IMG/VR virus record: IMGVR_UViG_3300038948_000007
Location: 1 to 42,856 of that record
Source of the DNA: a virus
DNA: 42,856 nt
Reading direction: 5' to 3' (one strand)
The notes under the pieces were generated by a model that saw nothing but the letters and a program-made list of their open reading frames with translations, made no database searches and was not told the origin of the DNA. Position numbers and translations under genes: made by a program. Within the stretch, counting starts at the first letter, position 1, and each line of letters begins with the position of its first letter. Positions 1 through 42,856 of the stretch are shown in pieces.

Positions 1-129
1 GCGCGCGAAACGAGTTGTTTGCGCGTTGCGATTATTTACGCTGCTAGTCTGGCGCGAAACCGCGTCAGGCGAACGCATGGGCATTTTGCACGCATGGCAA
101 ACCGCAGGCGTATCGCGCCGCTTTGCTAA
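1..129 (+). CDS. rusA: C-terminal end of RusA-like resolvase (if the window is circular)
   Basis: The reading frame of the RusA-like gene that runs off the right end at 42856 (97 whole codons from 42566) continues in phase from base 1 and stays open for 42 codons to a TAA at 127-129. The joined product would be 139 residues, close to the usual 120-140 for RusA resolvases. The first residues after the junction (ARETSCLRVAIIY) follow VEY and could form the closing beta strand expected in the family. The last 25 or so residues are Arg-rich and not recognisable. This is inference: it holds only if the two window ends are contiguous. Otherwise this stretch is non-coding or belongs to an unseen gene. 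Confidence 0.5.
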   Translation, partial: ARETSCLRVAIIYAASLARNRVRRTHGHFARMANRRRIAPLC

Positions 130-155
130 ATTCTGGACGGGTCTAAGCGCGCCGG

Positions 156-782
156 TTAGAGCAACCGAACGTTGACTTGCTCGAGCCGCCAAATCGCATC
201 AGCGCGCGCGCGAGCGCACATTTCGTCGTGAATCCGTCCCCGAAACGCATCCATAACCAGCAAATCACCAGGGCACGCGCCAGGCTGACCGGGCGCCTTA
301 ATACCTTTATGCGCCTGCGCCATCTCGCCATGCCCGACGACGTGCCGAGGCGGCAGGCTGAGCATCAGGCACAGGTCGGCGCATAGGTCGACCGCCGCAG
401 CCCATTGGCGGTCGCTGGCGGGCCCGACCCTGAAATCGCCTATAAGCGCAATGGCGATATGGTCGGCCGAGCAACGCAAAGCATGGTGCCCGATTTCATC
501 CAATGGCAACGCTTGCCAGACTTTGCCATCGAGCTCGGCTGGGCCGAGATTGCCACCGATATAGAATGTATACGGATTCTGGCTTCCGGTCGCCTTCGCG
601 ACATCATGCCATTGCGGCGCCCGGCCAATGAATGCGTCGCAGATTGCCGGGGCATCGTAGCCAATGACAGCGCCGGTCCGCAGGTTGACGCCGCAACGAT
701 GAATCATCAACCCGACGACCCTGTTGATACTGCGCCATTGCGCTCGGCCGTCGCTGACCTGGTCAATGATGACGTCAACCAT
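156..782 (-). CDS. Endolysin, N-acetylmuramoyl-L-alanine amidase (Amidase_2/PGRP fold)
   Basis: A 208-residue protein with the pattern of T7-lysozyme-type zinc amidases, which cut the bond between MurNAc and L-alanine in peptidoglycan at the end of infection. Candidate zinc ligands are His28 (MIHRCGV), His151 (VGHGE) and Cys170 (CPGDLL), with Lys residues just before the Cys in the place of the T7 catalytic Lys. There is no signal peptide, which fits release through a holin. It is the last gene of the minus arm. Its ATG at 782 overlaps the upstream stop by 8 bp (ATGGTTGA), so translation is probably coupled. The family is clear from the motifs; the exact bond was not tested. Confidence 0.85.
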   Translation of the reverse strand: MVDVIIDQVSDGRAQWRSINRVVGLMIHRCGVNLRTGAVIGYDAPAICDAFIGRAPQWHDVAKATGSQNPYTFYIGGNLGPAELDGKVWQALPLDEIGHHALRCSADHIAIALIGDFRVGPASDRQWAAAVDLCADLCLMLSLPPRHVVGHGEMAQAHKGIKAPGQPGACPGDLLVMDAFRGRIHDEMCARARADAIWRLEQVNVRLL

Positions 783-1005
783 CGGTAAGGCAAGGGCAGG
801 CGGCGTTGCGCGGGTTGAATTGGCCGCAGTATAAACAGATGAATGATTGGCCCTGTAAAACGCGGTGCCCGACGAATAGCTTGGCGACGTGTTGCTCGAG
901 CTGGGCCCGCAACACTGCCAGCTCGGCTTCGGCCAACTGCGCGGCCTGGTGCCTTTCGCGCAGCGTATCCAGCTCGACTTTTTCCAGCTTCTTTTTCACT
1001 GTCAT
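775..1005 (-). CDS. Small coiled-coil protein with C-terminal Cys knuckle
   Basis: A 76-residue protein starting in an ATGA overlap with the fibre gene stop. Residues 1-45 are charged and Leu-rich (MTVKKKLEKVELDTLRERHQ) and should form an amphipathic helix or coiled coil. Residues 56-73 contain CLYC and CPC, a possible zinc site (C-x2-C, then a gap of about 11 residues, then C-x-C). It sits between the fibre and the endolysin. It could be a fibre-associated or lysis-associated accessory protein; I do not recognise a family. Confidence 0.6.
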   Translation of the reverse strand: MTVKKKLEKVELDTLRERHQAAQLAEAELAVLRAQLEQHVAKLFVGHRVLQGQSFICLYCGQFNPRNAACPCLTDG

Positions 1006-2915
1006 GTTGCAGCCGATAACCCGGCGCCCTCCAGCACATTGATGATTGAATTGATGGCGGCCCGCGCCTCGCTGTCAATAGTGCCGCCGCCGCTTGGGTC
1101 GTTGATCTTAGCCGGCTGTGACCCAGGGGGAGTTACCCCCCAACAGGCAAGGCCCCTTCCGAACTGTAACTCCTGGTCGTAGGAGCCACCAATCGTTCCA
1201 ATGGTACAACGGGTGCCGGCGGTTGTCTCTGCCCCGCGCCCAATTGCGACTGCATTTGGATGCTTGCCGGCGGAGTCGTCGCCTATGGCTATGGCAAAAT
1301 CACCGGAATTGGCGCATTCGCTATACCGGCCGATACATATAGCGTTGTTTATGTTTGTCCAATTGGTAGCCGAAGTGCCAATGGCGATTGATTGGCTGGC
1401 TCCGCTTTTGTTCGAGGCGCTATTGCCAAGCGCAATAGCATAGGTAGATAGCGCCTGCGAGCTAAGGCCTATAGCGATACCGTTGGAGCCGGTACTACTG
1501 GCGGTGTCGCCTATAGCTACACCGCCAGACGCGCTAACAGACGCGAGCTTGCCGATGGCGACAGCGTCGTCGGCGGCTGAACTGATTGCAGCTTGGTAGC
1601 CTATGGCAATGCAATCGTTAGACCCAGAGCCGATTGAAACACCATGACCAACGCCAACCCCAGAATAACCAGAGACGGTTGTGTCACCTATAGCAATGGA
1701 ACGATGATCAAGCGCAGTTGCGGTGTACCCAATTGCAACTGTGTAGTCACCCTGGGCGTAACTACTCGGTCCTATGGAAACTGCGTAATCAGAATTCGAG
1801 GTGACTACAACAGAATCGCCTATAGCAACAGAACGGAGCGCAGTCGAATTTACTACACAATTTTGCCCTATAGCGATAGCGCGATCAGAGCCTGTATGTA
1901 CGGAGGCATACGGGCCTATAGAAACGGCGTAGATGGTATCATATTCCACATTGGCGTTATACCCGATAGCTATAGATCGAGAGCTATTATACCCTACGTT
2001 AGCGGCTTGACCTACCGCTATGGCCGGGCCTGAGCCAGCCTGAACAGCGTCGCCAATACTGGCAGTTGCCCCAATTGCGATGGCCCCCGTGTTATCTCCA
2101 GAGCCAGGGGTATTCACTACCGCACTGGCACCAGCGACCACGCTGCTGGTTGCACCAGCGCTGGAGTTGTACCCAACGGCCGTCGCTTGAGCCCCACCTG
2201 CCGCAGATCCACCGCCGAACGCTTCTGAGCTTGCACCCGACCCGGGCTTGCTGACGCTGCCTCCGCTCGGAAAAACCATGGCGCCGGCATCGGACAACGT
2301 GACACCGCTATTCAATAGCGTATCGCCGCCCGTGCTATCCCAACGCGCAAGCGCATGGTCTGTGCTAGACCCTGGCCCGGTAACATCACCACCGCCACCG
2401 CCACCGGCCTCCCAGGCAACGCCGCCAAGGCCGTCGGCCGTCGCCACGTAGCCGTCGGTTGCGCTGCCGCTGCCCATGTTCGCAGGGTCCAGCGCCGACT
2501 GGTTGACTGATAGCGTCCGGTCTGCTGAGAGGTCGCCGCCGCCAGAGATACCGGTGCCATCGATAATCTGACGGCTGGTCTGCACGTGGCCGGCGACCGC
2601 GCCGACATTGGTGATAGCCTGCGCGTTGAAGTCGACCGCGGCAACTGGCTTCTTAATGACCTTGCCAGTCGTGCCGCTGTACACCGCGACGCCGCTATCA
2701 ACGACGCCGCCGGCTGGCCCGGTTACGTCGCCAAGGCCGCTTTCGTCCGACCAGTCGACACCTCCAGAGCCGTCAGCAACGGGGACCTGGCCAACTGTGG
2801 CGCTGCCGCTGCTCATGTTGGCCGGGTCCAGGTCGCCTTCGTTCATCACGCCAATGGGCGTATACGAGGCGATTTTCAGAGTTACGCCTTGCTCGATGAT
2901 TCTGATTTCGGTCAT
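1002..2915 (-). CDS. Tail fibre/adhesin with YadA-like head repeats
   Basis: A 637-residue protein. Residues 1-200 carry two copies of a fibre motif (DPANM-SGSAT, then VADG-GGV-W), common in phage structural proteins. From about residue 240 to 590 there are some 20 repeats of about 14-17 residues with the core [AS][IV][AS]IG, the signature of the left-handed beta-roll head of trimeric autotransporter adhesins such as YadA. The last 40 residues include a short helix (EARAAINSIINVLEGAG), perhaps a trimeric coil. At DNA level the repeats show as recurring CCTATAGC on the plus strand. The likely role is a trimeric receptor-binding fibre. It starts in an ATGA overlap with the gene upstream. The fold assignment comes from the repeat pattern only. 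Confidence 0.8.
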   Translation of the reverse strand: MTEIRIIEQGVTLKIASYTPIGVMNEGDLDPANMSSGSATVGQVPVADGSGGVDWSDESGLGDVTGPAGGVVDSGVAVYSGTTGKVIKKPVAAVDFNAQAITNVGAVAGHVQTSRQIIDGTGISGGGDLSADRTLSVNQSALDPANMGSGSATDGYVATADGLGGVAWEAGGGGGGDVTGPGSSTDHALARWDSTGGDTLLNSGVTLSDAGAMVFPSGGSVSKPGSGASSEAFGGGSAAGGAQATAVGYNSSAGATSSVVAGASAVVNTPGSGDNTGAIAIGATASIGDAVQAGSGPAIAVGQAANVGYNSSRSIAIGYNANVEYDTIYAVSIGPYASVHTGSDRAIAIGQNCVVNSTALRSVAIGDSVVVTSNSDYAVSIGPSSYAQGDYTVAIGYTATALDHRSIAIGDTTVSGYSGVGVGHGVSIGSGSNDCIAIGYQAAISSAADDAVAIGKLASVSASGGVAIGDTASSTGSNGIAIGLSSQALSTYAIALGNSASNKSGASQSIAIGTSATNWTNINNAICIGRYSECANSGDFAIAIGDDSAGKHPNAVAIGRGAETTAGTRCTIGTIGGSYDQELQFGRGLACWGVTPPGSQPAKINDPSGGGTIDSEARAAINSIINVLEGAGLSAAT

Positions 2916-3217
2916 ACCTGCGCCCTCACGACTAGAGCCAACGTTGAATCCGACGGGTAACGCCTGATTGACGTGCCATCGACCAGGACGTATTCGAGAC
3001 GATGAACGCCCTCGACCAGGTCGCCAGTCGCCCAGACAAAATGAAACGTGCCAGCGGTGGCGTCGTCAATGACCGCTTCTTTGTTGAGCTCGCCTCCGGA
3101 GTCGTAGCGGACGGTCATCGACACCGATTTGTCAGTCAGGTCGACGCCTTCGAATTCCGAATAGAGGTCAGCGCCAGCGTCGCCAGCGACACGATAGATT
3201 GCGGCGCAGGTCGTCAT
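2912..3217 (-). CDS. Small Ig-like baseplate/fibre accessory protein
   Basis: A 101-residue protein coupled by ATGA to the genes on both sides. The sequence is beta-rich with alternating hydrophobic and polar stretches (SVSMTVRYDSGGEL, FHFVWATGDLVEGVHRLEYVLV), as in Ig-like domains that end with a beta strand describing length or applied parameters. It resembles the domains found in BppU-like upper baseplate proteins of phages. It probably decorates or links the neighbouring fibre genes. The assignment is by general look, not by a diagnostic motif. Confidence 0.6.
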   Translation of the reverse strand: MTTCAAIYRVAGDAGADLYSEFEGVDLTDKSVSMTVRYDSGGELNKEAVIDDATAGTFHFVWATGDLVEGVHRLEYVLVDGTSIRRYPSDSTLALVVRAQV

Positions 3218-3603
3218 ATGGTCGGCCTCACAATTAGTTGCCCGGTCAAGTGCACAAACACGTCGCTGACCGGGTTGGTTCGTCGCACCTCATATACCCA
3301 ATAGGTCGTCTCGGTTTCGCTGGCCGTGGCGGTGTCCGCTTCGTCGATGTCAAAAACCGTCTCGCCCAGGCTCGGGTTGCTGTGTTCGGTCGGGCCGTTG
3401 GATTTCGTGAAAACCGCGGTGCCGTTAGGCTCATCTTTGACGATGAATTCGATCGTGTCGTTGTTGATGGCAACGGCCTTACCGAACCCGTCCGTAATGA
3501 CGACCTCGAAGCGGTTCTGCGTGCCGCGCACAATGGACAAGTTGACGCAATCCGGCTCTACCGTGGCGGCGCTACAGACCAGGCTTGCGCAGGCTGATGT
3601 CAT
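3214..3603 (-). CDS. BppU N-terminal-like structural protein
   Basis: A 129-residue protein. Residues 22-60 (LSIVRGTQNRFEVVITDGFG, then the stretch to IEFIVKDE) follow the pattern of the N-terminal domain of phage BppU-type baseplate proteins: a request-like strand, 'DGxG.PvdL' turn and 'v.F.vkd' strand. The second half has another beta-rich stretch (TYWVYEVRRTNPVSDVFVHLTGQLIV). Its stop overlaps the next start (ATGA), so the pair 3214-3603 and 2912-3217 are co-translated and may form one structural unit at the tail tip. The family name is from memory and moderately supported. Confidence 0.6.
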   Translation of the reverse strand: MTSACASLVCSAATVEPDCVNLSIVRGTQNRFEVVITDGFGKAVAINNDTIEFIVKDEPNGTAVFTKSNGPTEHSNPSLGETVFDIDEADTATASETETTYWVYEVRRTNPVSDVFVHLTGQLIVRPTI

Positions 3604-3614
3604 GGCGTCGACTC

Positions 3615-5750
3615 CTACAACCAGCGGATACGACCGCCGACGGTTAGGGTTCTGCGCTCGCCAACGCGGTACATCATAGCCGCCGCGCCTGACTGCGCTG
3701 CAATGGTCGCGATAAATGGCGCATCAGCTGTCGCGTCGGCTGTCATGGCCGACTGTGCCGCGATGGCCGCTGCTATTGGTGCGGCGGCTGATAGTGACAC
3801 GCTGGACCCGGCAACGGCTGCAATCGTGGCAGAGATAGGCGAGGCCGCGGTCATAAACGCACTGGCACCGGCAGCGGCTGCCACGGTTGCCGAGGCCGGC
3901 TGTACGCGCGTTACCTGGCCCGTTGCGCCGGACTGCGCTGCGATAGTGGTCACAACCGGCGCATTGGACGACAGCGCCGCAGCAAGGGCCGATTGGCTCG
4001 CGATTGTGGCGGCCATGCTGCCGGAAACCGTGATGGCTGCGGTTGTTGCGGACTGGGCGGCAATGGTTGCGTTGGCGATATGGCCGCGCGTACCGGTCGA
4101 CGTCGTTGCCGACTGGCCGGCAATGGTCGCCGCCGCTGGTTGCGCCCTGGTTGCCTGGGCGGTCGTTGCCGACTGACCGGCCACGGTTGCCGCCCCGGGC
4201 TGGACCCGGGTTGCCGCTGGCGTAACACCGGCCTGGGCGGCTATCGTCGCGGCCATCGGAACCGTGCCTGAGAGCGCGGCCGTCAAGGCTGCCTGGGCGT
4301 CAATCTGGGCAATCTGGGTCGCGATGACCTTGACCGCCGCGGTCGTTGCGGACTGGCCGTCTATCGTTGCCGCGCCTGGCTGACCTCGTGTCAATGTCGA
4401 GGTCGTTGCTGACTGGCCGGCAATGGTTGCCGCGCCCGGTTGGGCTCGGGTTGCCGCCGAGGTCGTCGCGGATTGCGCCGCAATAGTTGCCGCGCCCGGC
4501 TGGACCCGGGTTGCCTGGGCTGTCGATGCCGACTGCCCTGCAACCGTCGCGCTGGCTGGCGTCAGCTTGGTTGCCGTTGACGTGGCCGCGGACTGCGCAG
4601 CAAAGGCCACCGCTGCCGGTTGGCGTTGGGTCGCGTTGGGCGTAATTGTCAGCGTTGGCTCAGACGTGGCGCTGATTGGTATCGTGGCCGATAGCGGCGC
4701 GTTGATGCCGGCGACACCATCAATCGACACAATGGCGCTATGCGCGCGCGCGCCCGTGGCGGTTGTTGCTGACTGACCAGCCACGGTTGCCGCGCCCGGC
4801 TGCGCACGAGTCGCTGCCGAGGTCGTTGCCGACTGCCCTGCAACGGTCGCAACACCAGGGCGTTGCCTGAGCACCGTTGACGACACCGCGGATTGCGCTG
4901 CCACAGTCGCCGCAACCGGCACGTTCGCGCTCAGCGCCGCTGCCGCTGCCGATTGGCTTGATATGGCTGCCGCAACCGGCGCGTTGGCGCTCAGGCCAGC
5001 GGTTACGCTGCTTTGACCGTCAATGGTCGCGGCCATCGACTCATACCATAGGTCCTGGCCAAGGTACGTACCGCGCGGCACGACGATAACCGGGCCGTCG
5101 ACCCTGGCCGGCGCGTTGTACAGCGTGCCAGCGGTTCGGCCAATGATGTCGCGCTCTGGGCTGTGCTCGCCGAAATCAGGCACGCAAAATGATGGCAGCG
5201 GCCGGAGCATATGTGGCGCCATGCCGGTCTGTAGCGCCGCGATTTCGCCGTTACTTAGGACGCGCTTGAATATTGCGGGCGCCGCGATATCGCCATCACA
5301 TGGTACCGTCAAGTCATCGGTAATGCCGATGAATAAGTCCCGCGTGTTGCTCAAGTCCTGATTGGTTCCGGTTTGGGTATCGGCCAGTGTACCGTCGACC
5401 CAAATCCGGACATTGCCAGCGGCGGCAACGCCTGGTGTTCTGTCGTACAGGATATGATGCCAATTGCCATCATATAGGTTGTACGTACCAGCGACCGCGT
5501 TGGCGGTCACGTCGCCGCTGCCGGTGTCGGTTATCCTGACGCGCAATTCATCTGACGCCTGAATATAGACCAACTGCATGCCAGGGAAACCGCCGCCCTC
5601 GCTCTTGCCACAAATCCTTTCATTGCCCGACGGCGTGCCGTTTTGACGAAACCAAAAAACCCAGGTACAGGCCGACGACGCAGGCTCGACCGGCGTGCCG
5701 TGCGCAAACTTGATGTGCGTCGATGATGACGCTACAAATCTTCGAGCCAT
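3615..5750 (-). CDS. LamG-domain fibre with 20-residue repeat stalk
   Basis: A 711-residue protein. Residues 1-180 read as a LamG/concanavalin-like lectin domain (CTWVFWFRQNG; DGNWHHILYDRT; VRIWVDGTLADTQTG; DLFIGITDD; IFKRVLSNGEIAALQTG), the pattern of sugar-binding jelly rolls. Residues about 230-690 are Ala/Thr/Ser-rich repeats of 20 residues with core ATIAxQSAxTxAxTRxQPGA, probably an extended stalk. The product is probably a secreted-surface or fibre tip binding protein on the virion. Low complexity and period are visible directly; the role as receptor binder is inferred from the position among fibre genes. Confidence 0.75.
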   Translation of the reverse strand: MARRFVASSSTHIKFAHGTPVEPASSACTWVFWFRQNGTPSGNERICGKSEGGGFPGMQLVYIQASDELRVRITDTGSGDVTANAVAGTYNLYDGNWHHILYDRTPGVAAAGNVRIWVDGTLADTQTGTNQDLSNTRDLFIGITDDLTVPCDGDIAAPAIFKRVLSNGEIAALQTGMAPHMLRPLPSFCVPDFGEHSPERDIIGRTAGTLYNAPARVDGPVIVVPRGTYLGQDLWYESMAATIDGQSSVTAGLSANAPVAAAISSQSAAAAALSANVPVAATVAAQSAVSSTVLRQRPGVATVAGQSATTSAATRAQPGAATVAGQSATTATGARAHSAIVSIDGVAGINAPLSATIPISATSEPTLTITPNATQRQPAAVAFAAQSAATSTATKLTPASATVAGQSASTAQATRVQPGAATIAAQSATTSAATRAQPGAATIAGQSATTSTLTRGQPGAATIDGQSATTAAVKVIATQIAQIDAQAALTAALSGTVPMAATIAAQAGVTPAATRVQPGAATVAGQSATTAQATRAQPAAATIAGQSATTSTGTRGHIANATIAAQSATTAAITVSGSMAATIASQSALAAALSSNAPVVTTIAAQSGATGQVTRVQPASATVAAAAGASAFMTAASPISATIAAVAGSSVSLSAAAPIAAAIAAQSAMTADATADAPFIATIAAQSGAAAMMYRVGERRTLTVGGRIRWL
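3690..5035 (-). repeat. 60-bp tandem repeat array coding a fibre stalk
   Basis: The DNA repeats with a 60-bp period: successive 60-base rows of the plus strand line up almost in register, with recurring GTCGTTGC-GACTGGCCGGCAATGGT-like segments. There are about 20 degenerate units. Several adjacent units (4120-4210, 4330-4510, 4760-4870) are nearly identical, which shows recent duplication or gene conversion, while the outer units have drifted. The array keeps the frame. Confidence 0.8.
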
Positions 5751-5769
5751 GGCGGCGACCTCCTATCTA

Positions 5770-6264
5770 TCAGGTTTCGCGGATTTCGACGCGCGCCAGC
5801 TCGGCGTCACCTGTCATGGTATCGGCCGCGTCAGTTGCGTCGCGCTCGACCCTGAACCGGAACGACTCGCCAACCGCCAGGCTGTCGATTTGCGCGCCAT
5901 CAGTGAAAGCGATGGTATCATACGCCCGCGTGCCGCTGGTACCAGGCGCTGTGGCGTTGACGGCCTGAGCGGTGGCAAAAGAGTTGCTATCGGTGTCGGT
6001 CGTGTCTTCCTGGTGTCGTTCCCATGACCCAAGCCACCGCGTGACACCGCTGGTTGCGGTGGCGGCTGACCATATCAGAGTTACAGTCAGACCGCCGCCA
6101 TTGTAGTTGCGTGGCAGCACGCCTTCGAAATCCAGGATTTCGTTGGCTGCGGCGTCAAACTGCCAGATTGTATGGTTGTTGCGCGCTGCGAGCGTCGCAA
6201 AATTCGACGCCGGAGGCACCCCTGCCTGCGGCGTAAACACCAATAGGGTTTGGCCAGATGCCAT
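5770..6264 (-). CDS. Virion structural protein, tail-tip type, unknown
   Basis: A 164-residue beta-rich protein (TLLVFTPQAGVPPASNFATL; FEGVLPRNYNGGGLTVTLIW; FRFRVERDATD) lying between two fibre-region genes. The pattern of one hydrophobic N-terminal strand pair, an aromatic core and a C-terminal strand of alternating charge is typical of small jelly-roll-like virion decoration proteins, but I do not recognise a named family. Start ATG at 6264 is preceded by AAGGAGGTGCC, a very strong Shine-Dalgarno site, which suggests high expression as expected for a structural protein. Confidence 0.6.
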   Translation of the reverse strand: MASGQTLLVFTPQAGVPPASNFATLAARNNHTIWQFDAAANEILDFEGVLPRNYNGGGLTVTLIWSAATATSGVTRWLGSWERHQEDTTDTDSNSFATAQAVNATAPGTSGTRAYDTIAFTDGAQIDSLAVGESFRFRVERDATDAADTMTGDAELARVEIRET

Positions 6265-6302
6265 CGCGGCACCTCCTTGTTACGACGCAACGCGCGCCTA
6301 TG

Positions 6303-6707
6303 TCAGTCTAACGTAATCGTCAGATTGGTGGCCTCGAAGATAACGGTATCTCCCGAGTCGATGGTTTTCGAAGCCGTCAAAGCCGCATGGGCAAGCATGT
6401 TTCCGCCCGTTAATGCGTCGTAGATGGCCATGTGGGTTATCACTCCCCAACTGCCCGTTGCGGTCGCAAAAGTCATATCCACGCCGTTGCTTTTTGAGCC
6501 ACCGCTGGCAGCCGGAAAGTTGGTCGCGTTGTTGGTTACGGCCAACCGCGCGTAGGAGCCGCCCGACGGCTCAGCGATGCCGCTGGCGTCGTCGGTCGGG
6601 TCAGCGGTCGACAGCGCCAGGTAAAGGGTTACCGGCGCGGTGTAGGCTGCGGCGCCAAAAACGTGGTCCAGCAATTCGTCTTCGAGATAATTACCGAAAG
6701 AACCCAT
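6303..6707 (-). CDS. Tail fibre-associated protein, phage Gp80-like
   Basis: A 134-residue protein that begins MGSFGNYLEDELLDHVFG and contains LYLALSTADPTDDASG, the hallmark of a widespread phage family in which a short N-terminal helix is followed by 'vyvaL.tadPtd..t..E..gg.YaR' and a C-terminal strand (AHAALTASKTIDSGDTVIF). These proteins are annotated as phage tail fibre or minor tail proteins (Gp80-like). They sit next to fibre genes here, in line with that. The function is not known in detail. AGGAGG lies 5-10 bases upstream of the ATG. Confidence 0.7.
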   Translation of the reverse strand: MGSFGNYLEDELLDHVFGAAAYTAPVTLYLALSTADPTDDASGIAEPSGGSYARLAVTNNATNFPAASGGSKSNGVDMTFATATGSWGVITHMAIYDALTGGNMLAHAALTASKTIDSGDTVIFEATNLTITLD

Positions 6708-6710
6708 GGT

Positions 6711-7061
6711 CTAGCCTCCTATGGCAGGGTTTGTATCCGCATTGCGGCGGTTTGCAAAATTGTTAAACGAACGTTCGAGCTGGTCGACAGCACGTGTCAT
6801 GCGCTCGGTATGCTCGGTTGCAATCTCGGATTGCTTGCGCGCTGCCTTGGTCGCGTCGGTCAGGTTGTCCAGGCGGTCAATGATATGGTCCATGCGCATC
6901 AGGACCGAGTCGACGTCCTTTACGATGCCCTTGACCTTATCGGTCGACAGCCGACCACGGCCGTTGCCGTCGCGGCGACTTTTCAGGAAATCGAACACCA
7001 GGCGCAAAATCAAAATCGCCAGTATGCCGCCGACGCCGACACTGGTAAGCTGGCTGGTCAA
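6711..7061 (-). CDS. Single-pass membrane protein with long coiled coil (TTG start)
   Basis: About 116 residues if translation begins at the TTG at 7061, which overlaps the stop of the upstream gene (TTGA) and has GAGGTG seven bases before it. No in-frame ATG gives a sensible start. Residues 8-25 (VGVGGILAILILRLVFDF) form a membrane helix, followed by a basic patch (KSRRDGNGRGR) and about 70 residues of heptad-rich helix (VKGIVKDVDSVLMRMDHIIDRL and on). Position in the lysis block suggests an accessory lysis or superinfection-exclusion protein; an actual role is not shown. Confidence 0.6.
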   Translation of the reverse strand: MTSQLTSVGVGGILAILILRLVFDFLKSRRDGNGRGRLSTDKVKGIVKDVDSVLMRMDHIIDRLDNLTDATKAARKQSEIATEHTERMTRAVDQLERSFNNFANRRNADTNPAIGG

Positions 7062-7222
7062 GGCTGCACCTCGCGCTTGCGATAGCCGGGCGGTATCGGA
7101 TTTTCCGGGCCTTTGGTCGGACGATACCCAGTCGGCCAGCGACGCCTGGGCCTGGCCAGGGCGCAACCAACCAGCAATCCAACCCAAAAGGCTGCGGCGA
7201 TTTGCAACATGTCAACCGTCAT
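7058..7222 (-). CDS. Small proline-rich protein with lipobox, candidate outer-membrane spanin (Rz1-like)
   Basis: A 54-residue ORF, shorter than common ORF cut-offs, fixed by an ATGA overlap with the gene before it and a TTGA overlap with the gene after. Residues 5-19 are hydrophobic (MLQIAAAFWVGLLVG) and end in LVGC, which fits a lipobox with Cys20 as lipidated residue. The remainder is short, basic and rich in proline (RPRRRWPTGYRPTKG, then ENPIPPGY), as in Rz1-type o-spanins. The N-region has no positive charge before the hydrophobic stretch, which weakens the signal peptide call; a plain inner-membrane protein is the alternative. Confidence 0.6.
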   Translation of the reverse strand: MTVDMLQIAAAFWVGLLVGCALARPRRRWPTGYRPTKGPENPIPPGYRKREVQP

Positions 7223-7590
7223 GGCCTGACCTCACCTGTAGCCTGCACTAATATGGTTGACGCTAGCAACGCTGCAACCGCGACCGAGGCCGCAATCGCG
7301 GCCACAAAGGCTGGCGACCGGTACCAGGCATTGGCTTCGGCCAGCTCGGCGGTCAGGACGTCGACCCGCAACCGGTCGGCCCTGCCATCGGCAATGGCCA
7401 GGGCGCGCTGCCGCGATAGCTCGATTTGATATACGGCTCTGGCGTGCTCGAGCTCGACCGCGGCGTGTTCGGCGCAGCGTTCGATTTCGAGCGCCCAGGC
7501 GGTTGAATCACGAATAGGAAATAGATCGCCAGCGAATGGCGCCGGCTCGCCCTGGGCTAGGGTGGTGATTTCATTGGTATCGTTTGGCAT
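7219..7590 (-). CDS. Tail-anchored coiled-coil membrane protein (lysis cassette)
   Basis: A 123-residue protein. Residues 13-20 read GEPAPFAGDLF, a motif that I recall from phage membrane proteins near lysis genes (GxPAPFxGxLL), followed by a charged alpha-helical region (residues 28-85) and a single C-terminal membrane helix (residues 95-115, VAAIAASVAVAALLAST). I take the ATG at 7590 because the motif lies just after it; longer starts run into the gene upstream. It overlaps the preceding gene by 20 bp and ends in an ATGA overlap with the small lipobox gene. It could be a spanin-like or holin-regulating protein. Confidence 0.6.
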   Translation of the reverse strand: MPNDTNEITTLAQGEPAPFAGDLFPIRDSTAWALEIERCAEHAAVELEHARAVYQIELSRQRALAIADGRADRLRVDVLTAELAEANAWYRSPAFVAAIAASVAVAALLASTILVQATGEVRP

Positions 7591-7951
7591 CGGCTCGGTC
7601 GCGTCGCTCGAGTTGCCGGGCGAGGCGGCGCAGGTACAAAAGGCGCTTGCCAGGATGGCGGCGCAAATCCTCGGCCTTGACGCGCTGCTTGGCGTCAATG
7701 CGCGCCAGCACGCTGCGATACTGGTCATCGGCCAGAGCGTTGGCAATCTCGGCCTTATTCTCAGCGGCGATGCGGTCCAGCCGCTGAGCCCGGTTGATTG
7801 CCGCCAACTCATCAATGACTACCTCGTTCGGCGATTGCTTGCGCCGACCGACTAGCCAGCCGGCAACCGCGGCCAGCGCAAGCAATGGTATGTACCAATG
7901 TCTTAGACACCACTTACAGCCTCTGAGGATGGTCGCGAATGCGCTTGTCAT
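7571..7951 (-). CDS. N-terminally anchored coiled-coil protein, possible i-spanin
   Basis: A 126-residue protein: membrane helix at residues 18-35 (HWYIPLLALAAVAGWLVG), then a basic stop (RRK) and a long charged helix to the C-terminus (residues 45-120). One anchor plus a periplasm-sized coiled coil is the plan of Rz-type inner-membrane spanins, although the topology (the positive RRK lies after the helix) is not clear-cut. It overlaps the holin-like gene by 38 bp and the next gene by 20 bp. An Rz/Rz1 pair with the lipobox gene 7058-7222 would be consistent but is inference. Confidence 0.55.
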   Translation of the reverse strand: MTSAFATILRGCKWCLRHWYIPLLALAAVAGWLVGRRKQSPNEVVIDELAAINRAQRLDRIAAENKAEIANALADDQYRSVLARIDAKQRVKAEDLRRHPGKRLLYLRRLARQLERRDRADAKRYQ

Positions 7952-8231
7952 TGCCGAAAACGCCTTGCTTTGTCAGTTTGTGCGCATGGCCACAAACCGA
8001 TCCTAGCACAATGCCGAGCAAAACGCGTTCGGCTGGTGCGCCATCGGTCAAACCTGGGACCCAGACCGCGACGGAGCACGCCGCAATCGGCAGCGCCGGC
8101 AACGCTCTGACCCAGACCGGGTTGCCGGAAAGACCGGGCCATAGGCTGCGCGCCAATCCAATCAGGGCCGAGACCGCGACCATGATTAGCATATGCTCGA
8201 TGCGCAAAAGGTATTCAACCCAGCCCGTCAT
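7914..8231 (-). CDS. Holin-like membrane protein
   Basis: A 105-residue protein with two or three hydrophobic segments: residues 12-28 (MLIMVAVSALIGLARSL), 42-60 (ALPALPIAACSVAVWVPGL) and 70-85 (VLLGIVLGSVCGHAHKL), and a short basic, hydrophilic C-terminus (KRIRDHPQRL). Size, TM number and the position before other membrane genes of the same cassette match a phage holin. No sequence family motif is seen. The C-terminal 13 codons overlap the next gene. Confidence 0.6.
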   Translation of the reverse strand: MTGWVEYLLRIEHMLIMVAVSALIGLARSLWPGLSGNPVWVRALPALPIAACSVAVWVPGLTDGAPAERVLLGIVLGSVCGHAHKLTKQGVFGNDKRIRDHPQRL

Positions 8232-8240
8232 TGCTTTGCC

Positions 8241-10145
8241 TTACAGGATATCGACCGAGAATTGGCGGCAGGTCATATCCTGCGCGCCCGCGCCCGTCGC
8301 GTTCCAAACCACTGTAGGGTACAGTTCAAGGTTGCCGGTGAAATCAATCGACCCAGCGGACGTTGTATAGATTGAGGTGAAATCAGTCCACCACGTTGTC
8401 GCCGATGGCGTGGCGGCTGCCTTGCTTGCCGCCAGAACACTGCCGCTTGCTGTCACCAGCGTCGGAATGAATTCAGCCTCGATTATGAATTCATCAAGGG
8501 TTGACCCTGAATTGTTCGGCACGACCTGGGCGACGACTGCGCCAGTTACACCAGAATAGCTGCCAAGCCTAATATTGAAACCAGGTTCATCGGTTGGCGT
8601 GCCGCCACGGGTGAACGTCGCGCGTATGCGGACGACAGCGCCAACATCAAGATAACCGCCAGGTATGACGTATTTTAGGTCAGTTGGGCCTGACAGCTGA
8701 AACGTTTTTTCCGTGCTGGTCGTGTCATCGACCGCCAGCGATACAGCCTGCAACGCATACACGTTCGGCGATAGCCCATGGTACCGCGACCCGTCGTAAT
8801 ACCTCAGCTGGTCGGCGCTACTATCTGGGTAAATATCACCGGCGCTTGGCGCGGTCGGCTTGGCCTTGGCAACGAGGCGTGTAACGCCGCGCGTGGCATC
8901 TGCGGCGTCAGTTAAAACCGCAAAACGGTCAATAGCAATGCGTGTAAGGCTGCCATCTAAGGTTATATATGTCGAAGGGGTATTAACGCCAGTGCCAGCA
9001 ACACCAGGTTCGGCGGTACTTAGCACCACATCGGCCGCGCCGGTGCCCCTGCTGCTACCGCTTGATAATTCGCCGTCGCCCGCGTTCTGATTGGCACCAG
9101 CCGCGTCACCGCCTCGCGCGCGTGCGAGGCCGCCGCCGCCCAAAGCCTGAGCATCACCGCCGTTCAGGTACGCGCTGCCGCCGGTGCCTGACGTGGAATC
9201 ACCGCCAGAAACGTTGACGCTACCACCGCCGCCGGTCACGGTGTTTTCGCCCCCCGTTATTGCGATGTCGCCGCCGTCGCTATTGCTGGGGCCGGCCGTT
9301 ATTGTGATGTCGCCGCCCTCGGCGTTGACGCCATCGCCGCCGTCAATCGTAACATCACCGCCCGCGCCTGACGACGAATCGCCGCCGTCGATAACAACCG
9401 CACCGCCCGCGCCGACCGACGCATCGCCGCCCTTTAGCGCGGCGTAACCCGCCGTTCCTGACGCCGTATTATCACCGCCTGATACCGTGGTATCGCCGGG
9501 GTTAGTGTCGCTTGCGCCGCCGATAACCCTAACATCGCCGCCCTCTGCCCCAACCCCCACACCACCGAAGATATCGATTGTCCCGCCGGCGCCAGATGAC
9601 GACGCGCCGGCAACGGCGTTAATATTGCCGCCTTTACCTGACGAGGTAGCGCCGCCGGTTAAAAGAACATTGCCGCCGCTGGTCGCGCCATCGCCGCCGT
9701 CGATGGTTACATCACCGCCCGCGCCTGACGTCGAAACGCCGGCATCGATATCAACAGGACCACCACTGCCGGTGTCACTATCGCCAGCCCGAACCCGTAT
9801 ATCACCGCCAGTTGAACCGAGGCCATCACCGGCGGTCATATGCACATAACCACCGGCGCCGCTGGTGTTGGCGTTGCCGCCATCTAGTACTAACCGACCG
9901 CCGTTGCCGCTTGTGTCAGGCTGCAACGCCTTGATAATCAGGTCGACCTCGAGTGAGCCTTTATAAAACCGCTCATTGAGCCATTCCAGCCAGGCATACG
10001 TGTAGTATTGCAGCCAGTTGAAATACGAGCTGGGCGGCTGGTCGTCGACGGCCCAGCCGCTGGTTTTCTCGCCTGCGGCCGGTTCGGTCCGGTTAGCACC
10101 GCCAGTGTTCCATTCGGGCTTTTTGGTTGGCTGTGGCTCGACCAT
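8241..10145 (-). CDS. Gly-rich repeat tail fibre
   Basis: A 634-residue protein. Residues 1-70 are an N-terminal virion-attachment region with aromatic residues (SYFNWLQYYTYAWLEWLNERF). From about 80 to 375 there are some 19 repeats of 14-16 residues with the pattern GGDVxIxGGDxxxxGxGG (x includes many Ser, Thr, Asn), which suggests a Gly-rich beta-solenoid or polyglycine-type shaft. Residues 385-634 form a globular beta-rich head (TFQLSGPTDLKYVIPGG; FTRGGTPTDEPGFNIRLGS). It follows the baseplate genes, where fibre genes usually lie. The name rests on this architecture and position. Confidence 0.75.
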   Translation of the reverse strand: MVEPQPTKKPEWNTGGANRTEPAAGEKTSGWAVDDQPPSSYFNWLQYYTYAWLEWLNERFYKGSLEVDLIIKALQPDTSGNGGRLVLDGGNANTSGAGGYVHMTAGDGLGSTGGDIRVRAGDSDTGSGGPVDIDAGVSTSGAGGDVTIDGGDGATSGGNVLLTGGATSSGKGGNINAVAGASSSGAGGTIDIFGGVGVGAEGGDVRVIGGASDTNPGDTTVSGGDNTASGTAGYAALKGGDASVGAGGAVVIDGGDSSSGAGGDVTIDGGDGVNAEGGDITITAGPSNSDGGDIAITGGENTVTGGGGSVNVSGGDSTSGTGGSAYLNGGDAQALGGGGLARARGGDAAGANQNAGDGELSSGSSRGTGAADVVLSTAEPGVAGTGVNTPSTYITLDGSLTRIAIDRFAVLTDAADATRGVTRLVAKAKPTAPSAGDIYPDSSADQLRYYDGSRYHGLSPNVYALQAVSLAVDDTTSTEKTFQLSGPTDLKYVIPGGYLDVGAVVRIRATFTRGGTPTDEPGFNIRLGSYSGVTGAVVAQVVPNNSGSTLDEFIIEAEFIPTLVTASGSVLAASKAAATPSATTWWTDFTSIYTTSAGSIDFTGNLELYPTVVWNATGAGAQDMTCRQFSVDIL

Positions 10146-10787
10146 TTAGAGTATCTCGCTTTCGCGCGCCGCGCGGTTACGGATTGCGGTTTTCAGATAG
10201 TAGCCGCCGTCGAATTTACTGCCGCCATCGCCGTCAAAGGCGAATACCGGCTCGGTCTGATAGAAATTTAGGATACCGTGCACGCCGGCTGCCTTGCCGT
10301 TGTACATGGCCTCGGCGGCGATATAGCCGACATCGGTGTCGAGTAGCGTCAGGACCTTGATAACGAAATCGGCCGGGAAGCTTTCCGTCAGCTCGATAGC
10401 CTGGTCCGGCAGGGTTGTGTTCGTCGCCAGGCGCACGATTTCAATCAATTGCGGTATCGTGCCGCCGGCCTTGTTGACCTGGACCTGCGCGCGCAACAGT
10501 GACCGGTATTCATCGTCGCCCAGGCCCTGGCGCTCAACTCCGATAAGCTCGCCCAGGCCATCAAGCTGGACGCCCACCGCGGCATCATTGAGAAACACCA
10601 GGGTTAGGAGGTCGGTCGCCGCGTCGTTGATTTCCTGCAACTCCGGCGCGTATGACGCGACCAACCTTTCTAGGTCGTTGCCTGCCGAATTGCCGCCGCT
10701 GCGAAATTGCGTGACCAGCCGGCGTATCGCATCACCGGTGAAATCGTCGTTTGCAGCAAAGGCCGGGTCTGGCGTTGGCGCGGTCAT
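10146..10787 (-). CDS. Baseplate protein, gpI/DUF2612-like
   Basis: A 213-residue protein following the baseplate J-like gene. Motifs include LDGLGELIGVERQGLGDDEYRSLLRAQVQVNKAGGTIPQL shortened here to: LDGLGELIGVERQGL, and DEYRSLLRAQVQVNKAGGT. In contractile tails the gene after gpJ is usually gpI or the DUF2612 protein, which ties the wedges to the fibres. Here it is followed at once by a fibre gene (TAA then ATG, adjacent). The motif of short-range hydrophobic repeats and position support this call; the sequence similarity is from memory. Confidence 0.75.
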   Translation of the reverse strand: MTAPTPDPAFAANDDFTGDAIRRLVTQFRSGGNSAGNDLERLVASYAPELQEINDAATDLLTLVFLNDAAVGVQLDGLGELIGVERQGLGDDEYRSLLRAQVQVNKAGGTIPQLIEIVRLATNTTLPDQAIELTESFPADFVIKVLTLLDTDVGYIAAEAMYNGKAAGVHGILNFYQTEPVFAFDGDGGSKFDGGYYLKTAIRNRAARESEIL

Positions 10788-10795
10788 CGGTTCAC

Positions 10796-11995
10796 CTATG
10801 CCGGGGTTGAGTTGACGGTTACGTCGCCCGTATCAAGCGTTGCCAACTCGCGAATATCGAAGGTCAGGTTTGCCGTACCGGTTGGCGGCGTTGATGTGTC
10901 GATAAAGAAGTCCGGGCAATCGACGACGCCGGACACCGCGAAAACCTCGGCCTGGAACCGCTCATAAACCATGGTCTGGCCGAGCTCTAGGCCATCAGCC
11001 AGGGCGGCCAGCGCCGCCTTGATTTGGTCATCGCCATCAACCGGGTAGGTCGCCGCGTCGTACGTTATATCCGCGCGCGCATATGTGCGCACCTCGTCGG
11101 CCAAGGTGAAATTGATGGTGTGCGTGTAACCCATGCTGTCGGTTACGGTTTCTGTAACGTCGTTGGGCGCATGGCCATAGGTCTCAATACCGGCGGCTTT
11201 GGTCTCAAAGATTGCCTCGGCGACATCAGCGTCAAAGCTGGCGCCAGCGCCAGATGCCTTCTGGGCCAGGACCTCAATCGACTTCGGCGGCAGATTGCGG
11301 CCATCGGTTATGCTTGAAACGTTCTCAAAAACGTACGCTGACACGACGTCATCAACCGCCAGGATGTCAGCGCGGATTGCCTCGATTGTCGCGACGCCTG
11401 CGACCGATAGCAACTCAGCGCGGCGCAACCGTAACTCTGCGTCGGTCTCAAGGTTGTCGCCGAGCTCGGCATCGGTGCCAGCGGTTGCTGTCGACCAGCC
11501 GGCAACGGGTGTTTCAATCGTCAGGGCCTGGCCTGTGGTTAGTGGTATCGGTCCATATTCCTCAGACTCAAACGCCACGTCAATCGAACCGCCGCCGCCG
11601 ATGGTAGCGTCTTCGGTCGAAACGAACCGGTCGCCAGTCGCGTCTACCGATATCACGCGCCCGGTCAGCAGCACGGTGCCAGGCGTGCCGCTGCAGGTCA
11701 GGGTAACGTCTGACTTGGTCGCAGGTAGCCTCGTGACGCCAGTGATGGCGGCGACGTTGTCGAGCGCCTCGCCCGTGGCACTGTCAGGGTACAGCGACCG
11801 GTAGACCGCCAACAACACCTCCCAGGCCTCGGCGACGCTGGCGCCGAAAGTCGCGTTATTCTGGCCTAGGGCGGATTCGCCGCCAACGTTGATTTGCGAG
11901 CCCCAATCGGCCTTTTGCCTGGTCTCAATGTCCGACAGGATGTCGGCAATCAGCTTTGGGTTGAAGCCTGTACTGAGAACGCCAAACGAGCTCAT
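10796..11995 (-). CDS. Baseplate wedge protein J-like (Mu gp47 / P2 J family)
   Basis: A 399-residue protein with the pattern of baseplate J-like proteins: a start rich in FNPKLIADILSDIE, the segment SLYPDSATGEALDNVAAITG (residues 69-88), 'TRLPATKSDVTLTCSGTPGT', and RLRRAELLSVAGVATIEAIRAD near residue 190. J-like proteins form the wedge ring around the hub. Its start overlaps the stop of the gp25-like gene by ATGA, and W, J and I lie in the usual order, which strengthens the call. Confidence 0.9.
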   Translation of the reverse strand: MSSFGVLSTGFNPKLIADILSDIETRQKADWGSQINVGGESALGQNNATFGASVAEAWEVLLAVYRSLYPDSATGEALDNVAAITGVTRLPATKSDVTLTCSGTPGTVLLTGRVISVDATGDRFVSTEDATIGGGGSIDVAFESEEYGPIPLTTGQALTIETPVAGWSTATAGTDAELGDNLETDAELRLRRAELLSVAGVATIEAIRADILAVDDVVSAYVFENVSSITDGRNLPPKSIEVLAQKASGAGASFDADVAEAIFETKAAGIETYGHAPNDVTETVTDSMGYTHTINFTLADEVRTYARADITYDAATYPVDGDDQIKAALAALADGLELGQTMVYERFQAEVFAVSGVVDCPDFFIDTSTPPTGTANLTFDIRELATLDTGDVTVNSTPA

Positions 11996-12357
11996 AGCGT
12001 GAACACCTCCGAGAAATCGCGCGCGACGGACTCGCCCTCTAGTCGGGCCGAGAACGATAGCGTCAACTCGCGCGTTGCGGCCTCAAAGCCCAGGTCAAGG
12101 CGCTCGATGGCATCGACGCCTGGGGTTGAGAGAATGGCGTTGCGATAGGTTGAGCGAATGGCCGCTAGGTTCGGGTTCTTAACCCATATCTGGCTGTAGT
12201 ACGGAATGCCAACGCGCTGGTCCAGGAACCATTCGCCCTTGACGAAGCGCAGCCTGATTTTGAGGTGCTGCGCGACAGCGTCGGCACCGGTGACGAAAAA
12301 GATATCGTCGCGGCTGATGTCGAGGTCGCCGTCGGTTGTCAGCGCGAAGTCGCTCAT
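11992..12357 (-). CDS. Baseplate wedge, gp25/W-like lysozyme-fold
   Basis: A 121-residue protein of the W/gp25 size. The stretch AVAQHLKIRLRFVKGEWFLD and the sequence IRSTYRNAILSTPGVDAIERLDLGF are the signatures of the GPW/gp25 family, whose members nucleate the sheath at the baseplate. ATGA overlaps couple it both upstream to the spike gene and downstream to the J-like gene. The order spike, W, J, I is conserved in contractile phages. Confidence 0.85.
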   Translation of the reverse strand: MSDFALTTDGDLDISRDDIFFVTGADAVAQHLKIRLRFVKGEWFLDQRVGIPYYSQIWVKNPNLAAIRSTYRNAILSTPGVDAIERLDLGFEAATRELTLSFSARLEGESVARDFSEVFTL

Positions 12358-13094
12358 ACTGCTTTCACCTTGCTGGCTGAGACTGAATTAACAACCGTAG
12401 GGGTACCGTACCAGGTTGCGGCGGCTAGCTTCAGCGCCGAGCCGCCGTCCTGAGGCGCAACGACCCAAGTCGCGAAGACTGTTTTTAGGTCGTTGATAGC
12501 GGTCTTTAGTGTGGTCAGCTCATCCAAAACCTTATTCGCCAGCGCCACGAAGTTTGACCCAGACTCGTCCCAAAGATAGATGCCGTCCGGTGCGATTTGG
12601 ACGACGCCACCGCTTTCGTTTCCGATGACCATATCGGTCGCATGTGGCGCCGGGCTGAGTGCCTCGGCGTCGTTGTACCAGCCCAGGATGGCTACCGGGT
12701 CGCTCAGGCCGTGCATTTCGAACGTTTGCGGGTCGGTCTGCTTTATCAGCGTCGTATCGTCGCCGCGGCGACCTTGGCCCGTTTGGTATGTTTCAATCGA
12801 GCGTTCGCAGAAAACGAGCATGCATCGGTCGCCAGCGTTTACCGGCATCGTAATTTTGAAACCGCCGGCCCGAGGGAACACGACCGGGACGCCTGGAATC
12901 ACCGGCAGTTCTTCGGATATCTCACCATCAACAGTCGATTGCAGCCGGCGTATCAACGGCTCGACATCAGCCTTTTGCAAGGTCGCATCATAGGCATCAA
13001 TGCGGCCGGGCAGCATCACGTGCACCTCGGCCAGCCGGTCTTCGATGGCCTGCCGGATAACATCGGCCAAGTCTGGGCTACGTGTATCGGTCAT
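12354..13094 (-). CDS. Baseplate spike / puncturing protein (gpV/Gp138-like)
   Basis: A 246-residue protein with an OB-like N-terminal half (LPGRIDAYDATLQKADVEPL, PVVFPRAGGFKITMPVNAGD) and a short beta-helical-looking C-terminal half (VVQIAPDGIYLWDESGSNFV). The arrangement matches Gp138-type and P2 gpV-type spikes at the tip of contractile tails. ATGA overlaps couple it with the hub and the gp25-like gene. It is short, so the spike is small. The name comes from the VxxFPRAGGFxITxPVxxGDxCxLxF core, a typical pattern, and from its position. Confidence 0.8.
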   Translation of the reverse strand: MTDTRSPDLADVIRQAIEDRLAEVHVMLPGRIDAYDATLQKADVEPLIRRLQSTVDGEISEELPVIPGVPVVFPRAGGFKITMPVNAGDRCMLVFCERSIETYQTGQGRRGDDTTLIKQTDPQTFEMHGLSDPVAILGWYNDAEALSPAPHATDMVIGNESGGVVQIAPDGIYLWDESGSNFVALANKVLDELTTLKTAINDLKTVFATWVVAPQDGGSALKLAAATWYGTPTVVNSVSASKVKAV

Positions 13095-13933
13095 CTCGGT
13101 TTCAACTCCAAATCGGCGTACCAGTCATCGCCATGGGTATCGCCCTGAAACACGACTTTCTCAACCCGATAGTTGCCGCTGATTTGGCTACCCTCCAGCA
13201 CGACAACGCGGCCGGGCGTAAGTTGCGGGATGAGCAACGACCGGACTTCAACAATGCCGTTCTCGCCTGACTCCGGGCTGCCAATCATGCCGGTGTTGCT
13301 ATTGAGCACGATGGCGTCGCCAGCCTCGATTGCGTCGTTGGGCCCGAGCAATTGCAGCTGACCCTTCTGAACCGACCAGGTGTAGCCGAACGTCTTAGCC
13401 AGGCGGTCTAGTTCTTTGCGGCTTGGCCCTGATAGGACAATGCCGTTGCTGAATTCGTCCAGCACGCCACGGATATTGCCGGCGCTCATTTTCTCGATGG
13501 CGTTGCCGAGGCCGATACTCATGGTCTCAGCGACGCGCCGGAGCGCCTCCAGGGCGCTGACCCTGTCGAAGCTGAGATTGATTCGCGACTCGCGCAGGGC
13601 GGGCCCGCCGTCGGTCGATTGAAACGTCGTGACCCAGTCGACGCCGTCGCGAACGCTTTTGCCGGCCTCCAGTTTGCCTACGAATATGGTCGACGTTCGC
13701 TGGCTGTAGCCGGCCTCCAGCGTCGTCTCGATGCCCTTGACGTTGACGGCTGCCCGGGTCGTCGCGCTCAGGTTGTAGACCGTGATTTCGGCCGTGTTTG
13801 GCGATGGCGCGCGGCTGGCCTCGACCTTGAATACCAGGCGCAAAATCTCGTTCTTGGAACCGTCTTTGGTTTCCGATGCTATCAGTGTCCCGCCCAGATT
13901 GAGCGCAAACGACCGGTTCCATAATTCGCCCAT
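13091..13933 (-). CDS. Baseplate hub protein (gp27/D-like)
   Basis: A 280-residue protein with alternating beta-rich segments, including LRLVFKVEASRAPSPNTAEI-type N-terminal strands, NLSATTRAAV, LEAGYSQRTSTIFVGKLEAG and a middle helical segment followed by GDAIVLNSNTGMIGSPES. It is typical of hub proteins of the T4 gp27 / P2 D type that hold the spike. It starts in a TAATG overlap with the plug-like gene and its stop overlaps the spike gene start. The call rests on position, size and the N-terminal tube-like strand motif. Confidence 0.75.
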   Translation of the reverse strand: MGELWNRSFALNLGGTLIASETKDGSKNEILRLVFKVEASRAPSPNTAEITVYNLSATTRAAVNVKGIETTLEAGYSQRTSTIFVGKLEAGKSVRDGVDWVTTFQSTDGGPALRESRINLSFDRVSALEALRRVAETMSIGLGNAIEKMSAGNIRGVLDEFSNGIVLSGPSRKELDRLAKTFGYTWSVQKGQLQLLGPNDAIEAGDAIVLNSNTGMIGSPESGENGIVEVRSLLIPQLTPGRVVVLEGSQISGNYRVEKVVFQGDTHGDDWYADLELKPR

Positions 13934-14259
13934 TAGCCGAACGCTCCCCCTTCGTCGTAACAGAGCACGGCCGAGGTGCCGAGCGTATCCCGGTCTGGGT
14001 CGTCGTCGTTTTCAGGGTTGGCGCAAACGAGCTCGCCGTCGGGCCTGCTCTGTTGAATCCAGGTCAGCAGCAGCGCCCAGTTGCAAACCATGGTCAGGCC
14101 TTGGCGCAGCGGATTGCCGTCAATGTCTGAAATCGAGAAATACCAGCGCGCTTGCCTGGTGTTGTACCATATAGATACGGTGTAAACGACGCTGTCGAGC
14201 TCAACCGTAAAGTCATAGTTGCTTGACTCGATAGTGGTCGGGATTTCCAGGATTGCCAT
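13933..14259 (-). CDS. Baseplate plug protein, Pam3 gp18-like
   Basis: A 108-residue protein beginning with a beta-rich segment (MAILEIPTTIESSNYDFTVE, WYNTRQARWYFSISDIDGNP) and LRQGLTMVCNW, followed by an acidic region (ENDDDPDRDT). The pattern of a short single-domain protein between the Dit-like and hub genes matches the baseplate plug described for cyanophage Pam3. From memory this family is associated with DUF3383-sheath phages, as here. It is joined to both neighbours by TAATG/one-base overlaps. Confidence 0.7.
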   Translation of the reverse strand: MAILEIPTTIESSNYDFTVELDSVVYTVSIWYNTRQARWYFSISDIDGNPLRQGLTMVCNWALLLTWIQQSRPDGELVCANPENDDDPDRDTLGTSAVLCYDEGGAFG

Positions 14260-14870
14260 TATCCACCTCCCCAGGGCCGACCCGTTGCGTTGGCGATTGA
14301 CTCGAAGACGCTTTCGCTTTTTTCTTCGACCTCAGGCTTCGGTTTCTTTTTCTGCTGCCTTCCTTTTTTGGTCTTGCCCTTGTGTACCGGCTCGACCGGC
14401 TCAGGCGCCTCGATGCTCTCAACCGTCGCCTTGCGGAATTCGCGCAGCGTCAGGCCGATATCCAGGATGTCGCGAGTCGTTTTGTCACGCCTGACCGATA
14501 TGGCGGTTATCATCATATCGGTGTAGTCGCGTAGCTCGGTAGTGACGTCTAACAGCGCGGCCGTGCTTTGTAGGCGCACGAATTCGTTGTACGCGTCCTG
14601 GGCCCGGTTGTTCGGGTCGCCGCCCGGTACCGATGGTTGCAAGTCTTCTGTAAAGTTGAGCAATATCGGGTGATTTGAAATGATGCCCTGGATATCGATG
14701 GCATCAGGCAGTTTTCGGGCATGGTCGGCGACGTTCGCTCCGGTCTCGACCGGGTGTTCAGTGATGGTCAGCTCGTGTTTGTGTTGCTCGGTTACGGTCG
14801 CGTCGAACGCGATTTGGCTGTCGTCTGAGCTAATCACGACCTGGTATGACGTATCGAATAGGCTGGTCAT
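14259..14870 (-). CDS. Dit-like baseplate protein with basic tail
   Basis: A 203-residue protein following the tape measure with an ATGA overlap. The N-terminal 140 residues (VTEQHKHELTITEHPVETGA; ADHARKLPDAIDIQGIISNH; LQSTAALLDVTTELRDYTDM) carry the 'hPVE.Ga.iaDH....p..l.l.G..s' pattern of the Dit-like phage tail family. The C-terminal 50 residues are rich in Lys, Pro and Glu (VHKGKTKKGRQQKKKPKPEV) and probably flexible. The protein is likely the ring connecting tube end to hub. Family motif seen directly; role from family knowledge. Confidence 0.8.
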   Translation of the reverse strand: MTSLFDTSYQVVISSDDSQIAFDATVTEQHKHELTITEHPVETGANVADHARKLPDAIDIQGIISNHPILLNFTEDLQPSVPGGDPNNRAQDAYNEFVRLQSTAALLDVTTELRDYTDMMITAISVRRDKTTRDILDIGLTLREFRKATVESIEAPEPVEPVHKGKTKKGRQQKKKPKPEVEEKSESVFESIANATGRPWGGG

Positions 14871-16531
14871 GATGCGCCCCCGACCAGCAATTGCTGCGCG
14901 GTGCGCCGGTTAGCATCGCCAGCAGCGCGGCCGACCGCTGGCGCAACCGCGTTGGCTATGGCTGGCCCGTCGCCATTGGGCGCATTGACGTTGACTTCAA
15001 TTGTCTGGTTGGCGTTGACACCGCCCGCCGCAGCCGCAGCCGCAGGCGAGCCTGGCACATTGATTTGCTCAGGCCCGGCCAGACCGAACGTTTTGGCTAG
15101 GTCGCCCAGGCCGAGGTCGGAAACCATGCCAACCAGCCCGAGCATACCCTCAGAAATACCATCAATCACCGATTGGAACGCATCGAGAATCGGCTGGAAT
15201 TCATCGCTGATATATGTGGCGATTTTCTCTAGCGCTGTCAGCGCAATGTCAACCACTGTGTTCCAATGGTCGCGCGCGTGCTGCGCGAGGCCGCCGAAGA
15301 AACCGCCGATCCATTCGCCAAGCGCTCGGAAAGCGCCGCGGATAGACTCGCCCATGCGCCAAGAACCATTTTCGACGCCAGTAAAGTACCATATCCAATG
15401 GTCAAGCGCGTTTTGCAGGCTAAGCCGCACGGCATCCGTATATGAGTCGTTTTCTTTTGCGAGCGCCTGGAATTCTTTCACCATGCCGGCAAGAACGCCC
15501 TCGCCTTTGGTGATGCCTTTCCAGAGGTCCTGTAAGATGATGATGATTGCGGCGACGATTGCGCCGATGAGCAAAAATTTAAACATCATCAACGCTTGCA
15601 TGATAACCAGCTTTTTCGAGCCAGTCGCAACCAGCGCCAGCGCCCCGGCAAGGGCTATCATGCCGACCTTGGCCAGCGCCGATGCCTCATAGAAACCGAT
15701 GAACAGGGCGCCAACGACCTTTACAGCGTCGACAACCGCGCCCAGTGCGGCCTTCAATGGACCCTTGAGAACCTTCGCGGCTTCCGACATCGCCTTGATG
15801 ATTTCAACCGCCGCAGGCAACAGTGTTTCGCCCAGGGCGACTTGCAGGTCGTAAACGTTGCCGCTCAGGCGCTTGGTCAGGTTCGCGTAACCGTCGGAGG
15901 TCCTAGCGGCGTCGCCCTGGGCCTTGGCGGTCCGGTCCAGGATGAAGCGATACCGAAGCTGAATCTTCTCAGCCTGCGACATCTGTTTGGTTGACTTGCC
16001 AAGTCCTTTCTCGAGCGCGAAGGCGTCCAGCGCTGCCACATTCATCGCGACGCCGAAGCGCAGCAGCGGCTCGGCCTGGCCGATGAGGCCGGAGCGTAGG
16101 GCATCTAGCGCTTCTTGGTCCGTCGCGTTGAAAAACGAGCCCAGGTCAACCGCCAGCTGAGCCATATTTGTGCTCAGCTCGGCAGTCGCCTCGGCTGACC
16201 CGAGCGTTGGACCGACGACCGCGCCCAGGGTCGCAGCGTATTGGCGCATGGCGTATTCGCTGCGCCCGCTGGCCTCGCCCGACGCCTTGGCCCATTGCAG
16301 CACGGCCTGCGTCTGGTCTTCGAACGCCGTGGTAACGACGTTCATCGTTTCCTGTACATCCGAGGCCGCGTCGACCATGCGCTTGAAGCCCTGAGCAACA
16401 ACGCCGGTCACAAGCGCCGCTGCCACGGCCTGAGCGCCGCGCTTCAAGCGGTCGAACGAAGCGTTAACCTTTTTCTCGGCAGACTTGTCTACCTTGTAGC
16501 CGATTCTGGTCAGCAATTCGCGAACTATCAT
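14867..16531 (-). CDS. Tape measure protein
   Basis: A 554-residue protein with long alpha-helical N-terminal region (SAEKKVNASFDRLKRGAQAV), the typical tape measure stretch of helical, Ala-rich repeats, hydrophobic segments at about residues 285-345 (MIALAGALALVATG; FLLIGAIVAAIIIILQDL) and a low-complexity C-terminus (SPAAAAAAGG). Its length sets tail length: at about 0.15 nm per residue the tail would be roughly 80 nm, short for a myovirus. It follows the tail chaperone genes, as usual, and starts by ATGA overlap with the small downstream chaperone ORF. Confidence 0.9.
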   Translation of the reverse strand: MIVRELLTRIGYKVDKSAEKKVNASFDRLKRGAQAVAAALVTGVVAQGFKRMVDAASDVQETMNVVTTAFEDQTQAVLQWAKASGEASGRSEYAMRQYAATLGAVVGPTLGSAEATAELSTNMAQLAVDLGSFFNATDQEALDALRSGLIGQAEPLLRFGVAMNVAALDAFALEKGLGKSTKQMSQAEKIQLRYRFILDRTAKAQGDAARTSDGYANLTKRLSGNVYDLQVALGETLLPAAVEIIKAMSEAAKVLKGPLKAALGAVVDAVKVVGALFIGFYEASALAKVGMIALAGALALVATGSKKLVIMQALMMFKFLLIGAIVAAIIIILQDLWKGITKGEGVLAGMVKEFQALAKENDSYTDAVRLSLQNALDHWIWYFTGVENGSWRMGESIRGAFRALGEWIGGFFGGLAQHARDHWNTVVDIALTALEKIATYISDEFQPILDAFQSVIDGISEGMLGLVGMVSDLGLGDLAKTFGLAGPEQINVPGSPAAAAAAGGVNANQTIEVNVNAPNGDGPAIANAVAPAVGRAAGDANRRTAQQLLVGGAS

Positions 16532-16683
16532 TGCTGCTTTGCTTTCCGTTTCATGCGCTCGTAATGCTCGGCCTCGATATCGTCTTGAATGTCGAGGATT
16601 TCATGCATTGAATGGATTTCGTCAATGTCCCAATACTCTGTCAGCTCCTTGTACGTTGCGACCTGTCGCACAACTAGGCTCAT
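16528..16683 (-). CDS. Small tail assembly chaperone ORF (GT-like)
   Basis: A 51-residue ORF shown by a TAATG overlap with the upstream chaperone stop and an ATGA overlap with the tape measure start. It is acidic and helical (YWDIDEIHSMHEILDIQDDI). Position between chaperone and tape measure equals that of the T part of lambda G/GT or P2 E'. Its frame is -1 to the upstream gene and is open upstream to 16812, so it could be expressed as an extension by frameshifting, or alone by re-initiation. Confidence 0.7.
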   Translation of the reverse strand: MSLVVRQVATYKELTEYWDIDEIHSMHEILDIQDDIEAEHYERMKRKAKQQ

Positions 16684-17162
16684 TACTGACCAATGCCTTT
16701 TGAGGTGCTCTGGGACTGGGCGGCTTTCACCATGCCTGTGACGCCGGTGATGGCGGTGCCCAGCCAGTCGGTAAAATTTTTGAAATTGACCTCCATTGCG
16801 AACCAGAGCCATTGATACATCAGCGGCAGGTCGCCCCGGAAGACTTCTTCCATTGTCCGCACCAGCGGTTGCCCGTTGCAGTGCGTGACTTTGGCCATCG
16901 TGTTGATGAGCTCGCGCATTTTCTCTTTGGTGACGCCCTGCATGAGCGCCGCGATACCAGTGGAAATCCGCGGGTCGTCGACGTCCATATCAAGCGCGCT
17001 CTCAACGCTCATGCTGCCGATAGCGGTCGCCGCCTTGCCCAGCGCCGGCGCCAGGATGTGCCCGATATCAATCAGGACGTCCTGGGCGTCGAATGGCGGG
17101 AGCTTGAATACCTCAAACTTGTACGCGCCTATGTTCCTTGTCTGGCTGTCTTTCTGTGTCAT
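16683..17162 (-). CDS. Tail assembly chaperone (G-like)
   Basis: A 159-residue protein between tail tube and tape measure genes (ADIGHILAPALGKAATAIG-like core; MRELINTMAKVTHCNGQPLV; LPLMYQWLWFAMEVNFKNF). Small proteins with 'F...L...y..l.......NF' segments in this position are chaperones that coat the tape measure during assembly. No closer family is recognised with certainty. A slippery heptamer lies near its end (see separate feature). Confidence 0.75.
   Translation of the reverse strand: MTQKDSQTRNIGAYKFEVFKLPPFDAQDVLIDIGHILAPALGKAATAIGSMSVESALDMDVDDPRISTGIAALMQGVTKEKMRELINTMAKVTHCNGQPLVRTMEEVFRGDLPLMYQWLWFAMEVNFKNFTDWLGTAITGVTGMVKAAQSQSTSKGIGQ
16773..16779 (-). promoter_or_regulatory. 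Candidate -1 slippery heptamer A AAT TTT
   Basis: In the frame of the chaperone gene the codons at 16781-16773 read AAA AAT TTT, so the bases A AAT TTT make an X XXY YYZ heptamer. After a -1 slip the reading enters the frame of the small ORF 16528-16683 and stays open to its stop. Tail chaperone genes of many phages use such a shift. The region between the heptamer and the second ORF codes for a His/Arg-rich segment that looks unlike protein, which speaks against use. Confidence 0.35.
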
Positions 17163-17184
17163 TGCCTACCCCGTGTTATGTTGT

Positions 17185-17619
17185 TTAGACTGCGGCTGAA
17201 ATGCCGCCCGCGTATATCTCCAGGTTGCTGGCCTCGAAGACCCATTCCCGGTTGGTTTCGTTGTTGCCTTTTTCGATATTGGCCGGTTTGACTATCCAGG
17301 CCGAGCCGGCAAACACGGTGTCAGCGCCGCTTAGGTCTTTGACCGCCAGCGGCCCGACCTGGGTCCCGAGTTGCTCATCCAAGGCGCTCATCGCGCTCAG
17401 GGCGGCGTTGCTGACGCTCGAGCCCAGCAAGGTCAGCGTAACCCGGCCGGACTTATCGCCAGACTTGGCCCGCGTTGCGTCGCCGCCCGAGCCGACGGTC
17501 AGGTTCCAGCTGTCGTTGTTGCGCTCAGCAGTGATGAACGTGTCTGGCGCGAAACCGGTCAGCGGCACCCCTCGGAAGGCGACCGTGACCAAGTCAGGTT
17601 GATAGGTTGAGACTGACAT
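17185..17619 (-). CDS. Tail tube protein (DUF3277 type)
   Basis: A 144-residue protein after the sheath gene. It begins with YQPDLVTVAFRGVPLTGFAP and has the conserved tube features: a beta-rich N-terminal half (ERNNDSWNLTVGSGGDATRA) with KSGRVTLTLL, and a Gly-rich close (FEASNLEIYAGG). The pattern 'G...f...y.v.r....w....Ga.Ge..r....d.sg...lkL...S.sN' is that of phage DUF3277 tail tubes. The order sheath-tube-chaperone is standard. Confidence 0.85.
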   Translation of the reverse strand: MSVSTYQPDLVTVAFRGVPLTGFAPDTFITAERNNDSWNLTVGSGGDATRAKSGDKSGRVTLTLLGSSVSNAALSAMSALDEQLGTQVGPLAVKDLSGADTVFAGSAWIVKPANIEKGNNETNREWVFEASNLEIYAGGISAAV

Positions 17620-17630
17620 GGTTATACTCC

Positions 17631-18959
17631 TCAGGCAACGACCTTGCCGGTGATGGTTGTCTTATGAATGGCGCCCGCCAGTGTTGCCAAAAATTCGATA
17701 TCCGGCAGCAACCGGCTGGTTTTGTCGCTAGCGCTGACATCGGCAGCGAGCGGCGCGGTTACGATTAGGTCTTCGTCGCCGTTCAGGCCGCCGTTTGTGA
17801 CGCCCTGGCGCAGCACGCCCTCGACCTCGGACACAACCGCCTGGATACCGCTATCGGTGTACGGGATTTTGTCATTGACAGCCAAAGCCCGGAATACGTT
17901 TTCTTGAACGCGCGCCTTCAACCAGTCGATAAAGCGCGTCACGTCGATGAATTCGCCGGAGGCCATCACGCCTTCGGCTGTAATGTTGATGCCGCCGACG
18001 GTCGTATACGTATTCGCATTCTTGCCATCGGCGTATGGAACTTCGGCTGTGGTCAGGGCGTTGGCTGCGACGGTTGTCAGCGTGCGAAATTTCCACGTAG
18101 TCGACCCGGGCGTGGTTGGCAGTTGCTTACCCAACCAGGCCGCGGCCGGGCTCGGGTCGATGTCGTATGAATACATGATTGCGGTCTGGTCGTACGCCCC
18201 GGTTTGCAGCGTCGACGCGATATCGCTCGAGCCGGATTCGATAATGGCCGAATCCTGCGACTCCGCGATATAGATTTTGTTCTCTTGCGCCTCGACCGCG
18301 ACCGCCAGGTCGGCAATATTGGTCGGGTCCCAGAGGTCGGCGACGATGCCGTAAAAGTCGGTTGTCGCCGCAATGAGCGTCGCGAAGTCTGTGTCCAGGC
18401 TGGCGTCGGCTGTGTTGTCGGCGCATTGGAATAGGTCATGGTCGAATTCGACGATGAACGGGGCGCCGGCGGTCGGCGTGCCGCCCGGGGCGTCTGCTGC
18501 CTCGATATCGAGGTCGGTCGTATTGTCGGTCGCGTCGACGTTTTCGGCCCCTGCATCGATGAGCGCGACCAGGCCGGCGGTGATTTCGGCAATTGTCGGA
18601 GTCGCGTCCGTTGTAAACGTGAAGTCGGTTCCGTTGATTGTCACGGTGTATGCTGTCGACGCCAACGGGTTTGCGCGAGGCGTCAGTTTGACGTCACGAA
18701 TCGCTGAGTTTGCCCTGCGCCCGACCAATATCTGCGAAGGCCGTGGCGACTGCGCGAACATCGCCGCGGCCATTTTGTACGCCAGGTCATCGGTCGTAAA
18801 TCCGTCGGTTGTCATCTCGGTTGTGTTGGCGTACAGCCGATACACCTCAGGAAACCGCGTATGGTAGGTCAGAATCGCAGGCGTGCCGAAACCAACACGC
18901 GATACGGTCGCGGTTTCCTTTGTGATGGTGACACTTACGTGCTTGTCAATTTCGCTCAT
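17631..18959 (-). CDS. Tail sheath protein (DUF3383 type)
   Basis: A 442-residue protein. It starts MSEIDKHVSVTITKETATVS and has VGFGTPAIL, a common start for DUF3383 sheaths. A middle domain (residues about 100-190) is rich in Thr and Asp and beta-rich; the C-terminal part (YTTVGGINITAEGVMASGEF, FIDWLKARVQENVFRAL) is the conserved core that makes the contractile sheath. It is upstream of the tube. The sheath makes the phage a myovirus. Confidence 0.9.
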   Translation of the reverse strand: MSEIDKHVSVTITKETATVSRVGFGTPAILTYHTRFPEVYRLYANTTEMTTDGFTTDDLAYKMAAAMFAQSPRPSQILVGRRANSAIRDVKLTPRANPLASTAYTVTINGTDFTFTTDATPTIAEITAGLVALIDAGAENVDATDNTTDLDIEAADAPGGTPTAGAPFIVEFDHDLFQCADNTADASLDTDFATLIAATTDFYGIVADLWDPTNIADLAVAVEAQENKIYIAESQDSAIIESGSSDIASTLQTGAYDQTAIMYSYDIDPSPAAAWLGKQLPTTPGSTTWKFRTLTTVAANALTTAEVPYADGKNANTYTTVGGINITAEGVMASGEFIDVTRFIDWLKARVQENVFRALAVNDKIPYTDSGIQAVVSEVEGVLRQGVTNGGLNGDEDLIVTAPLAADVSASDKTSRLLPDIEFLATLAGAIHKTTITGKVVA

Positions 18960-18970
18960 GCCCGTTGCTC

Positions 18971-19576
18971 CTACGCATTAGGGTCCAAGATTTTGTCTGT
19001 CCAATTGAGGCCGCCGCTGCCGGCAAGGCCTTGAATGTCGCTGCTGATTTCTACCTTCTGGAACCAGCCGACATCGGTCAGGTCAGGCCAGTTGCTGATA
19101 TCAACGTTGCTCGTCGTGCCGAAGCGAATGTCCACCTGTGCCCGCGATATCCATTGCGTGCCGACGACCAGGTCAAGCATTTGAGGCTGACCGCGCTCGC
19201 GCAGGCCCAGGTTTGCGGCGCGCAGGTCGGTTCGGAATTGAGGGATTTGCAGGCTGGAAACGATGGCGTCAGCGCGCATACGCGCGTTGGCGGCCGGGTC
19301 GGCTGCGCAAGTGCCGCCAACATGGACTTGCGAGCTCAGCACGAAATCACGGGGGCCAGTGATTAGCAGGCTGCCATCGGACTGCATTCGTTCTTCGTCC
19401 AGGGCGCCGAGCTCGATTGTGCCCGGCAAGATATTCAGGGACGCATAGGGATAGGACGGCTGCGGCGCTGCCTGGTCGGCCCAGATGACCTCGCAGCCGG
19501 ACACGTCAGAAACCCATTGGCGCAGCGTGCTACGTATCAGCGTCCAGTCTATCGGTACAAACGCGGGCGGTCTCAT
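18971..19576 (-). CDS. Neck/terminator-like protein (tail completion)
   Basis: A 201-residue protein starting in an ATGA overlap at 19576 with the preceding connector gene; the longer ATG at 19618 lies inside that gene. The start (FVPIDWTLIRSTLRQWVSDVSG) and stretches such as PSYPYASLNILPGTIELGA recall phage neck terminator proteins of the LIC_12616 type ('iDw..ir.al..wv....g..vvW.dq..P.P..PYa.l'). These cap the tail and bind the sheath end. Function from family knowledge. Confidence 0.75.
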   Translation of the reverse strand: MRPPAFVPIDWTLIRSTLRQWVSDVSGCEVIWADQAAPQPSYPYASLNILPGTIELGALDEERMQSDGSLLITGPRDFVLSSQVHVGGTCAADPAANARMRADAIVSSLQIPQFRTDLRAANLGLRERGQPQMLDLVVGTQWISRAQVDIRFGTTSNVDISNWPDLTDVGWFQKVEISSDIQGLAGSGGLNWTDKILDPNA

Positions 19577-19917
19577 TGGCCAACCTTTGTGCACGTGTAG
19601 ACATTGTGGCTTTCCCAATATGCCGCGGTGCTGACCTCGTATTCGGTGCCGTTGTACATGATGCGGTCAGCCAGTTCGTTAGGCGACCCGTGCGTGCGCA
19701 TCAACGCGCCACTGAAGACTGTTACAGCGCCATCGGCTCGCGCGCCCTCCGGCAACCGCTCGACATCGCGCTGCGAGGCGGGCTGGATATTGCCGCGCTG
19801 CCAGCTGAGTTGCGGCGGCAGGCGTTTGTAGGTGCCGTTGTCGTAAAAACCCTCGGCCCGGACCATTTGAAAGCGGTGCCGGTACCAGACGCCGGCTGCC
19901 TGCTTTAGTGCGCTCAT
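19573..19917 (-). CDS. Head-tail connector protein
   Basis: A 114-residue protein between two connector genes, with ATGA overlaps at both ends. Its features (WYRHRFQMVRAEGFYDNGTY, VFSGALMRTHGSPNELADRI) are consistent with small head-to-tail joining proteins with Ala-Thr-rich beta strands. I cannot name a family. The position between a gp10-like protein and the neck terminator suggests a stopper or adaptor in the neck. Confidence 0.6.
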   Translation of the reverse strand: MSALKQAAGVWYRHRFQMVRAEGFYDNGTYKRLPPQLSWQRGNIQPASQRDVERLPEGARADGAVTVFSGALMRTHGSPNELADRIMYNGTEYEVSTAAYWESHNVYTCTKVGQ

Positions 19918-20516
19918 CGCTTGCCCACCTTGACTTTGATGGCCATTTTGAGCTGGCCGGTATCGATTAGCGGTTTGCTGCTGCCCTTGCGTCGAATGGT
20001 CGCAGGCGTGTTTGGCGGCGGTATGCCCCGGTTGATACCTCGGACGATATCGCCAAGCGCCTTTTCGGCTACTCTGCCGATGGCCTGCTTTGCGGTGGCC
20101 TTGCCGTCGATGACCTGGCCCGCTTGCTTTTGCAGCGCGCGCTCATACTTGCGCACGTTTTTGTCCCAGGCCGAGCGCAGAAATGAGCGCTCCGGGATTT
20201 GAATCATGTGCGGCCTGGTAATGCCGATTGCCCTCGGGTCGCCTTTGGGCAAAAACACAACCCGACCCACGCCAACCATGCCGCCGCTGCGACTCGAACC
20301 ACCCTGCGACGCCATCATAAATGGGGTGCCGCCCGGGTGTTGGAATTGCACGCCGAATTCGTGAATCGCAGCCAGGCCAACGTTGTCGATATCGCCTTTG
20401 TGCGCGCCGGTGTCGCCATGCACGCCGATGGTAGCCTCGTAACCATCCATGGCTTTGAGCGCGAGGCTGATGCGAATCCAGCCGCGGTCCTTGACCTTGA
20501 CGGCCTTCGTCGCCAT
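19914..20516 (-). CDS. Head-tail joining / minor tail protein (HK97 gp10-like)
   Basis: A 200-residue protein. It includes the segment ATIGVHGDTGAHKGDIDNVG and LAAIHEFGVQFQHPGG, then IPERSFLRSAWDKN and LIDTGQLKMAIKVKV at the C-terminus. The pattern 'iaaihEfG......iPeRpFlR.a...' ending in 'liDTGqL..ai...v' is that of phage gp10 / virion morphogenesis proteins that finish the neck. It begins at a TGATG overlap with the DUF4054-like gene; the earlier ATG at 20525 lies inside that gene. Confidence 0.8.
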   Translation of the reverse strand: MATKAVKVKDRGWIRISLALKAMDGYEATIGVHGDTGAHKGDIDNVGLAAIHEFGVQFQHPGGTPFMMASQGGSSRSGGMVGVGRVVFLPKGDPRAIGITRPHMIQIPERSFLRSAWDKNVRKYERALQKQAGQVIDGKATAKQAIGRVAEKALGDIVRGINRGIPPPNTPATIRRKGSSKPLIDTGQLKMAIKVKVGKR

Positions 20517-20884
20517 CAGGTGCACCTCGGCACAAACAGGCTGTCGAGTAGCGACAGGTATCGGCGGCCGTATTTAGTCGTGCCGAAATCGTCTTTGGTG
20601 AACGCCTTCGGAATGGTCAGCGGCGACCAGCTCGCGCCAACCTGGCCCTCGTTCGTCGAGGTCAGCGCGCCGGCGCCGAGGCCAAGGGGGCCTTCGCATT
20701 CTGTGCCATGGAACGCGGCCAGGAAATGCGCGACCATATAGGCTAGGCCGTCGTCCGATTTGCCTGACCAGGCAGACGCATTATGGTTGCGCTCGGCCTC
20801 GGTAATCCAGCGCGTTATCGTCGTACTATCGACTGACGCGAATTCTGGAAACCTGGTCTTGATGTCAGCCGCTGTTACGGTCAT
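20516..20884 (-). CDS. Head-tail adaptor (DUF4054-like)
   Basis: A 122-residue protein starting at ATG 20884 (MTVTAADIKTRFPEF), a typical start of DUF4054/gp6-like head-tail adaptors: 'dikaRFPeFa..d...v...i..A.......W........a..l.aAHlla'. The matching HFLAAFHGTECEGPLG and KDDFGTTKYGRRYLSL segments support it. It lies directly after the capsid gene. A longer ATG at 20938 exists but adds a Gly/Pro-rich stretch that reads through a hairpin. Confidence 0.8.
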   Translation of the reverse strand: MTVTAADIKTRFPEFASVDSTTITRWITEAERNHNASAWSGKSDDGLAYMVAHFLAAFHGTECEGPLGLGAGALTSTNEGQVGASWSPLTIPKAFTKDDFGTTKYGRRYLSLLDSLFVPRCT

Positions 20885-20905
20885 TTCACGCGCCTTTTGC
20901 AATGG

Positions 20906-20933
20906 CGACGGGCCCAACTGGGAAGGCCCGCCG
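20906..20933 (-). terminator. Hairpin after the capsid gene
   Basis: On the plus strand CGACGGGCC at 20906-20914 pairs with GGCCCGCCG at 20925-20933 with one wobble over a 10-base loop. It sits about 45-70 bases after the major capsid stop on the minus strand and has no T-run behind it, so it is more likely an RNA stability or processing element, or a weak terminator, than a full terminator. Confidence 0.4.
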
Positions 20934-20976
20934 CCCACTAGTCAAAACCTCACGGGGTAGGCAGGACTAGCGACTA

Positions 20977-21897
20977 TCAGACTCCATCCATGTACCGCGC
21001 GCTGAGCGGGTAATAGAGCGCCGTCCCGGCCGTTGCGACGAACGTGTCGACGTTAAAGTTCATGCCGTTCTGAAACACGGGCATTTGCTCGAATTCCTGC
21101 ACGATGTCTTGCTGAACGTGTTCCGGTGACCGGGTATATAGGATAGCTCTGTCGGTCGTGCCACCGACGCCAGCCAGCTTCAGACGCCACCAAGGGATGA
21201 TCGCCGTCAGGTTCGGGATACTAGCCAGCAAGAAATTGAGAATAGTTGTGTCGCTGGTCGTCGACCGCGGGCGGCTCGCGAGCGCCGCGTATTGCGAGTC
21301 GGGAATCGCCAGCGTGTCGCCCATCTCAGCGCCCTCGCTTGCGTTGACAATGGCCGAGTTGAGCGTCTGCACGTCGCCGATGATTTCGTCGGCCGTGGTG
21401 GTCGGGTCATCCCATTCGCCAGTTGCGGTCTCGACCGCCGCAACCAGCGTGGCGTTGTTAATGAACCCGGTTGCGATGCCGTAGTCGGCTGCGCCGATGG
21501 CGGCGACCTCGTCCAGCAATTCCTCCTGGGCCCGCCTTGCCGCTGCCGCTTTCTTCTGGTCCAGCGGGCGGCCGGCGTACATGGCCTGCCTGATTTCAAT
21601 CATGTTGTAGCCATACGAAACCCCGCCCCAGCGGACCGGCCTGGAGAATTCCAGACCAGACACATCGACCTGAGGGATATCGGTTGCACCGGGCTTGATG
21701 ATACTGGCCCGACCGACCCGGTCGAATTGCTGATACGTGACCTCGTTTGCCCCGTTCGGCACCTCATTTGAGACAGGAATTATCTGTCTCGATTTGAGAT
21801 TCGGGTATTTAATGTCATACGTCCTAGCCTTGACGTATTCCAGTTCCCTGGCGAAAAAGGCGCTTTCTGCCGCGTCCAGGCGCATTGAGTTAGTCAT
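20977..21897 (-). CDS. Major capsid protein (DUF2184 family)
   Basis: A 306-residue protein with the DUF2184 features: N-terminal 'FFARELEYVKARTYDIKYP..K.R..IPVS', middle EVTYQQFDRVGRA, and the C-terminal part with IPDSQYAALASRP and RAILYTRSPEHVQQDIVQEFEQMP. DUF2184 capsids have the HK97 fold and go with DUF2213 proteases and DUF3383 sheaths, as here. It is preceded by AAAGGACAG as ribosome site. It probably makes up most of the head shell. Confidence 0.9.
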   Translation of the reverse strand: MTNSMRLDAAESAFFARELEYVKARTYDIKYPNLKSRQIIPVSNEVPNGANEVTYQQFDRVGRASIIKPGATDIPQVDVSGLEFSRPVRWGGVSYGYNMIEIRQAMYAGRPLDQKKAAAARRAQEELLDEVAAIGAADYGIATGFINNATLVAAVETATGEWDDPTTTADEIIGDVQTLNSAIVNASEGAEMGDTLAIPDSQYAALASRPRSTTSDTTILNFLLASIPNLTAIIPWWRLKLAGVGGTTDRAILYTRSPEHVQQDIVQEFEQMPVFQNGMNFNVDTFVATAGTALYYPLSARYMDGV

Positions 21898-21938
21898 GGT
21901 AATCTGTCCTTTCGCATTCGCGTTTATACCACGCGCCT

Positions 21939-22406
21939 TTACGGAGTGTTGATTTCGATGACCGTCAATTCGTCGGCACCGCTGGTTGCTTTCATGAATT
22001 TCGCGCCCGGTACCTGCACGGCGGTCGTGCTATCGTTGCGCCAGGTGCCCGGGTTGGTCGTGTGGTCCCAATAGACGTCGTCGCCAACCGCGACCACGGT
22101 TTTGGCGATGACCCAAATGGCGCCCTCGCGCAGTAGCTCGGCGACCTCATCTTGCGCGATACCATCGTCGGTTGGGTCTTCGGTGCCATGGCGATGCACA
22201 GTGATGCCCAGGAAGACATCGGACGCGCCGGAGGGCAGGTCGAATTGCGTTTCGGCATCGGTACCGGCAACGGCCGGTTTTCCGAAGGCGCAGGCGGTCG
22301 CGGACTCATTGGCCCTGCTGACGCTTCGCTTGGCTGTTACACTGGAGTCGGCCAGCATGCCGGCGTATGCGACGGCCGCTTCGGTTGAATAGCTCGTTTG
22401 GCTCAT
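21939..22406 (-). CDS. Head decoration / structural protein
   Basis: A 155-residue protein beginning MSQTSYSTEAAVAYAGMLAD, the typical start of a protein found between protease and capsid genes in DUF2184 phages, with the stretches FDLPSGASDVFLGITVHRHG and ELLREGAIWVIAKTVVAVGD that are typical of capsid-stabilising decoration domains (beta barrel with Gly turns). I expect it to bind the outer capsid surface; this is inference from position and pattern. Confidence 0.75.
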   Translation of the reverse strand: MSQTSYSTEAAVAYAGMLADSSVTAKRSVSRANESATACAFGKPAVAGTDAETQFDLPSGASDVFLGITVHRHGTEDPTDDGIAQDEVAELLREGAIWVIAKTVVAVGDDVYWDHTTNPGTWRNDSTTAVQVPGAKFMKATSGADELTVIEINTP

Positions 22407-22436
22407 GATTGTTCCCTTGTCTGTAGCGGCTGGCGC

Positions 22437-23006
22437 TTACTGTAGCGGTTTGCGACCGAGGTCGAAGTTGTGCTGCATCATGCGCTTGCGCGCTTCGTCG
22501 GCGCTGTCGACCCGGGCGGTCTGCTGACCGGCCTGGCGGGCGGCTGCCAGAGCATCATTGCGGGGCTCTGGCTTCTCCCATGCTTCAATTGCGGCATCGT
22601 ACCGCGCTTGCAGGTAGGCCGGGTCGCAGCCGTCTAGCCGCTTCTCGGTCGTTTCTTTGTCCTTGGCCGTGGCCAGGACAACCGCCCGCTTGATGTCGGC
22701 ATCGACCATGCCGTCCAGCTTTACCTCGTCGCCCAAAATCGGCTTCGCGACTCGTTCCAGCGCAAGCCTGGCGTCGACTGCGGCCTGGACCTTGTCTGGC
22801 GCCAAGGCGTCGGCGTGCGCTTTCTTTTCCGCGGCCAGGTTTTCCTCGGCAGCGTCGGCGCGGGCCTTCTCTTGCTCGTGAAATTTCTTAAAGTCCCTGA
22901 TGACCATTTCCGCGTCATCAAGGCGCTTCACGAGCTTGCCAACGGCCTGCGCGACTTGCGGCGTTGCTTCAAAAGTCACGCCGTCAACAGTGATTTTGGA
23001 CTCCAT
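22437..23006 (-). CDS. Nested scaffold protein from internal start
   Basis: Within the protease frame the ATG at 23006 (residue 223, MESKITVDGVTFEATPQV) has GGAGG seven bases upstream (23018-23014), a much stronger site than most genes here have. It would give a 189-residue protein containing only the helical scaffold part. This copies the layout of lambda C/Nu3 and P2-like heads, where the scaffold is made from an in-frame internal start in the protease gene. Direct evidence is the ribosome site and domain border; expression is inference. Confidence 0.6.
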   Translation of the reverse strand: MESKITVDGVTFEATPQVAQAVGKLVKRLDDAEMVIRDFKKFHEQEKARADAAEENLAAEKKAHADALAPDKVQAAVDARLALERVAKPILGDEVKLDGMVDADIKRAVVLATAKDKETTEKRLDGCDPAYLQARYDAAIEAWEKPEPRNDALAAARQAGQQTARVDSADEARKRMMQHNFDLGRKPLQ

Positions 23007-23672
23007 GGGGTAACCTCCAGCGGCCGGTGCGGCCAAATCGTTTCCATCGGTGTTGGTAGGCTGACCGATGACAGCTTGATTTTTAGGGTTGGGCTCGATT
23101 GCTTGGTCGGCGTCTTCGATTTGGAACGCATCAGCCTGGTCAAGGCGAAGCTGGACAGTTGAACCAGCCCGACCGCTGTCAACCAGGGCAACATGATTGC
23201 CACGGATGTTGCGCTGAATCGCATCGTAATGCAGACCGTCAGGGACGCCTTCAATGCCATGGGTGATGCCGGTCTTGCGCTCCAGCGCGCAGTTGTAGCC
23301 GCATGAGAGTTGACGCCGCCCGGCCTCGACCGCCTCGATGGCGTCGGCGTCTGTTACTTGGACGTAGGCGGCGACGTGGTCGCCGTCGCGCTTGGGCTCA
23401 ACAACGCTGCCGACCTGATAGCGGGCGGTGTTGCGCGAGTTGAGCATCACAGGGGGATGCCCGTTGGTCAGCGGCGACAGGCCGAACGATCGCACGGCGG
23501 CATCGTCAAAAACCTCGGTCGGCAGTCGCAATTCGCGACGGACCTTGCCGCCCGGCAACCGGTAGGCGAAGACACCGGTTTTGGTGATGGCCGCGGGCGC
23601 CCTGAGGTAGCCCTGGTCGGTCCGCTCGACTTGCCCAACTGCCCCGGTATCCCAACGTCTGACTTGCTCCAT
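22437..23672 (-). CDS. Prohead protease fused to scaffold (DUF2213)
   Basis: A 411-residue protein. The N-terminal 175 residues carry a possible His-Ser-His triad as in herpes-type prohead proteases: His72 (NGHPP), Ser123 (LSCGY) and His160 (GNHVALVDSGRAG). Residues 223-411 form the scaffold-like part, with a coiled-coil (FKKFHEQEKARADAAEENLA) and a short basic C-terminus. The protease should process capsid-associated proteins during head maturation. It has AGAGGTGC as ribosome site before ATG 23672. The scaffold part may also be made separately (next feature). Confidence 0.85.
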   Translation of the reverse strand: MEQVRRWDTGAVGQVERTDQGYLRAPAAITKTGVFAYRLPGGKVRRELRLPTEVFDDAAVRSFGLSPLTNGHPPVMLNSRNTARYQVGSVVEPKRDGDHVAAYVQVTDADAIEAVEAGRRQLSCGYNCALERKTGITHGIEGVPDGLHYDAIQRNIRGNHVALVDSGRAGSTVQLRLDQADAFQIEDADQAIEPNPKNQAVIGQPTNTDGNDLAAPAAGGYPMESKITVDGVTFEATPQVAQAVGKLVKRLDDAEMVIRDFKKFHEQEKARADAAEENLAAEKKAHADALAPDKVQAAVDARLALERVAKPILGDEVKLDGMVDADIKRAVVLATAKDKETTEKRLDGCDPAYLQARYDAAIEAWEKPEPRNDALAAARQAGQQTARVDSADEARKRMMQHNFDLGRKPLQ

Positions 23673-23708
23673 AATGGCGCACCTCTTGCACTATTTTGTA
23701 GCATGTTT

Positions 23709-23737
23709 TTTGCAAACGCTAGGGAATGTCAAATAAA
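23709..23737 (-). promoter_or_regulatory. Possible promoter for the protease operon
   Basis: On the minus strand TTTGACATTCCC (plus bases near 23733-23722) gives a good -35-like TTGACA, and an AT-rich stretch follows (TTTGCAAAAAACATG, then CTACAAAATA). The spacing to the best -10-like TACAAA is 26 bases, too long for sigma-70, and at 17 bases there is only AAAACA. A promoter is likely here because the region is AT-rich and lies before a long operon, but its exact boxes are unsure. Confidence 0.3.
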
Positions 23738-23766
23738 AATACGGAGTTGCAAGTATCGGTCAGAAA

Positions 23767-23794
23767 CCGGGCGTTTCGCGCCAAAAACGCTCGG
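23767..23794. other. Hairpin with 10-bp stem
   Basis: CCGGGCGTTT at 23767-23776 pairs with AAACGCTCGG at 23785-23794, one wobble pair, loop of eight bases (CGCGCCAA). There is no T-tract directly behind it on either strand, so a simple terminator is unlikely. It could be an operator or part of a structured leader. Confidence 0.5.
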
Positions 23795-23830
23795 GTTGCG
23801 CCATTTTAGTGCAGTTATTGGCGCGGTTTC

Positions 23831-23874
23831 GGGTAATTACTGGGCAATAGCTGGGCAATCATGGGGCAATTGCT
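23831..23874 (+). repeat. Four 11-bp direct repeats (GGGCAAT iterons)
   Basis: The units GGGTAATTACT, GGGCAATAGCT, GGGCAATCATG and GGGCAATTGCT follow each other without spacing, at exactly 11-bp period. The first unit has GGGTAAT in place of GGGCAAT. An 11-bp period puts binding faces on one side of the helix. This is typical of protein-binding arrays (replication, packaging or regulation). Confidence 0.7.
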
Positions 23875-23896
23875 GCCGCCATTGGTTGCTGGTAGG

Positions 23897-23984
23897 CTGA
23901 CGCGGCGTCAGGGCCAGCCGCTGCGACCGGCGGCTGATGAACCGCTTAACTGTTCGATGCGGGCCCTGGCGGGACACTGCCAGG
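23897..23984. other. Three consecutive hairpins
   Basis: Perfect stems are CTGACGC/GCGTCAG (23897-23903 with 23905-23911), CAGCCGC/GCGGCTG (23915-23921 with 23930-23936) and CCTGGC/GCCAGG (23965-23970 with 23979-23984). They lie within 90 bases. The one-base loop of the first makes it a cruciform-like palindrome rather than an RNA hairpin. The set could be a structured RNA or a terminase or regulator site. Confidence 0.55.
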
Positions 23985-24077
23985 AGGGCGATACGATGTT
24001 CTGGCATCAGGCGCGCGGTAGCAACCTAACGACACAGTCTCGGCGTTGCCCTACGGGGCAGCCGTGCGCCTAGTCTT

Positions 24078-24168
24078 CGCGCGTGCGCGCACGTGCGTGC
24101 GGGCCTATACGCGCGTGCGTGCGTGCACGGGCGCGGGCGCATACGCGCGCGCGTACGCGCAGGCGTGA
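24078..24168. repeat. Alternating purine-pyrimidine GC tract (Z-DNA-prone)
   Basis: About 90 bases of almost unbroken (CG/GT/AC)n such as CGCGCGTGCGCGCACGTGCG and ATACGCGCGCGCGTACGCGC. It lies just after the stop of the Mu F-like gene. Such tracts readily form Z-DNA under negative supercoiling. A similar tract ends the 42217-42573 gene. Confidence 0.75.
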
Positions 24169-24172
24169 CAAG

Positions 24173-25147
24173 CTACAGTTGCACTTCGGTGGGTTGCGCC
24201 AGCTGGCGCTTACGATTGCGCTCGCGCCTCCGGCGGTCCGCTGCGCGCTTGCGCTTGACCAACTCAGGATTGCGGGGCACATCGGCCGGGCCGGTCTTTT
24301 CGATTTCGTCTTCGTCGCCTGGAATTAATACTTCTGCATCACATCGGCACAAATAATCCTCGCCAGGATGAACCTGGCGCTTGCCGACCGTTGGTGGATC
24401 GTCCCAGCTTTGCACGGTCCCTTCTAGCTGACGATGTGATTCGCGCACGCGTTCGTCGCGTGATGTGCGCCAAACGTACGAATTGACGCCAAGCGACTTC
24501 TGACGCGACCGAGTCAGCTGGCCGTTGAGCGAACCGATTTGGTCGCGGGCCCAGAATTCGGCTTTGCTCTGAGTCACGCCTAGCGCGTTGACGAGCTGGT
24601 CGGCGACGGTATTGGCGCGCTGGCCGCGTCTGAATCCGTCAGAAACGATGCGTTCGATTTGGGGGAACGCCGTGGCCTCGATGGTTTTGATGTGCGAAAC
24701 GTTGGCCGCTTCGAACCCTTCCATCAGGTCGACCAGGTCAGGGTCGTCGTAAAACAAATCAAAGCCAACCGCTGAGCGCATCTGGCGCGCAATCTGTTCG
24801 CGGTTGTGCAGACTGACGCCCTCGGCAGCCACCCTGGCGTTCTGGCGTGCGAGCTCGGCTGCGCCCTCCCAACGGGCGCGGATATCACCGAATATCTGAG
24901 TCAGCAGCGTGCGCCAGTAGGACTGGTCGAGGCGCGCCGCGTCTTCCCTGACGCCAGCCGCCCGCGCCAGCTCAGGCAAGCGCGGTATCAGAAGCTCATC
25001 AAACAAGCCGTACAGCGACCGAATCAACGCCCGCTGGTCGGATACGAACTTGCGCTCGACATTCAGCGGAAACCGAGGCGGGCGCGTGCGCCGACGCCTG
25101 CGCTTGCGCGAGCTATGCCGCAATACCAGTTCAATCGGAGTCGGCAT
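24173..25147 (-). CDS. Minor head protein, Mu F-like / SPP1 gp7-like
   Basis: A 324-residue protein. The segment SFVKS-like N-terminus is absent, but the C-terminal part has the typical motif: QKSLGVNSYVWRTSRDERVRESHRQLEGT, cut here as YVWRTSRDERVRESH; then PPTVGKRQVHPGEDYLCRCD-like end (HPGEDYLCRCDAEVLIPG). 'W.T..DerVR.sH..l.G' and 'HPG.d..CRC' are the marks of Mu F/gp7 minor head proteins, which are ejected or sit near the portal. The start ATG at 25147 is preferred over TTG at 25150. Confidence 0.9.
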   Translation of the reverse strand: MPTPIELVLRHSSRKRRRRRTRPPRFPLNVERKFVSDQRALIRSLYGLFDELLIPRLPELARAAGVREDAARLDQSYWRTLLTQIFGDIRARWEGAAELARQNARVAAEGVSLHNREQIARQMRSAVGFDLFYDDPDLVDLMEGFEAANVSHIKTIEATAFPQIERIVSDGFRRGQRANTVADQLVNALGVTQSKAEFWARDQIGSLNGQLTRSRQKSLGVNSYVWRTSRDERVRESHRQLEGTVQSWDDPPTVGKRQVHPGEDYLCRCDAEVLIPGDEDEIEKTGPADVPRNPELVKRKRAADRRRRERNRKRQLAQPTEVQL

Positions 25148-25319
25148 CAATTTTCCGTTGCACGCGTTGCAGCTTCAGAAACGCTTTCATAATGTGCCAG
25201 AGCGCAATGGGGCCGGCGTCGCGGTTGAGCTGGTCTCGGCTTGCCTCCAGGTGCTCCTTTGCGTCATGAAGCTGAACCATCACCGGGTCAGTAAGGCGCT
25301 TGCGCGTTCCGGTGCACAT
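25131..25319 (-). CDS. Small helical protein between portal and head protein
   Basis: A 62-residue protein beginning at a TAATG overlap with the portal stop and overlapping the Mu F-like start by 17 bp. The sequence (LHDAKEHLEASRDQLNRDAG; IMKAFLKLQRVQRKIDADSD) is charged and alpha-helical. I do not recognise a family; the tight coupling to portal and Mu F-like genes suggests a small head assembly factor. Confidence 0.6.
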   Translation of the reverse strand: MCTGTRKRLTDPVMVQLHDAKEHLEASRDQLNRDAGPIALWHIMKAFLKLQRVQRKIDADSD

Positions 25320-26821
25320 TACGACACGGTTTGCGCCGGCTCAGTGTTGAGCTCGAGCTGGGCACCCTGCGTTGGCTCGCCTGGTTGCGCGACAACAACC
25401 TGCGGCGGCGGCTCCGGCTCTGGCTCCGGCGGCAGCGCGGCCTCGGCCTCGCGCATTTCTTCGTCGAGCTGGGTCTCGTAACTGTAGCGGTCGCCGCCGA
25501 AGCGGCTGCGCGCGACCTCGTCCGGCGTCAATACACCGGTGTCAATATAGGCGGTGTCGGTCTCGGCCTGGGTTTTGCGGGACTTGGTCTCTTCGTCCTG
25601 CGACATTTGCCATAGCTTTTCGAATTCGTAGCTATGCGACTTGGGCTCAACGCCGCCGGTCGGGCCGTCCTTTGCGAGCCAAAGCAACCGGATGAGATAG
25701 GCCAGTTGCTTGCGCAGGTCGGCCTGTTGGCGCCCCTCGACCCGGTCGTACCAGAACGATAGGTCGCCCTCGGCCGTGGTATTGAGACCACTGGGCGACT
25801 GCCCGAAAAGCTTTGTCACGGGCATTCGCGCGGCCGAACACATACGCAGGATGAATTGCGTGAGCATATCCGGCAAGCCCGCGACCGGCGTGGCTTTGCG
25901 CTCTAATGTCTCGCCTTCGTCAATCGGGACCATGCGCACGGTCGAGCGACACATATCCATATTCGTCATGCGTTCCATCACGACATTGAAGCCATCCATG
26001 GCGATTGTGCGCTCGAGCCCGGGCGACGTAAAAATCATCGGCGCGAAGTCGGCCAGGAGGTGCGCCGCGCCCGTCCAGCTGATATCGAAATCCTGTAACA
26101 CTGTCTCGGTCCGGATATAGGCCGAGTCGTGCCAGCCGCCGTTGGCCAGCAACCGGCGCTTGTTCACCCGAACGCCATCGAACCGCAGGGTGCGCGATTC
26201 GTGAATCAACATGTTGAGCTGGGTCGTGCCGGTGATGCCGCCAGTTGACCTCAGCTGATAGATTTCCGGCGTGCCATACTTGGGACTCAGCGGGTCGTCG
26301 TATTCCTTGATGATATCGACATCCCAGCGGTCATATACCTCCAGAAATTTGATGCTCCGGATAGCGTTCTCGCGCAACGGCTCGGCCATGGACTCAGCGC
26401 CGCCGCCATCGTCGGCGCCGATGAATATCAGGCTGCCGCCGAAAACCTGGGCCCAGGTCATCGCCTCGCCCAGCGCCTCCGTTGCGCCGAGGTCGCCCAG
26501 CGCCTCCAGCATATCGTTTGCCGCGTCAATGTTGATTTTCGAGTCAGCGTCGTCGGCCATGGTGACTTGCAGCCGTATCCACTTGCGCAGCATGTCTTCG
26601 ACCAGCTCGTCGACGATGCGCGCGCCTAGGTCGTTGCCGTGATAGATATCCTCGTACTTCTGCCGGTCGGTCGAGGGCCCAGGCGACAGGACGCTAGCGC
26701 CGGTCAGTTTGTCTCTACTGGTGCGGTGCCCGGTATAGGTGTTTTCCCAGCCGTCGCGCCTCACAATGCGTAAGTGCCGCCCGCGCTCATCAACAATTCT
26801 TGTCTGGTACCCTGCCGCCAT
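25319..26821 (-). CDS. Portal protein (DUF1073 family)
   Basis: A 500-residue protein with DUF1073 features: GNDLGARIVDELVEDMLRKW at residues 63-82, the middle segment LKYWEV-like strand (IRSIKFLEVYDRWDV), and near residue 350 the motif TKLFGQSPSGLNTTAEGDLS with FWYDRVEGRQ after it. The last 60 residues are Pro/Glu-rich (PPEPEPEPPPQVVVAQPG). GGAGG lies seven bases before ATG 26821. It overlaps the terminase gene by 32 bp. It forms the portal ring for DNA entry. Confidence 0.9.
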   Translation of the reverse strand: MAAGYQTRIVDERGRHLRIVRRDGWENTYTGHRTSRDKLTGASVLSPGPSTDRQKYEDIYHGNDLGARIVDELVEDMLRKWIRLQVTMADDADSKINIDAANDMLEALGDLGATEALGEAMTWAQVFGGSLIFIGADDGGGAESMAEPLRENAIRSIKFLEVYDRWDVDIIKEYDDPLSPKYGTPEIYQLRSTGGITGTTQLNMLIHESRTLRFDGVRVNKRRLLANGGWHDSAYIRTETVLQDFDISWTGAAHLLADFAPMIFTSPGLERTIAMDGFNVVMERMTNMDMCRSTVRMVPIDEGETLERKATPVAGLPDMLTQFILRMCSAARMPVTKLFGQSPSGLNTTAEGDLSFWYDRVEGRQQADLRKQLAYLIRLLWLAKDGPTGGVEPKSHSYEFEKLWQMSQDEETKSRKTQAETDTAYIDTGVLTPDEVARSRFGGDRYSYETQLDEEMREAEAALPPEPEPEPPPQVVVAQPGEPTQGAQLELNTEPAQTVS

Positions 26822-28187
26822 GCGCTAGCCTCCGAAATCGTTCTACTTTCGCTAGGTGTATACCTTGACTCAGAGCATACACAACAGCGTCGGCCGCGTC
26901 AGTTGACCGCCCGATTCTCTTTTTGATGTCGTCTTTTGATTCGACTTTGACGACCCGGTCGCCCGATATCGTATACCTAGGCGCGGTCAAGTCTTCCCGT
27001 AGCCGCGGGTCGTCGAAATCGAGGCACACCAGGCCTTGCCGGAATTGCTCGCGCGTATGCCACCACATTTGAGAGCGCAGGTTGTTGAATTTAAACGTTT
27101 CGCCTCGTGTCTCAATCGGTTTCGCGCCGCTGATGACCTCGGTCACGCGGTACCGTTGAGCGTGCAGGATGTCGACCACGCCGGCGCCCATGCCGACCGC
27201 GTCTATCATGACGTTGCGAGCGTCGACCGGGATATCGACGATACGCCGTGCGACAATGGCGGCCGTGCGTTCTAGGCTTAGGCCGTGATGATACTCCAGC
27301 TTCAAAATGGCGTTGCCCTTTTTGTGAGCCAGCACGGTGTCATCGTCGCCGTACCTGGCCACGTCGACGCCCAGAACGGCCTTGCCGTCGACGAACTCGA
27401 CATCCCGGGCGGCTAGCGTCCAATCGTAGGATATGAGCTGGTCGGGCTCGTCGGCGCTTTCCCAGTTGCCCAAAACAAACCGTTCATAGGCCGCCGGGTC
27501 GGTTTCTTTCAGGGTCGCCAGGCTGTCGCGGTACGACTGCGGCAAGTGCGGGTTGTCATCGATGCGCGCTGGTAGGTAGTGGTAGGGCGACCGTAGGGTA
27601 CCCTTGCGCCATGGGTCGTACCAGCGCCGCTTGACCCAGGATAGCGACGGGTTGCAGGTCGCGAGTATCAGCGGCGGCGGTTGCTTGTGCTGGCAAATCC
27701 AGGACCCGGCGCGCTCGATGGCCTTGACGAACGACTTTTCTTGGATTTCGTTGCACTCTTCCAATGCGAACCCATTGACCTCCAGGCCCTTCCAGCGGTT
27801 CAGGTCAGGGTCGCGGTCGGCGGTCTCAGGGAAGAAAATGATGCGCGAGCCGTTGGCGCAATCGACATACCAGTCGGTCCGGTTGATGGGCCCGCAGAAC
27901 CCGTCCGGCGCGACGCGCTCGAATGACGGTATCGTGTTGCGCTTGATGGTCGGGAGGTCCTTACGAACAACGGCCCAACGGCTACCCTTGTAAATCTTCG
28001 CCAGCGCCAGGACCAGCAACAGCATGCAGTAGGTCTTGCCGCCACGAATCGCGCCGCCGTACAGCAGCCTGGTGTAACGCCCTGAGAATACGGCCTTGGC
28101 GAATTCGGCTTGCTTCTCAGTGAAAACGATTTCGTCGACCTGTCGAGCGAGCTCTGCGCCGACTATGGTGTCGATTGCGTCTGACAT
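26790..28187 (-). CDS. terL: Terminase large subunit
   Basis: A 465-residue protein. ATPase motor: Walker A GGAIRGGKT (44-52), Walker B FALEECNE with E143/E144, coupling motif TCNP (177-180). RNase-H-like nuclease: D275 in LGVDVARYGDD, D329 in MIDAVGMGAG and D430/D433 in DAADAVVYA. The start ATG at 28187 lies in a TGATG overlap with the methyltransferase stop; a longer frame to 28307 is a shadow. The N-terminal 16 residues MSDAIDTIVGAELARQ are the same, but for one, as those of the methyltransferase upstream. This motor packages the DNA with the portal. Confidence 0.95.
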   Translation of the reverse strand: MSDAIDTIVGAELARQVDEIVFTEKQAEFAKAVFSGRYTRLLYGGAIRGGKTYCMLLLVLALAKIYKGSRWAVVRKDLPTIKRNTIPSFERVAPDGFCGPINRTDWYVDCANGSRIIFFPETADRDPDLNRWKGLEVNGFALEECNEIQEKSFVKAIERAGSWICQHKQPPPLILATCNPSLSWVKRRWYDPWRKGTLRSPYHYLPARIDDNPHLPQSYRDSLATLKETDPAAYERFVLGNWESADEPDQLISYDWTLAARDVEFVDGKAVLGVDVARYGDDDTVLAHKKGNAILKLEYHHGLSLERTAAIVARRIVDIPVDARNVMIDAVGMGAGVVDILHAQRYRVTEVISGAKPIETRGETFKFNNLRSQMWWHTREQFRQGLVCLDFDDPRLREDLTAPRYTISGDRVVKVESKDDIKKRIGRSTDAADAVVYALSQGIHLAKVERFRRLAHGGRVPDKNC

Positions 28188-28189
28188 CA
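28141..28189 (-). repeat. 49-bp repeat copy A (start of terL)
   Basis: The sequence at 28141-28189 matches 29166-29214 at 45 of 49 bases, the last 27 perfectly. Each copy ends exactly at the TGATG start of its gene (large terminase and methyltransferase). Confidence 0.9.
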
Positions 28190-29212
28190 GAACAGGCTGC
28201 CTTGCTTCGCATTGAGGCAATGCGGGCTGAACCAGATTGTTTCGCGCGTTGCGTTGGCGTCGGCACGATTGGCACGCCCTGAACCATAACCGCCTTTCGC
28301 CTTCCAATGCGCAACCGACCAGCCTGGCATATCGTGCTCGGTATCATATCCGCACAATGCAATCCGCAGCAGCGGGTTGTCGCCATTGGCAAGCGCCCAT
28401 TCGCGGCAATCGGCGGCGACGGTGCCGCTGTCGCTCGGTCCGTAACATCGGGCGTCGCGCTCATCGGTCGAATAGGGTGGGTCAAGAACGATGCCGGTCA
28501 GGCCAAGCTTGAATGTTGGCGTCGGACCACAAAGGCGTTGCCAATCGCCGCAACAAACACGCACCCGGCGCAACCGCTCGCCCAGGGCCGCAAACCAATC
28601 ATAAACGCCGCGCTTGCGGTGCACGCCTTGGCCTAGGTCGCCCAAGTGAACGCGCTGGCGGTGCACGCCTCGGCCTGAGTTGTCCAAATGAACGCGCTGG
28701 CGTTTTATGCCTGCCTGGTCCGATTTAACCAACTTGCCGCCTTGGCTGACCCATGACCCGTCGCCGTTACACCAGCCGCTACCTATCCAGCAGCAGATGC
28801 CCCAACACCACCAGCCAGCAATCTTCGCGTCAAAGAATTCAGGGTCGCCCATAAGCCGGTCAGTCAAATCCTGGCGTTGCTCGAGCAACCAAACATGGCG
28901 CGCATGCAAATCAGCCTCGTTGACTGGCCAATCGCAATGCTTGGCGGTTTCCTCTGGCGCATAGGCAACCGCGCGCCAAAAGTTGGCAATGAAACCGTCC
29001 AGGTCGTTGACTGTCTCGGCGCTCGCAATCCGCGGCGCGCCAAGCAACACAGCCAGCGACCCAGCGAACGGTTCGACATAGTTGGCAACCCGGCCGAACC
29101 TTTCCCAAATCAGCGGCGCGGCGCGCGATTTGCCGCCAAACCAGGGGAATGGCGCTTGCAACGGTTGTCGAGCCAGCTCGGCACCGGCTATGGTGTCGAT
29201 TGCGTCTGACAT
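28187..29212 (-). CDS. DNA adenine methyltransferase, Dam/D12-like
   Basis: A 341-residue protein. Motif X PFPWFGGKSR (21-30), motif I YVEPFAGSLAVL (45-56) and motif IV DPPY (244-247) are the order of D12-class N6-adenine methyltransferases. Residues 170-202 are 14-residue tandem repeats (KRQRVHLDNSGRGVH; RQRVHLGDLGQGVH; RKRGV) in a Cys- and Trp-rich part that probably contacts the target. Residues 1-16 copy the start of the large terminase. I take ATG at 29212 (TGATG overlap). It may protect phage DNA from restriction or regulate packaging. Confidence 0.85.
   Translation of the reverse strand: MSDAIDTIAGAELARQPLQAPFPWFGGKSRAAPLIWERFGRVANYVEPFAGSLAVLLGAPRIASAETVNDLDGFIANFWRAVAYAPEETAKHCDWPVNEADLHARHVWLLEQRQDLTDRLMGDPEFFDAKIAGWWCWGICCWIGSGWCNGDGSWVSQGGKLVKSDQAGIKRQRVHLDNSGRGVHRQRVHLGDLGQGVHRKRGVYDWFAALGERLRRVRVCCGDWQRLCGPTPTFKLGLTGIVLDPPYSTDERDARCYGPSDSGTVAADCREWALANGDNPLLRIALCGYDTEHDMPGWSVAHWKAKGGYGSGRANRADANATRETIWFSPHCLNAKQGSLF
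28616..28699 (-). repeat. 42-bp tandem repeat in the methyltransferase
   Basis: Two units of 42 bp (28616-28657 and 28658-28699) plus a partial third code for (K/R)QRVHLxxxGxGVH. They start and end alike (GCGGTGCACGCC and TGAACGCGCTG on the plus strand). Confidence 0.85.
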
Positions 29213-29214
29213 CA
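29166..29214 (-). repeat. 49-bp repeat copy B (start of methyltransferase)
   Basis: Second copy of the repeat at 28141-28189, 45 of 49 bases equal. It includes the codons for the common N-terminus. Confidence 0.9.
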
Positions 29215-29406
29215 CGGCAATTTCTCAGCCAGCAACAGAGCCAGCCAGGTCAGCGCCAAAACACCGCCAACGGTTCCAACCACGAGATATACCAGCCAGG
29301 CCCAGGACGGGTCGAAACCAGGCCACAGGTACCGCGCAATCAGGCCCAGGCAAACGCCTATAAGAAACGACCCAACGAGTGATATCCAGCGGCGGCGATG
29401 GGTCAT
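29212..29406 (-). CDS. Two-pass small membrane protein
   Basis: A 64-residue protein with two hydrophobic helices: residues 8-25 (ISLVGSFLIGVCLGLIARYL) and 36-58 (WLVYLVVGTVGGVLALTWLALL), a basic start (MTHRRRW) and a short C-terminus. It starts at an ATGA overlap and ends in a TGATG overlap with the methyltransferase. It could be a superinfection exclusion or second holin-like protein; it lies far from the lysis block and has no recognised family. Confidence 0.65.
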   Translation of the reverse strand: MTHRRRWISLVGSFLIGVCLGLIARYLWPGFDPSWAWLVYLVVGTVGGVLALTWLALLLAEKLP

Positions 29407-29753
29407 GCTACCTCAATAGGCCAGTCGGGCGGGTCGAGCCAGGCATCGCAATCACAATCATCTTCGCAAGGGCAGGCCGTTAGGTCGTCCAGGCAATACC
29501 GCAAATCTTCCCAAAGGCTGCCCCAATGCCAACCGCAAGTGAACCGGTCATCGCGGATTGATGCGCACAGGCGGCACGTTCGATACGTCGACCAGTCGCC
29601 AGCGCACAAAACGCGCTCATATCGGTACGGCGCGCCGCGCGGTATTGTGCGCTCGCATTCGCAGCACGTATGCTGCTTTCGAGAGCGCAAGACTTCGCGG
29701 CAGTGATAGAATTGCGCGGTTTCGTCGACATCAATGCAGCAACAGGCCGTCAT
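29403..29753 (-). CDS. Cys-rich protein, probable zinc-binding
   Basis: A 116-residue protein with 16 Cys residues: CCC at the start, CCECERTIPRG (residues 30-40), CAGDW, CRLCASI, TCGWHWG and the CPCEDDCDCD segment near the end. The C-x2-C and later C-x2-C pairs at 31-34 and 60-63 suggest a zinc knuckle around 'CcECer.I..G..Y', a pattern of small phage proteins. I do not know its function. It is coupled to the TM protein by ATGA. Confidence 0.65.
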   Translation of the reverse strand: MTACCCIDVDETAQFYHCREVLRSRKQHTCCECERTIPRGAPYRYERVLCAGDWSTYRTCRLCASIRDDRFTCGWHWGSLWEDLRYCLDDLTACPCEDDCDCDAWLDPPDWPIEVA

Positions 29754-29756
29754 GCG

Positions 29757-30221
29757 TTACTTGTACCACGGCTTGAATGATTTCAGGGCATCCAAGTCCG
29801 GCCAGGTACCGTCGAACGTCAACGCCCGGTCGTCAAGCGTAACCAGGGCGGGCGGTTTGTTCCTCGGGAAACCGATTGCGTCAACTACCTGTCTGACTGC
29901 GAACCCGACTTCATAGTGCCATGGGTCGGGCCCTATACCGGCAATCCGACAACGAAACCACTCCGGCGTATCGCGCCAATTCGGTGCAAGTCTGCAATAG
30001 TGTTTAATCAACCAGCGCCGCATGGCTCGGCGCCCTCCCCAGTAATTGGACCGCGACGAATAGATTTGTACGTCGAACGGTTCGAGCGCTCGCACAATGA
30101 ATTCCAGCGCACCCCAGACAGGTTCGTCAGGGATGCACCGCGGGCCTTGCCAGCCGCTGGTGTAAGAATGAATGACACCGTCAAAATCAAGCGCCAGTAT
30201 TGGCCTGTATGTCTTAGCCAT
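29757..30221 (-). CDS. HAD-superfamily phosphatase-like protein
   Basis: A 154-residue protein. The N-terminal LALDFDGVIHSYTSGWQG is the HAD nucleophile motif (D12-x-D14), IYSSRSNYWGGR gives motif II (Ser around residue 54) and LVTLDDRALTF (D136/D137) the C-terminal acidic motif. Size and sequence fit the small HAD-like proteins of phages that may be 3'-phosphatases or nucleotide phosphatases in DNA metabolism. The start overlaps the preceding stop by 8 bp. The substrate is unknown. Confidence 0.8.
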   Translation of the reverse strand: MAKTYRPILALDFDGVIHSYTSGWQGPRCIPDEPVWGALEFIVRALEPFDVQIYSSRSNYWGGRRAMRRWLIKHYCRLAPNWRDTPEWFRCRIAGIGPDPWHYEVGFAVRQVVDAIGFPRNKPPALVTLDDRALTFDGTWPDLDALKSFKPWYK

Positions 30222-30396
30222 GGTCTTCCTTTTCCCGTTCGGCTTCCAACCGGTCGACTTGCTCGGTCAGCGCCTCGGCGACACGAAGCGCGCCGTCGGG
30301 CGCCAGCCAAGCTGACGCTGACTGTTGACCGTCCGAAATCAACAGAAAAACGCTTTCGCCTTGGCGCCCAATCTGTATTTTGTGTTCGTTACTCAT
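30214..30396 (-). CDS. Small protein of a paralogue trio (1)
   Basis: A 60-residue protein starting at 30396 in a TAATG overlap with the gene before. It contains SVFLLISDGQQSASAWLAPD and GALRVAEALTEQVDRLEAER, a helix rich in Leu and charges. The pattern 'L.pd....v...l' resembles the C-terminal motif of the two genes upstream, so it may be a distant relative. The function is unknown. A longer open frame to 30579 is a shadow. Confidence 0.6.
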   Translation of the reverse strand: MSNEHKIQIGRQGESVFLLISDGQQSASAWLAPDGALRVAEALTEQVDRLEAEREKEDHG

Positions 30397-30650
30397 TAAA
30401 CACACTCCACTGGCGGCGTCGGCAAAACCATAGGCAATTCGCCTTGCTCGATGAAGTACACCAGATAGGGCATCAGCGCCGCGACCTGGTCCTGAGTCAG
30501 GCACATACGCTTGCCGACTATGTCGCGGCCAACCCAAATCGCTGGCGGTTTTTCCGCGTCCGCTTCGGTGATATCGCAAGCCTGGCCAAGGCTATCGGTG
30601 AACGCGTATCGCCTTTGGCCGCGCAAGGTTTTCGAACCTTTGATTTCCAT
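30396..30650 (-). CDS. Small protein of a paralogue trio (2)
   Basis: An 84-residue protein with start at 30650 just after the stop of the upstream gene; GGAAGG precedes. Features: KTLRGQRRYAFTDSLGQACD, then CLTQDQVAALMPYLVYFIEQ and GELPM. The segment 'LTqDqVAaLmPyl.yFie.GelP' matches the C-terminal part of the next gene upstream ('LdrDtVAqLiPimqhFvthGtmP'). They are probable paralogues, with an N-terminal beta-rich region. Function unknown. Confidence 0.65.
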   Translation of the reverse strand: MEIKGSKTLRGQRRYAFTDSLGQACDITEADAEKPPAIWVGRDIVGKRMCLTQDQVAALMPYLVYFIEQGELPMVLPTPPVECV

Positions 30651-30651
30651 G

Positions 30652-31029
30652 TCAGTTGCCTTCCGGGTCGGCGCCGGCCGTCGCGAGCTCAAGCGCCGGC
30701 GGCATAGTGCCGTGCGTGACAAAATGCTGCATTATCGGTATGAGCTGGGCAACCGTATCGCGGTCGAGCGCCATCGGAGCGCCGCGCAAAATCGTGATTC
30801 GATCGCCGCGCTTGGCTTGTTCCTCTGTCCCTACAATCGCTAGCCCGTCGGCCGGCAACGACATTATTTCGCCGTTGATGGTCGCTAGCAACTCCAGGTT
30901 GTGCAAGCCAAGCATTAACGTGCCAGGGCTTTCGTCGCCCGCATTGAGGCCAGCGACCGCGCAGTCGCGTTCCATGGCATCCTGAAAAATCGCCGTCGTT
31001 TCGGTATCACTGTGTTTGATTCTGAACAT
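30652..31029 (-). CDS. Small protein of a paralogue trio (3)
   Basis: A 125-residue protein starting at ATG 31029 after the ribosome-like box AAAGGGCGAGAA. Stretches are TMLGLHNLEL-like (TLMLGLHNLELLATINGEIM), ITILRGAPMALDRDTVAQLI and FVTHGTMPPAL. It shares its C-terminal motif with the downstream gene. The function is unknown. Confidence 0.65.
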   Translation of the reverse strand: MFRIKHSDTETTAIFQDAMERDCAVAGLNAGDESPGTLMLGLHNLELLATINGEIMSLPADGLAIVGTEEQAKRGDRITILRGAPMALDRDTVAQLIPIMQHFVTHGTMPPALELATAGADPEGN

Positions 31030-31040
31030 TTCTCGCCCTT

Positions 31041-31505
31041 TCAAAATTCAACAACATCATCGCCTATTCGCACGCGCTGGACCTTGACCGGCTTGCCTTG
31101 CGGGCCACTATGCTCGAGCGCTTGCCGACGACCCCAGCGGTCGTAATGTTTCCTTTCGAGGCGCCATGCCGCGGCCTGCCATTGCGTCATTGCCGCTTTC
31201 GAAATAATTGCAACGTCCCGCGCCTCAGCTTCGGCCTCGGCCTTTTTTACAGCGTCCAGGAAGTCGACGTAAGGCTTCAATTTTGCAGTAACTTTTGCCC
31301 TGCGGCCAACGGCGACAGCCCTGTCGACCCGGTCGGCTTCGGTCTTGCCTTTCTTTAGCCAGCTATACAGAGTAGACTTCGATACCCCTGCACGTATGGC
31401 GCTCGGTTCAATGTAATTGCCAGCCCGGATTGCCGCACAGATATCCTCTTGGACCTCTGGCGTCAGCTTGACCGGTCGCCCCATTGGTTTGCGTTTGCGT
31501 CCCAT
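31041..31505 (-). CDS. terS: Terminase small subunit-like HTH protein
   Basis: A 154-residue protein whose N-terminal part (GRPVKLTPEVQEDICAAIRA, then GNYIEPSAIRAGVSKSTLYS, WLKKG) is a clear HTH as in small terminase subunits, with helical C-terminal region (FLDAVKKAEAEAEARDVAII; QWQAAAWRLERKHYDRWGRR). 'AW.LERk.p..wGrr' is a frequent feature of phage small terminases. It lies about 2.9 kb upstream of terL rather than next to it. It should recognise the packaging site. Confidence 0.8.
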   Translation of the reverse strand: MGRKRKPMGRPVKLTPEVQEDICAAIRAGNYIEPSAIRAGVSKSTLYSWLKKGKTEADRVDRAVAVGRRAKVTAKLKPYVDFLDAVKKAEAEAEARDVAIISKAAMTQWQAAAWRLERKHYDRWGRRQALEHSGPQGKPVKVQRVRIGDDVVEF

Positions 31506-31517
31506 GGCTCTAAGGTA

Positions 31518-32735
31518 TCACGAGGTTTCGCGTTTGGCCTTGCCGCCTGTCAGGTTTTGCCAGCGCTCGACAATCACGTCGCAATAGACTGGTGAAATCT
31601 CAGATCCAACGCAGATGCGATTTGACTGCTCGGCGACCACCAGGGTCGTACCGCTGCCAAGATACGGGTCAACCACCGTTGCGCCGGGCTCCGTGTGGTA
31701 ACACAAAAGGTTCGCCCATAGCGCGGGCGGTCGGGCGGTCGGGTGCTTATCGTGGCTCTTTGTCATGGGCGCGTTGATGACCGTCGATTCATTGGCGGGC
31801 GGGTTGGAATTCAATGGCCGACCTTTGCGCGCAATCAGCAGTATCGACTCGTGCTGCTGCTGGTACTTCGACCCGGGCCAGAACGAAAACCGGTCCTTGA
31901 CCCAAACCAACTCTTTGCGGAATTCGAACCGATTTTTCCGTAACGCGTCAGCGAGCGCAAAAAAGTGGCGGTCGACCGGGAATGTCATGACAACGACATC
32001 GCAGGCGACATGGTCGAGAAACGCCAGCGCCGTCGACGCACTGTCCGGGTCAACATAGCCCTCGTGAGCCGAAGCATTGCCCCTGAAATCGGCTGACCGC
32101 TGATAGTCAACCGCATATGGCGGGTCGGTCAGCACAATCGCAGCGTTAGCTATTGCCGGATTGTTCAATTGCATCATTTCGCAACAATCGCCGCAAACCA
32201 AAATATGCCGACCCAACGTCCAGACATCGCCAGGCTTCGTCACCGGCTCATTTGGAGGGTCAGGCACTTCGTCGTCATTGACGTCGCCAGTGCCGTCCAG
32301 CGAATCACTGGCGCCCTTGATTAATTCGTCAAACTGGTCCTGCGCGAAGCCGATATCGCCCAAGTCGATATCCGGTATCGAGTCAATCACCGATTGCAAT
32401 TGCGGCACATCCCACTTGGCCAGCTCGGCCGCGCGGTTGTCGGCAATGGCGTATCCGGCGGCCTCTTGCTCCGACCATTCCGGCCGACGGACCGCAACCA
32501 GTGTGTCCGGTTCGGGCTCAACGACCAGGACCTTGCCGAACCCTGCCGCGCGCGCAGCCTCGACCGTACCATTGCCGGCCCGGACCGTATCGGTGCCATC
32601 GAGCACAATCGACCGGCCCGGCCCGAACCGGTCCAGGGATTTCTGGATTGCCGCCATGTTGGCTTCGTCGTGCTCGCGTGCGTTGTTCGGGTCGGTCTGC
32701 ACGTTCGCGATATCAATGGTTGTCGTCTTTGCCAT
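31518..32735 (-). CDS. ParB-domain DNA methyltransferase
   Basis: A 405-residue protein. Residues 1-115 read as a ParB/sulfiredoxin-like domain ('p.NaR.H.e...aai..Sl..fG....ivld....v.aGng...Aa...G....V'), often found fused to phage DNA methyltransferases. Residues 165-395 form the N4/N6 methyltransferase: DPPY at 204-207 and later VVDPYLGSGTTLVVAEQ (SAM-binding motif I) near 354-370, so motif IV precedes motif I (beta-type order). It probably modifies phage or host DNA. Target unknown. Confidence 0.9.
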   Translation of the reverse strand: MAKTTTIDIANVQTDPNNAREHDEANMAAIQKSLDRFGPGRSIVLDGTDTVRAGNGTVEAARAAGFGKVLVVEPEPDTLVAVRRPEWSEQEAAGYAIADNRAAELAKWDVPQLQSVIDSIPDIDLGDIGFAQDQFDELIKGASDSLDGTGDVNDDEVPDPPNEPVTKPGDVWTLGRHILVCGDCCEMMQLNNPAIANAAIVLTDPPYAVDYQRSADFRGNASAHEGYVDPDSASTALAFLDHVACDVVVMTFPVDRHFFALADALRKNRFEFRKELVWVKDRFSFWPGSKYQQQHESILLIARKGRPLNSNPPANESTVINAPMTKSHDKHPTARPPALWANLLCYHTEPGATVVDPYLGSGTTLVVAEQSNRICVGSEISPVYCDVIVERWQNLTGGKAKRETS

Positions 32736-32744
32736 GGTCTGCCC

Positions 32745-33086
32745 CTAGCTGGCCGGCGGCGGGTTGTTGTGTTCTTCGAGTTGCCGCAGGTACCAGAGCA
32801 ATTCGCACGCCATCGCCTGGCGCCCGGGCGGCAGTTGCTTGACCCGTTCATTGGCGCCCGGCTCAGGAAACAAATCATCGACCGCGGTCGCCAGAGCAAC
32901 CCAACGGTCCTGCCACAGGTGGATTTGCGACGGCTGGAACACGTCCAGGACGATTTGGTTGTTCGTCCAAAAGTCGCGGTCGTACCCTTTGAGCGCGTGA
33001 AAATCAGGAAACCAAAGGCGTCGCTCGTCCAGGCCGAGCTCGGGCGCTGGCGAATGCCGATACGGACCGAAATAGATTTTAATCAT
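32745..33086 (-). CDS. Unknown phage protein
   Basis: A 113-residue protein starting at ATG 33086 in an ATGA overlap with the upstream methyltransferase (ribosome site AAAAGGAACC). It has aromatic, mixed regions: YFGPYRHSPAPELGLDERRL, FPDFHALKGYDRDFWTNN and, near the end, helical MACELLWYLRQLEEHN. I see no domain that I recognise. It lies between two methyltransferase genes, which may suggest a partner in modification or a simple passenger. Confidence 0.6.
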   Translation of the reverse strand: MIKIYFGPYRHSPAPELGLDERRLWFPDFHALKGYDRDFWTNNQIVLDVFQPSQIHLWQDRWVALATAVDDLFPEPGANERVKQLPPGRQAMACELLWYLRQLEEHNNPPPAS

Positions 33087-33655
33087 GCCGGTTCCTTTTC
33101 GACTGGCGGCAGCCAGTGCAGTTGCGTTCTGGGTTGCATGCCGCACCGCCAGCCAGCAAAGCAGTAATCATACCTATCAACGCCGCCGTCGCCGCTGAAC
33201 GATGGCCGCTTTGGCAGAACGAACACACGAGCTGGCCGGTTGCGGCGCCAAAATTCGTATCGCCGCTTGGACGCCAGGAAACCGAGCCGCAGCAAAAACA
33301 CAACATTCTGCGCCACAATCAGCGCCTTTTCGACGAATTCCTGCGCATGGTGAAACGGCGGGTTGCCGACGACCAGGTCGTATCGCGTCGCGAATTGATG
33401 CGTCAGGAAGTCGCCCCGTTGAATCGCCTCGACATTGCCCGGCAGCACGCTATCGGCGCCCGGCTCCAAATCCATGGCCCGGATTGACGCCCTAGGATAG
33501 GCACGTCGCAACGGGCCCAGGAAACTACCGCCGCCGGCCGATGGCTCCAAAATCGCGCAATTTGGCCGCACCGGAAACCACGGCAAGACCAGGTCGACGC
33601 ATTGGCGCACAAAGGCCGGCGGCGTATAGTAGCGCCCTAGTGGGTCAGCCGGCAT
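33083..33655 (-). CDS. N6-adenine methyltransferase-like protein (NPPF type)
   Basis: A 190-residue protein with YYTPPAFV (residues 9-16, the entrance motif), ILEPSAGGGSFLGPLR (SAM-binding motif I, residues 35-50), the acidic MDLEPGA (motif II) and NPPFHHAQEF (motif IV, residues 98-107). This is the order of gamma-type adenine methyltransferases. There is no separate target recognition domain, so it is minimal, about the size of small phage methyltransferases. It might modify DNA or RNA. Confidence 0.85.
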   Translation of the reverse strand: MPADPLGRYYTPPAFVRQCVDLVLPWFPVRPNCAILEPSAGGGSFLGPLRRAYPRASIRAMDLEPGADSVLPGNVEAIQRGDFLTHQFATRYDLVVGNPPFHHAQEFVEKALIVAQNVVFLLRLGFLASKRRYEFWRRNRPARVFVLPKRPSFSGDGGVDRYDYCFAGWRCGMQPRTQLHWLPPVEKEPA

Positions 33656-33845
33656 GCTTCTCCGCTTCGTCGACCGCGAATTGCGATTCGACCTGGTCGA
33701 CCAACTCCAAACCGAATTCGACCGCGGTCCGGACGATGTCAGCGATTTCGTCCGGTTCGTCGCCAGTGTCAGCGACCAACTGAGGCAGCACCAATGCCGC
33801 GGTCAGGTACACGACGGTTTTATGGTCCATTGTCACGGTCGACAT
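33645..33845 (-). CDS. Small acidic protein, unknown
   Basis: About 66 residues, acidic and helical (LPQLVADTGDEPDEIADIVR; AVEFGLELVDQVESQFAVDE). I take ATG 33845 after GGGCAGGGCGACA; the start 33878 lies inside the upstream gene and 33830 is an alternative. Its end overlaps the methyltransferase start by 11 bp. Function unknown. Confidence 0.55.
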   Translation of the reverse strand: MSTVTMDHKTVVYLTAALVLPQLVADTGDEPDEIADIVRTAVEFGLELVDQVESQFAVDEAEKHAG

Positions 33846-34176
33846 TGTCGCCCTGCCCTTCCTTTTCCCTCGCGTCAAAATGCTGGTCTATCGCCTGCCA
33901 TAGCGCGACGGCCTTGACGATCGTAATTTCAGCCATATTGGCCGCGCTGACTACCCTGGTCATCCCTTGATACACAGCCGGGTAGAGTCTGGCTGCGGCC
34001 ACCTCTACAAACCGGCGCTCGCGCGTTCGGTCAATATGGCCCTTGATATCGTTGGCCATGGCTTCAAGCGCGCCCGTGACTTCGCGAAAGCGCTTCTCAA
34101 GTTGGCCCTGTCGGGCGTCCAGTTCGGCCAGTTTGCGGCCGACGAAATCGGCATTAGCTGTGTCTCGGTCCGTCAT
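33820..34176 (-). CDS. Coiled-coil protein, unknown
   Basis: A 118-residue protein starting at ATG 34176 in an ATGA overlap (GAGGGCGAGAA before it). It is helical: FVGRKLAELDARQGQLEKRF, VTGALEAMANDIKGHIDRTR, followed by a second helical part with IVKAVALWQAIDQHFD. I do not recognise it. The low-complexity coil and the position in the early minus operon suggest a structural or regulatory adapter. Confidence 0.55.
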   Translation of the reverse strand: MTDRDTANADFVGRKLAELDARQGQLEKRFREVTGALEAMANDIKGHIDRTRERRFVEVAAARLYPAVYQGMTRVVSAANMAEITIVKAVALWQAIDQHFDAREKEGQGDNVDRDNGP

Positions 34177-34676
34177 TTCTCGCCCTCGCCTTCCGGCTCG
34201 TCGGTCAGTTTATCGTCCAGCTTCTCAGCCGCCTCGTCGGCGATATCGGCCAGCGGTGCCAGTAGGTCGCCTTGCTTTGCGTCGGTTTCTGTCTCGGTCG
34301 CCTCGCGTTTGCGCCGCGCCTCGCGCTCGGGCTCGAGCCAGCTCTCCAGCTCGAGCCAAAGCATGAATGCTACCTTGCGCGCCGCTGCAACCGCCTTGGG
34401 CGATGGCGGACTAGCCATTGCATGACCCATCGCCTGACCCGCAAAATACCGAATATAATCCTCCCGCACCTCGTGTTCTGGGCGAGCCCAGGTCCGGCCA
34501 TCATTGCAGACCATGCGCTCGACATAGCCCGGCCCGCGCAAGACATCGGCCGCCCTGGCTTCGTTGCGAAGTCGGACGTTGTCGCGCTCGACGTCTTGCG
34601 CGAGCAGCAACAACGAATCATACCTACTGCGCAATTCATCGAGTTGCGCCTGCGAAGTCGGTTTTTCGTCAGTCAT
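34173..34676 (-). CDS. Coiled-coil protein with acidic tail, unknown
   Basis: A 167-residue protein. Start at ATG 34676 overlaps the upstream stop by 8 bp (ATGACTGA); GGAAAG is the ribosome site; the longer ATG at 34730 is a shadow. It begins with a coil (LDELRSRYDSLLLLAQDVER), has a middle part with YIRYFAGQAMGHAMASPPSP and AFMLWLELESWLEPEREARR, and ends with a long acidic segment (ADEAAEKLDDKLTDEPEGEG). The middle 'IRYFaG.A..iv......' segment resembles the following upstream gene, so they may share a domain. Confidence 0.6.
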   Translation of the reverse strand: MTDEKPTSQAQLDELRSRYDSLLLLAQDVERDNVRLRNEARAADVLRGPGYVERMVCNDGRTWARPEHEVREDYIRYFAGQAMGHAMASPPSPKAVAAARKVAFMLWLELESWLEPEREARRKREATETETDAKQGDLLAPLADIADEAAEKLDDKLTDEPEGEGEK

Positions 34677-35031
34677 TTTGCTTTCCTTTTTCGTCGCTAA
34701 AGCGTGCCTGTAACGCGTTGTAGCACGCAAACGCCAGCGCGGTGGCCTTGTCTATCGCGCCCTCCGGCGTCGTCGTTTCGGCCCAGACAATCGGCAGCGC
34801 GAGGCCGGTGAAATAGCGTATCCAATCGCGCCGCCCGTAGCCGCCGACCCGCGTCGAATGGCCGTTGATTGCGTTGCTAATTGCCTGGCTTTGCAGCCTC
34901 AAGACCTTGCGTTGGTTGTCGCCAACTTCGCGCTGCTCGGCCAGCTCGGCCTCAATCGTCTGCACGTAGGCTTGCCAGGCCGACACGTCTGTATCCGTCA
35001 GCATTGGCCGCGGTGCTCTCGTTCTGCTCAT
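34669..35031 (-). CDS. Phage protein related to its downstream neighbour
   Basis: A 120-residue protein starting at 35031 in an ATGA overlap with the HTH gene; AAAGGGCGAGAA precedes it. The stretch WQAYVQTIEAELAEQREVGD is a coil, and DWIRYFTGLALPIVWAETTT followed by 'A.dkAtaLA...' resembles 'DYIRYFAGQAMGH.m....s..a..aA.kvAf' of the gene at 34173-34676. Probable paralogues by tandem duplication. Function unknown. Confidence 0.6.
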   Translation of the reverse strand: MSRTRAPRPMLTDTDVSAWQAYVQTIEAELAEQREVGDNQRKVLRLQSQAISNAINGHSTRVGGYGRRDWIRYFTGLALPIVWAETTTPEGAIDKATALAFACYNALQARFSDEKGKQND

Positions 35032-35246
35032 TTCTCGCCCTTTTTTTCTTGCCACAGGTACGGCGCAATACCAGTGTGTTTATAAATTTCAATCGCCTGC
35101 GCCAGCGTTGGGCGACGTCGCCCGGATAAAATATGGTCGAGTTGCTGCCTGGTCATCGCCATCGCCTCGGCCTCGTGAGCCTTGATTAAATGAGGCTGGC
35201 TGGCGAAACATCGCCGCAACGCGTTATGCCCGGCTGAGTTGACCAC
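35028..35246 (-). CDS. Cro-like HTH regulator
   Basis: A short protein with helix-turn-helix (LIKAHEAEAMAMTRQQLDHI, LSGRRRPTLAQAIEIYKHTG) like YdaS/Cro-type regulators. The start is unsure: TTG 35285 gives 85 residues, GTG 35246 (chosen) gives 72 and keeps the first helix, ATG 35162 gives 44. It is the first gene of the minus arm and lies next to the plus promoter, so it probably represses one or both arms. It could act as a switch from early to late. Confidence 0.65.
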   Translation of the reverse strand: MVNSAGHNALRRCFASQPHLIKAHEAEAMAMTRQQLDHILSGRRRPTLAQAIEIYKHTGIAPYLWQEKKGEK

Positions 35247-35250
35247 GGCC

Positions 35251-35278
35251 TCGACATCGCACGAAACCGTATATAATG
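35251..35278 (+). promoter_or_regulatory. Strong sigma-70-like promoter for the plus arm (P1)
   Basis: TCGACA at 35251-35256, 16-base spacer, TATAAT at 35273-35278. Five of six and six of six consensus bases. It would start near 35285 and give a leader of about 125 bases. It overlaps the 5' end of the HTH gene if that starts upstream of 35246. Confidence 0.6.
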
Positions 35279-35292
35279 TCCACAATCGGTGT

Positions 35293-35317
35293 ACGGTAGG
35301 CTGACCCTAACGGTAGG
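35293..35317. promoter_or_regulatory. Direct repeat ACGGTAGG, possible operator
   Basis: ACGGTAGG occurs at 35293-35300 and 35310-35317, 17 bases apart, in the divergent intergenic region. The left copy is part of GGTAGGCTGACC, which recurs at 23055 (inside the protease gene) and, as GGTAGGCTGAC, at 23891 (intergenic). Candidate binding site of the HTH regulator. Confidence 0.35.
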
Positions 35318-35352
35318 TTTGGTTTTTTCTACAACGATTTCGCCAACTTATC

Positions 35353-35381
35353 TTGCCATGGGCTCATTGATTTGATATCCT
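35353..35381 (+). promoter_or_regulatory. Second promoter for the plus arm (P2)
   Basis: TTGCCA at 35353-35358, 17-base spacer, TATCCT at 35376-35381. The -10 box lies inside a short inverted repeat (TTTGAT at 35371-35376 and ATCAAA at 35385-35390), which may be an operator. GGGAGC is the ribosome site before the gene at 35410. Confidence 0.5.
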
Positions 35382-35409
35382 AAAATCAAACACCAACAGG
35401 GAGCAACCC

Positions 35410-36069
35410 ATGCCCGTATTCGAGATCTACAACCAAACCTCCGGCCACAGCCTGGGTCATTTCACCGCCGACGACGCCGACGGAGCGCTGGAGGTCATGG
35501 CCAACCAGGCCGGATACGCCAGCCTGGACGATATGCGCCTAGAGATTGGCGGGGCCGAGCTGGTCGCGGTCGAGGTCAGCGCCTGCGCCGATTGCGGCCA
35601 GCTGGGCGAGGCGCGCGAATGCTACGCGTGCGGGCACGTGGCCGTGGTCGTCGACTGCGGCCACTATCCGCAGCCGCCGGTCATCTCGGCCGGGCGCGTC
35701 GACGGTAGCGACCCGGACAATTGGTATTGCGAGGATTGCGGCACCTCGACCGCCCGCGCCGAAGCCATCGACGCCATCGGCGATGCCGACGACGCCGAGA
35801 CACGCTGGGAGGCGGTCAGCCATGCGTGCCTATTGCACGACGTGCCATTGCTCGCGAGCGACCCATTCGTGCAGGTCGCCGCCGCCGCGCGCGACCGGGG
35901 CCATGCTGACCTGGCAGACGCCCTAATCGACGCCCATTGCGCCCAGGCTCGCGACGACCGGGACGAAGGCGCTGACCTCGGCCCTCGCGTCTGCTACGGC
36001 TGCGGCCGGGCCATCGACCCGCATGCCGGCTTGTCGGTCGTGTGGTGTGGCTCGTGCGGCGATAAGTGA
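35410..36069 (+). CDS. First early protein, Cys-rich, unknown
   Basis: A 219-residue protein. Residues 1-55 are a beta-alpha domain (VFEIYNQTSGHSLGHFTADD, SLDDMRLEIG) resembling phage proteins that begin 'y.v.n..sg..lG.y...da..Al'. Residues 55-120 contain CADCG, CYACGH and CEDCG, at least two zinc sites. The middle is helical (TRWEAVSHACLLHDVPLLAS) and the C-terminus has CYGCGRAIDPH and WCGSCG, another zinc ribbon. It is the first gene behind two promoters, so made early, perhaps as a host take-over protein; function not known. Confidence 0.7.
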   Translation: MPVFEIYNQTSGHSLGHFTADDADGALEVMANQAGYASLDDMRLEIGGAELVAVEVSACADCGQLGEARECYACGHVAVVVDCGHYPQPPVISAGRVDGSDPDNWYCEDCGTSTARAEAIDAIGDADDAETRWEAVSHACLLHDVPLLASDPFVQVAAAARDRGHADLADALIDAHCAQARDDRDEGADLGPRVCYGCGRAIDPHAGLSVVWCGSCGDK

Positions 36070-36143
36070 TGCCAGGCCGGTCAAAGCCGGTCTACAACGA
36101 TGACTTCCATGCCCACAAGGATTGCCCGACCTGGCATCGATAG
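36069..36143 (+). CDS. Possible 24-residue leader ORF
   Basis: An ORF of 24 codons begins at a TGATG overlap with the preceding stop, as real genes here do, and codes for MPGRSKPVYNDDFHAHKDC plus five more residues. It is very short and has no other support. Confidence 0.3.
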   Translation: MPGRSKPVYNDDFHAHKDCPTWHR

Positions 36144-36191
36144 CATGCAATCGAATAGGACCCAAACGCAACCCCAACCCGAGGAGCCATC

Positions 36192-36395
36192 ATGGCCAAA
36201 GTACCAATCGCCGCAGACATCAAAATGACGCGCCCGACCGTAGACCCGCTTTGCCTCGACCGCGCAATCCAGCTGGCCGAGGCCGAGCTGGCTGCCCTGC
36301 GCCGCTGGGTCGACGTCGACCCGCGGACACCATGGCGGCGCGAGGCGGCGGCACGGCTGCGCTGGATTGCCGACCTTATTGAGGTCTCGCGATGA
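36192..36395 (+). CDS. Small early helical protein
   Basis: A 67-residue protein with GAGGAG as ribosome site. The C-terminal part (CLDRAIQLAEAELAALRRWV; REAAARLRWIADLIEVSR) is an amphipathic helix pair. It ends in an ATGA overlap with the RHH gene. Function unknown; could be a partner of that regulator. Confidence 0.6.
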   Translation: MAKVPIAADIKMTRPTVDPLCLDRAIQLAEAELAALRRWVDVDPRTPWRREAAARLRWIADLIEVSR

Positions 36396-36604
36396 GCGGT
36401 CGCGGCGGCGCTCGAGCCAACGCCGGGCGCCCGCCCGAGCTGGACGGCGGGCGCACGGTAGCTGTGTACCTGGACGTACAGACGCTGGACAAAATCGACC
36501 GCGTATGCGTAGGGCTAGGCCTGACGCGGTCACAAGCGATAAGGCTGCTAATAATGGCGGCCAATATCGATCGAGAAAATACATTAGGAAAGGGCGAGAT
36601 ATGA
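36392..36604 (+). CDS. Ribbon-helix-helix DNA-binding protein
   Basis: A 70-residue protein with an N-terminal Gly/Arg arm (GRGGARANAGRPPELDGG) and an RHH core: strand RTVAVYLDVQ, helix LDKIDRVCVGLG, then LTRSQAIRLLIMAA. The 'GGaRPNaGRPp' arm is common to phage RHH-type and HTH proteins. It begins at an ATGA overlap and ends at another with the nuclease gene. Likely a transcription regulator of the early arm. Confidence 0.75.
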   Translation: MSGRGGARANAGRPPELDGGRTVAVYLDVQTLDKIDRVCVGLGLTRSQAIRLLIMAANIDRENTLGKGEI

Positions 36605-37698
36605 CCGAAAAAACAGAAGAAACTATCCGCGCATCAGAGGCGGATATCGTGGTCAATTGCGGTCTGGCAGCGACAGCGCCAGAGCATGAGATTGACGATA
36701 GCGGACCGGAGGCCGCGCTCGGCCAGGCGGTGCACGCATCCCTGGAACAGTGGGTCGGGCGCGGCATGGCCGATGAGCCGGAGGCGCAACCGCACGCCAA
36801 CGAGCACGGCGTCGACGTGCAGGCGGTCGAGGATTTGATCGCGCGCGCGCCGGAGGCAATCCGGTCAATCCGGCATGACCTGACCGGCCTGCGTGCCGAG
36901 GTAGACGTGCGCGGCGGCTACGTGCGCGGGCGCGTTGATGCGTTGTCGCTGCGCATGGCCGCCGGCAAGCTATTCTCGACCGGGCTCATCGACTGGAAAA
37001 CCGGGCGCGACCCGAACGGCAGCAAGCCCGCCCAGCGCCTAGCGTACGCCAGCGCGGTCGAGGCGCACTATGGCATGCCAGCGCAGCGGGTTATTTATAC
37101 TGCAGAGATATGGCTGGCAACCGGTGATATCCTGGAAGCACGATACGATATCGACAGTATCCAGGGATTTCGGGCCCGGCTGGCTGACCGGCTCAAGCGC
37201 AAACGCGCGGCACCAGGCGCCCATTGCCGCTACTGTCGGCGTCGGTTTGAGTGTGTTGAGCGCGACACGTACCTGCGCGCGAGCGGGCGCGCGTTGGCTG
37301 AGCTTGATGGCGCCATGCCGACACCTGACGCGCTGGCCGCACTATGGGACCAATCGCGGGCTCTTAGGACCGCGCTCGAGCGCTATGATAAAGCCGTCGA
37401 TGCAATGCTGGCCGAGCATGAGCATTTGACCCTGCCGGACGGCCGGAGGCTGGTCCATAAGGCAATCAGTCGCGATAACATCGACGCACGCAAAGCCTGG
37501 CCAGTCATGGCTGGCGCAGGCCTCAACCAGGACGACATCAACGCGACGTTGAGCATCAGCAAGACCAAGCTTTTGGAGCGCATCGGCGCCAAGGCCGCGC
37601 GCGGTCAGAAGCAAAAGGCCAAGGCTGATTTGATGATTCGCCTGGACGAGGCTGGCGCAATCCAGCGCACCGTGGCAAAACGTCGTACAATCATTTAA
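36601..37698 (+). CDS. PD-(D/E)XK nuclease with Cas4/AddB-like Cys set (DUF2800-like)
   Basis: A 365-residue protein from ATG 36601 (ATGA overlap, box AAAGGGCGAGAT). Nuclease motifs: GQAVHASLEQW with His45, E100 or D113 (RVDAL), DWKTG (131-135) and QRLAYA. Four Cys (C20 and C209-x2-C212-x5-C218) match the spacing type of Fe-S clusters in Cas4 and AddB-type nucleases. The C-terminal 140 residues are helical and typical of DUF2800-like phage exonucleases. It pairs with the RecT-like gene downstream, probably as the exonuclease of a phage recombination system. Confidence 0.85.
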   Translation: MTEKTEETIRASEADIVVNCGLAATAPEHEIDDSGPEAALGQAVHASLEQWVGRGMADEPEAQPHANEHGVDVQAVEDLIARAPEAIRSIRHDLTGLRAEVDVRGGYVRGRVDALSLRMAAGKLFSTGLIDWKTGRDPNGSKPAQRLAYASAVEAHYGMPAQRVIYTAEIWLATGDILEARYDIDSIQGFRARLADRLKRKRAAPGAHCRYCRRRFECVERDTYLRASGRALAELDGAMPTPDALAALWDQSRALRTALERYDKAVDAMLAEHEHLTLPDGRRLVHKAISRDNIDARKAWPVMAGAGLNQDDINATLSISKTKLLERIGAKAARGQKQKAKADLMIRLDEAGAIQRTVAKRRTII

Positions 37699-37714
37699 CC
37701 AGACAGGAACCAAC

Positions 37715-38761
37715 ATGCATGACGAAGCCGAAATCCAAACAGCCGCACTCGTGCGGGCAGACGCCATGGCAGCGGCCAGCCAGCGCCTGGAGAAATCAAT
37801 CCAAGGCCAGGCCGAAATCCAGCGCAAGCTACGCGAGCCGCAATACCTGCAACTGTTGAAGGACACCTATTGCGTAGGCGCGACCGATGCCGAATTCGCG
37901 CTGGCGATTGAGACCGCCAGGCACCTCGGCCTGGACCCGGCCGCGCGGCAAATCTATTTCATCAAGGCGTACGATGGCCAGCTGAGGCGCGAGAAGCTGG
38001 TTACGATTGTCGGCATCGATGGCCTGCGCCTGATTGCCGAGCGCACCGGGCTGTACGCGGGCCAGACCGCGCCGCAATGGTGTGGACCCGATGGTAAGTG
38101 GGTCGACGTTTGGCTAGGCGATGGCCCTCCGGCGGCCTGCCGTATGGGCGTCTTGCGCCGCGACTTCGAAGAACCGGTCTACTGCGTCGTCAAGTACAAG
38201 TCATTTGCCGTAACAAATCGTGACGGCAAACCGCGGGCGCAATGGGCCAAAATGGCCGACCATATGATTTGGAAATGCTGTGAAGCCCAGTGCCTCCGGC
38301 GCGCATTTCCTCAGGAGTTGGCAGGCGATTTCGAAGTCAAAGACGCCGAGCCCAACGTGGAAAGCCGCGGGTTCCGGGTCCGTCAGGACGGCGCTGGATT
38401 GCTGACCGAGCTGGCCGAGGCGACCACGCCGGATGAGCTCAATCGGTTGGCAGCGCAGGCGGCTGACTTGCCAGAGGCCGAGCGCGAGGCCGCCCGGATT
38501 GCCTGGACTGAGGCACGCGACCGGATCGCCAGTGTTGCACGTGAAACAAAAGGCAAAGGCAACGGCAAGAAAAAGAAAAACGACAAAGCCAAAGCCAAGG
38601 CCGAGCCAGCGCCGGAGCCTGAGGCCGCACCCACAGGCGAATATGACTTCGGCCCGCCGCCCTGGGACGAGGTGCATGCCGATGCGCCCAAGGCCGGCGC
38701 CGGCGCCGATGCCGAGGCCGCCGCACAGCCTGATTTCGGATTTGACAACAACCAACCTTGA
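37715..38761 (+). CDS. RecT/Bet single-strand annealing protein
   Basis: A 348-residue protein. The conserved part includes FALAIETARHLGLDPAARQI, YFIKAYDG, LVTIVGIDGLRLIAERTGLY, AGQ and MADHMIWKCCEAQCLRRAFP; this is the RecT/Bet core. The C-terminal 100 residues are Lys/Pro/Ala-rich (KGKGNGKKKKNDKAKAKAEP) and end in an acidic motif with aromatic residues (DFGFDNNQP), as single-strand-binding tails have. With the nuclease upstream it forms a recombination pair for DNA repair and replication. Confidence 0.9.
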   Translation: MHDEAEIQTAALVRADAMAAASQRLEKSIQGQAEIQRKLREPQYLQLLKDTYCVGATDAEFALAIETARHLGLDPAARQIYFIKAYDGQLRREKLVTIVGIDGLRLIAERTGLYAGQTAPQWCGPDGKWVDVWLGDGPPAACRMGVLRRDFEEPVYCVVKYKSFAVTNRDGKPRAQWAKMADHMIWKCCEAQCLRRAFPQELAGDFEVKDAEPNVESRGFRVRQDGAGLLTELAEATTPDELNRLAAQAADLPEAEREAARIAWTEARDRIASVARETKGKGNGKKKKNDKAKAKAEPAPEPEAAPTGEYDFGPPPWDEVHADAPKAGAGADAEAAAQPDFGFDNNQP

Positions 38762-38767
38762 CCCGAC

Positions 38768-38802
38768 AGCCGCGCCGGCGCATTGTAGGGCTCGGCGCGG
38801 CT
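38768..38802 (+). terminator. GC-rich hairpin after recT
   Basis: AGCCGCGCC (38768-38776) pairs with GGCGCGGCT (38794-38802), nine perfect pairs, seven bases after the stop. It lacks a clear T-run (TTGCTCGCCTT), so termination may be partial or the hairpin protects the RNA end. Confidence 0.5.
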
Positions 38803-38971
38803 TGCTCGCCTTAGCCGACCCAGCCGGGCGCGGCTGATCATCGTCCCTTCAAACGTTGCCCTCAATCGCGTCCGGCTGCTATCGTTGAGCTTTGGTTTCG
38901 GTTTTGGTTTTGGTCGGCCGTCGTCGCCAGCCACAGTTGACAGCGCTGGCGGCGGCGGCTACAAGCCAAGG

Positions 38972-39038
38972 TACTGGGTGAGCGCTCCGAACCTTTTTTT
39001 GACGATCGGGTTATAGGCCGTCGCCAGCCCACCCAGTA
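38972..39038. repeat. Inverted repeat 1 (9 bp, 49-base loop)
   Basis: TACTGGGTG (38972-38980) and CACCCAGTA (39030-39038) are perfectly complementary. The loop contains GAGCGCTC-like self-complementarity and a T-run. A tRNA was considered but the inner arms do not fit. Confidence 0.45.
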
Positions 39039-39186
39039 AATCCATAGCACTACCACATACCAGCTGGCGACGTCCTACGTCCTACGATACGCTGGTCTCC
39101 CTGTTTGGTGTTGGCGCGGCGCCGGATAGTGAAAGTCATGCGTCCACCGGCGTCGCGCTCTCAACAATCGTAACCAAGTGGAAAAT

Positions 39187-39215
39187 TTGCGATTTCGCAA
39201 CGCTTACGGTATCAC
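39187..39215 (+). promoter_or_regulatory. Possible promoter with palindromic -35
   Basis: TTGCGA (39187-39192), 17 bases, TATCAC (39210-39215). The -35 box is part of the perfect palindrome TTGCGATTTCGCAA (39187-39200), which could be an operator. The -10 box is weak. Confidence 0.35.
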
Positions 39216-39222
39216 TGGCGAT

Positions 39223-39296
39223 GCGTATGAAAGGGGTCGCAATGACTCGCTGACTTTTCCGCGGACCGTCGGGACGCATTCTCCCCTTTCATACGC
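39223..39296. repeat. Inverted repeat 2 (14 bp, 46-base loop)
   Basis: GCGTATGAAAGGGG (39223-39236) and CCCCTTTCATACGC (39283-39296) are perfectly complementary. The second arm ends 36 bases before the start of the initiator gene, so the stem could control its translation or serve as binding sites. Confidence 0.65.
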
Positions 39297-39331
39297 ACGC
39301 GTTCCGATGGCCCGCGGATTTATGAGGCAGC

Positions 39332-40264
39332 ATGGCTCGCTATAGGAAGGTCGACCTTCGAATTCACAGCGACGAAAAATATCGCAACCTGAGCAAGCCC
39401 CAGCCATGCGGGCAATATTTGTTCCTCTACCTTTTGATAGGGCCCCATACGGGCCCCATACCTGGATTGTTCCGGCTCAGCCTGGCGACGCTGGCGGACG
39501 AGCTTGGTTGGAACGGTTCCGAAACCGTTTCGAAACCGTTTCGGGAACTGTTGCGAAACGGTATGGTAAAGGCCGATTTCGAGGCCAGGTTGGTCTGGTT
39601 GCCGAACGCCATCAAGTACAACCCACCGGCAAATCCGAACGTAGTCAAAGGCTGGGCGAACGCCTGGGATGAACTCCCAGAATGCGCGTTGAAAAACGAA
39701 GCATATCACGCATTTAGGTTGTTCTTGGAACAGTATCCCGAAGCATTCCGAAACGCTTTCGAAACCGTTTCGAAACCGTTACCTGAACCGTTTCGAAAAC
39801 AGGAACAGGAACAGGAGCAGGAACAGGAACAGGAACAGGAACAGGATAACCACACTCTGTCGAAATCGACGGCTGACGCCGCCGACGCCGACCGGGCTAC
39901 GGATTCCAAAATTGCCAGGGACGACATCAACGAGGTCTGGCAGCATTACCGCACGCATCACCCGAGCGCGGCCAAGAGCTTAAAAACCAATCGCAAGGAA
40001 TATCGCCTGATTAGGGAACGCCTAGACGATTTCGAGGTCGATGAATTGAAAAGGGCAATCGACGGATACCATAGCTCGAGCTGGCATTGCGGCAACAACG
40101 ACCGCAACAAACCGTACCTATCGCTCGAGCTCATGATGCGCGATATCTCGCACGTGCAGGCTGGGCTTGAATATCTCGCAGGCAATCAAAGAGACAACGG
40201 CCGCCCGCGCGCCCTTGACCCAAGCGCACTGTTGCGCGATATGGCAGATGAAGGGACGGTGTAA
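39332..40264 (+). CDS. Replication initiator / helicase loader-like protein
   Basis: A 310-residue protein. Residues 1-125 form a winged-helix domain found in phage replisome organisers ('r..d..i..de.y..L..p...ql...Li.gP.....G.fr.s...La..lg' and 'NP.vv.gW...'). Residues 157-171 are a pure Glu-Gln repeat. Residues 195-285 form a helical C-terminal part (KSLKTNRKEYRLIRERLDDF; YLSLELMMRD), like the loader domain of DnaD- or O-type proteins. The gene holds 11-bp iterons (next features) and is followed by the helicase gene by TAATG overlap, as in lambda O-P. Likely origin-binding initiator. Confidence 0.8.
   Translation: MARYRKVDLRIHSDEKYRNLSKPQPCGQYLFLYLLIGPHTGPIPGLFRLSLATLADELGWNGSETVSKPFRELLRNGMVKADFEARLVWLPNAIKYNPPANPNVVKGWANAWDELPECALKNEAYHAFRLFLEQYPEAFRNAFETVSKPLPEPFRKQEQEQEQEQEQEQEQDNHTLSKSTADAADADRATDSKIARDDINEVWQHYRTHHPSAAKSLKTNRKEYRLIRERLDDFEVDELKRAIDGYHSSSWHCGNNDRNKPYLSLELMMRDISHVQAGLEYLAGNQRDNGRPRALDPSALLRDMADEGTV
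39511..39563 (+). repeat. Iteron cluster 1 (GAAACCGTTTC)
   Basis: GAAACCGTTTC occurs twice without spacing (39521-39531 and 39532-39542), flanked by the related GAACGGTTCC (39511-39520) and GAAACGGTA (39555-39563). They code for SETVSKPFRELLRNG in the initiator. Confidence 0.8.
39750..39794 (+). repeat. Iteron cluster 2 (GAAACCGTTTC)
   Basis: Four 11-bp units: GAAACGCTTTC (39750-39760), GAAACCGTTTC (39761-39771), GAAACCGTTAC (39772-39782) and TGAACCGTTTC (39784-39794). The cluster lies about 230 bp behind cluster 1 and codes for a copy of the same peptide, FETVSKPLPEPF. Confidence 0.8.
39800..39847 (+). repeat. Hexanucleotide repeat (CAGGAA)8
   Basis: Eight units of CAGGAA, one with GAG for GAA and the last ending GAT, code for (QE)7QD. 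It follows the iterons directly. The length may change by slippage without a frame shift. Confidence 0.9.
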
Positions 40265-41505
40265 TGAGCGAATCGATCGAAATCCGGGTGCTTGCAGCGG
40301 CGATGGCCGAGCCCGGACTCTGGCTGGCGCAGGCCGCCAGAATCAATCCAGACCTTTTCCCTAACCAAAAAAAACTGGCGACCGAAATCTGCGCAATGCG
40401 TGACGCCGGAAAGGAAACCGACCCGCGCTCAGTGTACACATGGCTTGCGGACCGCGGCGCACCTATCAAACTGTCTGACCTGATGAGCATGGCAGACCAG
40501 TCGCCGCTGTCAATCGACTCAATGACCCAGGCGGTCGACGCCCTGCACGAAAACGCCAAGCGCGTCGCGGTCCGTCAGCTCGGCAATTGGCTAACCAAAC
40601 AGGCAAGAGAACCCGGCGCCAGGGCAGACGATATCCTACGGCAGGCAATCGGAGCGCTGTCGGATATCAGCGCGCGCTCGAGCGCCGGGCCAGAGGAATT
40701 CAATATGATTCTGCAACGTGTAATGAACGGCATCGGCAAACCGCCGACTGACGTCGTCAAAACTGGCATCAGCACAATAGACGCAATCACCGGAGGTTTT
40801 CGCGGCGGTCAGATGATTGTCGTCGGCGCCCGGCCCAGCATGGGCAAAACGTCGCTGGCAATGGGTTTCATTCGCCAAGCAGCGGCGGCTGGCAAAACCG
40901 TGGCCCTGTTCTCGCTGGAAATGAGCGCCGACCAAGTCTGCCACCGAATCCTGGCCGACCTGAGCCAAATCAACCTGGCGCGGATATCGACCCATCACTT
41001 ATCGGGCAACGAAATCCGGGCGCTGACCAACGCCGCCAACGTCGCGCACCGATACAAAATTTTTATCACTGAGACGGCGGTTGGCATCGACGGCGTATGC
41101 CGCCAGCTCAAACACCAGGGCGGCCTCGACCTGGTCGTTGTCGACTATCTCCAGCTTATGGACTGCCGCGCAGAGTCGCGCGAACAGCAGATATCGACCA
41201 TGTCACGCAACCTGAAACGCCTGGCGCGCGACTTGGCGGTTCCGGTCGTTGTGCTATCCCAGCTCAACCGTCAAATAGAGCAACGCGCGAACAAACGCCC
41301 ACAGCTGAGCGACCTGCGCGAATCCGGCGCCATTGAGCAAGACGCCGATATCGTGCTGCTGCTCTGGCGCCCAGGCTACTATGACACCGAAGCCGACCAG
41401 ACCGAGGCCGAGCTCATCGTCGGTAAGCATCGTAACGGGCCAACCGGCCTGGTCGAGTTGGGATGGCAAGCCGATTGTGCACGGTTTGTGGACAAAGACA
41501 AATAA
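40264..41505 (+). CDS. Replicative DNA helicase, DnaB-like
   Basis: A 413-residue protein. DnaB N-domain-like part up to 110. RecA-like core: Walker A GARPSMGKTS (188-197), FSLEMSADQ (216-224), Walker B LVVVDYLQLM with Asp294, SQLNRQIEQRANKRPQLSDL with the catalytic DLRESGAIEQDAD (350-362). It should unwind the fork 5' to 3' as hexamer. The start overlaps the initiator stop (TAATG). The C-terminal part ends with LVGKHRNGPTG-like motif (IVGKHRNGPTGLVELGW), typical of DnaB. Confidence 0.95.
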   Translation: MSESIEIRVLAAAMAEPGLWLAQAARINPDLFPNQKKLATEICAMRDAGKETDPRSVYTWLADRGAPIKLSDLMSMADQSPLSIDSMTQAVDALHENAKRVAVRQLGNWLTKQAREPGARADDILRQAIGALSDISARSSAGPEEFNMILQRVMNGIGKPPTDVVKTGISTIDAITGGFRGGQMIVVGARPSMGKTSLAMGFIRQAAAAGKTVALFSLEMSADQVCHRILADLSQINLARISTHHLSGNEIRALTNAANVAHRYKIFITETAVGIDGVCRQLKHQGGLDLVVVDYLQLMDCRAESREQQISTMSRNLKRLARDLAVPVVVLSQLNRQIEQRANKRPQLSDLRESGAIEQDADIVLLLWRPGYYDTEADQTEAELIVGKHRNGPTGLVELGWQADCARFVDKDK

Positions 41506-41550
41506 AGCGATTTGAGGCGATTTCAGAACGCAACACGAGGTAGGCATAGG

Positions 41551-41856
41551 GTGGGTTCTGGCAACGGCAAAATGACTGGCCTAGGCGCCGCGTGTGAGAT
41601 CTTAGAAGGCCAGGTCGCCATCGATTTCGCCGTGATTGACTCCGGCCTAGGCGAGGCCGCCGACCGTAGCCTGGCCCAGGCCATCGAATGGCTGCGCGGT
41701 TTCGGCGGCCATAACCAACACTGGCCCGGGTGCCAATGTCAGCAATGCATCCCGGCGCGGTCAATTGTTCGGGCGGCGGTTCGGGATTCGACCTGTGCCT
41801 GCGGCCGGTGTCCGTTATGCTGGGCTCGAGCTCGAATCCAGGAAGGGCGGATGTGA
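41551..41856 (+). CDS. Cys-rich zinc-ribbon-like protein (1)
   Basis: About 101 residues from GTG 41551 (GAGGTAGG before it) or 94 from ATG 41572. The N-terminal half is helical (LGAACEILEGQVAIDFAVID, then SLAQAIEWLRGFGGHN); the C-terminal half has CQCQQC and CACGRCPLCW, a zinc-binding pattern. It is followed by a gene by TGATG overlap. It may be an antiterminator-like or DNA-binding protein, but I do not recognise it. Confidence 0.55.
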   Translation: MGSGNGKMTGLGAACEILEGQVAIDFAVIDSGLGEAADRSLAQAIEWLRGFGGHNQHWPGCQCQQCIPARSIVRAAVRDSTCACGRCPLCWARARIQEGRM

Positions 41857-42053
41857 TGCCTGTTGTTGTTGGCCGAGATTGCGGGCTGATAGTGCGGTCG
41901 ACGACCGCACCGGTCCAACTCGAATGGCTTTGCGACTGCGGACTGCGCGAAGCCTTCTTTTTGTCGGAGGGCAATGGGACCATGAGCAATTGCCCAAAAT
42001 GCGGCGAAGCGCGGACGCTTTACCGGCCGGTTGATACAACGACGCGGTCATGA
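41856..42053 (+). CDS. Cys-rich zinc-ribbon-like protein (2)
   Basis: A 65-residue protein starting at a TGATG overlap; the longer frame to 41730 overlaps the upstream gene. It has WLCDCGLREAFFL and MSNCPKCGEARTLYRP: two C-x-C/C-x2-C pairs, a rubredoxin-like zinc ribbon. The function is unknown. Confidence 0.6.
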   Translation: MPVVVGRDCGLIVRSTTAPVQLEWLCDCGLREAFFLSEGNGTMSNCPKCGEARTLYRPVDTTTRS

Positions 42054-42220
42054 TCGCGCGGCGCTACAGACAAGCCCGGTTCGTTTGCGGCGATTGCGGC
42101 CAGGTGAAGCTGGTTGACGTGCAGCCAAACGGACACGTCACAACCCAACGCTGCGACCATTGCGGGCGCAAAATGCGCACGTTCCGGGCGGTGCGCGACC
42201 AGCCCAAGGCCGAGACATGA
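42050..42220 (+). CDS. Cys-rich zinc-ribbon-like protein (3), 56 residues
   Basis: A short ORF set by ATGA overlaps at both ends. It has FVCGDCGQVKLVDVQPNG and RCDHCGRKMRTFRAV: two C-x2-C pairs 20 residues apart, a classic zinc ribbon. Too short for usual ORF cut-offs, but its couplings and motif support it. Confidence 0.65.
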   Translation: MIARRYRQARFVCGDCGQVKLVDVQPNGHVTTQRCDHCGRKMRTFRAVRDQPKAET

Positions 42221-42573
42221 TTCGAGAATTCGCCAACTTGTTCGGGCTGACCATTCGGGAATTGCGGCTAGCTGGCCGTCGCATCGAGCGCCAGTCGGGC
42301 ATAGTCCTACGCGCCAGGCTACAATTGCGGCGCTGGTATCGCCGCCTAAGGCAGTGTCGGCGCCGGCTGCGAAGGCAAAGCAGCCGACGACCGACAGGAA
42401 AGCAGAAAGGCCAATTTTGCGATTGGCAGGCTCACGACACCAAATATGGCCGATTGTATTGGTCTTGTCGATACTGTGGATGCAAAACATTGCGCCCTAC
42501 AACCGAACACGAGCAAGCGCGCGCGGGCGCGCGTTGCGGGCGCGCGGGCGCGCGCGAGGGGGGTCATGCTTAG
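42217..42573 (+). CDS. Arg-rich protein with zinc knuckle
   Basis: A 118-residue protein starting at 42217 in an ATGA overlap. The first half is very basic (LQLRRWYRRLRQCRRRLRRQ), the second has FCDWQAHDTKYGRLYWSCRY and CGCKTL, a partial zinc site. The last 20 residues (EQARAGARCGRAGAREGG) come from a GC-repeat. Possibly a nucleic acid binding protein. It overlaps the rusA start by 8 bp. Confidence 0.5.
   Translation: MIREFANLFGLTIRELRLAGRRIERQSGIVLRARLQLRRWYRRLRQCRRRLRRQSSRRPTGKQKGQFCDWQAHDTKYGRLYWSCRYCGCKTLRPTTEHEQARAGARCGRAGAREGGHA
42517..42556. repeat. GC alternating tract before rusA
   Basis: A run of GCGCGCGCGGGCGCGCG and related bases, ending 10 bases before rusA's start. Z-DNA-prone like the tract at 24078-24168. 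Confidence 0.6.
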
Positions 42574-42856
42574 GATTGAGATACCACTGCCGACGCCGTC
42601 GCTAAACGTCCTGATGCGCATGCACCCGCAGGCCAAGAAACGCCTGCGCAACCAGTACATCACGATTTTCCGAGCGCACGCGACCGCGGTAACCCGGGTC
42701 AAGCCGGGCCAGTTTCGCAAAGTCTGGATTGAGCGCCGCGGCAAGCGGTTGCTTGACCATGACAATCTAGTCGGCGGTTGCAAGCCGTTGGTCGATGCGC
42801 TCGAACGCGCCGGCCTTATCTGGCGCGACAGCCCGCGGTTTGTTCGAGTCGAATAT
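42566..42856 (+). CDS. rusA: RusA-like Holliday junction resolvase (cut by window end)
   Basis: 97 whole codons up to the last base. Features: IEIPLPTPSLNVLMRMHP at the N-terminus, and LLDHDNLVGGCKPLVDALER with Asp64, Asp66 and Asp77, plus IWRDSPRFVRVEY with Asp88: the metal-binding acidic set of RusA. It resolves four-way junctions in replicating or recombining DNA and may help packaging. GAGGGGGG is the ribosome site. The C-terminus lies beyond the window or, if circular, at 1-129. Confidence 0.9.
   Translation, partial: MLRIEIPLPTPSLNVLMRMHPQAKKRLRNQYITIFRAHATAVTRVKPGQFRKVWIERRGKRLLDHDNLVGGCKPLVDALERAGLIWRDSPRFVRVEY

Follow-up and report, generated by a model that had tools for sequence, protein, structure and literature searches.

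Sequence comparisons indicate that, in an uncultured tailed phage, a methyltransferase body lacking a start of its own entered the junction between a small TM protein gene and terL, with duplication of 49 bp of the recipient. We give this explanation as a whole a probability of about 0.8. The history of insertion and duplication, taken by itself, is firmer still and seems to us highly probable; the double template switch that we propose as its route is tentative. An empty site in a relative, a terL origin of the duplicated leader, a gain in this lineage and sharp boundaries are all documented below.

The window (the whole stretch of DNA analyzed, 42,856 bases, from the record of an uncultured virus) contains detectable baseplate J, DUF3383, major capsid, portal and amidase genes, and the phage probably has a contractile tail. 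On the minus strand, the TM gene is followed by the methyltransferase gene, terL and the portal gene. The relevant features are as follows (L002, L003 and L005 are relatives described below).

29212-29406, minus strand: small TM protein gene, found directly upstream of terL in L002, as is a longer homologue in L003
29166-29214, minus strand: upstream repeat copy, TGATG plus methyltransferase codons 1-16, the terL-derived leader; L002 is similar without a break from the TM gene as far as 29166
28187-29212, minus strand: putative D12-class adenine DNA methyltransferase, 341 aa (PF02086, E 5e-8; phrog_56, E 2e-20; Dam/DpnM fold matches)
28190-29165, minus strand: presumed inserted part of the methyltransferase gene, its body, running from codon ~17 through the final sense codon; L002, L003 and L005 lack it
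28141-28189, minus strand: downstream repeat copy, TGATG plus terL codons 1-16
26790-28187, minus strand: terL, large terminase, 465 aa (PF04466; phrog_2, E 2e-41)

A 49-bp Repeat at Two Gene Starts

The two copies form a direct repeat of 49 nt, identical at 45 of 49 positions and with a start-to-start spacing of 1025. Each copy extends from the T of TGATG to two bases into codon 16, and the encoded leaders, MSDAIDTIAGAELARQ and MSDAIDTIVGAELARQ, differ in a single residue, at position 9. The flanks of the two copies are unrelated, both upstream (where the end of the TM gene is to be compared with the end of the methyltransferase gene) and downstream. By an analytic estimate, about 7e-13 ungapped pairs as good as this one are expected by chance in the window. 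Outside repetitive coding regions, the window has no other long direct repeat that is non-local, and its 1419 possible starts include no second pair of this kind.

An earlier note on this DNA had reported the 45/49 match, the position of both copies at gene starts in TGATG overlaps and the 16 shared N-terminal residues with one difference; we confirmed all three, with exact coordinates. It had also proposed that the coupling and start region was copied, which holds for the TGATG overlap and codons 1-16 and fails for the ribosome-binding site: the duplicated piece lies entirely downstream of the preceding gene's body, meaning that no Shine-Dalgarno region was included. Judged from this extent, what was duplicated is a start and not a full translation signal. 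The pair could in principle reflect an assembly error at the repeat; four differences between the copies, and two intact reading frames, make this unlikely.

Stop and start codons overlap in TGATG at 29214-29210 (TM gene and methyltransferase) and at 28189-28185 (methyltransferase and terL). By eye, purine-rich, Shine-Dalgarno-like stretches precede most starts in the interval, those of the methyltransferase and terL being weaker or more distant; taken with the overlaps, this leads us to infer that both genes are translated by termination-reinitiation at TGATG. A search confined to the sigma-70 consensus found no promoter-like site for the methyltransferase gene. Terminator-like matches, which lie inside its coding region, numbered four, near the chance expectation (2.1, sd 1.6).

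Relatives without the Methyltransferase

The closest terL relatives were searched for in IMG/VR. Identity to the window's terL protein is 85% in L002 (IMGVR_UViG_3300038948_000013), 81% in L003 and 82% in both L004, whose terL sequence is incomplete at the start, and L005; L009 is partial. Three of these relatives (L002, L003 and L005) include sequence upstream of terL, and only L002, with 78% DNA identity in terL, is close enough for the same leader to be present.

In L002, the TM gene ends in TTGCCG-TGATG and terL follows at once (MSDAIDTIAGADLARQVDEIVFTPKQ...); the segment occurs once, and a methyltransferase gene is absent. Comparison of the window with L002 by blastn gave two blocks, 29408-29166 and 28189-26301, whose intervals on L002 overlap by precisely 49 bases (2557-2605). 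In L003, the longer TM homologue is joined to terL via TGATG, and in L005 a homologue of the 116-aa gene at 29403-29753 of the window stands directly before terL; no methyltransferase gene is found there in either. The methyltransferase body was not detected by tblastn in any of the terL-relative contigs examined. L002 thus has the arrangement anticipated for a relative without the methyltransferase, namely, a direct TM-terL join with one copy of the repeat. This empty site, together with the terL origin of the leader, supports the earlier reading of the repeat as the footprint of a gene insertion ahead of terL. Since all three informative relatives lack the methyltransferase, its gain in the lineage of the window is the simplest history.

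The empty state of L002 might instead be secondary, an ancestral methyltransferase gene having been lost by recombination between the direct repeats. A 92% identical, 49-bp direct repeat in a phage with RecT and an exonuclease is a plausible deletion substrate, and a loop-out would leave an in-frame single copy in a precise TM-TGATG-terL join, as in L002. We nevertheless consider this quite improbable: the more distant relatives L003 and L005 are likewise without the gene, which makes gain simpler; the L002 copy is not a simple one-crossover mosaic, as it differs from both window copies at positions 38 and 39; and the loss would still presuppose that the gene had once been inserted with the same duplication.

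Beyond IMG/VR, the GenBank phage collection contained no nucleotide match to the window and, in protein comparison, no terL relative with more than 60% identity. Among bacterial genomes, a first terL profile scan yielded no confirmed relative and a second one distant relatives only (best 53%), and a portal-protein scan yielded one distant locus. When the leader was sought by degenerate scans in front of other genes or of a methyltransferase, nothing was recovered apart from L002 and internal matches attributable to chance.

Origin of the Leader

The methyltransferase has 19 relatives at 40-63% identity over most of the protein, after exclusion of a twentieth match that was a fragment. In nearly all of them a possible start lies 0 to ~10 residues before LQAPFPWFGGK, and the N-termini are short and mutually different. 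Some begin at a TTG or ATG encoding the motif's first residue (TTG in L083 and L099); the corresponding TTG of the window gene is internal, at Leu 18. The leader MSDAIDTIxGAELARQ occurs in none of the 19, and the finding named in the earlier note as speaking against insertion, a common N-terminus among methyltransferase relatives, was therefore not encountered. The gene neighbors of these relatives, judged by eye, are unlike the TM-terL arrangement of the window. Among terL relatives, L002 and L003 carry the leader-like LARQV[DE]EIVF. Because the leader, or part of it, is common to terL of L002 and L003 and foreign to the methyltransferase relatives, it is, on this comparison, terL-derived and set before a methyltransferase body.

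At the other end of the gene, L083 and the window share similar termini followed by TGA (SKQGRLF-TGA and NAKQGSLF-TGA, respectively), implying that the methyltransferase stop is native and that its TGA was thus available as microhomology.

At the four sites that differ between the window copies, the methyltransferase copy agrees with L002 at 28, 32 and 41, and the terL copy at 35. Neither window copy matches L002 at positions 38 and 39, so that the methyltransferase copy has three differences from L002 and the terL copy five. The shared differences at 38 and 39 fit a duplication after the split from L002. Original and duplicate cannot be assigned, the methyltransferase copy matching L002 no worse and the numbers being too small. 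Ks is ~0.31 between the window copies and ~1.0 between the terL genes of the window and L002, the former resting on three synonymous changes and hence unreliable for dating. The methyltransferase gene has a G+C content of 0.61 (GC3 0.67), which resembles that of its neighbors and is uninformative on foreign origin.

A different explanation for the shared leader is that it is a functional element (a regulatory RNA, a protein-binding site or a targeting peptide) which both genes acquired or retained for its role. The dS between window and L002 is indeed 0.19 in the terL leader as compared with 1.06 in the rest of terL, and likewise low (0.08) in the last 16 TM codons. However, synonymous changes at 2 of 13 comparable leader codons, as against 147 of 362 codons in the remainder of the gene, are suggestive at most, and a test on slightly different leader counts (3/15) gave p = 0.18. 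That the low divergence is common to the adjoining end of the TM gene suggests local relatedness, not leader function. Furthermore, the close terL relatives L005 and L107 have a different leader or none, and the methyltransferase leader is predicted to be disordered (pLDDT 31-38), outside the methyltransferase fold. We regard a functional leader as very improbable and retain its origin as a duplicated terL start.

The Methyltransferase Protein

PF02086 matches the N-terminal catalytic part of the protein with 33.3 bits (cut-off 22). In an alignment of 16 methyltransferase sequences, QAPFPWFGGK and LDPPY do not vary, and the PFPWFGGK and DPPY motifs are intact in the window protein. The best Foldseek matches were 7m6b, E. 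coli Dam, DpnM and T4 Dam (best E ~1e-6), with TM-scores of only ~0.4-0.5 for a model of mean pLDDT 64. The score for the TIGR00571 Dam subfamily was below its cut-off, so the protein is not a canonical Dam. By profile, motifs and predicted fold, it qualifies as a putative D12-class (Dam-type) adenine DNA methyltransferase, and the predicted gene looks intact.

28609-28692, minus strand: tandem repeat of 2 x 42 nt inside the methyltransferase gene, encoding a 14-residue unit whose copy number varies in relatives

The unit, G-R/Q-G-V/I-N/H-R-Q-L/R-P/V-HLG-D/N-A, occupies residues ~168-205, between conserved WIG and GDW, in a region of low-confidence AlphaFold prediction on a shallow alignment. 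Homologues L082-L101 have ~1 to 5 copies, L085 and L094 having the most. The repeat may represent a rapidly evolving target-recognition element. Also encoded are a fusion of a ParB-like domain with an N6/N4 methylase (31518-32735) and a phrog_799 methylase (33083-33655), making three methyltransferase-type genes in one 43-kb phage.

Proposed Route of Insertion

Recombination would have brought the methyltransferase body into the TM-terL junction, duplicating TGATG and terL codons 1-16. The upstream copy would then have given the methyltransferase its start codon together with a leader of 16 residues, coupled to the TM stop, and the downstream copy would have kept the terL start, coupled to the methyltransferase's own TGA. 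The route that we favor, tentatively, is a template switch during replication or annealing, out of terL after codon 16 and into a methyltransferase gene, with a second switch back to a sister terL start via the short TGA/TGATG match. Selection would have retained the product, in which both reading frames are intact. No donor with this exact methyltransferase is known, its relatives standing at 40-63% identity. Two genes of the window may have aided template switching:

36592-37698, plus strand: phage exonuclease, RecT partner, possible recombination machinery (phrog_69, E 3e-18)
37715-38761, plus strand: RecT-like single-strand annealing protein (PF03837, E 3e-22; phrog_2780, E 1e-46)

Their involvement is plausible. 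Rad52-like phage recombinases drive relaxed recombination and mosaicism, according to PMC3945230.

The repeat-insert-repeat geometry is also what a mobile element (a transposon or a homing endonuclease) would leave if it had placed the methyltransferase, the 49 bp being a target-site duplication. Profile searches of the insert recovered no domain of a transposase, an integrase or a homing endonuclease, and strong terminal inverted repeats are absent from the two ends of the insert, so that both hallmarks of a transposon are missing. Usual target-site duplications, moreover, are far shorter than 49 bp. A mobile element is hence barely credible here, and recombination at the TM-terL junction remains our preferred explanation.

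Gene Turnover Before terL and Other Features of the Window

Gene sets between terS and terL differ among the window, L002, L003 and L005. The window has a HAD-like gene at 29757-30221 (profile matches phrog_23773 and phrog_1238, the HAD label being read from a DFDG motif). In L002, it is cut to its first 10 codons, MAKTYRPILA followed by ECI-stop (2179-2222, corresponding to 30192-30225 of the window), with 94% blastn identity over 34 bases. This remnant forms a second chimeric start between terS and terL and is compatible with a general habit. A further candidate for a transferred start, GGAGTGTATTTAATG in L002, matches a gene boundary of the window near 30396 at 14/15 positions and was rejected as not significant (E-value 3.2).

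A broader proposal would make the duplicated start the footprint of a reversible cassette, in which new cargo of this phage group enters by borrowing the downstream gene's start and RecT excises it precisely by way of the direct repeat so formed. We think this unlikely. If it were true, gene content before terL would turn over with reading frames always preserved, and the 10-codon remnant would be another trace. Precise loss of the methyltransferase could occur via the same 49-bp repeat.

Elsewhere in the window, iteron-like 11-bp repeats (GAAACCGTTTC and variants) occur at 39501-39569 and 39741-39798, in a DnaD-like helicase-loader/replication-initiation gene (39332-40264) that comes shortly before a DnaB helicase; by analogy with lambda O, they are possibly a replication origin within the initiator gene. 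Two long genes with internal coding repeats, 3615-5750 and 8241-10145, probably encode tail-fiber or surface proteins.

Relation to Known Systems

Cargo-gene gain and illegitimate or relaxed recombination are well known in phages (PMC3029335, PMC3945230), and inserted genes apparently expressed through overlapping start and stop codons are already known as well (PMC2988022). Like phage morons and other cargo genes (PMC3029335), the methyltransferase gene separates two genes that adjoin each other in a relative. Unlike a moron, it yielded no promoter-like site in the sigma-70 search, and its terminator-like matches fall inside the gene; its expression apparently relies on the TGATG overlaps, present at both junctions, and the duplicated start of the recipient gene flanks the insert.

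Mosaicism by illegitimate or relaxed recombination, including that through Rad52-like recombinases, places junctions at gene boundaries, as here (PMC3029335, PMC3945230 and PMC2327257), and the RecT-like annealase and exonuclease of the window parallel such systems. A simple replacement is what ordinary mosaicism gives, whereas the present junction has left a direct duplication of 49 bp together with an N-terminal fusion. Among the free-standing homing-endonuclease genes of T4, those such as mobE, inserted after nrdA (PMC2988022), also have no translation start region of their own and, through a stop/start overlap, seem coupled to the gene before them; the present gene differs in encoding a methyltransferase without an endonuclease domain and in starting with its downstream neighbor's codons. 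The start-associated sequences of Cluster K mycobacteriophages (PMC3203893) are also repeats tied to gene starts. However, SAS/ESAS occupy many genomic sites, whereas the present repeat has two copies, lies within coding sequence and is explained by one insertion. In a short search of the open-access literature, we found no described case of an insertion duplicating the recipient's start for the newcomer.

Most phage mosaic junctions bear no trace of their origin; here insertion, empty site and duplication can all be read. The case suggests that an incoming gene can take its neighbor's start while that start is duplicated, so that an overlapping operon stays translatable, and that an N-terminus common to unrelated genes can be mere debris of recombination, with no functional meaning.
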